DNA from: Prochlorococcus sp. AG-676-M04
Lineage (GTDB): Bacteria; Cyanobacteriota; Cyanobacteriia; PCC-6307; Cyanobiaceae
NCBI GenBank assembly: GCA_003210895.1
Contig: QCUB01000003.1
Location: 1-57,065 of the forward strand
DNA: 57,065 nucleotides
Reading direction: 5' to 3'
The notes under the pieces were generated by a model, which was given only the letters and a program-made list of their open reading frames with translations, was not told the DNA's origin and searched no databases. The translations under genes and the position numbers were made by a program. Every line of letters begins with the position of its first letter. Within the stretch, counting starts at the first letter, position 1. Of this stretch, positions 1 to 57,065 are shown in pieces.

Positions 1-1563
1 CTCAAAAATGAAGAAATTGTGGCTGTAAAAGTTCAGAGACCAGGTTTAAGAGAACAAATCACGCTTGATTTATATATAGTTAGAAATATTGCTTACTGGT
101 TAAAAAATAATATTGGACTTATAAGAAGTGATCTTGTAGCTCTAATTGATGAATTAGGAAAGAGAGTTTTTGAGGAAATGGATTATTTAAACGAAGCTGC
201 AAATGCTGAGAAATTTAGAGATTTGCATATACATAACCCAAAAATTGCTGTACCAAAAATCTATAAAGAAACCACTTCGCGAAGAGTTTTAACAATGGAA
301 TGGATAGATGGTATAAAGCTAACAAATATTGAAGGTGTTAAAAAGATAGGCATTGATCCTGACGAAATGATAGAAATAGGAGTGCAATGTAGTCTAGAAC
401 AATTATTAGAGCATGGTTTTTTTCATGCTGACCCTCATCCAGGAAATTTATTAGCTTTGAAAGATGGAAGATTATGTTATCTAGATTTTGGAATGATGAG
501 TGAAGTTACTAGAAATTCTAGATCAGGCTTAATTCAAGCAGTTGTTCATCTTGTAAATAAGAATTTTGATATAAGAACCTCTATAAAATCATCACTTAAT
601 AATTTAAATAATTATAGAAATGAGATTCCATCAGTAAGTGCTTTAATTACTGAATCAATTAAACAATTAAATAAGGTTGTCGAATTCGATTCTAAAATTA
701 AGGATCTAAATAATAATTTAATAAATATTCAAAATGATGTTGAAAATTTTATTTTTGCTCTTACCGAATATTTAGATCAAGTTGAGCATGAAGATATTAG
801 GTTGGATGATATTCAAAAAAGATTATTTTATCTGCAAAATTTAGAACGAACCTTTTCATTAGAATTACCACAATTGATTTTGAAGAGGGATGAATTAAAA
901 ACATTTATAGATCATAATTTACATGAGGAAGAGATTAAGAAGTTAGATATTCAAATCAATAAAACGCAAGCTACTTTAGACTATCTTTATGGAATACAGT
1001 TTTCTTTAAGGAGAGAAACAGCTAATATGCTTCAAAATTCTGTAATTTCTATTTTGCAAAATTTAGGTTTAGAAAATGCAGATTTTTCTATAGATTTTAC
1101 CAAAGTTGAGCCTTCTCCAGAAGGTAATCAAAGTATAGATTTCTTGTTTTCTGCAAATCCAGATCAAAAGTTAGCTCCACTTTCTAAAATTATTTCTGGT
1201 GGGGAAATGTCAAGATTTTTGTTGGCAATAAAATCTAGTATTTCAAAAAAACCAAATACTTTTTTTCTAGATGAGATTGATAATGGCTTAAGCGGTAAAT
1301 CTTTGCATTCTCTTGTTGATCTAATAAAAGTGATTTCACAAGAAAGGCAGGTTTTGTGTATTACTCATCAGCCTTTTTTAGCTGCAAATGGAAATACTCA
1401 TTTTAAAGTAAAGAAAAATGTTTTTAATGGAATAACCTTTACTTCAATTGCAAAATTAACTACGAAAAAAGAAAGACAAAAAGAGCTAATTGAACTTATA
1501 GGTGGTGGTTTTAGTGAAGCAAATAATTATGCTTCGACACTTATAGAAAGGGCGGCCGCATAA
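1..1563 (+). CDS. ABC1-family kinase / RecN in-frame chimera, 5' end outside window
   Basis: The reading frame is already open at base 1; the first in-window start (GTG at 19) lies inside the kinase lobe at VAVKVQRPG, so the true start is upstream. Numbering from that GTG, residues 1-184 are an ABC1/UbiB atypical kinase: the EEMDYLNEAANAEKF motif (about 52-66), HADPHPGN (136-143) and the LDFG metal-binding motif (155-158). From about residue 185 the protein becomes the C-terminal half of the DNA-repair ATPase RecN: coiled coil (about 185-330), ABC signature ISGGEMSRF (392-400), Walker B FFLDEID (415-421) and switch His450. The RecN N-terminal half with Walker A (about 225 residues in the family) and the ABC1 C-terminal part are absent. 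The join is near base 571. As written, neither enzyme is complete. It may be a genuine deletion between neighbouring genes or an assembly or amplification join. The domain identities are solid; the biological reality of the fusion is not. Confidence 0.85.
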   Translation, partial: LKNEEIVAVKVQRPGLREQITLDLYIVRNIAYWLKNNIGLIRSDLVALIDELGKRVFEEMDYLNEAANAEKFRDLHIHNPKIAVPKIYKETTSRRVLTMEWIDGIKLTNIEGVKKIGIDPDEMIEIGVQCSLEQLLEHGFFHADPHPGNLLALKDGRLCYLDFGMMSEVTRNSRSGLIQAVVHLVNKNFDIRTSIKSSLNNLNNYRNEIPSVSALITESIKQLNKVVEFDSKIKDLNNNLINIQNDVENFIFALTEYLDQVEHEDIRLDDIQKRLFYLQNLERTFSLELPQLILKRDELKTFIDHNLHEEEIKKLDIQINKTQATLDYLYGIQFSLRRETANMLQNSVISILQNLGLENADFSIDFTKVEPSPEGNQSIDFLFSANPDQKLAPLSKIISGGEMSRFLLAIKSSISKKPNTFFLDEIDNGLSGKSLHSLVDLIKVISQERQVLCITHQPFLAANGNTHFKVKKNVFNGITFTSIAKLTTKKERQKELIELIGGGFSEANNYASTLIERAAA

Positions 1564-1617
1564 ATCAAAAAATTTCCACTATAATAAGGATTCTTTAAAT
1601 CAAACTAAGATTTAAAC

Positions 1618-4518
1618 ATGGTAAAGAATAATATTAAGATCAATGACGATAATTCAATAAAGATTAGAGGTGCTCGGCAGCATAATTTAAAAAATATAAA
1701 CCTTAATCTACCAAGAAATAAATTTATTGTTTTTACTGGTGTCAGTGGTAGTGGAAAAAGTTCTTTGGCTTTTGATACTATTTTTGCTGAAGGCCAAAGA
1801 AGATATGTAGAAAGTCTTTCTGCTTATGCAAGACAATTTTTAGGTCAAGTTGATAAGCCAGATGTAGATAATATTGAAGGCTTGTCGCCTGCTATCTCTA
1901 TAGATCAAAAATCAACAAGTCATAATCCTCGATCAACTGTTGGAACAGTTACTGAGATACAAGATTATTTAAGATTATTATTCGGACGAGCTGGAGAACC
2001 TCATTGTCATCATTGTGGTCTTCCAATTGCTCCTCAAACAATTGATGAAATGGTTGATCAAATAATTTTGCTTCCTGAGGGAACGAGATATCAATTACTT
2101 GCACCTGTTGTTAGAGGTAAAAAAGGAACTCATGCAAAATTACTCAGTGGATTAGCCGCGGAAGGTTTTGCAAGAGTCAGAATTAATGGTGAAGTTAGAG
2201 AACTTGCAGATAGTATTGAACTAGATAAAAATCATATTCACAATATTGAGGTTGTAGTTGACCGATTAATTGCCAGAGAGGGTATTCAAGAAAGATTGAA
2301 TGACTCTTTACAAACAAGTCTCAAAAGAGGAGATGGGCTTTCAATTGTAGAAGTTGTTCCTAAGAAAGGTGAAAACTTACCTCCAAATTTAGATAAAGAA
2401 AAGTTATATTCAGAGAATTATGCTTGTCCAATTCATGGATCTATAGTTGAAGAATTATCTCCCAGATTATTTTCTTTTAATAGTCCATATGGTGCCTGTC
2501 CTGATTGTCATGGTATAGGTTACTTAAAAAAATTTACTGCAGATAGAGTAATTCCTGATACTTCTTTACCTGTTTATGCTGCTATAGCTCCTTGGAGTGA
2601 AAAAGATAATACTTATTATTTTTCTTTACTCTATTCAGTTGGACAAGCTTATGGCTTTGAATTAAAAACTCCATGGAAAGATCTGAGTGATTTACAAAAG
2701 AATGTTTTACTTTCAGGGTCCGATAAGCCAATTCTAATTCAAGCCGATAGTCGTTTTAAAACTTCTAGTGGCTTTGAAAGGCCTTTTGAAGGAATATTGC
2801 CAATTCTAGAAAGGCAATTAAGTGAATCTAATGGAGAATCAGTGAAACAAAAGCTAGAAAAATATTTAGAATTAGTTCCTTGCAAAACATGTTCTGGAAA
2901 AAGATTAAAACCAGAAGCTCTTGCCGTTAAGCTTGGACCCTACAATATTACTGATTTAACTTCTATCAGTGTTTCGGAAACTTTATTTCATATTGAGAAA
3001 ATAATGGGATTAAATAAAAATATAAAAGAAAACATTTCTTTATCTGAGAAACAAAAACAAATTGGCGAATTAGTTTTAAAAGAAATTAGATTGCGTTTAA
3101 AATTCCTTATCAATGTTGGTTTGGATTATTTAACTTTAGATAGGCCAGCAATGACTCTATCAGGAGGAGAAGCTCAGCGTATTAGACTAGCAACCCAAAT
3201 AGGAGCGGGTTTAACTGGTGTTTTATATGTATTGGATGAACCTAGTATTGGTTTACATCAAAGAGATAATGATAGATTGCTCGAAACATTAAAAAATCTC
3301 AGAGACTTAGGAAACACTTTAGTTGTTGTTGAACATGATGAAGATACTATGAAATCTGCTGATTACATAGTTGATATAGGACCAGGTGCAGGAGTTTATG
3401 GAGGGGAGATTATTGCAAAAGGTACATTTGACGACGTTGTAAATTCAGAAAAGTCCCTTACTGGTGCATATCTTAGTGGAAAGAAGTCCATTCCTACTCC
3501 TAAAGAGCGAAGATCTTCAGTAAAGAAAAGTTTAATTTTAAACAATTGTATAAAGAATAATTTAAAAGATATATCTGTTGAATTTCCTTTAGGGAGATTA
3601 GTTTCTGTAACCGGAGTTAGTGGTAGTGGAAAAAGTACATTGGTTAATGAATTATTACATCCTGCACTTTGTCATTCCCTTGGGTTAAAAGTTCCTTTCC
3701 CAAAAGGGGTTAAAGAGTTAAAAGGTATAAAAGCTATTGATAAGGTGATTGTAATTGATCAATCTCCTATTGGAAGAACACCTCGATCAAATCCTGCTAC
3801 CTATACTGGTGCTTTTGACCCAATTAGGCAGTTATTTACTGCGACAGTGGAAGCTAAAGCTAGAGGTTATCAAGCCGGGCAATTTAGTTTTAATGTAAAA
3901 GGAGGTAGATGTGAAGCTTGTAGAGGGCAAGGAGTAAATGTTATTGAAATGAATTTCTTACCTGATGTTTATGTTCAATGTGATGTATGTAAGGGTGCTC
4001 GTTTTAATAGAGAAACGCTTCAAGTGAAATACAAAGGTTTTAATATCTCAGATGTTTTAGAAATGACTGTTGAGCAGGCTGCTGAAACTTTTTCCGCTAT
4101 TCCTCAAGCGGCTGATAGATTATCTACATTAGTTGATGTAGGGCTTGGTTACGTCAAACTAGGACAGCCAGCTCCAACATTATCTGGAGGAGAGGCACAA
4201 AGAGTAAAATTAGCAACTGAATTATCAAAAAGAGCTACTGGAAAAACTTTGTATTTGATTGATGAGCCAACAACAGGGTTAAGTTTTTATGATGTTCATA
4301 AATTAATGGATGTTATTCAACGCTTAGTAGATAAAGGAAATTCAGTAGTTGTAATTGAACATAATTTAGATGTTATAAGATGTTCAGACTGGATAATTGA
4401 TCTTGGACCTGATGGAGGGGATAAAGGTGGGAAGATTATAGTAGAGGGTACACCTGAAGATGTTGCGAACCATTCAACAAGTTATACAGCTAAATATTTA
4501 AAAGAAGCTCTCAATTGA
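1618..4518 (+). CDS. uvrA: UvrA, excinuclease ABC subunit A
   Basis: UvrA is the damage-recognition ATPase of nucleotide excision repair; it dimerises and loads UvrB. The 966-residue length is normal. Two ABC ATPase modules are visible. The first has Walker A GVSGSGKSS (about 41-49) and signature TLSGGEAQRIRLA (about 514-526). The second has GVSGSGKST (about 671-679) and TLSGGEAQRVKLA. Zinc-binding cysteines appear as CHHCGLP, CPDCHGIGY, CKTCSGKR and CEACRGQG/CDVCKG. ATG start at 1618, 54 bases after the RecN-like stop, so it follows a (broken) repair gene on the same strand. Confidence 0.98.
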   Translation: MVKNNIKINDDNSIKIRGARQHNLKNINLNLPRNKFIVFTGVSGSGKSSLAFDTIFAEGQRRYVESLSAYARQFLGQVDKPDVDNIEGLSPAISIDQKSTSHNPRSTVGTVTEIQDYLRLLFGRAGEPHCHHCGLPIAPQTIDEMVDQIILLPEGTRYQLLAPVVRGKKGTHAKLLSGLAAEGFARVRINGEVRELADSIELDKNHIHNIEVVVDRLIAREGIQERLNDSLQTSLKRGDGLSIVEVVPKKGENLPPNLDKEKLYSENYACPIHGSIVEELSPRLFSFNSPYGACPDCHGIGYLKKFTADRVIPDTSLPVYAAIAPWSEKDNTYYFSLLYSVGQAYGFELKTPWKDLSDLQKNVLLSGSDKPILIQADSRFKTSSGFERPFEGILPILERQLSESNGESVKQKLEKYLELVPCKTCSGKRLKPEALAVKLGPYNITDLTSISVSETLFHIEKIMGLNKNIKENISLSEKQKQIGELVLKEIRLRLKFLINVGLDYLTLDRPAMTLSGGEAQRIRLATQIGAGLTGVLYVLDEPSIGLHQRDNDRLLETLKNLRDLGNTLVVVEHDEDTMKSADYIVDIGPGAGVYGGEIIAKGTFDDVVNSEKSLTGAYLSGKKSIPTPKERRSSVKKSLILNNCIKNNLKDISVEFPLGRLVSVTGVSGSGKSTLVNELLHPALCHSLGLKVPFPKGVKELKGIKAIDKVIVIDQSPIGRTPRSNPATYTGAFDPIRQLFTATVEAKARGYQAGQFSFNVKGGRCEACRGQGVNVIEMNFLPDVYVQCDVCKGARFNRETLQVKYKGFNISDVLEMTVEQAAETFSAIPQAADRLSTLVDVGLGYVKLGQPAPTLSGGEAQRVKLATELSKRATGKTLYLIDEPTTGLSFYDVHKLMDVIQRLVDKGNSVVVIEHNLDVIRCSDWIIDLGPDGGDKGGKIIVEGTPEDVANHSTSYTAKYLKEALN

Positions 4519-4580
4519 GCTCTTGACGAGTTATATTTCTTCGCATTGTTAATATTATTATTTGTAAATTGTTATTTTAT

Positions 4581-4632
4581 AAAGTTATTAAAAAGTAATC
4601 ATACCAATACTTATGGTGGTTATAACTTTTTT
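4581..4632 (+). terminator. possible intrinsic terminator downstream of uvrA
   Basis: AAAGTTAT at 4581-4588 is perfectly complementary to ATAACTTT at 4622-4629. An inner ACCA/TGGT pair closes a 7-base loop, and six T follow at 4627-4632. The stem is AT-rich and interrupted by internal loops, so it is weak; no better hairpin was seen in this 197-base spacer before the next gene. Confidence 0.3.
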
Positions 4633-4715
4633 AAAATAAAAAATCATAATGCTTTCTTAATCTTTTAAAAGTTAAATGTATCTTATTAGTTATAAGGTAT
4701 TTTTATAAGTGCCAA

Positions 4716-6128
4716 ATGAGTTTGAAATTTTTACATTTACATTTGCATGGTTTAATACGTTCTAATAATCTTGAATTGGGTAGAGATTCAGATACTGGAG
4801 GTCAAACGCAATATGTTTTGGAATTGGTAAAAAGCTTAGCTAATACTTTGGAGGTTGAGCAAGTTGATTTAGTTACTCGTCTTATAAACGATTGTAAAAT
4901 TGATAGTTCTTATTCAAAAGAGCAAGAATTTATTGAACCTGGAGCACAAATTTTAAGATTTCAATTTGGACCTAATAAGTATTTAAGAAAAGAATTAATT
5001 TGGCCTTATTTAGACCAATTAACTAACAATCTGATTCAGTATTATCAAAAACATGAAAATAAGCCAAGCTATATTCATGCTCATTATGCAGATGCTGGTT
5101 ATGTGGGAGTTAGGTTAAGCCAAGCTTTAAAAGTACCTTTTATTTTTACAGGGCATTCTTTAGGACGAGAGAAAAAAAGAAAACTACTTGAGGCTGGTTT
5201 AAAAATTAATCAAATTGAAAAGCTTTACTGTATTAACAAAAGAATTAATGCAGAAGAAGAGGCTTTAAAATCTGCAGATATCATTGTGACAAGTACTAAA
5301 CAAGAATCTGTTTATCAATATTCTCAATATCATTCTTTTTTACCTGAAAAATCAAAAGTTATTGCTCCGGGAGTTGATCATACTAAATTTCATCATATTC
5401 ATTCAACAACTGAGACCTCTGAAATTGACAATATGATGCTTCCTTTTTTGAAGGACTTAAGGAAACCTCCTATTTTGGCTATTTCTAGAGCAGTAAGAAG
5501 AAAAAATATTCCTTCTTTAGTTGAAGCTTATGGACGATCAGAAAAATTAAAAAGAAAAACTAATTTAATTTTAGTTTTAGGTTGTAGAGACAACACATCT
5601 AAACTTGACTCTCAACAAAGAGATGTTTTTCAAAAGATTTTTGAAATGATAGATAAATATAATTTATATGGAAAAGTAGCTTATCCAAAAAAACATTCTC
5701 CAGCAAATATTCCTTCTTTATATAGATGGGCAGCTAGTAGGGGAGGAATTTTTGTCAATCCTGCCTTAACAGAACCTTTTGGCTTAACATTACTTGAAGC
5801 TTCTTCATGCGGTTTACCGATTATTGCTACAGATGATGGAGGTCCTAAGGAAATTCATTCGAAATGTCAAAATGGCTTATTAGTGGATGTAACTGATACT
5901 AATAAGTTGAAAATTGCTCTTGAAAAAGGCATTTCAAATAGTTCTCAATGGAAGTTATGGAGTAGAAATGGAATTGAAGGAGTTCATAGACATTTTAGTT
6001 GGAATACTCATGTCAGAAATTATTTATCAATCTTAAAAAGCCACTATCAAAAATCTACTATAGTTTCATCATCTGGAATCAAAGAAAGTTGTTTGAATGG
6101 TAGTTCCTCACTTATAAAACCCCATTGA
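4716..6128 (+). CDS. sps: sucrose-phosphate synthase, glycosyltransferase domain only
   Basis: Predicted GT4 glycosyltransferase making sucrose-6-phosphate from UDP-glucose (or ADP-glucose) and fructose-6-phosphate, relevant to compatible-solute supply. The N-terminal GRDSDTGGQTQYVLEL (about 22-37) is the sucrose synthase/SPS signature. The GHSLGREKKRKLL block follows, and the donor-site EPFGLTLLEASSCGLP motif is at about 350-365. At 470 residues it is much shorter than cyanobacterial SPS proteins of about 700 residues, which carry a C-terminal HAD (SPP-like) domain; that domain is missing. Residues 444-470 are encoded opposite the 3' end of the convergent gene at 6047-6307. ATG start; no clear ribosome-binding site. 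A related sucrose-type glycosyltransferase function cannot be excluded. Confidence 0.85.
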   Translation: MSLKFLHLHLHGLIRSNNLELGRDSDTGGQTQYVLELVKSLANTLEVEQVDLVTRLINDCKIDSSYSKEQEFIEPGAQILRFQFGPNKYLRKELIWPYLDQLTNNLIQYYQKHENKPSYIHAHYADAGYVGVRLSQALKVPFIFTGHSLGREKKRKLLEAGLKINQIEKLYCINKRINAEEEALKSADIIVTSTKQESVYQYSQYHSFLPEKSKVIAPGVDHTKFHHIHSTTETSEIDNMMLPFLKDLRKPPILAISRAVRRKNIPSLVEAYGRSEKLKRKTNLILVLGCRDNTSKLDSQQRDVFQKIFEMIDKYNLYGKVAYPKKHSPANIPSLYRWAASRGGIFVNPALTEPFGLTLLEASSCGLPIIATDDGGPKEIHSKCQNGLLVDVTDTNKLKIALEKGISNSSQWKLWSRNGIEGVHRHFSWNTHVRNYLSILKSHYQKSTIVSSSGIKESCLNGSSSLIKPH

Positions 6129-6307
6129 TCAAAAATTTGTGGATCAGAATGAATGATTAATTGATTTTTTTGCGTTTTCTTTAATTTAAAGCCTTTTTCA
6201 GATAATTTTTTTATAAGCTTAGCTGTTTCCTCAAATCGAGAAGCCATTGCATCAAGACTGACACAGTCACTTGTCAAGCCATCATCCTTCCAAGTAAAGA
6301 AACTCAT
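6047..6307 (-). CDS. small conserved cyanobacterial protein, unknown function
   Basis: An 86-residue soluble protein with no signal or membrane segment. It resembles a short family I recall from marine Synechococcus/Prochlorococcus: an N-terminal FFTWKDDG segment, a central SLDAMASRFEETAKLIKK helix, a HSDP turn and a WGFISEE segment, ending in an acidic tail. No catalytic motif is visible and no function is proposed. Its last 82 bases overlap the 3' end of the convergent sps gene. It ends the co-directional run DUF3134-mraY-this gene read from the right, except that it lies after mraY on the same strand with a 10-base gap to mraY's stop. Confidence 0.75.
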   Translation of the reverse strand: MSFFTWKDDGLTSDCVSLDAMASRFEETAKLIKKLSEKGFKLKKTQKNQLIIHSDPQIFDQWGFISEELPFKQLSLIPDDETIVDF

Positions 6308-6317
6308 ACTTAATAAT

Positions 6318-7394
6318 TCAAAGATTTATTTTTAAAACTATACCTAAAACAACGAGTAATATGTTGACTTTCCAAAAGTTTTCAACTATTTTTTCTTCTT
6401 TAATACCCTTTAATTCAAAATGATGATGAATTGGAGTCATTAAAAAGACTCTTCTCCCATTTTTAAATATTCTTTTGGTGATTTTAAAAAATCCTACTTG
6501 AATTATAACTGATAGAGCTTCAATAACGAATATTCCTGAGATAATAAATAATGTAAAAAAACTATTAGTTAATATTGAAATTGATCCCAATGTCGCCCCA
6601 ATTGTTAATGAACCCGTATCTCCCATAAATATCTTTGCAGGATATTTATTAAATCTTAGAAAGCCCATACATAAACCCGACATTGCGTAGGAAATAAGCC
6701 CATAAATTATTAATTCTTTTTCACTTTTTATAAATATTTCTGTACCAAGACCAAAAAAGACTATGGCGCTACATCCAGAGGCTAATCCGTCTAAGCCATC
6801 AGTTAAATTGACCGCATTACTTAAACCTACTAAGGTTATAAAACAGATTGGAAAAATGATTAAATTAGTGTTTATATTCCAATTATTTGATATTGTAATC
6901 GAAGGGTTAATAAAATTGCTTTGAGTTGCTAATACGATGAATAATATTGAAATTGAGGCTTGTAATATAAATTTTTGATTAGCTTTTAAACCTATATTTT
7001 TTTTGTTTTTAATGCTTAAATAATCGTCTAAGAATCCTATAACAAAAAAACTTAAAGTACAAAATAATAATATTAATATACCATTAGAATCAAAGCTATT
7101 GCTGACTACTAAAAGTAATAATAAAAAAGGCAAGATAATAAATATCCCGCCCATAGTAGGAGTATTCTTTTTATTAAAATGAAGTGATGGGCCTTCCTCC
7201 CTAATATTTTGTAATAAATTTAATTGTGTAATTATCTTTAAACCATATTTTGTTATTAATAGAGCAATTAAAAAAAATATTAAAAAAAAATTGACTATAA
7301 GTAAATTATTAAAAACAAAAGAATTTATTAATAAAGAAAATAAAATTAAAAAAAATAATGAAGTGAAATTTAGCGTTTTAGTCTTCCCAATCAT
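6318..7394 (-). CDS. mraY: MraY, phospho-N-acetylmuramoyl-pentapeptide transferase
   Basis: Integral membrane enzyme transferring phospho-MurNAc-pentapeptide from UDP to undecaprenyl phosphate, giving lipid I of peptidoglycan synthesis. The 358 residues form about ten hydrophobic segments. Family motifs are present: GPSLHFNKKNTPTMGG (about 68-83), the aspartate pair in FLDDYLSI, NLTDGLDGLA, FMGDTGSL and the loop MTPIHHHFELKG. The ATG lies inside the end of the upstream DUF3134 gene (17-base overlap), suggesting translational coupling. Confidence 0.97.
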   Translation of the reverse strand: MIGKTKTLNFTSLFFLILFSLLINSFVFNNLLIVNFFLIFFLIALLITKYGLKIITQLNLLQNIREEGPSLHFNKKNTPTMGGIFIILPFLLLLLVVSNSFDSNGILILLFCTLSFFVIGFLDDYLSIKNKKNIGLKANQKFILQASISILFIVLATQSNFINPSITISNNWNINTNLIIFPICFITLVGLSNAVNLTDGLDGLASGCSAIVFFGLGTEIFIKSEKELIIYGLISYAMSGLCMGFLRFNKYPAKIFMGDTGSLTIGATLGSISILTNSFFTLFIISGIFVIEALSVIIQVGFFKITKRIFKNGRRVFLMTPIHHHFELKGIKEEKIVENFWKVNILLVVLGIVLKINL

Positions 7395-7656
7395 CTTCTG
7401 AAGAATCTTCTTCGGTTTTATAATCTTCTTTTTCTCCCATTAAAGCTGAAAGTTCTTCCTCTTCAATTGTGCTTATTTCTTGAGAATCTCCATCTTTTTC
7501 AGTAACAAGTCTTCCTGTTTCTTCTAACCAAGATAGTAAATCAGGTTCTTCTCTTAATGGCAACACGGGAGCAGGATCTTCTCGATGATAGCAACTTAAA
7601 GCTGGGTTTACTTCAGCAATTTCATTTAGTCTAAGTTGAAGTTTATTTGAATCCAT
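7378..7656 (-). CDS. DUF3134-type small cyanobacterial protein
   Basis: A 92-residue soluble, strongly acidic protein. The central pattern of a proline-flanked PAPVLPLREEPDLLSWLEE segment followed by GRLV and a later EEELSALMG resembles the cyanobacterial DUF3134 family; the function is unknown. The C-terminal third is almost entirely Glu/Asp/Ser. It overlaps the mraY start by 17 bases, so the two are probably co-transcribed and coupled. Confidence 0.8.
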   Translation of the reverse strand: MDSNKLQLRLNEIAEVNPALSCYHREDPAPVLPLREEPDLLSWLEETGRLVTEKDGDSQEISTIEEEELSALMGEKEDYKTEEDSSEDDWED

Positions 7657-7710
7657 TTAAAAAAATTTCCTAATATATAACATAATACATAAAAGTGCAC
7701 TTAATAAATT

Positions 7711-7914
7711 TTGTTTGATAAAGAAAATTTAAAATATTTTTTAATTTGGCCTATTTCAGTTTTATTGGCTATTTTTTTTAGAATCTACGGCTTTCTAAAG
7801 CCAGAGATTTTATTAATTAATAATTATGTTGTTCTCTTACTAGTTTTTGGTCCAGCACTTGTAGTTACAATGTTATTAGTTTTAAATAAAATTTTGAAAG
7901 TTGAGAAAAATTAA
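7711..7914 (+). CDS. small two-helix membrane protein, unknown function
   Basis: A 67-residue protein with two hydrophobic segments (about residues 9-27 and 35-58), positively charged at its C-terminus, predicted to be an inner- or thylakoid-membrane protein. The start is TTG at 7711; an in-frame stop (TAA 7705-7707) leaves no ATG or GTG alternative. It sits 31 bases before argG on the same strand and may share its transcript. No family was recognised. Confidence 0.6.
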   Translation: MFDKENLKYFLIWPISVLLAIFFRIYGFLKPEILLINNYVVLLLVFGPALVVTMLLVLNKILKVEKN

Positions 7915-7931
7915 GATTTCAGACTTTCACT

Positions 7932-7937
7932 GGAGGT
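7932..7937 (+). promoter_or_regulatory. strong Shine-Dalgarno of argG
   Basis: GGAGGT lies 8 bases before the argG ATG at 7946. Perfect anti-SD matches are uncommon elsewhere in this window, which supports both this start and efficient translation. Confidence 0.7.
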
Positions 7938-7945
7938 AAATTTTA

Positions 7946-9157
7946 ATGCAGCAGGTAAAAAAAGTTGTTCTTGCCTATTCGGGAGGAGTTGATACTAGTA
8001 TTTGTATTCCCTATTTAAAAAATGAATATGGAATTTCAGAAGTTGTAACTTTTGTAGCTGATCTTGGCCAAGGAGATGATTTAGAGAGTATTAGACAAAA
8101 AGCTTTAAATTCCGGCGCGACACAATCGGTAATTGGTAATTTAGTAGATCATTTTGTAAAGAAGTATGCTTTCCCTGCTATTAGGGCAAATGCACTTTAT
8201 GGAGAAAAGTATCCTTTATCAACTGCTTTGGCCAGACCTTTGATAGCTGAAAATCTTGTAAATTTAGCAAGAGAATTAAATGCTGATGCAGTTGCCCACG
8301 GTTGTACAGGGAAAGGAAATGATCAAGTAAGATTCGATCTGGCTATTCATGCTTTAGGGCCTGATTTACAGATAATTACACCTGCTCGAGAATGGAAGAT
8401 GAGTAGGGAAGAAGCAATTTTATACGGAGAAAAATTTGGTATTCCTGCTCCTGTTTCTAAGAAGTCACCATATTCGATTGATGTAAATCTTCTGGGTCGT
8501 AGTATTGAAGCTGGTTTATTGGAAGATCCAATGCAAGAGCCAAATGAAGATGTGTTTGCTATGACTTCCTCTATTCATGATGCTCCAGACTCTCCAAAAG
8601 ATATAGAGATTGAATTTAAAAATGGATTTCCTATTGCGATAGGGAATGAATCTTTAAGTCCTGTAGAGATTATTCAAAAGGCTAATTCATTAGCAGGAGA
8701 GCATGGTTTTGGAAGAATAGATATGATAGAAGATAGAGTAGTGGGTATTAAAAGCAGAGAAATCTATGAGACCCCTGGCCTTTTACTTCTTATAAAAGCG
8801 CATAAAGAATTGGAAAGTATAACATTAAATCCAGATGTACTAGATTTTAAAAATTTAGTCGAAAAAAAATGGGGTCAATTAGTTTACCAGGGATTCTGGT
8901 TTGGTCCCTTAAAGAAAGCATTAGATGGTTTTATTGATTCAACTCAAACTTCTGTTAATGGAAAGGTGAAGATAAGATTACATAAAGGAAATGCAATAGT
9001 AATTGGGAGGTTTTCTGAAAATAATTCTCTCTACAGGCAAGATTTAGCAACCTATAGTAAAGAGGATATTTTTAATCATGAGCTTGCAGAAGGTTTTATT
9101 TATATGTGGGGTATGTCTAATAAAATATGGGCAGAATTGAATACAAAAAATGAATAA
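7946..9157 (+). CDS. argG: ArgG, argininosuccinate synthase
   Basis: ATP-dependent ligation of citrulline and aspartate to argininosuccinate, the penultimate step of arginine synthesis in the cytoplasm. It has 403 residues, a normal length. The N-terminal P-loop is AYSGGVDTS (about 9-17). [13 protein letters not shown] (about 118-130) binds substrate and nucleotide, and the [15 protein letters not shown] block follows. The start is fixed by a good ribosome-binding site 8 bases upstream. Arginine also supplies the polyamine genes speB/speE found elsewhere in the window. It converges with rpsF across a 7-base gap. Confidence 0.98.
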
Positions 9158-9164
9158 TTAAGAT

Positions 9165-9632
9165 TCAAGATTTAATAGACTCTTTAATTTCAGAGGTAGG
9201 AGCTTCTGAAGTTGATTTCTTGTTATCATTTGTTTCCTCAACTTTAGACTCTGATATATTAGTTGAATCACTACTCTCAGTTTCTTTTTTTTCTGATTGA
9301 TTAGATCCTTTATTAGAAGCTCTAGGTGTTGGTAGAGGACCCTCTTGTTTTACTGTCAAATATCTAATAACATCCTCACTTAAACGCATCGCTTTTTCTA
9401 TTTTGAAAATATGTTGCCCATCACCTTGATGACTTAATTGAACATATATGCCTTCCCTATGTTTTGCTATTTGATAAGCTAATCTTCTTTTACCTCTCAT
9501 TTGACTATCTAAGATAGTACCCCCTAGTTCTTCAAGAAGTTTATTATATTTATCTATATGATTTGTAACTTCATCCTCCGCAATATCTGGGCGAAGAATA
9601 TACATAGTTTCATAATAAATTTGATCAGTCAT
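9165..9632 (-). CDS. rpsF: 30S ribosomal protein S6 with long C-terminal tail
   Basis: S6 of the small ribosomal subunit, which normally pairs with S18. The S6 fold spans residues 1-100: [11 protein letters not shown], the [10 protein letters not shown] strand and the [17 protein letters not shown] helix. After about residue 103 comes a 50-residue tail rich in Ser, Glu, Lys and Thr with no hydrophobic core, predicted disordered. It has 155 residues against about 100-115 in many bacteria. Monocistronic here; it converges with argG. Confidence 0.96.
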
Positions 9633-9738
9633 AATTTTCAGACAAGGTCTTTGGCTCAGAATTTTTATAATGAGCGTCTGTTCATTACTTACGATACATT
9701 ATCAAGGTCAAATTTCTTATAATTAAATTTGTTATTTA

Positions 9739-10596
9739 TTAAAGATATTTTTTTAATGCATCATGCATAACAGCAAAAGGAACCTCTAACCCATTTGTCC
9801 AGAATGCCAATGATTTAGCTCCTTGAGCAATTAGCATTTGCGTACCGTCTATTGTCATACATCCTTTTTTATCACAAAACTGCAAAAACGGCGTAGGAGA
9901 GGGATTGTAAATTAGATCATAAACGATTGTATTTGAGTTAATAGTGTTCCAAAAACTTTGACCAAATGGCATCATATCTTCATTTGTGGTTTTGCTCATT
10001 CCTACTGGAGTTGTATTGACTATTAAATCCGTTGATTGAATTAAATTTTTAATTTCTTTATTAGTATTCAACAAACCTTCTAGTTTGATATCATTTTTGA
10101 AATTGGTCACTAATTCATTCAAAGAATTTTTATTTCGTGAAATAATTGTGATTTTTGATAATTTTAAATCTTTTAAACCTTGGATGACTGATCTTGCTGC
10201 TCCTCCAGAGCCTAATATTATAGCTGTTTTTTTTGTTAAATTAAGATTTTTTAAAGGATAAATAAATCCATCAATATCTGTATTTGTTCCACTCCAATTT
10301 TCATTATCTAATAATTTAAGAGTATTTATAGCTTTTACTTTTTTTGCGACTGGTGATATTTCACTACAAATATTAAATACTTTTTCTTTAAAAGGAATCG
10401 TGATATTTAGGCCTTTACAATTCATTTTTTTTAAAGAATTAACCACTATCTCTAAGTCATTATTTTTACAAGGGATTGCTATGTAAATTATATCTAGGCC
10501 TAAATATTGTAAGGCAGCATTTTGCATTATTGGAGACAGAGAGTGACTTACTGGGTTTCCAATCAAAGCGAGAAATGATGTTTTACTTGTAATCAT
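9739..10596 (-). CDS. aroE: AroE, shikimate dehydrogenase
   Basis: NADPH-dependent reduction of 3-dehydroshikimate to shikimate on the way to chorismate. The 285 residues show the substrate-site GNPVSHSLSPIMQNAA (about 13-28), NITIPFKE with the catalytic lysine (about 64-71), NTDIDGF, the Rossmann loop ILGSGGAARS (about 127-136), the cofactor-specificity segment SRN (about 153-155) and the C-terminal GTQMLIAQGAKS. It is divergent from dnaK across a 117-base spacer. Confidence 0.97.
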   Translation of the reverse strand: MITSKTSFLALIGNPVSHSLSPIMQNAALQYLGLDIIYIAIPCKNNDLEIVVNSLKKMNCKGLNITIPFKEKVFNICSEISPVAKKVKAINTLKLLDNENWSGTNTDIDGFIYPLKNLNLTKKTAIILGSGGAARSVIQGLKDLKLSKITIISRNKNSLNELVTNFKNDIKLEGLLNTNKEIKNLIQSTDLIVNTTPVGMSKTTNEDMMPFGQSFWNTINSNTIVYDLIYNPSPTPFLQFCDKKGCMTIDGTQMLIAQGAKSLAFWTNGLEVPFAVMHDALKKYL

Positions 10597-10713
10597 TTTA
10601 AGAAGAATTTTTGAAGAAAAATTGTGATTTGTTCGGGAACCACACCTCGTTTTAGAGTAACAATAATGACGTTAATGAACGATTATGGAGAATATTAAAG
10701 AGAGTATCTACCC

Positions 10714-12618
10714 ATGGGGAAGGTTGTTGGAATCGATTTAGGAACAACTAATAGTTGTGTAGCTGTCATGGAAGGTGGTAAACCCACTGTAATAGCAAAT
10801 GCAGAAGGTTTCAGAACAACACCTTCCGTTGTTGCATATACAAAGAATCAAGATCAGCTTGTTGGTCAGATTGCTAAACGACAAGCTGTAATGAATCCTG
10901 AAAATACTTTTTACTCCGCAAAGCGATTTGTTGGTAGAAGAGTTGATGAGGTTAATGAGGAATCAAAAGATGTTAGTTATGGCATTGAAAAGGCTGGTTC
11001 AAATGTAAAATTAAAATGCCCAGTTTTAGATAAACAATTTTCTCCTGAGGAAGTTAGTGCACAAGTTTTAAGAAAACTCTCTGAGGATGCAGGTAAATAT
11101 TTAGGTGAAAATATTACTCAGGCAGTTATAACAGTTCCAGCTTATTTTAATGATTCTCAAAGACAGGCGACAAAAGATGCAGGTAAAATAGCGGGACTTG
11201 AAGTCTTGAGAATAATTAATGAGCCAACAGCTGCCGCTTTAGCTTACGGTTTAGATAAGAAAAGTAACGAAAGAATACTTGTTTTTGATTTAGGTGGTGG
11301 AACTTTTGATGTTTCAGTTTTGGAAGTTGGAGACGGTGTTTTTGAGGTCTTATCAACATCTGGTGATACTCATTTAGGAGGTGATGACTTCGATAGATGT
11401 ATTGTTGATCATCTAGCAAGTATTTTTAAAAGTAATGAAGGGATTGATTTAAGAGAGGATAAACAAGCTCTGCAACGTCTTACAGAAGCTGCTGAAAAGG
11501 CAAAAATTGAGCTTTCAAATGCTACTCAAAGTGAGATAAATTTACCATTCATAACTGCTACACCAGAAGGTCCAAAGCATCTTGATTTAAATTTGACTAG
11601 AGCAAATTTCGAAGAGCTTGCCTCGAAATTAATTGATAGATGTAGGGTTCCAGTAGAGCAAGCTCTTAAGGATGCAAAACTTTCTACAGGAGAAATTGAT
11701 GAAATAGTTATGGTTGGTGGCTCAACTAGAATGCCAGCTGTTCAGGAGTTAGTTAAGAGAGTCACAGGTAAAGACCCTAATCAAACTGTAAATCCAGACG
11801 AAGTCGTTGCTGTGGGTGCAGCAATTCAAGGTGGAGTTTTGGCAGGAGAAGTCAAAGATATATTATTGCTAGACGTCACTCCTTTGTCTCTAGGTGTGGA
11901 GACCTTAGGGGGAGTAATGACAAAAATGATTAATAGAAATACAACAGTTCCAACTAAAAAATCCGAGACGTATTCAACAGCTGTCGATGGTCAAACTAAT
12001 GTTGAGATCCATGTGTTACAGGGTGAAAGAGAAATGGCTTCTGATAATAAAAGTTTAGGAACTTTTAGGCTTGATGGTATCCCATCTGCTCCAAGAGGTG
12101 TTCCTCAAATAGAAGTAACCTTTGACATTGATGCAAATGGAATTTTAAGCGTTACTGCAAAGGATAAAGGTAGTGGTAAGGAACAATCTATTTCAATAAC
12201 GGGTGCTTCAACTCTTTCAGATAATGAGGTAGAAAAAATGGTTAAAGATGCCGAATCAAATGCATCTGTCGATAAAGAAAAAAGAGAGAAAATTGATTTA
12301 AAGAATCAAGCTGAAACTCTTGTTTATCAAACAGAAAAACAGCTGGAAGAACTTGGGGATAAAGTTGATGCTTCTGCAAAATCTAAGGTCGAAGAAAAAA
12401 GTAAGGCATTAAAAGAAGCAACTTCAAAAGAAGATTATGAATCTATGAAAAAATTATTAGAAGAACTTCAACAAGAACTATACGCAATTGGGTCTTCTGT
12501 ATATCAACAACAAGGAAATCAACCTCCAGCGCCAAACAATCCAGATTCAAATGAATCAAATGAGAAAGGTGGCGATGACGATGTCATAGATGCAGATTTT
12601 ACTGAGACAAAAGATTAA
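10714..12618 (+). CDS. dnaK: DnaK, Hsp70 chaperone
   Basis: ATP-dependent Hsp70 chaperone acting with DnaJ and GrpE. It has 634 residues. The nucleotide-binding domain shows [11 protein letters not shown] (about 6-16), [24 protein letters not shown] and [13 protein letters not shown]. The linker [13 protein letters not shown] (about 388-400) precedes the substrate-binding domain, and a disordered Asn/Asp/Glu tail ends with [11 protein letters not shown], the usual DnaK C-terminal motif. GAGAG lies about 12 bases before the ATG. No CIRCE inverted repeat was seen upstream, so HrcA control is not supported here. The stop overlaps the convergent oxidoreductase gene by 4 bases. Confidence 0.98.
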
Positions 12619-13697
12619 AGGAGATGATTTTCAATCTCATTTGAAATCCAATTAGAACAGGCAGGCGCAAGTAATATTCCATTTTTATAAAAACCTGTAC
12701 ACAAAATTAATCCTTTTTCTAAACTCTTCAATATAGGAGATGCTTCTCCTTCTGGCCTTGATCTTATCCCGAACCATTTACTAGTAATTTTATTTTTATC
12801 TAGCCATTGTGGTTTATGCTCTACAAAATCTGTAAGTTCTTCAAATATATTTTCTTTAGGTTTAATGTCATACTCGTCCGTGGATCCGATAATGATTTTG
12901 TTTTTATTTATCGGAAGAAAATTTTTATTATTTATGCTGAAATGCTTAGGAAGAGATAATAAATTAATTTCTTTTTCATTAATAGAAATTTCTATTGCCT
13001 GACCTAAAACAGGTTTTAATTTGATATCGTTCCTATTTAAGTCGATTAATTTGAGGGCACCAAGAGAGTTACATAAAATAATTGCATCACTTTTAATTTC
13101 AAATTTATTTTTGCTAGTAGAAATCCATTGATTTTTTATTTTTTGTATTTTTATAATTTCTTCATTCATAAAATTTATATTTTTACTTTTAAGATAAATA
13201 TCTATTGTTTTTAATAATGAAATAGGATTTATTCTGCCATCTTGATAAGAAATGATTCCTTTTAAATTATTTATGTTGAATATTTTATTAATGTTTTTAA
13301 TAATGGGAGATTCACTTTTTAAAACCTGTAAATCTCGCTTGGGATTATTAGAAATAAATTGACTTAGTTTTTCAAATTTTCTTTGATCTGTCGTTAGTTG
13401 GATTAATGGTTTTTCAATGTTTAAACTTTCATTATACTGTTGAAGGAATTTTATCCATTTTGGCCATAATTCATTACTTTTTTTCCTAAGTTCCCAACTT
13501 CTTCCTTTGCTTTTTTGATACATATGACCAATTAGGAGACCTAATGATGCATTACTACTATTCTTACTTTTTTGTGGATCTGCAATAGTTATTTGAAAAC
13601 CTTTTTCAGATAATTCTAATGCATTAAATTTGCCTACAATTCCTGACCCAATAATTAAAATATGAGAATTTTTAAAATTTTTTTTTAATTCTTTCAT
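12615..13697 (-). CDS. FAD-dependent amino-acid oxidase family protein (glycine-oxidase/ThiO-like)
   Basis: A 360-residue DAO-family flavoprotein. The N-terminal dinucleotide fold is [21 protein letters not shown] (about 15-35), and a second conserved region [11 protein letters not shown] (about 315-325) precedes the FAD-closing [18 protein letters not shown]. The closest relatives I would expect are ThiO-type glycine oxidases, which make iminoglycine for the thiazole of thiamine in cyanobacteria. The N-terminal region is divergent and Lys/Asn-rich, so another D-amino-acid or sarcosine-type substrate is possible. It is divergent from purU across 48 bases. Confidence 0.75.
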
Positions 13698-13745
13698 TGA
13701 TATATTATAAGTAATAATTCAAAGATTCAATAATTTACATTTTTT

Positions 13746-14600
13746 TTGGAAAACCCATCAATCATTTTAAGAACTGTTTGTCCCGACCGTCCTGGATTAG
13801 TTAGTCAATTAACTAGTTGGATATCAAACTATGGTGGAAATATAAAGCATTCTGATCATCATACGGATCAAGATGCAGGATTATTTTTGAGTAGAATCGA
13901 ATGGGATAAAATTGATTTACCAATTAATAAAGTTGAAATTTATGATCAGTTTGAAAAAATCGCAATAGATATTAATGGCAAATTTAATATTAATTATTCA
14001 GATGAGATACCAAATGTAGGAATTTTTGTAAGTAAGCAAAACCATTGTTTAATTGATTTGCTTTGGAGAGTAAGAAATGGTGAATTAAAAATGAATGTAC
14101 CATTAATAATTTCTAATCATCCTGATCTTGAAGATATAGCCAAAGATTTTAATGCTCAATTTATTTACATTAATACTTTAAATTGCTCTAAGTCTAATGT
14201 CGAAACTCAGATTTTAAATTTGTTAAAAGATTTTGATATTCAATTGGTTGTATTAGCAAAATATATGCAAATCTTAAGTGATTCTTTCCTAGAGAAATAT
14301 TCTTCAATTATTAATATACATCATTCTTTTTTGCCTGCATTTAAAGGAGCGCAACCTTATCATCGAGCATGGAAAAGAGGAGTGAAATTGATTGGGGCAA
14401 CTGCACATTATGTGACGCAAGATTTAGACGAAGGGCCAATAATTGAGCAATGCACCGTCAACGTAAGTCATAGAGATGAGGTTCATGATTTGATTAGAAA
14501 AGGACGAGATATCGAGAGAATAGCTCTTGCTAGGGCAGTTAGATTACATTTAAATCACCAAATTTTTGTATACGATAGTAAAACAGCTGTTTTTGATTAA
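13746..14600 (+). CDS. purU: PurU, formyltetrahydrofolate deformylase
   Basis: Hydrolyses 10-formyl-THF to formate and THF, balancing one-carbon pools. An N-terminal ACT domain (RTVCPDRPGLVSQLTSWI, about 9-26) is followed by a formyltransferase-type domain with the catalytic triad region: INIHHSFLPAFKGAQPYHRA (about 196-215) and the aspartate in TQDLDEGPII (about 230-239). The 284-residue length is normal. The start is TTG inside a T tract (13741-13748), chosen because the ACT domain starts immediately after it; no ATG fits. Confidence 0.95.
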   Translation: MENPSIILRTVCPDRPGLVSQLTSWISNYGGNIKHSDHHTDQDAGLFLSRIEWDKIDLPINKVEIYDQFEKIAIDINGKFNINYSDEIPNVGIFVSKQNHCLIDLLWRVRNGELKMNVPLIISNHPDLEDIAKDFNAQFIYINTLNCSKSNVETQILNLLKDFDIQLVVLAKYMQILSDSFLEKYSSIINIHHSFLPAFKGAQPYHRAWKRGVKLIGATAHYVTQDLDEGPIIEQCTVNVSHRDEVHDLIRKGRDIERIALARAVRLHLNHQIFVYDSKTAVFD

Positions 14601-14611
14601 AAATAAATTTT

Positions 14612-15970
14612 TTAATCATCTAATTCAATTTGTATTTGCCTTTCATAAATTGATTCTTCATTAAAAACTCGTGCTACTAAAAAACTTGTAATACAACAAA
14701 TAAGAACAGGTTTCATTATTAATAAATTTTTTGTTAATGCAAAAGCTAAGAACATTGCCGTTATTGGTGTTCTTGAACATCCTGCTACAAATGCTCCCAT
14801 ACCAGCAAATATATACGTACTTGGGGCATGACCTGTAGCAATTTCTACCCAGCTTCCCATTATTAATCCAATAGCTCCCCCTAAAGTGAGCATCGGATAG
14901 AATAAACCTCCCGGTGCTCCTGAAGCGGCAGCTAATCCAGTTGTAATAAAAAGTATAAATAAAGCTAAAAAGGCTATTTCAATACTGGTATTTTTTTCGA
15001 CTATTATCTTTTGTAATTCATCTAAATTATGAAAAGAGCTTGGTAAAAAAGAATAAATGCTTCCAAGCAAAAGTCCGCAAATACTCATTTTTAAAACAAA
15101 TTTATTTTTATACCATTTTTTTCCAAGCTTTTGCATCACAAGAACATACTTACTATAAAGTTCTGCGAATAATCCAATAATTACTCCTAATGACACAAGA
15201 TAAATAAAATCTATGGGCAAGAAAAAGACAGAGGGATCATATTCTTTTTGGATTAAAAAGCCTAGAGTAAAGTCAAAACCTCCTGCTTTTGGGTCTAAAC
15301 CCAAGGCTTGAATAATATCTGCAGATGAATCTGCTATGAAAGTTGTAATTACAACTAATAATAAGATTACTGGCCTTGCAGAATTTAATAATTCTTCAAT
15401 TGCGTAAATGAATCCACCCAAAGGAGCGCTAAATACCGCAGCTATTCCAGCCCCGCCTCCTGCTGCAACAATTACTCTTCTGAATGCTAGAGGAGCTTTT
15501 AGCCATCTTGCCATTTGCCAAGCAACTGAGCCGCCCATTTGAACTGATGGACCTTCAGGCCCCAAAGGGAACCCACTTCCAATTGCAATTATTCCAGATA
15601 TTAATTTTACTAATCCAACCTTTAGATTCATGGGTACTTTTTTATGCCTTAAAAATCCCATGATTTGACTTACCCCTGAACCTTTTGCTGCCGGAGCAAA
15701 GCTTTTAATTAAAAATCCAGCTATAGCTCCACCAATAGCGCCAAATATTGGTAAGACTGCAATGGAAGGAAAATGATTTAACAGCTCTAATCTCCAATTA
15801 TTAATAAAATAAATTCCAGTTTTAAAAGAAATACTTGTTATTGATGCTCCTAAACCTGTTAGTAAAATGGATATGACAACAACAAAAGATCTTTGTTTAA
15901 GTAATTTTTTAATGCTTCGAGATGAGTTATTGCTGGTTTTTTTAATATTTTCTTTTATTAGGTTTTGCAT
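14612..15970 (-). CDS. ClC-family chloride channel/antiporter
   Basis: A 452-residue polytopic membrane protein with the ClC selectivity-filter segments: GSGVSQ (about 97-102), GPEGPSVQMGG with the gating glutamate (about 138-148) and GAPGGLFYPMLTLGG (about 350-364). The pair of glutamates in YAIEELLNSARP (about 190-201) aligns with the inner proton-pathway glutamate of ClC exchangers, so H+/Cl- exchange is more likely than a passive channel (inference). There is no CBS domain at the C-terminus. It lies 9 bases downstream of acnB on the same strand, so it is likely co-transcribed with it. Confidence 0.93.
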   Translation of the reverse strand: MQNLIKENIKKTSNNSSRSIKKLLKQRSFVVVISILLTGLGASITSISFKTGIYFINNWRLELLNHFPSIAVLPIFGAIGGAIAGFLIKSFAPAAKGSGVSQIMGFLRHKKVPMNLKVGLVKLISGIIAIGSGFPLGPEGPSVQMGGSVAWQMARWLKAPLAFRRVIVAAGGGAGIAAVFSAPLGGFIYAIEELLNSARPVILLLVVITTFIADSSADIIQALGLDPKAGGFDFTLGFLIQKEYDPSVFFLPIDFIYLVSLGVIIGLFAELYSKYVLVMQKLGKKWYKNKFVLKMSICGLLLGSIYSFLPSSFHNLDELQKIIVEKNTSIEIAFLALFILFITTGLAAASGAPGGLFYPMLTLGGAIGLIMGSWVEIATGHAPSTYIFAGMGAFVAGCSRTPITAMFLAFALTKNLLIMKPVLICCITSFLVARVFNEESIYERQIQIELDD

Positions 15971-15979
15971 AGTTCATAA

Positions 15980-18553
15980 TCATTTTGACAAACTAAAGTT
16001 TTTCATTTCGTCAAATTGAAGATAACGATAAAGTTCATTAGAGTATGGATTGATTTTGTTTTTAGTAATATCTTGATACTCATAAATTTTGGGTATTCTC
16101 CCTAAAAGGGCACAAACTGCTGCTAATTCAGCACTCCCTAAAAATACTTGAGCATTTTTGCCCAGTCTATTATCAAAATTTCTTGTGCTGGTTGAGAATA
16201 CAACTGAACCTTCATCTACTCTTGCTTGATTTCCCATGCATAATGAACAACCTGGTAACTCTAATCTTGCTCCACATTTTTCAAATATTTTATAGTATCC
16301 TTCGTCTTTGAGTCTTTCTTCATCCATTTTTGTAGGAGGACAAATCCAAAGTTTTGCATTTAATTTATCGATATTCTCAAGAACCTTAGCAGCAGCTCTA
16401 TAGTGCCCGATATTAGTCATGCAGGATCCTATAAACACTTCATCAATTTTAGTATTTTCAACCTCTTTAATTTCTTTAACATTATCTGGATCATTTGGAC
16501 AAGCTACTATCGGTTGAGTTACTTTTGCCAGGTCAATTTCTATGATCTCTTCATAAACAGCATTTTTATCTGGCTGAATTAGTTCAGGTTTTTTTAGCCA
16601 ATTTTTCATATCACTGATTCTTCTTGAGATCGATTTTGCATCTTCATAATTGCTCTCAATCATTTTCTCCAAAAGACAAATATTACTTTTTAAATATTCT
16701 TCTACAGTGTTATGTGATAGAAGTATGGTGCTCCCAGCGCATGAGCGTTCAGCTGTGGCATCAGTCAATTCAAATGCTTGTTCAAGTTTTAAATCAGGCA
16801 AACCTTCTATCTCCATAATTTTCCCGTTAAATATATTTTTTTTATTCGCTTTAGCAACGGTTAAAAGACCTTTTTTGATTGCAAATAATGGAATTGCATT
16901 TACAAGATCTCGTAGAGTTATTCCTGGTAGTAAATCCCCTTTGAATTTAACTAATACTGATTCCGGCATATTTAATGGCATTGATCCTATCGCTGCAGCG
17001 AACGCAACAATACCTGAACCTCCCGGGAATGAAATCCCCAGAGGAAATCTTGTATGACTATCACCTCCCGTTCCAACTGTGTCAGGGAGTAGCATTCTAT
17101 TAAGCCAACTATGTATGATGCCGTCTCCAGGTTTAAGAGCTACTCCACCTCTTTGTGATATGAAATCAGGTAATTCTTTATGAGTAACTAAATCTACTGG
17201 TTTAGGATATGCTGCAGTATGGCAAAAACTTTGCATTACTAAATCTGCAGTAAATCCTAAACAAGCCAACTCTTTAAGTTCGTCTCTAGTCATTGGACCT
17301 GTGGTATCTTGGCTACCAACAGTTGTCATTATTGGCTCACAGGTCATACCGGGCCTGACTCCTTTTAGGCCACATGCTTTACCTACTATTTTTTGTGCTT
17401 GAGTAAATCCAGTATTGTTCTTTCTTGGATTTTTTGGACGGATAAATATTTCACTTGATTTTAATTCAAGTTTTTGTCTTATTTTATCTGTGAGAGATCT
17501 TCCAATCATAAGATTTATTCTTCCACCAGCTTGAATTTCATCGGTGAGTGTTGATGGGTTCAACTCAAAATGACTAATTATTAATTCAGTCTTTGTGATT
17601 TTATCTATTTTTTTAATGACACCATCATATGGCAATATTTTCAGTAAATCACCAGTATTGATCTCAGAGACATCAGTTTCGATCGGAAGTGCTCCTGAAT
17701 CTTGGGCGGTATTAAAGAAAATTGGAGCTATTTTGTTTCCAATAATTATTCCACCAGTTTTTTTATTAGGAACAAAGGGTATATCTTCGCCTAAATGCCA
17801 AATAACAGAATTAATGGCAGATTTTCTTGAACTTCCTGTACCAACAACATCTCCGACATAAGCTATTTGGATATTTTGTTTTTTTAAATCATCAAGAATT
17901 TTTAGTCCATCTTTATTCTTGAATTCAAGCATAGATAATGAGTGTAGTGGTATATCTGGACGAGATGTAGCATGTACTGCAGGAGATAAGTCATCGGTAT
18001 TAGTTTCGCCATCAATTTTAAATGCTAAACATGTAATTTCTTTTGGAAGAGTCTTTTTAGTTTTAAACCATTCTGCATTTGCCCAACTATTTACAACTTC
18101 CTCTGCATAAATATTATTTCGAGATAAATCAAAAATATCATTTGCGGCATCGTAAACAAGGATAATATTCTTTAAAACTTGAGCTGCTTCTTTGGCAATT
18201 ACATTATTTTCACTTTTGAGTATCTCAATTAGCGAATTTACGTTATATCCTCCGATCATTGTCCCAAGTATTTGTATTGCTCTTTGTGGATTAATGAATT
18301 TGCAATATTTTTCACCATTAACAATTGCCGTTAGCCAGCTGGCTTTTACATATGCTGCTTCATCTACACCTGGTGGTACTCTGTTTATAAGCAAATCTAG
18401 TAAATATTCACTTTCGTTATTTGTTTTTTGCTCTAAGAGCTGAGTAACATAATTAGTCTGTTCTGCATTAAGTGGCAATGGAGGTATGCCTTTAGTAGCT
18501 CTTTCAGCTACATGATCTGCATAATCTTTGAGCAATGTTTCCAATTTCTTCAT
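15980..18553 (-). CDS. acnB: AcnB, bifunctional aconitate hydratase 2
   Basis: Isomerises citrate and isocitrate through cis-aconitate, feeding 2-oxoglutarate for nitrogen assimilation; a 4Fe-4S enzyme. At 857 residues it matches the AcnB family with the HEAT-like N-terminal domain (about 1-160) and swivel domain (VGDVVGTGSSRKSAINS, about 234-250). The catalytic part holds TVGSQDTTGPMTRDEL, the TGGDSHTRFPLG motif and cluster cysteines in FIGSCMTNIGHYR and LPGCSLCMGNQARV. ATG start; divergent from DAHP synthase across 97 bases. Confidence 0.98.
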   Translation of the reverse strand: MKKLETLLKDYADHVAERATKGIPPLPLNAEQTNYVTQLLEQKTNNESEYLLDLLINRVPPGVDEAAYVKASWLTAIVNGEKYCKFINPQRAIQILGTMIGGYNVNSLIEILKSENNVIAKEAAQVLKNIILVYDAANDIFDLSRNNIYAEEVVNSWANAEWFKTKKTLPKEITCLAFKIDGETNTDDLSPAVHATSRPDIPLHSLSMLEFKNKDGLKILDDLKKQNIQIAYVGDVVGTGSSRKSAINSVIWHLGEDIPFVPNKKTGGIIIGNKIAPIFFNTAQDSGALPIETDVSEINTGDLLKILPYDGVIKKIDKITKTELIISHFELNPSTLTDEIQAGGRINLMIGRSLTDKIRQKLELKSSEIFIRPKNPRKNNTGFTQAQKIVGKACGLKGVRPGMTCEPIMTTVGSQDTTGPMTRDELKELACLGFTADLVMQSFCHTAAYPKPVDLVTHKELPDFISQRGGVALKPGDGIIHSWLNRMLLPDTVGTGGDSHTRFPLGISFPGGSGIVAFAAAIGSMPLNMPESVLVKFKGDLLPGITLRDLVNAIPLFAIKKGLLTVAKANKKNIFNGKIMEIEGLPDLKLEQAFELTDATAERSCAGSTILLSHNTVEEYLKSNICLLEKMIESNYEDAKSISRRISDMKNWLKKPELIQPDKNAVYEEIIEIDLAKVTQPIVACPNDPDNVKEIKEVENTKIDEVFIGSCMTNIGHYRAAAKVLENIDKLNAKLWICPPTKMDEERLKDEGYYKIFEKCGARLELPGCSLCMGNQARVDEGSVVFSTSTRNFDNRLGKNAQVFLGSAELAAVCALLGRIPKIYEYQDITKNKINPYSNELYRYLQFDEMKNFSLSK

Positions 18554-18650
18554 TTGTGAGGTTTAATGCCTAATCTATTGTTATTTTTAATATTGATAAG
18601 GAGAGTATTCATAAATGCTTTTTTAAATATTCAAACTTCTTAATTAATCA

Positions 18651-19718
18651 ATGGCGACTTCATCCAATAATCAATCTTTAGAAAAAACATCTGATTTGCA
18701 TGTTGTTGAAACACGTCCATTAATACCTCCAAGCAAACTTCATAATGATATACCTTTAGATTATACCTCTGCTGATACTGTCTCTAATACCAGAAGATCA
18801 ATACAAAATATTTTGCATAAGAATGATCCTAGGCTTTTAGTAGTAGTGGGACCATGTTCAATTCATGATATTGAGGCTGCTAAAGAATATGCAGAATATA
18901 TTCAAGAATTTAGAAAAATCTATAAAGACAAATTAGAAATTGTAATGCGAGTTTATTTTGAAAAGCCAAGAACTACAATTGGGTGGAAAGGATTAATAAA
19001 TGATCCGCATTTAGATGGTTCATATGATATTAATACAGGTTTACGTAGAGCAAGAAATTTACTTTCTTATCTAGCAATACGTGGGATACCTTCCGCTACT
19101 GAGTTGCTAGATCCAATTGTTCCCCAATATATTGCTGACTTAATCAGTTGGACAGCAATTGGTGCGAGGACTACGGAAAGTCAAACTCATAGAGAAATGG
19201 CATCAGGATTATCTATGCCTATAGGTTTTAAAAATGGCACGGATGGCTCTTTCAGTACAGCAATTAATGCGATGCAATCAGCTTCAAAATCTCATCACTT
19301 TTTAGGTGTTAATGATCATGGTTATGCATCTATTGTTAATACAACTGGTAATCCAGATGGTCACATAGTGCTAAGGGGAGGCTCTAAAGGCGTTAATTTT
19401 GAAAATCAACATGTAAAAAGTATTTCTTCTGAATTAAAAGCTATTAATCTTCCATACAAAGTTATGATTGATTGTAGTCATGGAAACTCTAATAAAGATT
19501 ACAGGAAACAATCTGACGTTTTAAAAAATGTAGCAAATCAGATTAGTAATGGTGAAAAAAATATTTTAGGAGTTATGCTTGAAAGTCATCTTAAAGAGGG
19601 TAATCAAAAACTTGCAAATAGAAAAGATCTTGAATATGGGAGAAGTATTACTGATGCATGTATAAATATAGATACAACAAAGAAGTTGCTTGCAATTTTG
19701 TATGAGTCAAATTTGTAA
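18651..19718 (+). CDS. DAHP synthase, class I (AroF/G/H type)
   Basis: First enzyme of the shikimate pathway, joining phosphoenolpyruvate and erythrose-4-phosphate. The 355 residues match the E. coli-type class I alpha enzymes: VVGPCSIHD with metal-ligand Cys (about 64-72), RVYFEKPRTTIGWKGLINDP (about 105-124), TESQTHREMASGLS (about 175-188), GFKNGTDG and IDCSHGNSNKD (about 270-280). Which aromatic amino acid controls it cannot be read from the sequence. Its stop is one base from the stop of the convergent phytol-kinase-like gene. Confidence 0.96.
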   Translation: MATSSNNQSLEKTSDLHVVETRPLIPPSKLHNDIPLDYTSADTVSNTRRSIQNILHKNDPRLLVVVGPCSIHDIEAAKEYAEYIQEFRKIYKDKLEIVMRVYFEKPRTTIGWKGLINDPHLDGSYDINTGLRRARNLLSYLAIRGIPSATELLDPIVPQYIADLISWTAIGARTTESQTHREMASGLSMPIGFKNGTDGSFSTAINAMQSASKSHHFLGVNDHGYASIVNTTGNPDGHIVLRGGSKGVNFENQHVKSISSELKAINLPYKVMIDCSHGNSNKDYRKQSDVLKNVANQISNGEKNILGVMLESHLKEGNQKLANRKDLEYGRSITDACINIDTTKKLLAILYESNL

Positions 19719-19719
19719 T

Positions 19720-20364
19720 TTATAAACCAGTAATTAAAAGGTTAAAGAAAAATGCTGCTGAAATTGGCACAATAAGATTATCTATCCCTAAGATACTAAA
19801 CTGTTCAAGAATGGTAGAAATAAAAGCGATGGTAAAAAAATTTATATTAATTGTATATTTTTGGAAATAACTTAAACCAAAAACTACTATTAGGCTAGTA
19901 AAGAACATAGTCAATGTACCTAAGACGGATTTTTTCTGGTTTAAAAAAAACCAACTTTTTGATTGAAAGTTTTTTCCTATTAATCCTGCAAACCCATCTC
20001 CAAATGTCATTATAAAAAAACCAGCGATCAGAGCATTAGGGTCTTTATTCCAATAAAGGTAAATTAAAATAAATAAACTAAGACAGTAAAATAGTGTTCC
20101 ATAACTTTTTCTGTCTACATCTTCAATATTTGGGAATAATTTAGATTGGTAATTTATGAAAGTCAATAATGAAACAAGTCCCGTAAAATATAATGCAGAG
20201 GTTTGTTCAATATCTAAAAATTTTGCGAAAGGAATTAAAGGCCCCATGCCTATATGTATAATTTTTCTTAGTTCTTCTTTATTATTTGGATTAAAGCCTT
20301 TATAAAGTACTGATATTAAAAAGATAATAAATATATATATTAAAATGAAAGCAAATTTTAACAA
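19720..20364 (-). CDS. phytol/dolichol-kinase-family membrane protein
   Basis: 214 residues with about seven hydrophobic segments. The family markers are ELRKIIHIGMGP (about 31-42), the FGDGFAGLIGK motif (about 121-131) and KKSVLGTLTMFF (about 143-154), as in CTP-dependent phytol kinase (plant VTE5, Synechocystis Slr1652). A role in recycling phytol from chlorophyll for tocopherol or chlorophyll synthesis is likely, but the exact alcohol is inferred. The start is TTG at 20364, five bases after the sigma-factor stop, implying coupled translation with that gene. Confidence 0.8.
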   Translation of the reverse strand: MLKFAFILIYIFIIFLISVLYKGFNPNNKEELRKIIHIGMGPLIPFAKFLDIEQTSALYFTGLVSLLTFINYQSKLFPNIEDVDRKSYGTLFYCLSLFILIYLYWNKDPNALIAGFFIMTFGDGFAGLIGKNFQSKSWFFLNQKKSVLGTLTMFFTSLIVVFGLSYFQKYTININFFTIAFISTILEQFSILGIDNLIVPISAAFFFNLLITGL

Positions 20365-20369
20365 CTTAA

Positions 20370-21389
20370 CTATGCTGCTTTTTGATGAGTAGTCATTACT
20401 CTTAGTTTTAATATTGCTTTTGCTTCTAATTGCCTGACTCTTTCTCTAGACACATTTATTTGTCTTCCTATTTCAGCTAGTGTTAAAGGCTCTTCGCCAT
20501 CTAGGCCGAATCTAAGTTTCATGATTTTTTGTTCTCTTTCATTTAGTTGTGCAAGCCAAGTTCCTAAATGTTCTTTTTGGATAGTTCTATCCATGCCCTC
20601 CATAGGCTCCTCGCCGTTTGGATCGGGAATAAGTTCACCAAGGGTACTTCTGTCTTCTTCGCCTCTTGCATGAGCATCAAGAGAAGCACATGGGGCACTT
20701 TGAGAGATTAACTCTTCAAGATCTTTCTGTTCAATACCCATAGCTGTAGCCATCTCTAATCTGGTTGGTTGCCTACCAAATTTATGAGATAATTCTCTTG
20801 ATACCCGCCTCATTTTGGATAGTTTTTCACTTATATGAATTGGCAATCGAATTGTTCTAGCGCTATTATCAATAGCCCTGGTCATTCCTTGTCTAATCCA
20901 CCAATAAGCATAAGTTGAAAATTTATATCCCATTGCGGGATCAAATTTATCAACAGCTCTTTCTAAGCCAATAGCACCTTCTTGTACCAAGTCTAATAAC
21001 TCTAAACCTTGATTTTGATACTTTTTAGCAACAGATACTACAAGCCTTAAATTAGCTGCCATCATCCTATCTCTAGCTCTTTTTCCAATTTTTATTAGAT
21101 GGCGATTACGTGATGATCTTTCTATTTCAGGAGTTTCCAGAAGTTTTTTCATGTTTTGAACATGATGAGCTAACTCTATTTCTTCTGCTGGAGTAAGCAG
21201 AGGAACTCTTCCTATACTGCTTAAGTAATGACCTATAGAATCTGAAGCAAGTCTTGCAGATTTTTTTTGGCTTTGTTTAGCTGTTAGGCTTGATTTTGTT
21301 TTGCGAGTTTTACCCGCAGTGTTTGGTAATCTAGGTTCTTCAATATTTTTTTTTGAAGAACTATCTCCAGATTCCAGAAGGATCCCCAT
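20370..21389 (-). CDS. group 2 sigma-70 factor (RpoD paralogue)
   Basis: Alternative RNA polymerase sigma factor of about 339 residues. A short basic N-terminus lacks sigma region 1.1. Then come region 1.2 (DSIGHYLSSIGRVPLLTPAEE, about 50-70), region 2 (LRLVVSVAKKYQNQGLELLD and the FSTYAYWWIRQ -10-recognition helix, about 136-190), region 3, and region 4 with the HTH LAEIGRQINVSRERVRQLEAK (about 305-325). An in-frame GTG one codon earlier (21392) is possible; I prefer ATG at 21389 because AAGAGG lies at SD distance. Its target genes cannot be told. Confidence 0.95.
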   Translation of the reverse strand: MGILLESGDSSSKKNIEEPRLPNTAGKTRKTKSSLTAKQSQKKSARLASDSIGHYLSSIGRVPLLTPAEEIELAHHVQNMKKLLETPEIERSSRNRHLIKIGKRARDRMMAANLRLVVSVAKKYQNQGLELLDLVQEGAIGLERAVDKFDPAMGYKFSTYAYWWIRQGMTRAIDNSARTIRLPIHISEKLSKMRRVSRELSHKFGRQPTRLEMATAMGIEQKDLEELISQSAPCASLDAHARGEEDRSTLGELIPDPNGEEPMEGMDRTIQKEHLGTWLAQLNEREQKIMKLRFGLDGEEPLTLAEIGRQINVSRERVRQLEAKAILKLRVMTTHQKAA

Positions 21390-21464
21390 CACCCTGGCCT
21401 CTTAAAATGGATTTTTTAGAAAGCTAGCACTGAAATCGAGATAAAAACTACTTTTGCGTTGAAA

Positions 21465-21495
21465 CTTTAAAGACAAATAAATTTAATTTTGTCAA
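21465..21495 (-). promoter_or_regulatory. candidate promoter of the sigma-factor gene
   Basis: On the minus strand a perfect TTGACA lies at 21495-21490, and a TTTAAA/TTAAAG hexamer follows at 18-19 bases (21471-21465). About 75 bases separate it from the start codon. The -10 match is only moderate. The rest of the 204-base spacer is AT-rich and shows no convincing terminator for ppk. Confidence 0.3.
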
Positions 21496-21596
21496 TTTTT
21501 CTCTAAAACCATTGATATGATTGGGTTTTATATAAATATAAAATATTTAAAATTATTAAGTAATTTTTTAGAATGTTATAAAATAAAATATCTATT

Positions 21597-23675
21597 TCAA
21601 CTTTTTACAAGATCAATTTGAGAACGATTTAAGTTCGAATCTTCCTTTTTCTTTGCGTATATTCCATCTTTATTCATTACCCAGGAGTAATAATTATCAT
21701 TGATATAAGTTTGTAAAAGATCAAATAGTTGAGATTTTAGTTTTAAGTCTTCTATTGGTGTAACGGCTTCTATTCTTCTGTCTAAATTTCTTCTCATCCA
21801 GTCTGCACTGCCAATAAAGACATCAGGATTATTATTATTGTAAAACCAAAATATCCTAGAATGCTCTAGAAAATGTCCAATAATGCTTGTGACAGTAATA
21901 TTTTCACTTAAATTCTTCCTTTGAGGGTATAAACAACACACTCCTCTAACAATTAGGCTAATTTTAACACCTGTTTGAGAAGCTAAATAAAGTAATTGAA
22001 TAATTTCCGGGTCTACTAATGAATTCATTTTTGCAATAATTTCACCTTTCCCTCCTTTTTTTGCATTTTCAATTTCTCTATTTATTAAAAATATGAATTT
22101 TTTTCTTAGTGATTTTGGGGATACTAATAATTTTTGATATGTTTTTTGTTTTGAGAATCCTGATAAGTAATTAAATAGTTCAATTAAATCTGATGAGATA
22201 TTAGGATCTGTTGAAAGAAATCCTATATCCGTATAAAAGCGAGAAGTATTTGAATTGTAATTTCCAGTTCCTATATGAAAATAATTTCTTAAACTTCCTT
22301 TTTCTTTTCTAACTACTAACGAAATCTTTGTATGTGTTTTAAAGCCTATTATTCCATAAACTACATGAATTCCAGCTTGCTCAAGCTGTTTTGCCCATTG
22401 AATGTTGTTATCTTCATCAAATCTAGCTTTGAGTTCAACAAGAGTCATTACCTCTTTTCCATTTTCAGCTGCTCTCATCAAAGCTTCAATAATTGGAGAA
22501 TCCTTTGAAACTCTATAAAGAGTAATTTTAATAGCTAGTACAAGTGGGTCGTCAGCAGCTTTATTGATAAATTCCTCTACAGAGGTTTTGAATAAGTCGT
22601 ATGGATGATGTAGGAGTATACTCTGTTTCCTAAGAATGCTAAAAATAGAGTTAAAATTTTTATCCTTCGAAGAATCTAAAGATTTTAATAATGGATGTGT
22701 ATCTCCAATTAATAAATTTTCTTTTAAGTCCTCTCGATTAATTTTTGTGAGATAATTTAAATCGTCAAGTCCTAGTAAGCTTTTGCAAAAGTAAATATAT
22801 TCTTCTGGTATTGCAATACTTTCAATGAGTAATTTTAAAATATTTTGTGGAATGTTTTCTTTCACTTCTAATCTAACTACATCTCCCCCTAATCTTCTTT
22901 TTTGTAAGCTTTGCTCTACGGCGAGAAGTAAGTCGTCAGCTTCAAGTTCTTTTAATTCTAAATCTGCGTCTCTTGTTACTCGGAAGAAAGAATAATTTAA
23001 GCATTCCATTCCATTAAATAAGGCATTGATATTGTTTCCAATTAAGTCTTCAACAGTTATAAAAAAATGATCTCTTTCATCTTCAGTTTCAATAATTTCA
23101 TTGGGAATTAGTATAAATCTGCCAATATTTTTTGTTGGGATTTTAATTCTTACAAATTGATTTTTTGATTCTTCTCCATCATTAATGAGAGCAGCTAAAT
23201 TAAGACTTAAATTACTTATAAAAGGGAATGGGTGCGCAGGATCAACTACTAATGGTGTTAATAAAGGAAAAATTGAAGATAGGAAATAGCTATCACACCA
23301 ATTTTTTTGATTTTCATTGAGTTCACTATACTTTTTTATAAAAATTCCTTTATTTTTAAGCTCATCATTTAATTCATTATTAAAATATTTTTCTTGAAGG
23401 GATGTGAGTTTTTGTACTTCTTTGTTAATTTTTTTTAATTGTTCTTTAGGAGTATGTCCATCAATACTTTTTTTTCTAATTCCGGCTTCAACTTGAGCCT
23501 TTAATGACGCAACTCTAACCATAAAAAATTCATCAAGATTATTACTGAAAATTGAAAAAAATTTAACTTTATCCAGTACTTTATAGTCTTCCTCCATACC
23601 GGTAAGAAGAACTCTTTTATTAAAGTCGATCCAACTTAATTCTCTATTAATAAAATTGTTAGCTTCGTATTTCAT
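21597..23675 (-). CDS. ppk: Ppk1, polyphosphate kinase
   Basis: Reversibly polymerises the ATP gamma-phosphate into polyphosphate, a phosphate store relevant to P-poor ocean water. The 692 residues carry the four-domain PPK1 layout: N domain (NRELSWIDFNKRVL, about 10-23), head domain, and two phospholipase-D-like C domains. The autophosphorylated histidine region is GFKTHTKISLVVRKEKG (about 422-438), followed by FHIGTGNYN, and the second catalytic region is IGHFLEHSRIFWF with a conserved His. It lies 7 bases after the MFS gene stop, probably in one transcript. Confidence 0.97.
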   Translation of the reverse strand: MKYEANNFINRELSWIDFNKRVLLTGMEEDYKVLDKVKFFSIFSNNLDEFFMVRVASLKAQVEAGIRKKSIDGHTPKEQLKKINKEVQKLTSLQEKYFNNELNDELKNKGIFIKKYSELNENQKNWCDSYFLSSIFPLLTPLVVDPAHPFPFISNLSLNLAALINDGEESKNQFVRIKIPTKNIGRFILIPNEIIETEDERDHFFITVEDLIGNNINALFNGMECLNYSFFRVTRDADLELKELEADDLLLAVEQSLQKRRLGGDVVRLEVKENIPQNILKLLIESIAIPEEYIYFCKSLLGLDDLNYLTKINREDLKENLLIGDTHPLLKSLDSSKDKNFNSIFSILRKQSILLHHPYDLFKTSVEEFINKAADDPLVLAIKITLYRVSKDSPIIEALMRAAENGKEVMTLVELKARFDEDNNIQWAKQLEQAGIHVVYGIIGFKTHTKISLVVRKEKGSLRNYFHIGTGNYNSNTSRFYTDIGFLSTDPNISSDLIELFNYLSGFSKQKTYQKLLVSPKSLRKKFIFLINREIENAKKGGKGEIIAKMNSLVDPEIIQLLYLASQTGVKISLIVRGVCCLYPQRKNLSENITVTSIIGHFLEHSRIFWFYNNNNPDVFIGSADWMRRNLDRRIEAVTPIEDLKLKSQLFDLLQTYINDNYYSWVMNKDGIYAKKKEDSNLNRSQIDLVKS

Positions 23676-23682
23676 TTAGGGA

Positions 23683-24942
23683 TTATATCCTTTTACTATA
23701 AGAAATATTGTTATTTTTTCCTTCAGCAATAAGGTAAATCATAAAAAGTAAAATAATTGATCCTGCAATGAATGGTGCTTTTGGACCAAAATCATCATAA
23801 ACTCTTCCAGCCATTCCGATACCTAAAACCCCACCAAGACTTTGAAGACCTTGCAAATTACTTAATATAGAGCCCTGGTTATCCCCATCTAATTTCTTTG
23901 ATATTAAAGCTCTTAATGTAGGTGTAATTAAACCCGCACCCACGGCTAAGAATGAAACTGCAGAATAAATATTTACTGTCGCATTTTCTTGAGGGGTAGT
24001 TATCAAAAGAAAACATGCTAAGAGAATAAAACCTGAACCAATTAAAGTAAGTTTCATTTCTCCAAATTTTTTTACTAGAGGACCAATTAGCCCACCTTGT
24101 ACAATAATTGCTATCACCCCCACAACTACAAGAGTTCCACTGGATGCCTTAGTTGTCCAATTCAGGGACTCTTGAAGGAAGAAAATTAAAATATTTGTTA
24201 GTCCAGTAAAAGCTATGAAATATATAAAAAAAGCTAGAGATAATTTTCTAATTTTTTCTTCTTTAAATACTTTAAATAATTGTTTTAGAGGATTTTTTAA
24301 AATTTGAGTTGATTTATTTAATTCGTTTTGAGGCTTGGTTTCTGGTAAATAAAAGAATACTAGTATGAAGTTAATAATTGGAATTATTGAAGCTATTATT
24401 ACTGGAATAATGAAATTATTATTTGTATTTTTAGCAAAAATAACAACAAATATATTACCCAAGAAGAAACTTAATCCAAATGCAACTCCAATAAGTCCAA
24501 ATGTTTTTGCTCTTTTTTCAGGACTAGAAATATCTGCAAGAATAGTAGTCGCTGTTGCTGCAGTTCCACCACTTAGACCGTCAATAAGTCTTGCTATAAA
24601 TAATAAAAATAAGGGGATAGTCGCTAGTGAAGTTGACCAATCAAATAAAACTGTAAATGATAATATTGATATTCCGATGATTGAGCCCGTTATACAAAAC
24701 AAAGTTATAGGTCTTCTTCCATATCTATCACTCATAAGCCCAATAAAAGGCGAAGCGGTAAATTGTGCTAATTGATAAGTACAAGAGAGTAAACCATAAG
24801 TACTAGCTTTTGAGTCAAATAGTAAAACAAAAGAAGGTAAAATTGGTAAAAGAATACTTTCGCTTAATCTATCATTTAGGAGAGTTACAAAAGCACTGAA
24901 TAAAGTAAATTTCCTACTTGGCTTGAATAAACTTTTTTTCAC
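23683..24942 (-). CDS. MFS transporter, TetA-like drug/metabolite exporter family
   Basis: 419 residues with about twelve membrane helices. Major-facilitator motif A, GLMSDRYGRRPI, lies between helices 2 and 3 (about 78-89), and an FIARLIDGLSGGTAATA segment (about 116-132) matches motif C-like export families. The substrate cannot be read from the sequence. The start is GTG at 24942. It is upstream of and close to ppk on the same strand, and divergent from cobA across about 45 bases. Similarity to tetracycline exporters does not establish drug resistance. Confidence 0.85.
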   Translation of the reverse strand: MKKSLFKPSRKFTLFSAFVTLLNDRLSESILLPILPSFVLLFDSKASTYGLLSCTYQLAQFTASPFIGLMSDRYGRRPITLFCITGSIIGISILSFTVLFDWSTSLATIPLFLLFIARLIDGLSGGTAATATTILADISSPEKRAKTFGLIGVAFGLSFFLGNIFVVIFAKNTNNNFIIPVIIASIIPIINFILVFFYLPETKPQNELNKSTQILKNPLKQLFKVFKEEKIRKLSLAFFIYFIAFTGLTNILIFFLQESLNWTTKASSGTLVVVGVIAIIVQGGLIGPLVKKFGEMKLTLIGSGFILLACFLLITTPQENATVNIYSAVSFLAVGAGLITPTLRALISKKLDGDNQGSILSNLQGLQSLGGVLGIGMAGRVYDDFGPKAPFIAGSIILLFMIYLIAEGKNNNISYSKRI

Positions 24943-24987
24943 GATATTTATCTACAATACAATTTTCTTTTACTACCATACTTGTTA

Positions 24988-25773
24988 ATGGAGATTAATG
25001 TGCCCGGTATAGTTTATTTAGTTGGAGCAGGTCCTGGCGACCCTGAGCTGCTAACTTTAAAAGCCTTACGACTTATCAAAAGTTGTGATGCTTTGGTCCA
25101 TGATGCGTTAGTTTCTGCCGAAATCTTAAAGGAGACTAATAAGAAAACTGAAATATTTAATGTAGGTAAAAGGGCTGGGTTGTGTTCTGTTCCTCAGGCT
25201 GATACTAATTTACTTATTGTGAAATTAGCAAAAGAAGGAAAGAATGTTGTAAGGCTTAAAGGAGGTGATCCTTTTGTTTTCTCACGAGGCGGTGAAGAAG
25301 TATCTTTTTTAGAAAAAAATGGGATTTCAGTTGAAATTGTCCCTGGGATAACTTCTGGAATAGCTGCTCCTTCAAATTTTGGGATCCCATTAACTCATCG
25401 AGAAGCAGGAAGCTCAATAACTTTTGTCACTGGACATGAAAATATTAATAAAGATAAAAAGACTGTTAATTGGAGATTGTTAGCTAAATCATCTGACGGT
25501 TTAGTAATTTATATGGGCATGAGAAATATAGAATTTATAGTTAAAGAATTACTTATAGGCGGTTTGGATGAAAATACTAAATGTGCTGTTATTCAAGAAG
25601 CAACTTTAAATAATCAAAAATGTTTAATTTCAGAATTAAAGAATTTAGCAGAGACAATAAGTAATAAAGGTTTCTCTTCACCATCGATTATCGTTATTGG
25701 AAGTATTGTTGGTTTTAAAGTTAATAACTATATAAATAACCTATCTGATGCTTTTTTACCAGACAAGAAATAA
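24988..25773 (+). CDS. cobA: uroporphyrinogen-III C-methyltransferase
   Basis: SAM-dependent double methylation of uroporphyrinogen III to precorrin-2, the branch point to siroheme and cobalamin. About 261 residues with the SUMT motifs VYLVGAGPGDPELLTLKA (about 8-25), VRLKGGDPFVFSRGGEE (about 89-105), GITSGIAAPSNFGIPLTHR and YMGMRN. The frame allows TTG at 24982, but ATG at 24988 is the better start. No siroheme synthase (CysG) dehydrogenase domain is fused. It is not preceded by a cobalamin riboswitch: only about 45 bases separate it from the divergent gene. Confidence 0.96.
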   Translation: MEINVPGIVYLVGAGPGDPELLTLKALRLIKSCDALVHDALVSAEILKETNKKTEIFNVGKRAGLCSVPQADTNLLIVKLAKEGKNVVRLKGGDPFVFSRGGEEVSFLEKNGISVEIVPGITSGIAAPSNFGIPLTHREAGSSITFVTGHENINKDKKTVNWRLLAKSSDGLVIYMGMRNIEFIVKELLIGGLDENTKCAVIQEATLNNQKCLISELKNLAETISNKGFSSPSIIVIGSIVGFKVNNYINNLSDAFLPDKK

Positions 25774-25775
25774 TC

Positions 25776-26603
25776 TTACTTATACAACAATTCCCAGAAA
25801 TACTTTGGATCAAAAGTTGTTGTAAATTCTATATCATTAACTCTATTAATTTGCCTACAAGATAAACTATTAATTGCAATTAAAATATCATCATTGTAAA
25901 ATTTAGGTAAGATCAATTTTTCCTTAATTATTTTTAATTTTATAGCTTTTTTAACCATAATTCCCTGAAGACATCCACTTTCTTTTCTTGGTGTCATCCA
26001 TACATTATTTCTTTTCAGTAAGATATTAAAAGTACTACCACAACATAATTCATCAGCAGTATTTAATATTAAACAATCATCAAATAATTTTTTATTAGCT
26101 TCTATTAGTACTTGTATTGATTGATTATATGAGAAAGTTTTACATTGATTAATTAAACTATATTGATTTCTTTTTTCTGTTTGACTAATAAATGTACTTA
26201 TTGGAGAAAAACTAGGTTTTATAATATAAAATTCAATCCATAAATTATTTTTATAATCTTCCTGTTGATCTTTATTAATTCTAATTGATCTGCCTTTATT
26301 CAAGCCTCTGCTGTAGTTAATTCTAATTGATCCTAATTGATCGTTTTTAAGAGATAATTTTTTAATACCTAGACTAATAATGTTTTTTAAATGTGATTTA
26401 TTAATATTCAAATTCATATTTAAAACTCTATTGCTATTTTCTAGTCTTTGAATATGTTCGTCTATCAAAACAGCATTATTATTTTTTATTAAAACAGTTT
26501 CGAATATTCCATCTCCAAACTTTAGACCTCTATCATTTGCTGATATATAAATATTTTCAATATCTAGCCATTTATCTTTATGCCAACCTATACTCTGTTT
26601 CAT
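25776..26603 (-). CDS. pabC: class IV aminotransferase-fold protein, likely aminodeoxychorismate lyase PabC
   Basis: PLP enzyme of fold type IV, predicted to convert aminodeoxychorismate to p-aminobenzoate and pyruvate for folate. The ISANDRGLKFGDGIFET motif (about 20-36), a CKTFSYNQSI segment where the PLP lysine is expected, and the ELCCGSTFNI phosphate-binding region are visible. The frame extends to 26636, but ATG at 26603 makes an exact 4-base ATGA overlap with the pabB stop (26600-26602), the usual coupled arrangement, giving 275 residues. A branched-chain or D-amino-acid aminotransferase is the alternative; the position after pabB argues for PabC. Confidence 0.85.
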   Translation of the reverse strand: MKQSIGWHKDKWLDIENIYISANDRGLKFGDGIFETVLIKNNNAVLIDEHIQRLENSNRVLNMNLNINKSHLKNIISLGIKKLSLKNDQLGSIRINYSRGLNKGRSIRINKDQQEDYKNNLWIEFYIIKPSFSPISTFISQTEKRNQYSLINQCKTFSYNQSIQVLIEANKKLFDDCLILNTADELCCGSTFNILLKRNNVWMTPRKESGCLQGIMVKKAIKLKIIKEKLILPKFYNDDILIAINSLSCRQINRVNDIEFTTTFDPKYFWELLYK

Positions 26604-27919
26604 TTCAATGAATCTATTAAAGGCAAAAGTTTCCACTTTAGTTCTTCTGTTTCATTTTGAGGATCAGAATCACTAACTATTCCGCAACCAGCAGATATAT
26701 TAATTTGCTTATTTTTTACTACAAATGATCTTATTAGTATGTTGCTATCAAACTCTCCATTCCAGTCAACTTTTATGAAGGATCCACAGTATGGTCCTCT
26801 TCCATTTTTTTCTATTTCAAATAGCCTTTGGCATGAACGTAATTTTGGAGCCCCAGTTATTGAGCCTCCTGGCCAGCAAGCAATTAGTAAGTCAACCCAG
26901 CTTTTATCCTTTTTTAGTTTTCCTCTAATTACTGATGTAAGATGATGAACTTTCAAGTAACTCTCAAGTTTTAATATTTCTGGAACCTCAATACTTCCTA
27001 TTTCGCATACTTTGCTTAAATCGTTTCTTAAGAGGTCCACAATCATAATATTTTCAGCTCTATCTTTTTCATTTGTTATCAAATCTATGGCATTTAATGC
27101 ATCTTGATTTTCATCTTGGTGTCTGGATCTTGTGCCTTTGATAGGTCTTGATTCTACATATCCTTCTTTGTCAATTTTCAAAAATCTTTCAGGTGAAGTT
27201 GATAACACTGATTCGTTGATTCCCTTTGAATTATTTATTATTATTCCTCCAAAAGGGGCTTTCAATTTTCTTCTTATTTTTGAATATATGTTTAAAGAAC
27301 TATAAGTTTCTAAAGCTTCAACCTCACATTGAGTTGTTAGATTTGCTTGAAAAATATCTCCTATAGATATTAATTTCTTAACTTTTAAAATATTTGTTTG
27401 AAATTCGTTGGTTATTTCTTTTAAATTAATTTTTGAAAAATCAAATTTCAGATTTTTTTTAATAGAATTTTTTTCTGTTTCAGCATTAATATTTAAAATT
27501 ATTTTTTCAAATTTATTTATTTCAGTAGAACTAGTTCCCTCAAGAATTATTTCATTAGAAATTAGATTAAATTTAATAATTGGATCATAAGATGCAATCC
27601 ACAAAGTTGATATTTCATTATTCTTCCATGGATTTTTTGGCTCGATATAAGCGCCCGCCTCAAAGTTTAACCAGCCCATCCAAAATCCTCTATCAATTTT
27701 TTCTAATTTTAAAAATGGATTATTATCAATATTCAAATTATTGATATCTCTAGAGCAAATAATTTCCTTTGGGTTGACTCCTAAAATAGACCATTCTCCA
27801 TTATCTTTTCCATCACTATCTAACCAAGACAATCCATGGTCTCCAAATTTCAATGCAAAATGATTAGCTATCAATTCTGGATCAAGCCACTTAGATAATT
27901 TTTTTGTCTTAATTCTCAT
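26600..27919 (-). CDS. pabB: aminodeoxychorismate synthase component I
   Basis: Chorismate-utilising enzyme of 439 residues. SRPIKGTRSR (about 257-266) has the lysine characteristic of PabB where anthranilate synthase TrpE has alanine (PIAGT), which favours p-aminobenzoate synthesis. Other motifs are TSPERFLKI, PGGSITGAPKLRS (about 348-360), GRGPYCGSF and AGCGIVSDSDP. Its ATG overlaps the queC stop by 11 bases and its stop overlaps pabC. The glutaminase partner is not in the window. Confidence 0.93.
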   Translation of the reverse strand: MRIKTKKLSKWLDPELIANHFALKFGDHGLSWLDSDGKDNGEWSILGVNPKEIICSRDINNLNIDNNPFLKLEKIDRGFWMGWLNFEAGAYIEPKNPWKNNEISTLWIASYDPIIKFNLISNEIILEGTSSTEINKFEKIILNINAETEKNSIKKNLKFDFSKINLKEITNEFQTNILKVKKLISIGDIFQANLTTQCEVEALETYSSLNIYSKIRRKLKAPFGGIIINNSKGINESVLSTSPERFLKIDKEGYVESRPIKGTRSRHQDENQDALNAIDLITNEKDRAENIMIVDLLRNDLSKVCEIGSIEVPEILKLESYLKVHHLTSVIRGKLKKDKSWVDLLIACWPGGSITGAPKLRSCQRLFEIEKNGRGPYCGSFIKVDWNGEFDSNILIRSFVVKNKQINISAGCGIVSDSDPQNETEELKWKLLPLIDSLK

Positions 27920-28583
27920 TCTTTTTTATTTGCCATTTTTTGTAGGCTGTTTGTCTAATTCTGCAACTATCACATTTTCCACAGGGTTCTAAATTTCCTG
28001 AATAACAACTCCATGTTTTTTCTAAAGGAACATTATTATCAAAAGCTAATTGAATAATATCTTCTTTATTTAGATCGAGTAAAGGTGTCCAAAGTTTAAT
28101 TGGATTTTCTTCTCTTCCACGTTTGTTAGCAAGATTAGCTAGTTCTTGAAACTTTTTAATGTAATCAGGTCTGCAATCAGGATAACCAGAATAATCTAGT
28201 GCATTAACTCCTAGGCCTATTAAATCAGCATTTATTGCTTCAGCATAGCTTAACGCAACAGAAATAAAGATCGTATTTCTTCCAGGCACATAGGTGTTTG
28301 GAATTGTATTTTGCTTTATGCCATCAATAGGTAAATCTTTTTTTATATCTGTAAGAGATGACCCGCCCCACAAAGATAAGTCAAGCTTTACTATTTTGAA
28401 TTCCTCTATTTCAAAGTGATTGGCTATTGTGAATGCGGAATCTAATTCTTTTTTATGTCTTTGTCCGTAATCAAAAGATAAGCCAAATATTTTAACTTTG
28501 GACGCTTTTGCTAAGCCTGTAACAGTTGAAGAATCTAAGCCTCCTGATAATAAAATTACTGCAGATTTATTTTTTAAATCCAT
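27909..28583 (-). CDS. queC: QueC, 7-cyano-7-deazaguanine synthase
   Basis: ATP-dependent conversion of 7-carboxy-7-deazaguanine to preQ0 in queuosine synthesis. The 224 residues show the PP-loop LLSGGLDSSTVTG (about 11-23), SFDYGQRHKKEL (about 36-47), the substrate-site VPGRNTIF (about 99-106) and the C-terminal zinc site with cysteines in SCYSGNLEPCGKCDSC. It follows queE with a 5-base gap and overlaps pabB. Confidence 0.97.
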   Translation of the reverse strand: MDLKNKSAVILLSGGLDSSTVTGLAKASKVKIFGLSFDYGQRHKKELDSAFTIANHFEIEEFKIVKLDLSLWGGSSLTDIKKDLPIDGIKQNTIPNTYVPGRNTIFISVALSYAEAINADLIGLGVNALDYSGYPDCRPDYIKKFQELANLANKRGREENPIKLWTPLLDLNKEDIIQLAFDNNVPLEKTWSCYSGNLEPCGKCDSCRIRQTAYKKWQIKKNEN

Positions 28584-28588
28584 ATCAA

Positions 28589-29260
28589 TTATTTAATCTT
28601 TAAGTATTTATGTGTCTGAAGACTTAAGTTCCATTCAGGATTATTTTTAACAAAATCAATCGTAAGTGAAAATCCACTTGCGTTTTCCCAAGCGGGTTGT
28701 ACATAATATTTTTTATCTAACTTATAAAAATTGTCTTTTGATGATAGTTTCTGATATTTGTTCATTATTTCTTGCTTTATATCAATTGCAAAATCAATAT
28801 CTTTTTTATCATTGATAATTATTTTTAATTCATTAAAGTTTTCCAAAAAATAAGTTCTGGGGGGTAAATGTCTTTTTGGAGATAAAGTAATCCAATCATA
28901 ATTACCTGACATTTTGTTTACGCCACTTGTTTCAATATGAATCTTGATTGGATTTTGATCCTTTTCAGAAGTTTCTTTATTTATAGCTTGGCACAAATTA
29001 TCTAAATTATGATGTAAAGGCTCACCACCAGTGATAACTAAAAAAGATGCGCCTTTTTTTCGAGCCTTTTTTATTTCATCAATGATTTTTTTGATTGGTA
29101 TTAAAGGGTATTTTTCTTTATCCCAAGAATGTTTAGTATCGCACCATGAGCATCCAACGCTACATCCAGCTAGTCTTATAAAAAAGGCACTTTGACCTGT
29201 GTGAAAACCCTCTCCTTGTAATGAATGAAATTTTTCTACTAATGGTAAGAAATTTGTCAT
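28589..29260 (-). CDS. queE: QueE, 7-carboxy-7-deazaguanine synthase
   Basis: Radical SAM enzyme making 7-carboxy-7-deazaguanine from 6-carboxytetrahydropterin. SLQGEGFHTGQSAFFIRLAG (about 13-32) is followed by the cluster motif CSVGCSWCDT (about 33-42, CxxxCxxC), and VITGGEPLHHNL (about 78-89) contacts SAM. A TTG at 29272 is in frame, but ATG at 29260 is preferred (223 residues). It lies 27 bases downstream of pyrG and directly before queC. Confidence 0.95.
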   Translation of the reverse strand: MTNFLPLVEKFHSLQGEGFHTGQSAFFIRLAGCSVGCSWCDTKHSWDKEKYPLIPIKKIIDEIKKARKKGASFLVITGGEPLHHNLDNLCQAINKETSEKDQNPIKIHIETSGVNKMSGNYDWITLSPKRHLPPRTYFLENFNELKIIINDKKDIDFAIDIKQEIMNKYQKLSSKDNFYKLDKKYYVQPAWENASGFSLTIDFVKNNPEWNLSLQTHKYLKIK

Positions 29261-29287
29261 TATTTCATTCAAGAAAAATAAATAATA

Positions 29288-30898
29288 TTAATTTGATTGC
29301 TCTAATTTTTCCTGCGATGCTTTGATCAACCCTTTAAATAATGGATGTGGCTTCCCTGGCCTTGATAAGAATTCAGGATGGTATTGGCATGCTAAAAAAT
29401 ATGGATGATCAACTAATTCAATTAATTCTACTAATCTTCCATCTGGTGATGTGCCACTGATTTTGTATCCAGAATCTAAAAAACTTTGTTTGTAGTAATT
29501 ATTAAATTCATATCTATGTCGATGCCTCTCATATATAACATCTTCGTTATACAACTCTTTACCAGTTGTATTTTTTTGAAGTCTACAAGGATAAACTCCT
29601 AATCTCATAGTCCCTCCAAGATCAACAATGTCTTCTTGTTCAGGTAATAAATGAATAACCGGGTTTTGGGAATCTGGATTTAATTCTGAGCTAGATGCAT
29701 CAGGTAATTGGGCTAGATTTCTTGCCCATTCTATTACTGCGCATTGCATACCTAAACATAAACCCAGGAAAGGAATCTTATTTTCTCTTGCAAATTTTAT
29801 TGCTTCAATTTTTCCATTCACTCCTCTATTTCCAAATCCTCCTGGAACTACAATTGCATCAACATCATTTAAATACTCTTCGGCTGATTTCTCTTCGATC
29901 ATTTCAGCACTTACCCAATACAAATCTAATAAAGCTTTTTGTTCAATGCAAGCATGCCTTAATGCCTCCACTACTGAAAGATATGCATCACCAAGTTCTA
30001 TATATTTTCCAACTAAAGCAACCTTTATAGGGTTACCAGGATTTCTAAGATTATGAATTATTTTTTCCCAATTCTCTAAATCACATTCTTTATCTTCGAG
30101 TTCTAGACAATTTAAAGTCTCTTTACATAAACCTTCATTCTTTAAAGAAAGAGGAACTGAATAAATACTATCAGCATCTAATGCTTCAATTACACAATTA
30201 AGATTAACTCCGCAGAAACCACTGAGTTTTCTTTTTAGCCCTTCATTAATTTCTTTATCACTTCTGCATACAAGTAAATCTGGTTGTATACCAATGGATC
30301 TTAACTCCTTAACAGAATGTTGAGTAGGTTTAGTTTTTATCTCACCAGATGTTTTGATATAAGGAAGTAAAGTTACGTGAATATAAGCGACATCATTTTT
30401 ATTAACATCATTTTTAAATTCTCTGATTGCCTCTAAAAAAGGTAGAGATTCAATATCTCCTACTGTTCCACCAATCTCAGTTATGACGATATCAGCATTG
30501 CTGTTAGCTGCTACTCTATGAATCCTTTCTCTTATTTCTCTTGTGATGTGAGGAATAACTTGAACTGTACCTCCGTTGTAACTCCCTCTTCTTTCTTTAT
30601 TAATGACTGCTTGGTAGATGGATCCTGTAGTGACACTATTTAAACGAGTCATTGCAGTGTCAGTAAATCTCTCATAGTGACCTAAATCTAAATCTGTTTC
30701 AGCTCCATCTTCGGTAACGAAAACTTCGCCATGTTGAAACGGGCTCATTGTTCCTGGGTCAACATTTAGATAGGGATCTAGTTTAAGTATTGAAACGCTA
30801 TACCCTCTTGATTTTAATAATCTTCCTAAGCTTGCGGCAACAATACCTTTACCTATGCTAGAAACAACTCCTCCAGTAACAAAAACAAATTTTGACAT
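29288..30898 (-). CDS. pyrG: PyrG, CTP synthase
   Basis: Glutamine-dependent amination of UTP to CTP. The 536 residues have an N-terminal synthetase domain starting [14 protein letters not shown] (about 5-18) with the [20 protein letters not shown] region. A C-terminal class I glutaminase has nucleophile Cys in [10 protein letters not shown] (about 374-383) and the His-Glu pair in [12 protein letters not shown] (about 506-517). It sits mid-block between aspS (74-base gap) and queE. Confidence 0.98.
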
Positions 30899-30972
30899 GC
30901 AATATTTTTAATTAAGCACAACCTCCTTATATTTTATTTAAACAAAAAATTTATTGATCATCCATAAATAGT

Positions 30973-32769
30973 TTATTCATCAATTGTTATTTCAATATCT
31001 AATTCTTTTAATTGGGATTTGGAGACATTTGAAGGTGCATTTGTAAGAAGACATTTTGCTTGTTGATTTTTTGGAAAAGCGATTGTTTCCCTAATTGAAT
31101 CTTCCCCCAAAATAAGCATTGTTATCCGATCTACCCCAAATGCTATTCCCCCATGAGGTGGAGCACCCATTTCGAGAGCTTCAATTAAAAAACCAAATTT
31201 TTCATTAATTTGATTATCTGTTAATCCAACTGTTCTAAGAACTTTTCTTTGCATTTCAGCTTGATGGATACGCAGAGAACCACCTCCTAATTCTAATCCA
31301 TTTAGTACTAAGTCATAAGCATGTGCTGTAGAGCTCTCTATTTTTTCTTTTAATTCTTTTGAATCTTCAAGCTTAATATTTTTAGGAGAACAAAACGGAT
31401 GGTGTAAAGCTTCAAATCTTTTTTCTTCTTCATTCATTTCAAACATAGGGAAATCTGTGACCCATAAAAAGTTCCATTTATCCTTCTCTATTAGCTTTAA
31501 ATCTTTTGCAATATATTGCCTGACTCTATCTAATGATTGATTTACAATTTGAGTATTTCCAGCCCCTAAAAGAATTAAGTCCCCATCTTTTGCTTCTGTT
31601 ATTTTTAAAATATTAGAGATATGATCTTTATTTAAATTATTTTTTATTGCCCCAATTGTTTCAAGTTCATCTCCTTTAACTCTTATGAATGCTAAACCTC
31701 CAGCTCCTGCATCTTGGGCAACTTTAAAGATATCTCCTCCAGGTTTGATTCGAACGTTACTAATACTTGTGTTGCCATCTTTAATAGTTATGGATTTTAT
31801 TGCTCCGCCATTCTGAATTGCTTTAGTGAAAATGTTAAAACCAATATTGCCAAGTATCCCACCTAAATTTTTAAGTAACATTTCATATCTTGTATCTGGT
31901 CTGTCTGTTCCATAGTTTTCCATGGCCTCCTGCCAAGTCATTCTTGGAAACTCCTCATTGAAGTTTATATTTAGTACATTTTTCCATACATTTTTTATTA
32001 GTTTTTCATTAAAAGAAATGATTTCTTCTTCACTTATAAAACTCATTTCAATATCAAGCTGAGTAAATTCTGGTTGTCTATCAGCTCTTAGATCTTCATC
32101 ACGGAAACATTTTGCGATTTGATAGTACTTGTCTAAACCTCCTACCATTAAAAGTTGTTTAAATAATTGTGGAGATTGTGGTAAAGCAAAAAACTCACCG
32201 TTTGAAAGCCTAGCTGGAACTAAAAAATCTCTAGCTCCTTCTGGAGTCGATTTTGTCAGTAATGGTGTTTCGACCTCTGTAAATCCAGAATTATCAAGAT
32301 ATTCTCTTAGTGCTTTAATAATTTTATGCCTTGTTTTTAAATTTTTGAGTAATTTTCCTCTTCTTAGATCTAAATATCTATATTTTAGTCTAAGTTCTTC
32401 TTTTGTATTTTCATAATCATGTACTGAGATAGGAAATGGTAAATTATTTTTTATTTGATTAAGAATTTTTAGATCTTTAACTTTTAGTTCTAACTCTCCA
32501 GTGAGAATATTTTTATTTATCGAATCCTTTGGCCTTTCATTAACAATTCCATTAACCATTATCACAGTTTCATTTCTTAAAATCTCAGCCTGTTTAAAAA
32601 GAGTCTCACCATCTTCAGGATTAATAGTAATTTGCATAAATCCACTATGATCACGCAAATCTATAAAAATTACTCCACCATGATCTCTTCTTCGATCAAC
32701 CCATCCACATAAATTAACTACTTTCCCAATATCTGACTTATTGAGTTCTTCACAAATTTTGTTTCGCAT
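30973..32769 (-). CDS. aspS: AspS, aspartyl-tRNA synthetase (bacterial type)
   Basis: Class II synthetase of 598 residues. Layout: OB-fold anticodon domain ([19 protein letters not shown], about 22-40), catalytic core with motif 2 [20 protein letters not shown] (about 221-240), the bacterial GAD insertion (about 290-420) and motif 3 [18 protein letters not shown] (about 537-554). The GAD domain marks the bacterial type. Whether it also charges tRNA-Asn cannot be judged here. Confidence 0.98.
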
Positions 32770-32827
32770 CTAGAAATGACTTATTGAGCAATAATTAACA
32801 ATAATAATTCTTCAAGGGTAAATTTAG

Positions 32828-33940
32828 TTAAATATCTTTTTTATAAAAAGCTCTTTTCGTTATGGTCCCTTTGAATGTTTTACCTCTGATTAAAATTTCA
32901 ACAACATTATTTAAAGTAGCGTAAGAATTTTGAATATAAGCAAAAGCTATTGCCTTTTGCTTAGTAGGGGACCAACTACCGCTAGTTATAGTTCCAATAT
33001 TTTCTCCATCTTTAAATACTTCGCATCCTTTTCTTCCAATAGCTCTCCCTTCAATATTTAGACCAACTAACTTTTTATTAATACCAAATTTTGATTGTTT
33101 TTCAAGAAACTCTCTTCCAAAAAAGTCATGATTATTTTCTAAATGTACTAGCCAACCTAATCCTGCTTCATATGGTGTAGTTGTTTCATCTAAATCTTGA
33201 CCATATAAGTGCATTCCTGCTTCAAGTCTTAAGGTATCTCTAGCACCTAAACCACAAGGCTTAATATTTTTTGAAACTAAGAAATCCCATAAATTAATTG
33301 CTGCTTTTGCGGATAATAGGATTTCTAAACCGTTTTCACCTGTATAGCCCGTTTTCGAAAAGAAAATCTTTTCTTTGGACGAAATATGTTTAAAGATTTT
33401 ATATTCACAACCAAAGTAAGGGATATATGAAATCGATGATTTAATCCATTCTTCGAATAATTTAAAGGAATTTTTGCCTTGTAGTGCAAAGAGGACATTA
33501 TCTTTTTTAGCATTTGATATTGAAATATTATTGGTATTTAAATTATTTTTAATCCAAGAAAAATCAATTTGGTATCTGCTCGCATTTACTATTAAAAAAA
33601 TTTCTGAGATATCCTCTTCTTGTTGACCAAGGTCATAAATTATTAGGTCATCTATTATTCCTCCCTTTTCATTAAGCATTAATGTATAAAGCCCTTGTCC
33701 TTCTGAAAAGGAATATAAATTAGTAGGAAAAAATTTTTGAATATATTCTTTTGGATTAATTCCTCTTAGAGAAATTACACCCATGTGGGAAATATCAAAG
33801 AATCCTGCTGATGTTCTTACTGATTCATGTTCGTTTATTAATCCCGAAAAGGATATTGGCATTTCCCAACCTGCAAAATTGACTAACTTTGCATTTGACT
33901 CAATATATTTTGAATAAAGTGGACTTTTAAGCAAATCCAT
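32828..33940 (-). CDS. gcvT: GcvT, glycine cleavage system T protein
   Basis: Aminomethyltransferase transferring the methylene of glycine from lipoyl-GcvH to THF, releasing ammonia. The 370 residues start with the family pattern TPLY-like SPLYSKYIE and [11 protein letters not shown]. The folate-site segment [20 protein letters not shown] (about 232-251) and [10 protein letters not shown] follow, as does TSGSWSPT (about 322-329). It is about 17 kb from gcvH/gcvP, so the system is split in this genome. It is embedded between speB and aspS. Confidence 0.97.
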
Positions 33941-33990
33941 GAAACGTTTAATGAGTTATTTAGCTTTTCATACTCTAGTTTAGAAATTTT

Positions 33991-34875
33991 TTATTGCATA
34001 TTTTGTACTGACATAATTAAGCTTCTCAGTACTTTTGCGGCAACTATACTACTAACTCCGCTATTATCAATTTCTGGAGATAATTCCACAATATCTGAAG
34101 CGACAATTCTAAAGTCTTTTAGAGTTTCAAGAATTACTTCAAAGTCATTCCAAAAAAAACCTCCTGGTTCTGGAGTTCCCGTACCAGGTAATAAACTTGG
34201 ATCAAACCAATCCAAATCTATTGTTAAATATATTGGCGAATTAGAGTAAGGAAGAAGGGCTTTTTTAAATTCTTGAGCATTTCCTCCTGGCAAGAATTTT
34301 ACTAATTGCTTTTGTTGACTCATAAATTTAAACTCTTCTTTAGTACCACTTCTTATTCCGACTTGCAAAATTTTTTTTTCAGGTAAGACATCTAAGCATC
34401 GTTGCATTGCACAAGCATGACTACGTTCATTCCCCATATATGAGGTTCTTAGATCTGCATGAGCATCTAGTTGAATTAAAATCAGATCTGGGTATTTATT
34501 TACTAACGCCTCAATAGCACCACTAGTAATAGAGTGCTCACCTCCAAGCATAATGGGAGTAAGCTTTCTACTCATAATGAAATCTGTTGCTGATTTGACT
34601 GCTTTAATGACAGACTTTGAGTTATTTTTATCTATTTCTAGTGAACCAAAATCAACATAATTAAAATCTTCTAAATCTTTTCCTAATCTTGGACAAAATG
34701 TCTCTAAGCATGTGCTTACTACCCTTATGGCATTTGGACCAAATCTAGTCCCTGACTTATAAGAGCATGTACCATCATAATTGACTCCAAATATTCCAAT
34801 TGAACAATCATCCGGATTTCTTTTAGCACCCATAAAAATTACACTTTCGTTATCAAACAAATTTTTATTGATCAT
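33991..34875 (-). CDS. speB: ureohydrolase, probable agmatinase SpeB
   Basis: Mn-dependent arginase-family hydrolase, 294 residues. The metal sites are visible: LGGEHSITSG (about 115-124), QLDAHADLR (about 135-143), ERSHACAM and TIDLDWFDPSLLPGTGTPEPGG (about 218-239). Placement 2 bases after spermidine synthase speE points to agmatinase (agmatine to putrescine and urea). The family also includes arginases and guanidine hydrolases, and the aromatic Trp in DLDWFDP is not the commonest residue there, so the substrate is inferred from context. Confidence 0.85.
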   Translation of the reverse strand: MINKNLFDNESVIFMGAKRNPDDCSIGIFGVNYDGTCSYKSGTRFGPNAIRVVSTCLETFCPRLGKDLEDFNYVDFGSLEIDKNNSKSVIKAVKSATDFIMSRKLTPIMLGGEHSITSGAIEALVNKYPDLILIQLDAHADLRTSYMGNERSHACAMQRCLDVLPEKKILQVGIRSGTKEEFKFMSQQKQLVKFLPGGNAQEFKKALLPYSNSPIYLTIDLDWFDPSLLPGTGTPEPGGFFWNDFEVILETLKDFRIVASDIVELSPEIDNSGVSSIVAAKVLRSLIMSVQNMQ

Positions 34876-34877
34876 CT

Positions 34878-35729
34878 TTACGAATTGAGTTCTTTTACAA
34901 TTTTATTTGGCATCATTTTGAATGCAGCATTTTGAAAATTTAAATTCCAAATATCACAACCCTTTTCTATTTTCATAACTTCTTTGTAATTGACTTTTGA
35001 TAAATTTAATTCTTCTTCTGAAGCAAATGTCCAACTCCAAATCCCACTTGGATATATGGGTACAAATGAATACATAGTTTCAGATAATTTGAATATTCTA
35101 TTGAGTGATTTCAAAATATGAATATGAATATTTTTGAATGATTCAGGCGATTCACTTTGAGTCGCTAATATCCCCTTTTTCGTAAGTATTCTTTTACATT
35201 CTTTATAAAAGGAATCTGTAAATAATAAATTAGAAAATTCTGATGGATCTGAACAATCTATAAAAATAACATCATAAAAATTATCTTTAGTTTTTTCTAC
35301 CCATTTAACTCCATCATCAATATGTATAGCTAATCTTTTATCACTCCACGCTTCACCTCCAATTTCTTGTAAAAATGTTTTAGATACTTTTATGACTTCT
35401 TCATCAATTTCTACCAAATCAATTTTTGCAACTTGAGAGTATTTTAAGCATTCTCTTGCAGTGCCACCATCACCCCCTCCAATAATCAGTACGTGAGATT
35501 TCTTATCAATGCTAGTTAACGCTGGATGAACAAGACATTCATGATAATATTTCTCGTCTCTCAATGACGTCATCCAACATCCATCTAACATTAAAGCTTT
35601 ACCATAAAAATCATTCTCAAGAATGAGGATTTCTTGATATTTAGAATTTTTTTTAAGTAATACTTTCCCATTGAGCCCAAATCTTGAGCCTTTGTGGTAC
35701 TCATCTATCCAAGTTGGCATATCTTTCAT
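34878..35729 (-). CDS. speE: SpeE, spermidine synthase
   Basis: Aminopropyltransferase, putrescine plus decarboxylated SAM to spermidine. The 283 residues show the HECLVHPAL segment, the nucleotide loop IIGGGDGGTARE (about 82-93), the conserved acidic DLVEID and the catalytic FIDCSDP (about 152-158). Its ATG overlaps the mazG stop by 4 bases (ATGA), so translation is probably coupled. No SAM decarboxylase gene lies in the window. Confidence 0.95.
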   Translation of the reverse strand: MKDMPTWIDEYHKGSRFGLNGKVLLKKNSKYQEILILENDFYGKALMLDGCWMTSLRDEKYYHECLVHPALTSIDKKSHVLIIGGGDGGTARECLKYSQVAKIDLVEIDEEVIKVSKTFLQEIGGEAWSDKRLAIHIDDGVKWVEKTKDNFYDVIFIDCSDPSEFSNLLFTDSFYKECKRILTKKGILATQSESPESFKNIHIHILKSLNRIFKLSETMYSFVPIYPSGIWSWTFASEEELNLSKVNYKEVMKIEKGCDIWNLNFQNAAFKMMPNKIVKELNS

Positions 35730-36580
35730 TTTTTTTTCAATTCTTCTCTCATTAGTATTTTTTTAGCAACTTCCCAAAGCTGCTGGAAATCTTCTGGGTT
35801 TTGTTTTTTAATATTATCTCCTACCTGATCTTCAATTATTGCAAATCTGTCTAAAAATTTTTTATTAGTTTTTTGAAGAGATGATTCTGGATTTATTTTT
35901 AGAAAGTTTGAAAGACTTATCAAAGTAAAGTAAACATCTCCAAATTCATCTTTTATATCATGTGCCTTTTTGCTTTTTATTGCCTCTTTTAATTCGCATA
36001 TTTCTTCATCTAATTTATCAAAAATCTTTTTACTACTTTCCCACTTAAAACCGTATTCTTTAACAGTATTGGTAATCTGGTTTGATCCTATAGTTGCAGG
36101 TAAACTTTTTATTTTTGAATTCAATTGTCTACTAATTGATGATTTCTTATAGAAAGTCTTATTTTCTGAAATTTTAATATTTTCCCAAATTTCTTGTGAC
36201 CTTTTTAAAGATACTTTTTCTTTTTTTTTAAAAATATACGGATGTCTATTAATAATTTTTTTATTTAAATTTTCAATAACATCCTTTAATTCAAATTGTT
36301 TTTCTTCAAAGCCAATTTCCGCATGAAGCATTATTTGTAATAAGAGATCTCCTAATTCTTCACAAATATTATTCGCGTTTTTTTCATATATTGCATCAAT
36401 AAATTCACTACTTTCTTCATTTAAAAATGGGATTAAGGATCTATGTGACTGCATTTTTTGCCATGGGCAGCCATAAGTTTTATCTTTTAAATATTTAATA
36501 TTTGATATTAAAATCTTGAAACTCTCTAAAGTTCTTAGATCACTATCTTTCTGATTGTTATATCCATTTTTTAAGTTCAT
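35726..36580 (-). CDS. mazG: MazG-family nucleoside triphosphate pyrophosphohydrolase
   Basis: All-alpha NTP pyrophosphohydrolase that hydrolyses NTPs or dNTPs to monophosphates, a house-cleaning or nucleotide-pool role. 284 residues carry two MazG repeats. The first has the metal motif EESSEFIDAI...EELGDLLLQ (about 55-83), with CPWQKMQSHRSL upstream. The second, in the C-terminal half, has EEICELKEAI...DEFGDVYFTL (about 188-220). First gene of the ten-gene minus-strand block; it starts 98 bases from the divergent tRNA-Val. Confidence 0.92.
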   Translation of the reverse strand: MNLKNGYNNQKDSDLRTLESFKILISNIKYLKDKTYGCPWQKMQSHRSLIPFLNEESSEFIDAIYEKNANNICEELGDLLLQIMLHAEIGFEEKQFELKDVIENLNKKIINRHPYIFKKKEKVSLKRSQEIWENIKISENKTFYKKSSISRQLNSKIKSLPATIGSNQITNTVKEYGFKWESSKKIFDKLDEEICELKEAIKSKKAHDIKDEFGDVYFTLISLSNFLKINPESSLQKTNKKFLDRFAIIEDQVGDNIKKQNPEDFQQLWEVAKKILMREELKKK

Positions 36581-36661
36581 AAAAATGTATCTTATTTATT
36601 CAATTTTGCCTAAATCATGAAATATTTAAATACTTAGTATAAAATTTTCAACATCATCTAC

Positions 36662-36667
36662 TAGAAT
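36662..36667 (+). promoter_or_regulatory. candidate -10 element of tRNA-Val
   Basis: TAGAAT ends 11 bases before the tRNA 5' end. No TTGACA-like -35 is at the usual distance. The spacer 36581-36678 to the divergent mazG is otherwise featureless. Confidence 0.35.
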
Positions 36668-36678
36668 GGATCATTATA

Positions 36679-36750
<72 letters not shown>

Positions 36751-36766
36751 TTTTATTTTTATAACA

Positions 36767-37108
36767 ATGACTGAGATCGTTAATCTTTCAATCAGTCAAA
36801 CTGCAGCATCAGAGCTTTCAAGGCAAGCATCCTTTGGCGGATCGCCTGGTGAAATGTTTATTGATTTAATCAAAGATGATATAGGCTCAGAAGAATGGAT
36901 ACATATTAAATTAAAACCAGGTATATGTAATGGATCTCCCATATCCAGAACTGAAGGCATAACTTTATATGCTGATACTAAAAAGTTTTCTTTGTTAAAA
37001 GATTTAAAACTTGATTATTACAGTGATTTAAGTGGTGGGGGTTTTCTTATATCAACTCCTAAAAATGCCAAAAGGTGTGCATGCGGTTCTGGTTTTAAAC
37101 TCTTGTAG
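36767..37108 (+). CDS. IscA/HesB-like Fe-S carrier family protein
   Basis: 113-residue A-type-carrier-like protein. The family pattern GITLYADTKKFSLLKDLKLDYYSDLSGGGFLI (about 64-95, longer than motif form) and the terminal cysteines in KRCACGSGF (Cys104, Cys106) fit the HesB domain. A third cysteine is Cys54; the spacing to Cys104 is shorter than in E. coli IscA, so this is a divergent cyanobacterial branch whose cluster binding is unproven. ATG 16 bases after the tRNA-Val gene; possibly read from the same promoter. Confidence 0.75.
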   Translation: MTEIVNLSISQTAASELSRQASFGGSPGEMFIDLIKDDIGSEEWIHIKLKPGICNGSPISRTEGITLYADTKKFSLLKDLKLDYYSDLSGGGFLISTPKNAKRCACGSGFKLL

Positions 37109-37200
37109 TTTTACATATATTTTGCAAACTGATATTTTTTTAAATTATTTGCTTCTATCAATATAAAATAAGTAAAAAGCTAATGAAATAACTATTGCAA

Positions 37201-39957
37201 ATGAATGAGTCGAATGATGAACTTACATTAAATAATTATTTGCCTTCACAGGTAGAACAAAAATGGCAAAAGCAATGGGATAGTTTAAGAGCATTTAGTC
37301 CTAATCCTAATGATAAAGGGGATCCTTTCTGTATAGTTATTCCGCCTCCAAATGTGACAGGGTCTTTGCATATGGGCCATGCTTTCAATACTGCATTAAT
37401 AGACGTGATTATTCGTTTTCAAAGACTTCTTGGTAAAAATGTTTTGTGCTTACCTGGCACTGATCATGCTTCAATAGCCGTTCAAACTATTCTTGAAAAA
37501 CAATTAAAAACTGAGGGTAAAAATAGCGAAGATATTGGAAGAGAAGAATTTTTAAAAAGAGCCTGGATTTGGAAAGAGCAAAGTGGGGGTAAAATAATAT
37601 CCCAATTAAAGAGGATTGGGTATTCCGTTGACTGGGAAAGGGAACGATTTACTTTAGATGAAAAATTGAATGAAGCAGTTGTTGAAGCATTTAATATTTT
37701 GCATGAGAATAAACTAATTTATAGAGGCGAATATTTAGTTAATTGGTGTCCGGCATCTCAATCAGCAGTTAGTGATCTTGAAGTTGAAATGCAGGAGGTT
37801 AATGGATACTTATGGCATTTTAAATACCCACTAATTTCGGATCAGGGTCAAATCTTAGATGAATATTTAGAGGTCGCAACAACTCGACCTGAAACCTTAT
37901 TGGGAGATACCGCTTTAGCTGTAAATCCAAACGATGAAAGATATAAAAAATATATAGATAAAAAAGTGAAAGTACCTTTTGTTGATAGAGAAATACCTGT
38001 TATTTCTGATATACATGTTGATAAGGATTTTGGTACAGGTTGTGTAAAGGTTACCCCGGCTCATGATCCTAATGATTTTGCTATCGGCAAAAGGAATAAT
38101 TTAAAGCAAATCAATATAATGAATAAAGATGGAACTCTTAATATTAATGCAGGAAAGTTTCAGGATTTAGATAGATTTGATGCTAGAAAACAAATCATAA
38201 AGGAATTAGATACTTTAGGTTTATTAACTAAAATAGAAAACTATAAAAATACAGTACCTTTTTCTGATAGAGGAAAAGTGCCAATTGAGCCATTATTGTC
38301 AACCCAGTGGTTTTTGAAAATGGAAAATATTTCTTCAAGTTGTCTAAAAGAACTTGATTCTAAAAAACCTACCTTTATTCCTCAGCGTTGGGAGAAAGTT
38401 TATAAAGATTGGTTAGATAATATCAATGATTGGTGTATTAGTAGACAATTATGGTGGGGACATCAAATTCCTGCATGGTATGTATTAAAACAATCAGAAG
38501 ACTCAATAGATCAAAATACTCCATATGTTGTTGCCAGAAATGAGAAAGAAGCATTAAGCAAAGCTACTAAAGAATTTGGGTCTAATTTGCAACTTATTCG
38601 TGATAAGGATGTTTTAGACACTTGGTTTTCAAGTGGTTTATGGCCTTTTTCTACATTGGGGTGGCCTAATACCAATGATGCAGATTTTAAAAAATGGTAT
38701 CCAAATAGTGTTTTAGTTACTGGTTTCGATATTATTTTCTTTTGGGTAGCAAGAATGACAATGATGGGGAAAACTTTTACGAATAATATTCCATTCACAG
38801 ATGTTTATATTCATGGTTTAGTTCGAGATGAAAATAATAAAAAAATGAGTAAAAGTTCAGGTAACGGAATTGATCCTTTACTGTTGATTGATAAATATGG
38901 TTCTGATGCTTTGCGATTTGCTTTACTTCGTGAAGTCGCTGGCGCTGGTCAGGATATAAGGCTTGATTTTGATAGGAAAGAAAATACTTCTTCAACAGTT
39001 GAAGCATCAAGGAATTTTGCAAATAAACTTTGGAATGCTACTAAATTTGTTTTAATAAATAAAACTTTTTCTGAAAATTATTCTTTAAATGAGAGTGATG
39101 AAAAATATTTAGAATTATCTGATAAGTGGATTTTATCGAAATTAAATCAGTTGAATACAAAAGTATCTAATCTTTTAATTGAATATAAATTAGGCGAATC
39201 TGCAAAATTATTATATGAATTTGCATGGAATGACTTTTGTGATTGGTATGTTGAATTTGCAAAACAAAAATTTAATAATAAAGAATCCCACAACAGAAAA
39301 TTATCTGAAAAAATATTAATCAAAGTACTAACTGATGTGTTGGTTATGATGCATCCCTTTATGCCACATATCACTGAAGAACTTTGGCATAAATTGCAAA
39401 AAAAACCTGAACAAATTTTATTATCTCTTCAGAAATGGCCTGTATTAGAAAAAAAATATATAAATTCTCAAATAGATAAATCCTTTCAAGAGCTCTTTGA
39501 AATAATTAGATTGATTAGAAATCTTAGGGTTGAGTTAGGACTTAAGCCATCTCAACTGGTTCCTATTTACTTGATTTCAGATAATGTTCAATTAACTAAC
39601 TTTTTGAAAACTTTAATAGTTGATATTAAAACTTTTACTAAGTCATCTGAAGTTTTTATTTGTAAATCTAAGGATATCGATAAAAACGATTTTGCTAAGT
39701 CTTTTTCTGGAATTATTGGTGATATAGAAGTTTATTTACCCTTTAATGATTTTGTAAATCTAGAAGCTTTAAAGGATAGACTTACTAAGGACCTGCAAAA
39801 AGTTAATTCTGATATAGAAACATTAAATAAAAGAATATCTAACAAAAACTTTATAGACAAAGCTCCTAAAGATATTGTTGAGGAATGTTTTGCCAAGTTG
39901 AAAGAAGGAAATTTGCAATCGGAAAGAATAAATAAAAAACTTAAATTATTAAAATGA
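37201..39957 (+). CDS. valS: ValS, valyl-tRNA synthetase
   Basis: Class I synthetase of 918 residues. It has the HIGH-type signature PPNVTGSLHMGHA (about 48-60), the CP1 editing domain with TTRPETLLGDTA (about 219-230), DWCISRQLWWGHQIP, the KMSKSSGNG signature (about 549-557) and a C-terminal coiled-coil arm (about 850-918) typical of bacterial ValRS. TTG at 37195 is in frame, but ATG at 37201 is the likelier start. It is one base upstream of the next gene. Confidence 0.97.
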   Translation: MNESNDELTLNNYLPSQVEQKWQKQWDSLRAFSPNPNDKGDPFCIVIPPPNVTGSLHMGHAFNTALIDVIIRFQRLLGKNVLCLPGTDHASIAVQTILEKQLKTEGKNSEDIGREEFLKRAWIWKEQSGGKIISQLKRIGYSVDWERERFTLDEKLNEAVVEAFNILHENKLIYRGEYLVNWCPASQSAVSDLEVEMQEVNGYLWHFKYPLISDQGQILDEYLEVATTRPETLLGDTALAVNPNDERYKKYIDKKVKVPFVDREIPVISDIHVDKDFGTGCVKVTPAHDPNDFAIGKRNNLKQINIMNKDGTLNINAGKFQDLDRFDARKQIIKELDTLGLLTKIENYKNTVPFSDRGKVPIEPLLSTQWFLKMENISSSCLKELDSKKPTFIPQRWEKVYKDWLDNINDWCISRQLWWGHQIPAWYVLKQSEDSIDQNTPYVVARNEKEALSKATKEFGSNLQLIRDKDVLDTWFSSGLWPFSTLGWPNTNDADFKKWYPNSVLVTGFDIIFFWVARMTMMGKTFTNNIPFTDVYIHGLVRDENNKKMSKSSGNGIDPLLLIDKYGSDALRFALLREVAGAGQDIRLDFDRKENTSSTVEASRNFANKLWNATKFVLINKTFSENYSLNESDEKYLELSDKWILSKLNQLNTKVSNLLIEYKLGESAKLLYEFAWNDFCDWYVEFAKQKFNNKESHNRKLSEKILIKVLTDVLVMMHPFMPHITEELWHKLQKKPEQILLSLQKWPVLEKKYINSQIDKSFQELFEIIRLIRNLRVELGLKPSQLVPIYLISDNVQLTNFLKTLIVDIKTFTKSSEVFICKSKDIDKNDFAKSFSGIIGDIEVYLPFNDFVNLEALKDRLTKDLQKVNSDIETLNKRISNKNFIDKAPKDIVEECFAKLKEGNLQSERINKKLKLLK

Positions 39958-39958
39958 T

Positions 39959-40570
39959 ATGAATTCTTTTTTTGAAAATATCTATGACATAGCCTATTTT
40001 TTTAATACAAATATTGGGATTTTTGCGTTTATCCTTTTATATATTTTAATTGTTTTATTAATTCTTCCTGCCTCTTGGTTATCTTTATTATCTGGTTTTT
40101 TATATGGTTCTTATTTAGGTTCAATAATAGTTTTTTTTGCTGCAGTTATTGGAGCTTCAGTAGCATTCTTTATTTCAAAAAGTTTTTTATCAATAAAGCT
40201 TAAAAAAGTTATTAATCGTTTCCCCAGATTAAGTCTTATGGAACAAGTAGTGCAGAAAGGTGGTCTCAAATTAATCCTTTTAGCGCGACTTTCTCCTCTC
40301 TTTCCTTTTAGTATTCTTAATTATTTTTATGGGTTAAATAATATTAAATTTAGAAACTTTGCTCTTGGTCTTTTAGGAATCATTCCTGGAACATTCCTTT
40401 ATTGTTCTATAGGGAGCTTGGCAAAAAGTTTGCAGGATTTAAAAAATTTACAGCCAACAAATAATTTATTTATAACAATTATAAGTGTGGTTTCTACTTT
40501 GATGGTTGTTTATTTTTCAGCAAAGTATGCTAAAGAATATATTAATGAGTCAAAAGAAATTAATCTCTAA
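39959..40570 (+). CDS. VTT-domain (TVP38/DedA-like) membrane protein
   Basis: 203 residues with five to six hydrophobic segments. The VTT/SNARE-associated domain is recognisable: LLSGFLYGSYLGSIIVFFAAVIGA (long form, about 42-65), then the LLARLSPLFPFSILNYFYGL region (about 106-125) with Arg, Pro and Phe conserved, and GIIPGTFLYC. Family members act in membrane lipid homeostasis (DedA proteins are lipid scramblases), but the specific function here is unknown. The start is 1 base after the valS stop, so the two are one transcript. Confidence 0.8.
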   Translation: MNSFFENIYDIAYFFNTNIGIFAFILLYILIVLLILPASWLSLLSGFLYGSYLGSIIVFFAAVIGASVAFFISKSFLSIKLKKVINRFPRLSLMEQVVQKGGLKLILLARLSPLFPFSILNYFYGLNNIKFRNFALGLLGIIPGTFLYCSIGSLAKSLQDLKNLQPTNNLFITIISVVSTLMVVYFSAKYAKEYINESKEINL

Positions 40571-40748
40571 TATTCCAATCTCTTATAGAAGCAATAATTA
40601 CAAACCAAAAAAGTCTTAATTTTCCAAGCAAACTTTTATTAGATTGTAATTCTATATATTTTGCCTGACCGCAAGGGGTTTTAATATATTTGAAAAGATT
40701 TTTGTTATCCATAAAATCAATATCCCTAGGTAGTAATTTATTAATCAT
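40560..40748 (-). CDS. small basic protein, unknown
   Basis: A 62-residue ORF with ATG start, rich in Lys/Asn, with one hydrophobic stretch near the C-terminus (FWFVIIASI, about 48-56). Its last 11 bases overlap the end of the convergent VTT gene. It lies 90 bases downstream of the DNA ligase on the same strand. No family recognised; codon use looks like the neighbours, but it could be a chance ORF. Confidence 0.45.
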   Translation of the reverse strand: MINKLLPRDIDFMDNKNLFKYIKTPCGQAKYIELQSNKSLLGKLRLFWFVIIASIRDWNIRD

Positions 40749-40838
40749 TAATAGTGTATTTCATTATCTACTTTTTTAGTTTTTCATATTCTACTGCTAG
40801 CTTAAATATTGACTTCTATGAAACGAATTACCTTAAAA

Positions 40839-42170
40839 TTATATTTTTTCACCTGGTTCAAAACCTCTAAAGCACTTGAATCTTGGGAACCTAAGACTGA
40901 ATGTTTCAGCATCTTGAGATTGAGTTCTTGCATCAGCTCTGATTTCTACCAATTGGCCGATTAGTTTATCTTTTCTACTCCAATATTCTTCACGTTGAGA
41001 ATCACTAAATCCACTCCCGCAATTAAGACGATAATTATATTGATCATCTTTACCTTCAACCAGGATTGCTCCAAGTCTGCCTTCGTTTCTACCTGTCCCT
41101 TCTTCTATTGCTACAACTCTTAAGGTAACTTCTATGAATGGTTTTGCTTTTAACCAATTATGTGTTCTTTTGCATTCATACCACCCATGAGGATTTTTAA
41201 TCATCACGCCTTCATATCCTCCCTCTACCGCTGATTTGTTAAGTTCTACAAATCTACTTTGTCCTTCAGGAGTATCTAAATCCACATTTTCCCATTCAAG
41301 TGTTTGGACATGTTTTAAAAGAGTTGCATTTTTTGCTACCCAATCTTTTACCAACATACTTCTAGTAGTTTGATCTTTTTCCCATAAACCCTTCTTGAAA
41401 TTTTTAATTGGACATAAATCAAATAAGTGTAAAACTGCATCTTTGGATTGTTTGCCATCTTTTCTATGTACTTGCTTCATTAGGTCTTGAAAATTAGCAC
41501 TCATTACTTCACCGTCTAAGACTAAATCGTAGGGGGCAGGATGTTTCTCTAATACTTTTTCTATTTCTGTAATGATATGACCAAAGTTATTAAATTGTTT
41601 TCCGTTTCGAGAAAACATTTCTACTTTATTTTTTCTAATAATTGTTAATACTCTGACTCCGTCTAATTTAATCTCAATTTGTTTCTTCCCTATCATTTTC
41701 TTTTCATGGTTTGCGCTGTCATGTGCAAGGGGACATGAGAAGATAGGTATAGCATACTTTGGAAATTTTTTTGCAACTTTGTTTATTGTTTTTTCAGAAA
41801 CTCCACAACGAAGATCTTTAATCAATACTCGTCTATAAAATCCGTTCCATTGTTCTTTAGTTGCAGATTTCATAACTAAATTGATCGCATCTCTAGCTGC
41901 ATGCCCAGTAAGTTCTCTTTTGATTAATTGATTTGTTAATACTTTAAAAATACTCCATTTACATCCTTGACCAGATGTCTCTTCTTTTTTTTCAGGTACT
42001 TGCTTTACACCAAAAGTTACTAAAGGATCTAAGGCCATAGTTATTCCCTCAAAAAAATCATTCAGGCCATTTTCCATTGCTTCAAAAATGATTTTTTCTT
42101 TATCTAGTCTGCTTGGGTGTAATTCTAATTTTTTTATTATTTCTTCTTTCCGAAGTTCTTCATGTTTCAC
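40839..42170 (-). CDS. ATP-dependent DNA ligase, T4-phage-like
   Basis: 443-residue covalent nucleotidyltransferase that seals DNA nicks through a ligase-AMP intermediate. All motifs are readable: motif I KLDG with AMP-acceptor Lys168, Ia SRNGK (187-191), III LDGE (218-221), IIIa FDLCPI (250-255), IV EGVMIKN (320-326) and V WLKAK (339-343), followed by an OB-fold. The N-terminal segment RELTGHAARDAI and RRVLIKDLRCGVS resembles the all-alpha N-terminal domain of T4 gp30. Cyanobacteria depend on NAD-dependent LigA, so this is an additional ligase, plausibly phage-derived (inference). GTG start, 17 bases after the upstream NTF2-like gene. Confidence 0.9.
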   Translation of the reverse strand: MKHEELRKEEIIKKLELHPSRLDKEKIIFEAMENGLNDFFEGITMALDPLVTFGVKQVPEKKEETSGQGCKWSIFKVLTNQLIKRELTGHAARDAINLVMKSATKEQWNGFYRRVLIKDLRCGVSEKTINKVAKKFPKYAIPIFSCPLAHDSANHEKKMIGKKQIEIKLDGVRVLTIIRKNKVEMFSRNGKQFNNFGHIITEIEKVLEKHPAPYDLVLDGEVMSANFQDLMKQVHRKDGKQSKDAVLHLFDLCPIKNFKKGLWEKDQTTRSMLVKDWVAKNATLLKHVQTLEWENVDLDTPEGQSRFVELNKSAVEGGYEGVMIKNPHGWYECKRTHNWLKAKPFIEVTLRVVAIEEGTGRNEGRLGAILVEGKDDQYNYRLNCGSGFSDSQREEYWSRKDKLIGQLVEIRADARTQSQDAETFSLRFPRFKCFRGFEPGEKI

Positions 42171-42187
42171 AAGTTTTTGAACCTTTC

Positions 42188-42607
42188 CTAATTTACTTTA
42201 GCTATTCTGTCTATCTTCCAATCTTTATCACTTTTTGAAAAAGTAAAATCTAAGGGAAGCTCATCTTTCTTATCCTCAGATTTTAAATTTAAAGTAATTA
42301 TGATTTGATCTTCTTGAACTCTTGGTCTACCTGACTTTAGATTTCTATACTTATTTAAATTTAAGCCAGCTAAAAATTTCAAGAAGTCTTGACGTTTTAC
42401 ATGTGTTTTATAAGTTTTAGTAGTTAGTCCATATGCAGCGTCAATTCTACCTGCTGCTACTTGATCAAAAAATTTCCGAACTAATGGATTAATTCCTCTA
42501 GCGCTTATAACAAGTTTAACAGCATTGAAGGTCCAAAAAGAAACAAGCACTGCTCCACCAACCAATAAAGCTTTTACACCAATATCTTTAACTAGTAATG
42601 CATCCAT
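42188..42607 (-). CDS. membrane-anchored NTF2-like-fold protein, unknown function
   Basis: 139 residues. An N-terminal hydrophobic helix (about 11-32) serves as a membrane anchor. After it, NPLVRKFFDQVAAGRIDAAY and a mixed strand region ending FTFSKSDKDWKIDRI resemble the small NTF2-like/DUF4864-type domains found in many cyanobacterial proteins of unknown role. No catalytic residues are assignable. It is divergent from the SprT-like gene and upstream of the ligase by 17 bases on the same strand. Confidence 0.65.
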   Translation of the reverse strand: MDALLVKDIGVKALLVGGAVLVSFWTFNAVKLVISARGINPLVRKFFDQVAAGRIDAAYGLTTKTYKTHVKRQDFLKFLAGLNLNKYRNLKSGRPRVQEDQIIITLNLKSEDKKDELPLDFTFSKSDKDWKIDRIAKVN

Positions 42608-42692
42608 TTTGTAATTAGTTTTCTTTAATTTTAAGAAAATAAATCGTCTTTGATGACTTTTTTTGTCAAAATAATACTAAATTTAATTGATA

Positions 42693-43220
42693 ATGTCTCT
42701 AATTCCTCTTTTACCAGTATTTCATAAGTTTAATAGGCGATTTTTTGATCAATCTTTAACAATTAATAAAGAACCTTTAGTAAAAGTTAGATGGAGTGAT
42801 AACAAATTAAAGACAACTGCAGGTTTTTATAAGCGTAAACAATTAAAAGGGGTCATTGATTCTGAAATTATTTTATCAAAGCCAATTTTAAGTAAATTAT
42901 CGTCCAGTGAAATCTACAGTACCTTATGTCATGAAATGATTCATGCATGGGTAGACAGGATTTTGAATATTAAGGAGATACATGGTCCAAATTTTTTAAA
43001 CAAAATGAATGAAATTAATAAAGCAGAAAATAGTTTTCAGATAAGTATTAGACATGATTTTCCAGTTGAAAGAATGGCATTAAAATATACAGGAAAATGT
43101 TTAAATTGTGGGGAGAAATATGTGTATAGAAGAAGAATTAAGAATATAGCTTGTAAGAAATGTTGTAATTTGTTTTTTAATGGATCTTGGAATAAAAACT
43201 GTTTGATTTTGTTTGATTGA
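42693..43220 (+). CDS. SprT-like zinc metalloprotease-family protein
   Basis: About 175 residues. The HExxH zinc site is in STLCHEMIHAW (about 72-82), with a third histidine in EIHGPNF. A C-terminal zinc ribbon has Cys pairs CLNCGEKY (about 129-136) and ACKKCC (about 148-153). This is the SprT/Spartan-type layout; eukaryotic Spartan cleaves DNA-protein crosslinks, but the bacterial role is not settled. TTG at 42687 is in frame; ATG at 42693 is preferred. Confidence 0.85.
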   Translation: MSLIPLLPVFHKFNRRFFDQSLTINKEPLVKVRWSDNKLKTTAGFYKRKQLKGVIDSEIILSKPILSKLSSSEIYSTLCHEMIHAWVDRILNIKEIHGPNFLNKMNEINKAENSFQISIRHDFPVERMALKYTGKCLNCGEKYVYRRRIKNIACKKCCNLFFNGSWNKNCLILFD

Positions 43221-43303
43221 AAATTCAAAAATGTGATTATGTTTATTTATTTAGAATTTCTTATGATGTTGTTGTAACTTGTTATTTAAAACAAAGATAA
43301 TTT

Positions 43304-43876
43304 ATGGATTCTCGCAGACCTAGAAACTTTAGAAATAATTTTGACAGAACAAAACTTGATAAACAAGTTGATAAAATTTTTGAAACAGGTAGACAATTTG
43401 TTGATGGAGTATCAGGAGCAAGGCCTGGTAAAAAAAGAAACACTGATTTTCAACAAATATCTCGCAGAAATGTTAAAAATGTCGGAAGGTGGGTATCAGA
43501 TAAAATGGATATGTTTTTTGATGAAGAAGAGGATGATGATTGGTCTGAAATGGAAAATAGTTATGAGGAGGCACAAGATATTAAATACTTTTCAAGGGAA
43601 TCTAGTTTTGTTGATGCTGAGAAAACATTCTCCAAACGTCCTTTAGAAGCCTTATCTTTAAGGCAACCTAAAAATCTTAAGTTAGATGTCCAAAAACAGT
43701 TGCCTTATGGGAAATCAAATTCTTATGATGAATGGCCTGATGATTCAGATTTAAAAGTTGATAAATGGCAAAGATCTTCGGAAAAAATAAATGAGATTAA
43801 TTTAAATCCAGAGAATCCAAAAAGCGGTTTCAATAATGGAAGAATTATTCCAAGGTCAAGAAGAAGAAGAATATAG
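43304..43876 (+). CDS. low-complexity charged protein, unknown
   Basis: 190 residues with no hydrophobic segment. A basic N-terminus (residues 1-25), a GARPGKKRN turn (about 39-47), a conserved-looking VGRWVSDKMDMFFDEEEDDD segment (about 60-79), a long polar linker, and a terminal run of arginines (RSRRRR, about 184-189). The predicted disorder and charged ends suggest nucleic-acid or ribosome contact, but that is speculation. No family recognised. Its 3' end overlaps the convergent chorismate lyase gene by 21 bases. Confidence 0.65.
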   Translation: MDSRRPRNFRNNFDRTKLDKQVDKIFETGRQFVDGVSGARPGKKRNTDFQQISRRNVKNVGRWVSDKMDMFFDEEEDDDWSEMENSYEEAQDIKYFSRESSFVDAEKTFSKRPLEALSLRQPKNLKLDVQKQLPYGKSNSYDEWPDDSDLKVDKWQRSSEKINEINLNPENPKSGFNNGRIIPRSRRRRI

Positions 43877-44461
43877 ATTAGAAAAATTGTGAATTCCTGA
43901 TGGACCTAACCAAGTTTCTAAACAAGGGTTGAAAACCTCCCGAATAATGGTTAAAGGTTTTTTATTGCGAAAAAATCTATAATTTCTTGACCAAAATGGT
44001 CCTTCAAAAGAAAATTTTTCCTCTAACCAATTTGAATTAACTATTGAAATGCTATCCACTTCTCTAAATAATTCTGATCTATCTTGAGTTAAGTTTTTCC
44101 AAATTGGTTCTTCTTTCGCCTTTAAATTTTCACTGACTTGTTCTGAATTCCACCAACTTTCAGCCCATGCAAGATTTTTGTTTTGATTTCTAATCCAAAC
44201 TTGCCTTCTGATTAAAGGTTCTTTTAATTGATTAATTTCTCTTGGCCCTTCTTTATTAAATAAAGGATCTATCTGCATAGATATTAATTTGATTTTTGTT
44301 TCGTGATTAGTTAAAAGTTGTAAATGTCTTGTTGGACTGCCATCCCCTAGTAACATTAATTTCCATGCTCCAGATATTTTGGGTAAAGAATTTGCAACTA
44401 AAAAAGTAGAAGCTTTCTCTTCCCATAGAATTTTTGGTGAGTTGAAGAGTTTATTATTCAG
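43856..44461 (-). CDS. chorismate lyase, DUF98/cyanobacterial type, start codon not canonical
   Basis: Predicted to cleave chorismate to 4-hydroxybenzoate and pyruvate, the entry to plastoquinone in cyanobacteria. [15 protein letters not shown] (from about residue 37) is the family signature, and the conserved RRQVW and REVF regions follow. The first ATG, at 44356, gives 166 residues starting exactly at the signature. The frame stays open upstream to the stop at 44482-44480 and encodes sequence such as [20 protein letters not shown], typical of the N-terminus I expect for this family. No ATG, GTG or TTG occurs there; CTG at 44461, overlapping mnmG by 8 bases, is my best start (201 residues), and ATT or ATA codons are alternatives. 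Confidence 0.75.
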
Positions 44462-46445
44462 TACTGTTACCGATATCTTTTAAGATGATAACTTTTTTTT
44501 CAACAAAACTATTTGTCTTCTCTTTTTTTAGTTCCTTTATTTTGAGCCAAACTAGTAATGCTGTTAAATCAGCTTTACTGACTCCTGGTATTTGGGATGC
44601 ATCACCAAAATTAGTAGGTTTTATTTTATTTAAATTTTCGCGGGCCTCTAAAGATAAAGTATCTATTTGATCATAATTAATTTCTGTTGGCAGTGATTTG
44701 AGACTTTGACGATTTATCTGATCAATATTATTTTTTTGTCTTTTAAGGTACCCTTCATATTTGATATCTATTTCAACTCCCTCAATCACTGCTATTGGAA
44801 GATTTTTGTCAACTAAATCATATTTTATAAAATCAGAATAGTGAAGATTTGGTCTTTTTAAAAGTTCTTTTAATGTCGTCGATCCTTTAATTTTTGATCC
44901 ACTATCTAACTCTATTTTTTTAGCGATTTCATCAGTACATTTTAAACGTGTATTTTCTAATCTTGAATTTTCTTCTTTAAGTGATTTCATTTTTTCTTTA
45001 TGAGCCAACCATCTTCTTTCATCTATTAAGCCTATTTCAAAACCTAAAGGAGTTAATCTTCTGTCTGCATTATCTCCTCGTAAAGTAAGTCTATATTCAC
45101 TTCTACTTGTAAGAACTCTATATGGTTCTTTAAGATCTCTTGTTATTAAGTCATTAATCATAGTACCTATATAGCTGCTTTCTCTTGAAAAGATTATTGG
45201 ATCTTTCATATTTAGTTTTCTAGTTGCATTTATTCCTGCAACTAATCCTTGAGCAGCAGCTTCTTCATAGCCAGTTGTTCCATTGATTTGTCCAGCACTA
45301 AATAAATTTTCTATCTCAATTGTTTCTAATGATGACTTAAGTTGCGTCGCGGGGATGTATTCATATTCAACAGCATAAGCAGGCCTGAGCATTTTACATT
45401 TATTTAATCCTGGTAATGTCCTTAAAAGTTCTAATTGAATATTTTCTGGTAATCCAGTAGAAAATCCTTGTACATATATTTCAGGCGTATTTATCCCTTC
45501 TGGTTCTAAGAAAATTTGATGTGAATTTTTATCTGCAAATTTTACAATTTTGTCTTCGATTGAAGGGCAATATCTAGGTCCTTTACTATCTATAAATCCT
45601 CCATAGATTGGGGTTAAATGCAAATTATTACGAATTAATTCATGAGTTTTTAAAGTTGTTCTTGTTATGTGACAACTAACTTGGGGCATATGATTTTGAA
45701 TATTTGGATCAAAGGAAAAATATTTATCTGCAGCTGTACTTGGTTGAATATCTAATTCATCAAAAAAAATACTTTTCTTATCTACTCTTGCAGGAGTTCC
45801 AGTTTTTAATCTCTCAGTTTTTATTCCAAGACTATGTAAGCTTTGAGTTAAACCTTGTGCAGCTTGCTCTCCAGATCTCCCTGCAGACATAGATTTATTA
45901 CCTATCCAGATTCTTCCTTCCAAAAAAGTTCCTGCAGTTATTATTATTGATTTTGCAGAATAGTGTGTTCCAAAAAAAGTTTTCACACCTTTTATTTGCT
46001 TTATCGTATTCTTAGAGTTTTTGGTAAACGTTTCTACCTCTTTTATCACTAATTCGGTAATCATTGCCTCCTTTAACGAAAGATTATCTGTGTTTTGGAG
46101 TATTCCTATCATTCGCTTTGAATATTCTCTTTTGTCTGTTTGAGCTCTTAAGGCCCAAACGGCAGGGCCCCTGCTCGCATTTAAAATTCTTTTTTGTATT
46201 GCTGTTTCATCTGCTAATTTCCCAATGATTCCTCCTAAAGCATCAACTTCATGAACCAATTGACTTTTTGCTGGTCCTCCTACAGCAGGATTACATGGTT
46301 GCCAAGCAATTCTGTCTAAATTTATTGTAAATAACGCGGTGGAAAATCCTAATTTTGCTGTCGTAATTGCAGCTTCACATCCTGCATGTCCGCCTCCAAT
46401 AACAATAATGTCAAATGATTCATTTGGGGATTGTGGATCTTTCAT
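44454..46445 (-). CDS. mnmG: MnmG (GidA), tRNA wobble-uridine modification enzyme
   Basis: With MnmE, installs carboxymethylaminomethyl on wobble U34 of tRNAs; FAD- and NADH-dependent. The 663 residues begin with the FAD loop [12 protein letters not shown] (about 15-26). [19 protein letters not shown] (about 50-68), the [13 protein letters not shown] segment, TGTPARVD and [20 protein letters not shown] (about 382-401) are all family motifs, and the C-terminal [18 protein letters not shown] binds MnmE. It is 11 bases downstream of dnaB. Confidence 0.98.
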
Positions 46446-46456
46446 AATCTTGATGA

Positions 46457-47836
46457 TTAATTAGCTAAGTTCCTAAATCTTGTAAATTGGGGTTCAAATA
46501 ATAATTTAACAGTTCCAACAGGACCATTTCTGTGTTTCGTGACAATAATTTCAGTTATTCCTCTATCCTCAGTTTCTGGATTGTAATACTCATCTCTATA
46601 AATCATTAATACTAAGTCGGCATCTTGTTCGATAGATCCAGATTCTCTAAGGTCGCTTAACATAGGTCTTTTATTTGTTCTTGATTCAACTCCTCTACTT
46701 AATTGAGATAAAGCTACTACTGGTACTTTTAACTCTCTTGCCATACTTTTGAGACCTCTTGTAATGCGAGATAGCTCTTGAACTCTGTTATCAGGTGTTG
46801 TACCCTCCATTAGTTGCAAGTAGTCAATAACTATTAAACCAAGTTCTTTTTTCTGCTCAGCTATTAACCTTCTACATAAGGACCTCATTTCTAGAACACT
46901 TAAATTAGGTTTATCATCAATAAAAATTGGAAGTTGTCCTAATGAGTTTATTCCTTCTCCAAGTAAAGGCCATTCATCTTGTTGCAGTCTTCCGGTTCTT
47001 AACCTGCCGCTTTCTATGCCTACTTCCATAGAAAGCAATCTATAGGTAAGTTGTTCTTTGCTCATCTCAAGGCTAAATACACAAACAGGAAGATCCTGAG
47101 ATTGAGCTACATTCTTTGCAAGGTTTAAAACCATTGAAGTCTTTCCCATTGAGGGTCTTCCTGCCACAATTATTAAATCACTTCTTTGAAAGCCTTGAGT
47201 CATTGCATCAAGGTCATAAAAATTAACCGGAATACCAGCTACAGATGTTCCTAATGATCTGGACTCTATTTCATTAAAAGTACTTGTAAGAATTTCTGCT
47301 GCTTGGGTAAGACCTTTAGTCGGTTTTTCTTGACTAATTTCAAAGATCTTCTGTTCTGCTTTATCTAATACCTCATTAGTTTCTTGTGTTTGATCAAATC
47401 CTAGTTGAACAACCTCATTCCCAGATCGGATTAGTTGTCTCCTGATGAATTTATCACTAATTAAGTTCGCAACTTGTTCTATTGAAGCTGTGGAAGAAAC
47501 ATTTTCTACTAGTTCTACTAATTTAGGATTTCCTCCGATTTTTTCAAGTGATCCATTATCAGCAAGCCAAGCGCTCATTGAGGTTAGATCTGTAGGTTTG
47601 CCTTGTGTATGTAACATTAAGGCTGTTTTATAAATCTCTTGATGAGCATTAATATAAAATGCTTCTGGCTTAATCAAATCTGCAATTCTTCCTATTGCAT
47701 CTGGATCAAGCAAAATCCCACCCAAAACAGCTTCTTCTGCTTGAATATTCTGGGGAGGTACCAAACCAGCGTTTTCATTATTAAAGTCTTTTTTAAAATT
47801 TTTATTAGACCCATTTGGGAAAGGAACTGAAACCAT
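46457..47836 (-). CDS. dnaB: DnaB, replicative DNA helicase
   Basis: Hexameric replication-fork helicase. The 459 residues have an N-terminal helical domain starting [19 protein letters not shown] (about 27-45), Walker [12 protein letters not shown] (about 221-231), Walker [24 protein letters not shown] and the [16 protein letters not shown] block (about 407-422). No intein is inserted, unlike some cyanobacterial dnaB genes. It lies between rplI and mnmG on one strand, 58 bases after rplI. Confidence 0.98.
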
Positions 47837-47894
47837 ATATTTGAAGACTTAGATATATACTCTGACTACTTTTCGAAATAATGCAACAAAGTTA

Positions 47895-48350
47895 TTAACT
47901 TGTTACTTCAATGTTTACCTCCGCACTAACTTCTTGATGTAGTTTTATCTTTGCAATGAAAGAACCTAAATTATGAATATCCGGGACAGTTATGTCTCTT
48001 CTATCAATATCTTTTTTAGTAGCTGCCTCTATAGCTTCAGCAACATCTCCATTAGTAACAGTTCCAAAAAGGACTCCATCTTCACCAACTTGTTTCTTGA
48101 TTGTAAATCTACCAATAGTTGCTAATGCGGTTTTAAAGTCAATAGCTTCTTGTTTTACTTTTTCTGCGGCAATTTTTTCTTTTGCTCTTTTTCGCTCAAT
48201 TTGTTTCAGAATTGAAGGAGTGACATTAGCTGCTTTACCAAATGGTAATAAGAAATTCCTTGCATAACCAGGTGCTACTTCTACTACGTCACCATCTCTA
48301 CCAAGAGTGGCAATAGATTCTGTTAAAACGACTTTTACTCTTTTAGCCAT
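47895..48350 (-). CDS. rplI: 50S ribosomal protein L9
   Basis: Binds 23S rRNA; 151 residues in the usual two-lobed form. The N-terminal domain has [23 protein letters not shown] (about 17-39), with a long Lys/Glu-rich connecting helix (about 45-75) and a C-terminal domain with [17 protein letters not shown] (about 94-110). It starts 20 bases after the desaturase stop and precedes dnaB. Confidence 0.98.
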
Positions 48351-48370
48351 AAAAATATTTATTTATGTCT

Positions 48371-49309
48371 TTAATAATAAGACCTAGAGGGCAATTTTAC
48401 TTTTTTTGCAAATCCTAATTTGGCAAGAATCTTAATATGTTCCCAAGTTAAATCAATTTGACCTCTAAATAAACCTTGTCTAGCAGAATTAGGAAATGCA
48501 TGATGATTATTATGCCAACCTTCTCCAAATGTTAGAGCTGCAACCCAAGCATTGTTTTTTGATGAATCACCACTGTCGAAAGGAGCTTTTCCCCAACAAT
48601 GTGTCGCTGAATTGACCAACCAAGTTATGTGGTAAACGACTACTAGTCTTAAAGGTATTCCCCAGAGAACTAGAGCCCATCCTCCAACTCCCAATTTTTC
48701 ACCTATTGCATAAAGACATAATCCAATAGGAATTTGTAAAAAGAGGAAATATTTATTCAGAAATCTGTAGTATGGATCTTTAATTAAATCTGCACTTAGT
48801 TTAGGTACTGCTTTTAACGCCTCAACATCTTTAAACATCCAACCCATGTGGCTCCACCAAAATCCTTTTTTACTATTGTGATGGTCAACTTCTGTATCTG
48901 AAAAGGAGTGATGATGTCTATGTAAGCCAACCCAATCTATTGGCCCATGCTGACAACTAATAGCTCCACAAGTAGCGAAAAATCTCTCTAGCCATCGTGG
49001 GACTATAAATGATCGATGTGAGAGTAATCTGTGATAACCAAGCGTAACCCCTAGACAAGCTGTTAACCAGTAGAAAAATAATAACGATACTATTGCTGGG
49101 AGACTCCAGAATTGTGGTTGTAGAGCAATAAGAGAAAGCAAATGGATAGCAATCATAAAAACAATGGTGCCCCATGTTTTATGTAATCTAGGAGGATATC
49201 TTTTAGAGTGACTTGATGGTTCTAGTAATTTATCTGAAAGTTCTATAACTTTTTCTGCAGGTACAGGTTTTTTTAATTTAGCTGTTTCTTGGAAGATAAC
49301 TGATTTCAT
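48371..49309 (-). CDS. desC: acyl-lipid/acyl-CoA delta-9-type fatty acid desaturase
   Basis: Di-iron membrane desaturase introducing the first double bond into acyl chains, a key to membrane fluidity. The three histidine boxes are present: HRLLSHRS (about 93-100), HRHHHSFSD (about 130-138) and HNNHHAF (about 268-274), between four hydrophobic segments. The frame reaches ATG at 49357; I prefer ATG at 49309 (312 residues) because the upstream 16 codons look non-conserved. Which desaturase paralogue this is within the DesC group cannot be told from this gene alone. Confidence 0.9.
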   Translation of the reverse strand: MKSVIFQETAKLKKPVPAEKVIELSDKLLEPSSHSKRYPPRLHKTWGTIVFMIAIHLLSLIALQPQFWSLPAIVSLLFFYWLTACLGVTLGYHRLLSHRSFIVPRWLERFFATCGAISCQHGPIDWVGLHRHHHSFSDTEVDHHNSKKGFWWSHMGWMFKDVEALKAVPKLSADLIKDPYYRFLNKYFLFLQIPIGLCLYAIGEKLGVGGWALVLWGIPLRLVVVYHITWLVNSATHCWGKAPFDSGDSSKNNAWVAALTFGEGWHNNHHAFPNSARQGLFRGQIDLTWEHIKILAKLGFAKKVKLPSRSYY

Positions 49310-49385
49310 AATATTTGGAAAACTATTTTCAAAAAGGCCGATATGTAATATTATCATACTATACTATTGATTATTTTAATTATCC

Positions 49386-50105
49386 GTGAGCTTAGGATAT
49401 CGCGATAAGTTATTGAGGGGCCGAAGAGCAATGGCTCATTTGATTCATCTTTGGCATGAAAGAAATGCTTGGTCTCACAGGGTTTTACCTCTACTATCTG
49501 AAATACTTGATTTAGGAAGAGTACATAATTCTCAAATTTCAAATCTCAGAAATGGAAAGTTATCTTCACCTGGTCCCGAAGTTTTCCTTGCATTAGCACA
49601 GGTCAATACGATTCTTGATCAAGGAATAGAATCAATCAGGGATCAATTGGAAAAAAGTCATCCTGAATTGTGGAGGTCATTAGAGGATTCAGCTCTCCCA
49701 TTAAAAAATGATTCTGGGAACCCTTTGTCAGCAGGAGAATTATTTGAAATATTTGCTGGATTGAAACCTCTACCATCCTCTTTTGATTGGTATATAGAGG
49801 ATGAGGAAGCTTCTGCTTTAAGTGATGCTCTTTCAGATCATTTTTGTCAAAATAGGCCTTGGAGATCTTGTAAGGTTACAATTATGGATTCGTATAAAGT
49901 TACTAAGCCCTTAAGAAGAGAACGTTTCGCAGAAGTTATTGCTGGAATAAAAGATTTTACAGCAGAAGAATTAGATGGAGAATTACTAGATTTATATGAA
50001 ACTTCAAAAAAACTCTCTTATTTTCATGGAGGAGGACCTAATGCTTTTCTTAACCAACTAAGGGATATAGCTTCACGAAAAACGCAAGAGATTGATAATG
50101 AATAA
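49386..50105 (+). CDS. conserved picocyanobacterial protein with HTH-like segment, unknown function
   Basis: 239 residues, soluble. A SQISNLRNGKLSSPGPEVFLAL stretch (about 50-71, split motif) looks like the recognition half of an XRE-type helix-turn-helix, preceded by AHLIHLWHERNAWSH. The C-terminal half is acidic with an FHGGGPNAFL segment. A DNA-binding role is possible but not shown. The start is GTG at 49386, 76 bases from the divergent desaturase start. Its stop overlaps the ATG of the following PLP-enzyme gene by 8 bases, so it belongs to the gcvH-gcvP transcript. Confidence 0.7.
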   Translation: MSLGYRDKLLRGRRAMAHLIHLWHERNAWSHRVLPLLSEILDLGRVHNSQISNLRNGKLSSPGPEVFLALAQVNTILDQGIESIRDQLEKSHPELWRSLEDSALPLKNDSGNPLSAGELFEIFAGLKPLPSSFDWYIEDEEASALSDALSDHFCQNRPWRSCKVTIMDSYKVTKPLRRERFAEVIAGIKDFTAEELDGELLDLYETSKKLSYFHGGGPNAFLNQLRDIASRKTQEIDNE

Positions 50106-51387
50106 TAAAAACTATAATTTCAGATTAGCTGAAGAAATGGTTATATCTACTGAAGATGATTTAAAAGATATTTTTAATAATAGATCAAATCAAATTTATA
50201 AAAAATTAAATAATATTCTGAAAATTTTTAAAGATGAGAAAGTCTCAACTAATCACTTCAACCAATCTACGGGAAGTGGATATGGCGATATCTCTAGAGA
50301 AAAGATTGATGATGTATTTGCTAAATTTTTTCTGGCAGAAAAATCAGCCGTTAGAATGCAATTCGTCAGTGGCACGCACGCTATTAGTTCGGTTCTTTTT
50401 GGGATTTTGAGGCCAGGTGATTTAATGTTATCTGTAACAGGAAGTCCTTACGACACTCTGGAGGAAGTTATAGGAATAAGAGGAGAGGGAAAAGGTTCTT
50501 TGTTAGATTTAGGTGTTCAATATAAGCAAATGAGTTTTGATGAAGAAACCAACTTTTTCGAGGATAAACTTACAGATTTTTTTAAAAAAAATAAATGTAA
50601 ATTAGTCTTTATTCAAAAAAGTTGTGGTTACACTTGGAGAAAATCATTAAGTAATAATCAAATAAAAAAGATTTGTCATTTAGTGCATTCATTAAATCCT
50701 GGTTGTATTTGTTTCGTGGATAATTGTTATGGTGAGCTTGTTGAAGATAGTGAGCCAATTTCTAATGGTGCAAATATAATTGCTGGCTCGCTAATTAAAA
50801 ATTTGGGAGGGACTATAGTTCCTACTGGGGGATATATTGCTGGTGATTCAGATTTAGTAGAAATGGCTTGCTGCAGATTAACTGCTCCAGGAATAGGTTC
50901 AAATGCAGGAATTAATTTTGGCTTTGGAAGATTAATTCTGCAAGGATTATTTTTAGCGCCTCAAATGGTACATGAATCTTTAAAGGGTGCTGATTTAATA
51001 GCTGCAGTTTTTAAAAAGCTTGAGTTTATGGTCTTGCCAGAACCAAAGTCATATAGATCAGACATAATTCAAGCAGTAAGATTAAATAATTCATATTTAA
51101 TAAAAAAAGTATGTCAGTCTTTTCAAAATTCTTCTCCTATAGATTCTTTTTTAAATGTCATACCCTCTCCAATGAATGGTTATGAATCAAAATTATTAAT
51201 GTCAGGAGGGACATTTATTGAGGGAAGTACAAGTGAATTTTCTGCGGATGCGCCTCTAAGAGATCCATTTAATATTTTTGTTCAAGGTGGTTCTCACATG
51301 GCTCATATCAAAATTGCTTTAATTCAATTATTATTTGAATTATTAGAAGAAAATTTAATTAAAAAGGAATCTCTCATTTCTTCATAA
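50098..51387 (+). CDS. PLP-dependent 'aluminium resistance' family enzyme (methionine gamma-lyase-like)
   Basis: About 429 residues of the fold-type-I PLP family often annotated as aluminium-resistance or methionine gamma-lyase family protein. FNQSTGSGYGDISREK (about 52-67), SGTHAISSVLFGILRPGD, the Asp of FVDNCYGELVE and the PLP lysine in GSLIKNLGGTIVPTGGY (about 231-247) are visible. Real substrate unknown; the aluminium label is historical. Placed directly before gcvH and gcvP, with 4 bases to gcvH. TTG at 50092 is also in frame; ATG at 50098 preferred. Confidence 0.88.
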   Translation: MNNKNYNFRLAEEMVISTEDDLKDIFNNRSNQIYKKLNNILKIFKDEKVSTNHFNQSTGSGYGDISREKIDDVFAKFFLAEKSAVRMQFVSGTHAISSVLFGILRPGDLMLSVTGSPYDTLEEVIGIRGEGKGSLLDLGVQYKQMSFDEETNFFEDKLTDFFKKNKCKLVFIQKSCGYTWRKSLSNNQIKKICHLVHSLNPGCICFVDNCYGELVEDSEPISNGANIIAGSLIKNLGGTIVPTGGYIAGDSDLVEMACCRLTAPGIGSNAGINFGFGRLILQGLFLAPQMVHESLKGADLIAAVFKKLEFMVLPEPKSYRSDIIQAVRLNNSYLIKKVCQSFQNSSPIDSFLNVIPSPMNGYESKLLMSGGTFIEGSTSEFSADAPLRDPFNIFVQGGSHMAHIKIALIQLLFELLEENLIKKESLISS

Positions 51388-51391
51388 AATT

Positions 51392-51781
51392 ATGTCTTAC
51401 AAGTTTCCAAATTACTTAAAATATGCAGATACACATGAATATGTGAAAGAAGAAAATGGATTGTTAAAAATTGGTGTAAGTGAATTTGCTATTGATCAGT
51501 TAGGGGATATTGTATTTGTTGAATTAGTTGAGAAAGGCAGTAATTTAAAAAAAGGAGAAACATTTGGAACAATAGAGTCTGTTAAGGCTGTTGAAGAAGT
51601 TTATCTCCCTTTTTCTGGTGAAGTTATTTTTGTCAATGAACGTGTTATTGATAATCCAGAAATATTGCAAAATGATCCAATTGGTGATGGTTGGTTGGTA
51701 ATTATTAAACCAGAATCAAATGTTTCATTAGACGAATTAATGAAATCAGATGTATATAAATCAAAGGTTGTTCCAAATTAA
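51392..51781 (+). CDS. gcvH: GcvH, glycine cleavage system H protein
   Basis: Lipoyl carrier shuttling the aminomethyl group between P and T proteins. 129 residues with THEYVKEENGLLKIGVSEFA at the start and the lipoylation segment FGTIESVKAVEEVYLP (about 57-72) bearing the target lysine, followed by IGDGWLVII. It is 4 bases after the PLP enzyme and 45 bases before gcvP. Confidence 0.98.
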   Translation: MSYKFPNYLKYADTHEYVKEENGLLKIGVSEFAIDQLGDIVFVELVEKGSNLKKGETFGTIESVKAVEEVYLPFSGEVIFVNERVIDNPEILQNDPIGDGWLVIIKPESNVSLDELMKSDVYKSKVVPN

Positions 51782-51826
51782 AGCAAATTTCTAGAAACCG
51801 GCTATTTTAAAGAAAAATAATTAAAT

Positions 51827-54736
51827 ATGAATCCTACAAGAAACTCAGATTTGTTTATTGCTAGGCATCTTGGGTTAAGTGATGATGATGAGAAAAAAAT
51901 GCTTCAAAAACTTGGTTTTAATGAGATTGATGAATTTATAAATCAAGTAATTCCTGAAGATATACAGATAAAAGATAATTTTTCAGAAGTCTTGCCGAAA
52001 GGATGTTCTGAAATTGAGGCTTTGAATGAATTAGAAGAAATATCTAAAAAAAATAATAAAATGAGATCCTTAATTGGACTTGGATATTATGGAACACATA
52101 CTCCTAAAGTCGTCCAGAGGCATGTTTTAGAAAATCCTAGATGGTACACCGCATACACACCTTACCAAGCAGAAATTGCGCAAGGCAGATTAGAAGCGCT
52201 ATTTAATTTTCAAACTTTAATTTGTGAATTAACTGGATTTTCTGTAGCCAATGCATCTCTTTTAGATGAAGGTACAGCTGCTGCCGAAGCAATGACAATG
52301 AGTTTTGCTTCAAGGAAAAATAAGTCCTCTAAAGTTTTTTTAGTAGATGAAAATGTTTATGATCATACCTTTAATGTCTTGTTAACAAGAGCAAATCCTT
52401 TAGGAATTAATTTAAAACGTTTTAATCAAAATAATTTAAAAAATATTGATAATGTTTTTGGAATGTTACTACAACTACCGGGCAAAAACGGACAATTGTT
52501 TGATCCGACATTCCTAATTTCTAAAGCTCATAAAGCAGAAATTATAGTCGCTTCAATTATTGATCCTCTTGCCCAAGTTTTAATAAAACCAATAGCTCAA
52601 TTTGGAGTTGATGTGGCTGTAGGAAGTTTGCAAAGATTTGGGGTCCCAATGGGTTTTGGTGGTCCTCATGCAGCATTTTTTGCATGTAGTGAAAAATATA
52701 AAAGACTGATACCAGGACGAATCGTAGGTCAAACTCTCTCTAAAAATGGAGAAAAATCCCTGAGATTGGCATTGCAAACAAGAGAGCAACATATCAGGAG
52801 AGAAAAGGCGACTAGTAATATTTGTACCGCCCAATCTTTGCTAGCAATAATTTCTTCTTTTTATGCGATTTATCATGGCTCTTCTGGCTTAACAAAAATG
52901 GCTAAGAGGTTAGTGATATTTAGAAGATATTTAGAATCTTGTCTTTGTGAATTAGGCTTTAAAATTCCACTGGGTGATAGGTTTGATAGTTTTGATATTT
53001 ATTGTGAAGAATCTGAAAAGATTCATAATGAAGCTTTAAAAAATGGATTTAACCTCAGAATTTTACCTTTGGGATCAAGGATTGATGAATCTACTGGATT
53101 TGGAATTTCTCTTGATGAGCTTACTGATGAAAATGAAATCTATAAGATTTTAAAATTCATAGCAAATGCGCTTGGGAAAACAAGAGATTTCAAGGAAATT
53201 ACAATTAATAAGTTTTTTCAGCTGGAAAGTATTCCTTTGAGAAATCAAGAATGGATGAAGCAAAATATATTTGAAAATTATCAAAGTGAAACTGATTTAA
53301 TGAGGTATATTTTTAAACTTGCTGAGAAAGATTTTTCACTTGTTGATGGAATGATACCTTTAGGAAGTTGTACTATGAAATTGAATTCTGCGGCAGAACT
53401 AAGTCCAATTTCATGGGATAATTTATCCTCAATTCACCCTTTTTCACCCGCTAATCAAACAAAGGGTTATTCACAAATAATAAAGGATCTTGAGAAATGG
53501 ATAAGTGAACTGGTTGGATTGAAGTCAGTTTCCTTTCAACCTAATGCTGGCTCTCAAGGCGAGTTTGCGGGTTTATTGGCTATCAATTCTTATTTTGGTT
53601 CAAAAGGTGATTTATTAAGAAAAAAATGCTTAATTCCACAAAGTGCTCATGGAACAAATCCTGCGAGTGCGGTTATGGCAGGGTTTGATGTTGTAACTAT
53701 AAAATGTGATTCTGAGGGTAATATTTCTTTTGAGGATTTATTAATTAAGGTCCAGGAGTTTGATAATCAAATTGGTGCTTTAATGTTAACTTATCCCTCA
53801 ACTCATGGAGTTTTTGAATTAAATATTAGACAAATATGTGATTTGATTCACTCAGTTGGTGCATTTGTATATTTAGATGGAGCAAATTTAAATGCTCAGG
53901 TTGGATTGTGTAAGCCTGGAGAGTATGGCGTCGATGTTTGTCACTTGAATTTACATAAAACATTTTGTATCCCTCATGGCGGAGGTGGCCCTGGAGTTGG
54001 TCCAGTTGCTACATCAGAAATTTTAAGTCCTTTTCTTCCTTCCCATTCTTTGAAAGATAATATTTCCAGTCAATTTGGATATTCTGTATCTTCTTCACAG
54101 CATGGAAGTGCAAGTATTCTTCCGATAAGCTGGATGTATATTAAGATGGCTGGTCAAAGTGGTTTGAGAAAGGCTAGTACTCATGCAATATTGTCAGCAA
54201 ATTATATTGCTAATTCTTTAAAGAATAAATTTAAAATTTTATATAAAGGAGAAAATAACTTTGTTGCACATGAATGTATTCTCGATTTTAGAGAGTTGAA
54301 GTCAAAAACTGGTTTAAGTGTAAATGATATTGCTAAGAGATTAATAGATTATACCTTTCATGCTCCAACGATAAGTTGGCCAGTTCCTGAGACTATAATG
54401 ATCGAGCCAACTGAGAGTGAAAGTTTGACAGAGTTAAACAGATTTTGTGAAGCTATGCTGTTAATAAGTGAAGAAATTGAAGAAATTGAAAATAATTTTG
54501 ATCTGAGAAATAATAATGTCATTAGTAACTCTCCTCATACAATAAAAGAGTTAATTGCCGATAATTGGAATTATCCTTATTCAAAAGAAAAGGCTGCATA
54601 TCCATATAAAGATAGGTTTGAACATAAATTCTGGTCTTCAGTATCAAGGATTAATAACGCTTATGGAGACAGAAACTTAATTTGTTCTTGCAATGTTAAT
54701 AATCAAGATTCTATAGAGGACAAAAAATGCGCTTAA
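51827..54736 (+). CDS. gcvP: GcvP, glycine dehydrogenase (decarboxylating) P protein
   Basis: PLP enzyme decarboxylating glycine onto GcvH, central to photorespiratory glycine use. 969 residues in the fused homodimeric form. RHLG at residues 13-16, GYYGTHTPKVVQRH (about 87-100), SLLDEGTAAAEAMTMS (about 145-160), MIPLGSCTMKLN, QGEFAGL and the PLP lysine region HLNLHKTFCIPHGGGGPG (about 706-723). The last 131 bases before the next gene show no clear terminator. Confidence 0.98.
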   Translation: MNPTRNSDLFIARHLGLSDDDEKKMLQKLGFNEIDEFINQVIPEDIQIKDNFSEVLPKGCSEIEALNELEEISKKNNKMRSLIGLGYYGTHTPKVVQRHVLENPRWYTAYTPYQAEIAQGRLEALFNFQTLICELTGFSVANASLLDEGTAAAEAMTMSFASRKNKSSKVFLVDENVYDHTFNVLLTRANPLGINLKRFNQNNLKNIDNVFGMLLQLPGKNGQLFDPTFLISKAHKAEIIVASIIDPLAQVLIKPIAQFGVDVAVGSLQRFGVPMGFGGPHAAFFACSEKYKRLIPGRIVGQTLSKNGEKSLRLALQTREQHIRREKATSNICTAQSLLAIISSFYAIYHGSSGLTKMAKRLVIFRRYLESCLCELGFKIPLGDRFDSFDIYCEESEKIHNEALKNGFNLRILPLGSRIDESTGFGISLDELTDENEIYKILKFIANALGKTRDFKEITINKFFQLESIPLRNQEWMKQNIFENYQSETDLMRYIFKLAEKDFSLVDGMIPLGSCTMKLNSAAELSPISWDNLSSIHPFSPANQTKGYSQIIKDLEKWISELVGLKSVSFQPNAGSQGEFAGLLAINSYFGSKGDLLRKKCLIPQSAHGTNPASAVMAGFDVVTIKCDSEGNISFEDLLIKVQEFDNQIGALMLTYPSTHGVFELNIRQICDLIHSVGAFVYLDGANLNAQVGLCKPGEYGVDVCHLNLHKTFCIPHGGGGPGVGPVATSEILSPFLPSHSLKDNISSQFGYSVSSSQHGSASILPISWMYIKMAGQSGLRKASTHAILSANYIANSLKNKFKILYKGENNFVAHECILDFRELKSKTGLSVNDIAKRLIDYTFHAPTISWPVPETIMIEPTESESLTELNRFCEAMLLISEEIEEIENNFDLRNNNVISNSPHTIKELIADNWNYPYSKEKAAYPYKDRFEHKFWSSVSRINNAYGDRNLICSCNVNNQDSIEDKKCA

Positions 54737-54867
54737 AAGACTAGCATTCTGCTTGTTTTTTAGTTATCCTCTGTTTAAATAAAAAATTTAACATTTTCTT
54801 ATAGAAATTTTTTAGGTTTTTTTATTAATATTATCAAGCATCAAATTTATTTGGGGTATTTGAAGCT

Positions 54868-55116
54868 ATGAGCAAAGATTTTAAATCTGGTAAGGTTAAA
54901 CACCTACCAATCAATAATTTAAAGCTGCCAAATTTTGTTAGTAATTTCTCAGGAAATAATTCAAAGGTAAGTTCTGTAGAAGGCACTAATGTCATTAGAG
55001 TGCCATTTGGTAAAAGATTACCAAAAAAACAGAGGCCTGATAAGAATCAAAATATTGCTACTTTAATACTTCCAATTAATACATATTTTAATCCTACACC
55101 ACCTCATGTGGCTTAG
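54868..55116 (+). CDS. small basic protein, unknown
   Basis: 82 residues, Lys/Asn/Pro-rich, no membrane segment or signal. A central NVIRVPFGKRLPKKQRPDKN stretch (about 46-65) is the most motif-like part. ATG with GGGG about 12 bases upstream. It stands alone between gcvP and the convergent sqdX. Not recognised; probably a Prochlorococcus-lineage protein. Confidence 0.6.
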   Translation: MSKDFKSGKVKHLPINNLKLPNFVSNFSGNNSKVSSVEGTNVIRVPFGKRLPKKQRPDKNQNIATLILPINTYFNPTPPHVA

Positions 55117-55127
55117 TGCATAGTAAT

Positions 55128-56261
55128 TTACAAAATATTTTTCAGGGTTTCTGAATAGTATTTCTGTAATTGAAGAGTAGCTTGGTTCCAATCCCATTTT
55201 TCGGCTTCTTTTCTAGCTTCTTTTCGCATTGCTTCTTTTTTATTTGTGTCTACTAAGATTTTTTTGGTAGCTTCAATTAAACTTTTTTCTCCATTATCTT
55301 TTTCGTCAGGGTCATATAAGCAGCCATTAATTCCATCATTGATAATATCTGGGATTCCTCCTTTATTAGCTCCAACAACTGGGCACCCTGCAGCCATTGC
55401 CTCTAACAATACTAATCCAAGAGTTTCTGTGCTAGATGGGAATAAGAATATATCGCCAGATGCGTAAGCACTGGCAAGCTCTTCACCAGAAAGATACCCT
55501 ACAAAATTCGTTCTTGTTTTTTCAAAAATCTTTTCTAACTGTCCTCTATATGGACCATCACCTACAAGAGCGAGACATACTCCGGGTATATTTTCTAATA
55601 CTGGTTTAATTCTCTCAATTTGTTTTTCTGCTGATAATCGACCTACATATATTAATAGCGAATTGCTATCTTTATATTTCCCAAATAATTTGTCTCTCAT
55701 TTTTTCACTTCTCAAATCTGGTCTGAAGTTTTCAGTGTCTACACCTCTTTGCCATAATGCGGTTCTTTGTATTCCTTTATCTTCTAGTTCATTAACCATT
55801 GCAGTAGAGGTGCAGAGATTTAATAATGCTTGATTATGAGCTGCTTTTAATAACTCCCATAAAAGCGGTTCTAACATTCCCATCCCGTAGTGTTCAAGAT
55901 ATTTAGGGAGATGTGTATGATAACTTGCAATTAAAGGTATATTATTTGTTTTTGCTAGCCATATGCCTCCAAGGCCAAGTACAGCGGGATTAACTACATG
56001 TATTAAATCTGGTTTGAAATCTTCTAATTTATCAGAGACTGCAGGACCAGGTAGGCCTAATTTCAACTCAGGATATAAGGGTAATGGCATTGCAGCAACC
56101 CCAACTATTGTTGCTCCCTTATAAGAATCAGGACATCCTTCAGGACAAAAAACTATAACTTCATCACCATTTTTTGTTAGGAATTCGATAGTCTTAGTTA
56201 ATCTTGTTACTATTCCATCGACTTTAGGTAGAAAAGTTTCAGTAAAGAATGCTATTTTCAC
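55128..56261 (-). CDS. sqdX: SqdX, sulfoquinovosyl transferase for sulfolipid
   Basis: GT4 glycosyltransferase moving sulfoquinovose from UDP-sulfoquinovose to diacylglycerol, making SQDG, a phosphorus-free membrane lipid. 377 residues: FFTETFLPKVDGIVTRL (about 5-21), HVVNPAVLG and SYHTHLPKYLEHYG (about 113-126), then the donor-site FPSSTETLGLVLLEAMAAGCP (about 280-300, split motif) with the two glutamates. GTG start at 56261, 28 bases after sqdB; the pair forms one sulfolipid operon. Confidence 0.96.
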   Translation of the reverse strand: MKIAFFTETFLPKVDGIVTRLTKTIEFLTKNGDEVIVFCPEGCPDSYKGATIVGVAAMPLPLYPELKLGLPGPAVSDKLEDFKPDLIHVVNPAVLGLGGIWLAKTNNIPLIASYHTHLPKYLEHYGMGMLEPLLWELLKAAHNQALLNLCTSTAMVNELEDKGIQRTALWQRGVDTENFRPDLRSEKMRDKLFGKYKDSNSLLIYVGRLSAEKQIERIKPVLENIPGVCLALVGDGPYRGQLEKIFEKTRTNFVGYLSGEELASAYASGDIFLFPSSTETLGLVLLEAMAAGCPVVGANKGGIPDIINDGINGCLYDPDEKDNGEKSLIEATKKILVDTNKKEAMRKEARKEAEKWDWNQATLQLQKYYSETLKNIL

Positions 56262-56289
56262 TTTTTTAAGTTAGATATTACGACAATAT

Positions 56290-57065
56290 TTAATTGGTTT
56301 TTATTGCTTTAGCCTGTTTCTTTGTCCACGTTGAGATACAAGGAATTCTTTTCTTATCACATCTCATAGAATATTTTTTAGCCACTTCAACTACTTCTTC
56401 TAATAAGCCATTATCAAGAGTAGTTGGATTAAGGCCCAATTCTATGAAACATTTATTATCAACTATTAAATCATTTTCGACGGCTTCATTTCGAGGATTT
56501 GGTAAATAATTAATTTCGGCTCCAGTAAGAGAAGCAACTTTTTTAGCTAATTCACCAACCTGATGGCTTTCTGTCATTTGATTAAAAATTTTGACTCTTT
56601 CGCCAGATTTTGGAGGATTTTCTAGAGCTAGTTGAACACATTTTACTGAATCTTTGATGTGAATAAAAGCTCTTGTTTGTCCACCTGTCCCATGAACAGT
56701 TAGAGGATATCCGATAGCTGCTTGCATGAGAAATCTATTTAGAACAGTACCGTAATCACCGTCATAATCGAATCTATTTGTTAACCTTGGATCCTTTAAT
56801 GTTGTTTCTGTATTTGTACCCCAAACAATGCCTTGATGCAAATCTGTAATTCTAATTAAGTCATTTTTATTGTAATAAAGAAATAATAATTGATCTAATG
56901 TTTTAGTCATATGATAGACACTGCCAGGACTAGCTGGATGCAATATTTCCTCTTCAAACCGACTTCCATCTGGTTGGGGAACTTCAACTTTTAAATAACC
57001 TTCAGGAATTGTTGCACCTCTATGTGATCCATATCCATATACACCCATGGTCCCTAAATGAACAA
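56290..57065 (-). CDS. sqdB: SqdB, UDP-sulfoquinovose synthase, 5' end outside window
   Basis: SDR-family enzyme making UDP-sulfoquinovose from UDP-glucose and sulfite. Only the C-terminal 258 or so residues are present. The apparent ATG at 57048 is internal: the frame continues to the window edge as VHLGTMGVYG, the expected strand leading to the active-site Tyr. YGSHRGATIPEGYL (after the first in-window Met), YHMTKTLDQLL with the Tyr-x-x-x-Lys pair (about 45-49) and GTGGQTRAFIHIKDS (about 120-134) are family motifs. Confidence 0.95.
   Translation of the reverse strand, partial: VHLGTMGVYGYGSHRGATIPEGYLKVEVPQPDGSRFEEEILHPASPGSVYHMTKTLDQLLFLYYNKNDLIRITDLHQGIVWGTNTETTLKDPRLTNRFDYDGDYGTVLNRFLMQAAIGYPLTVHGTGGQTRAFIHIKDSVKCVQLALENPPKSGERVKIFNQMTESHQVGELAKKVASLTGAEINYLPNPRNEAVENDLIVDNKCFIELGLNPTTLDNGLLEEVVEVAKKYSMRCDKKRIPCISTWTKKQAKAIKTN

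Follow-up and report, generated by a model that had tools for sequence, protein, structure and literature searches.

A kinase-recN reading frame at the end of a Prochlorococcus contig is probably an inverted amplification chimera

The window, a stretch of 57,065 nucleotides from Prochlorococcus sp. AG-676-M04, opens with one reading frame that reads first as an ABC1 kinase and then as the C-terminal half of RecN, raising the question of whether the genome encodes a fusion protein, has suffered a rearrangement that broke both genes, or has been joined here in the laboratory. A reading made from the letters alone had offered a single deletion, a single-cell amplification join, and a loss of RecN or birth of a new kinase-coupled fragment as explanations. 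Our comparison with related genomes leads us to conclude, with a probability of roughly 93%, that the join is an inverted chimera from multiple displacement amplification (MDA), and not a gene. The features concerned are collected in Table 1.

Table 1. Features at the start of the window (positions in the window, with strand and basis of assignment).
Feature	Position	Strand	Basis or remark
Kinase-recN joined frame	1..1563	+	520 codons; 5' end open (ORF list)
ABC1/UbiB-like atypical kinase gene fragment	1..571	+	Pfam ABC1; DNA identity to relatives
Junction microhomology (inferred), AATTTTGATA, 10 bases	562..571	+	Inverted repeat in both genes of close relatives
recN 3' half (RecN C-terminal half, without Walker A)	562..1563	+	TIGR00634; native place before uvrA
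uvrA, intact, native neighbour of recN	1618..4518	+	ORF; tblastn against relatives

Both parts of the joined frame are readily recognized. Pfam ABC1 (PF03109) covers residues 1-189 (E 5.1e-59; profile positions 51-237 of 244) with 199.8 bits, well past its gathering score of 22.9, and NCBIfam recN (TIGR00634) covers residues 188-514 (profile positions 224-560 of 563, E 6e-60) with about 204 bits (203.7), short of the curated whole-protein cut-off of 407.85 bits. The translation harbors HADPHPGN and LDFG on the kinase side, followed by ISGGEMSRF, FFLDEID and ITHQ, which we take to be the ABC signature, the Walker B motif and the switch histidine of RecN. Profiles and motifs thus uphold the description of a single frame running from an ABC1 kinase into the RecN C-terminal half, and the absence of the Walker A half of RecN was likewise confirmed: the pattern GxxxxGK[S/T] has no match in the whole translation of the joined frame, while the intact RecN of a relative (G010) carries GDSGSGKS. 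Compared with RecN proper, the window retains the C-terminal half in its native place before uvrA, whereas the N-terminal half with Walker A is absent from the contig. The kinase fragment, corresponding to about codons 162-351 of the orthologous open reading frame of G010 and 88-90% identical in DNA to seven relatives in a base-by-base alignment, retains the catalytic core and is the orthologue of the divergent neighbor of recN in Prochlorococcus. Unlike that orthologue, however, it is inverted relative to recN and uvrA, its C-terminal part is replaced by recN, and its N-terminal part lies past the end of the contig. The start of the contig cuts the fragment at base 1, and the joined frame is open at its 5' end for the same reason.

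Window base 1 is indeed the first base of contig C3 (the window is G000:C3:1-57065), in an assembly of 70 contigs and 1.27 Mb with 71.9% completeness and 0.13% contamination. In a comparison of window positions 1-2093 and 4093-57065 with the complete relative G015, positions 4093-57065 align in one piece with 91.5% identity and positions 559-2093 are likewise colinear. Positions 1-571 alone flip, matching G015 at 1654750-1655320 on the plus strand, whereas recN runs from 1653534 downwards on the minus strand. The counterpart of the kinase fragment thus sits in reverse direction, 1.2 kb beyond the recN stretch.

The arrangement in relatives was established with a protein query of 520 residues against 99 genomes, 60 of them of the same genus, in which rows for recN and for the orthologous kinase (at least 76% identity) were counted by hand. 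The two are separate genes in these relatives. Among the matches listed, at least 46 same-genus genomes have a recN row and at least 46 an orthologous kinase row, and in all 43 that have both the two genes are divergent on one contig, with matched stretches on opposite strands and about 1.2 kb between them; six further genomes with only one row among the matches listed (recN in G005, G012 and G053, the kinase in G037, G044 and G049) are silent on orientation. A second set, 80 loci kept of 533 matching loci in the GTDB collection and chosen by their match to the recN part of the query, shows kinase on the minus strand and recN and uvrA on the plus strand in 80/80, with uvrA just downstream of recN in every case (tblastn of the window's UvrA protein). 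A contig end falls inside the kinase in two of these loci (L065, L104) and inside uvrA in several, and uvrA is damaged in L087. The two sets share genomes and are not independent. Neither the matches listed for the 99 genomes nor the 80 loci contain another kinase-recN join. The suggestion in the sequence-only reading that the two genes can be neighbors is borne out, and because they point apart in relatives, joining them in one direction takes an inversion.

The point of the join can be placed closely. In a base-by-base alignment with seven close relatives, similarity to the kinase stops at 571 and similarity to recN starts at 558-562, in agreement with the position near base 571 proposed earlier. 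The word AATTTTGATA at this position is present exactly in both genes in five of the seven relatives, and the remaining two differ by one base, G008 in the kinase and G022 in recN. Among the 76 of the 80 loci that are alignable on both sides (all except L094, L099, L119 and L133), 10 carry the word exactly in the kinase gene and in recN, and all 10 belong to the 20 loci most similar to this genome; the two sites lie 1,776-1,783 bp (1.78 kb) apart in 76/76. Junctions drawn at random, one site in each gene of L058, shared ten or more bases at a frequency of 5.5e-5 in 200,000 draws. The microhomology at the window's own join is presumed from the relatives, as this genome's native copies of the two sites are absent from the assembly. 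A hairpin was considered as a cause of the junction and rejected, positions 522-621 folding no better than shuffled sequences (z 0.16). A 39-base pattern beginning at 562 matched only the window's own genome in a genus search of 266 genomes; because it lies almost wholly inside recN it is uninformative on the junction and was not counted as evidence.

One close relative has a contig end at the same place. In G012 (L049, end of G012:C16) the contig stops within recN at the counterpart of window position 569, inside the junction word, and a search of G012 recovered neither the recN N-terminal half nor the orthologous kinase. This may be a coincidence, or else a shared breakage point.

A segment in inverted orientation, a distance of less than 10 kb between the two sites and a short complementary word at the junction are the marks by which MDA chimeras are recognized, and all three are found at this locus, the word by comparison with relatives. 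Excerpts of the report by Lasken and Stockwell (2007; PMC1855051), who sequenced chimeras from the amplification of one E. coli cell, give 406 of 475 chimeras as inverted. Of these 406, 337 linked sites separated by less than 10 kb, and 93.5% of the inverted chimeras under 10 kb showed complementarity at the junction (range 2-21 bases), so that inversion over less than 10 kb with short microhomology is the most frequent type of MDA chimera in that material. The window's join resembles these in its inversion, its span and its 10-base word within the reported range, but it differs in lying at the end of an assembled contig where theirs were seen in single reads, and in that the amplification history is here presumed. 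In a second data set, as excerpted (PMC4595205), overlaps are mostly 5-8 bases and distances extend from 0 to more than 5,000, peaking at 250-300; the span of 1.78 kb is within that range but above the peak, and the 10-base overlap exceeds the usual length.

Fragmentation of the assembly and the names of its nearest relatives suggest that the genome was amplified from one cell. The closest public relatives are mostly single-cell genomes by name, with at least 4 MIT isolates among the 80 loci, and several of those with single-cell names come from plates listed in PMC6122165, which describes a set of Prochlorococcus single cells whose DNA was amplified by MDA or WGA-X, in a workflow with 1.5 misassemblies per 100 kb in benchmarks. 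By our own arithmetic, about 19 misassemblies would be expected in 1.27 Mb at that rate, if the same pipeline was used.

These observations are consistent with the following course of events, in which the single-cell origin, the low coverage and the strand switching are presumed. In the native state the ABC1 kinase gene and recN would stand head-to-head, with uvrA after recN. Phi29 polymerase copying leftwards through recN would have had its growing 3' end displaced within AATTTTGATA, and this end would then have paired with the complementary word in the kinase gene, 1.78 kb away on a displaced strand. Backward extension from there would join the 5' part of the kinase gene to the 3' half of recN, and the assembler, following the chimeric molecule to where coverage was low, would have come to a halt after another 571 bases. 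De Bruijn assemblers are not known to link reads through an overlap of 10 bases, and the chimera therefore probably existed already in the amplified molecule. The open frame would be a one-in-three accident, since the flip leaves the genes pointing one way and AATTTTGATA is translated in one and the same frame (Asn-Phe-Asp) in kinase and recN; the chance of one in three is our estimate for passage in frame once both genes read one way. Of the explanations first offered, the amplification join is the one best supported, by its inverted direction, its 1.78 kb span, the 10-base microhomology and its position at a contig end; the deletion is contradicted and the loss of RecN or new fragment unsupported, as set out below.

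Three observations count against an artefact: the frame stays open across the join, the span and overlap are above those typical in the excerpted PMC4595205 data, and no second clean inverted join was found when 82 contig ends (from 41 of the 70 contigs) were compared with 805 kb of G015. This survey covered contig ends and, of contig interiors, the window alone. Matches were obtained for 40 of the 82 ends, of which 31 were colinear (at least 2,700 of 3,000 bases), 7 partial and 2 on both strands. The start of C3 was the only cleanly inverted end among the 40; the start of C2 gave five short matches on both strands in two distant regions of G015. One clean inverted join in 32 interpretable ends gives no strong support for or against an artefact.

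A real chromosomal inversion in the cell is the alternative that survives best, and we consider it very unlikely. Recombination at the 10-base inverted repeats would have flipped 1.78 kb carrying the 5' parts of both genes, yielding a junction of geometry identical to that of the amplification chimera, and the inverted repeat it needs is present in close relatives. It would, however, inactivate both genes and produce two reciprocal fusions, the kinase N-terminal part with the RecN C-terminal half and the RecN N-terminal half with the kinase C-terminal part, and neither part of the second was found in the assembly, which is just 72% complete. The inversion is seen in none of the 43 genomes among the matches listed and none of the 80 loci, the join lies near a contig end, and 10 bases is a short repeat for homologous recombination to act on. 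As a control, the recN-half query was run on five other genomes and recovered its target in 4 (G008, G015, G022 and G041, though not G012). The predicted reciprocal fusion could be in the 28% of the genome that the assembly lacks. Slightly less probable still is the suggestion that a genuine 1.78-kb inversion swaps the halves, turning off RecN-dependent repair (perhaps reversibly) in some cells of a Prochlorococcus population.

The possibility of an intact second copy in the assembly was rejected. In the 72%-complete assembly the recN N-terminal half gave no match, and the kinase C-terminal part gave nothing above a 26% paralogue match. The remaining ABC1 matches are paralogues, among them one on C48 with 35% identity to the G010 orthologue. 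Another contig, C17, also ends inside an ABC1 gene (G000:C17:26627-27007, L054), again a paralogue, with 40% identity to the G010 orthologue.

If the kinase-RecN fusion were a fixed, selected protein with its own function, this would account for the open frame and for the low pN relative to pS in both halves, but we regard it as highly improbable. Constraint was measured for the window genome against six relatives in the kinase part and five in recN. Omega for the kinase is 0.05-0.06 between the window genome and its relatives and 0-0.06 among the relatives; for recN it is 0.18-0.23 and, slightly lower, 0.12-0.19. Neither half shows decay, and because their omega values are about those between intact orthologues, if slightly higher for recN, both must have belonged to intact genes up to the very recent past, which is what a recent or artificial join would lead one to expect. 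Moreover, the RecN half lacks Walker A, the fusion is seen neither in the other genomes among the matches listed nor in the 80 loci, and the paper collection searched contains none that mentions UbiB, RecN and a fusion protein together. The earlier proposal that RecN is lost here, or that a new kinase-coupled fragment has arisen, does not hold up either: the missing halves could lie outside the assembly, which is 72% complete, and the join is seen in no other genome among the matches listed and in none of the 80 loci. A deletion between tandem genes, suggested by the true proximity of kinase and recN, deserves practically no credence, because a deletion keeps orientation and the genes are head-to-head in the 43 genomes among the matches listed and in the 80 loci. 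A phage source was also rejected, a distant-mode DNA search with all 1,563 bases finding nothing among 50,697 phage records.

Being most likely an amplification chimera, the joined frame most likely has no biological significance, and instead illustrates neatly that amplification can produce, at a contig end, an inverted chimera that passes for an in-frame "fusion protein" with correct motifs on either side. A cheap check exposes it, namely whether both genes point one way in relatives, and in assemblies from amplified single cells, any apparent fusion lying a few hundred bases or less from a contig end should undergo this orientation check before it is reported.

Two observations were made on recN and uvrA elsewhere in the genus. 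With at most five candidates scored per genome, 7 of 87 near-complete genus genomes gave no recN match at E <= 1e-20, and some genomes, such as G113, G115 and G006, gave two or three, one of those in G006 containing a TGA; some Prochlorococcus lineages may have lost recN or carry it in broken form, or these may be sequencing errors. In the damaged uvrA of L087 (QCRH01000008.1, Prochlorococcus sp. AG-459-O09, about 4010-5088), approximately the first 30 codons run in frame into the second ABC half with about 580 codons missing, either a real internal deletion between the duplicated halves or a direct chimera.
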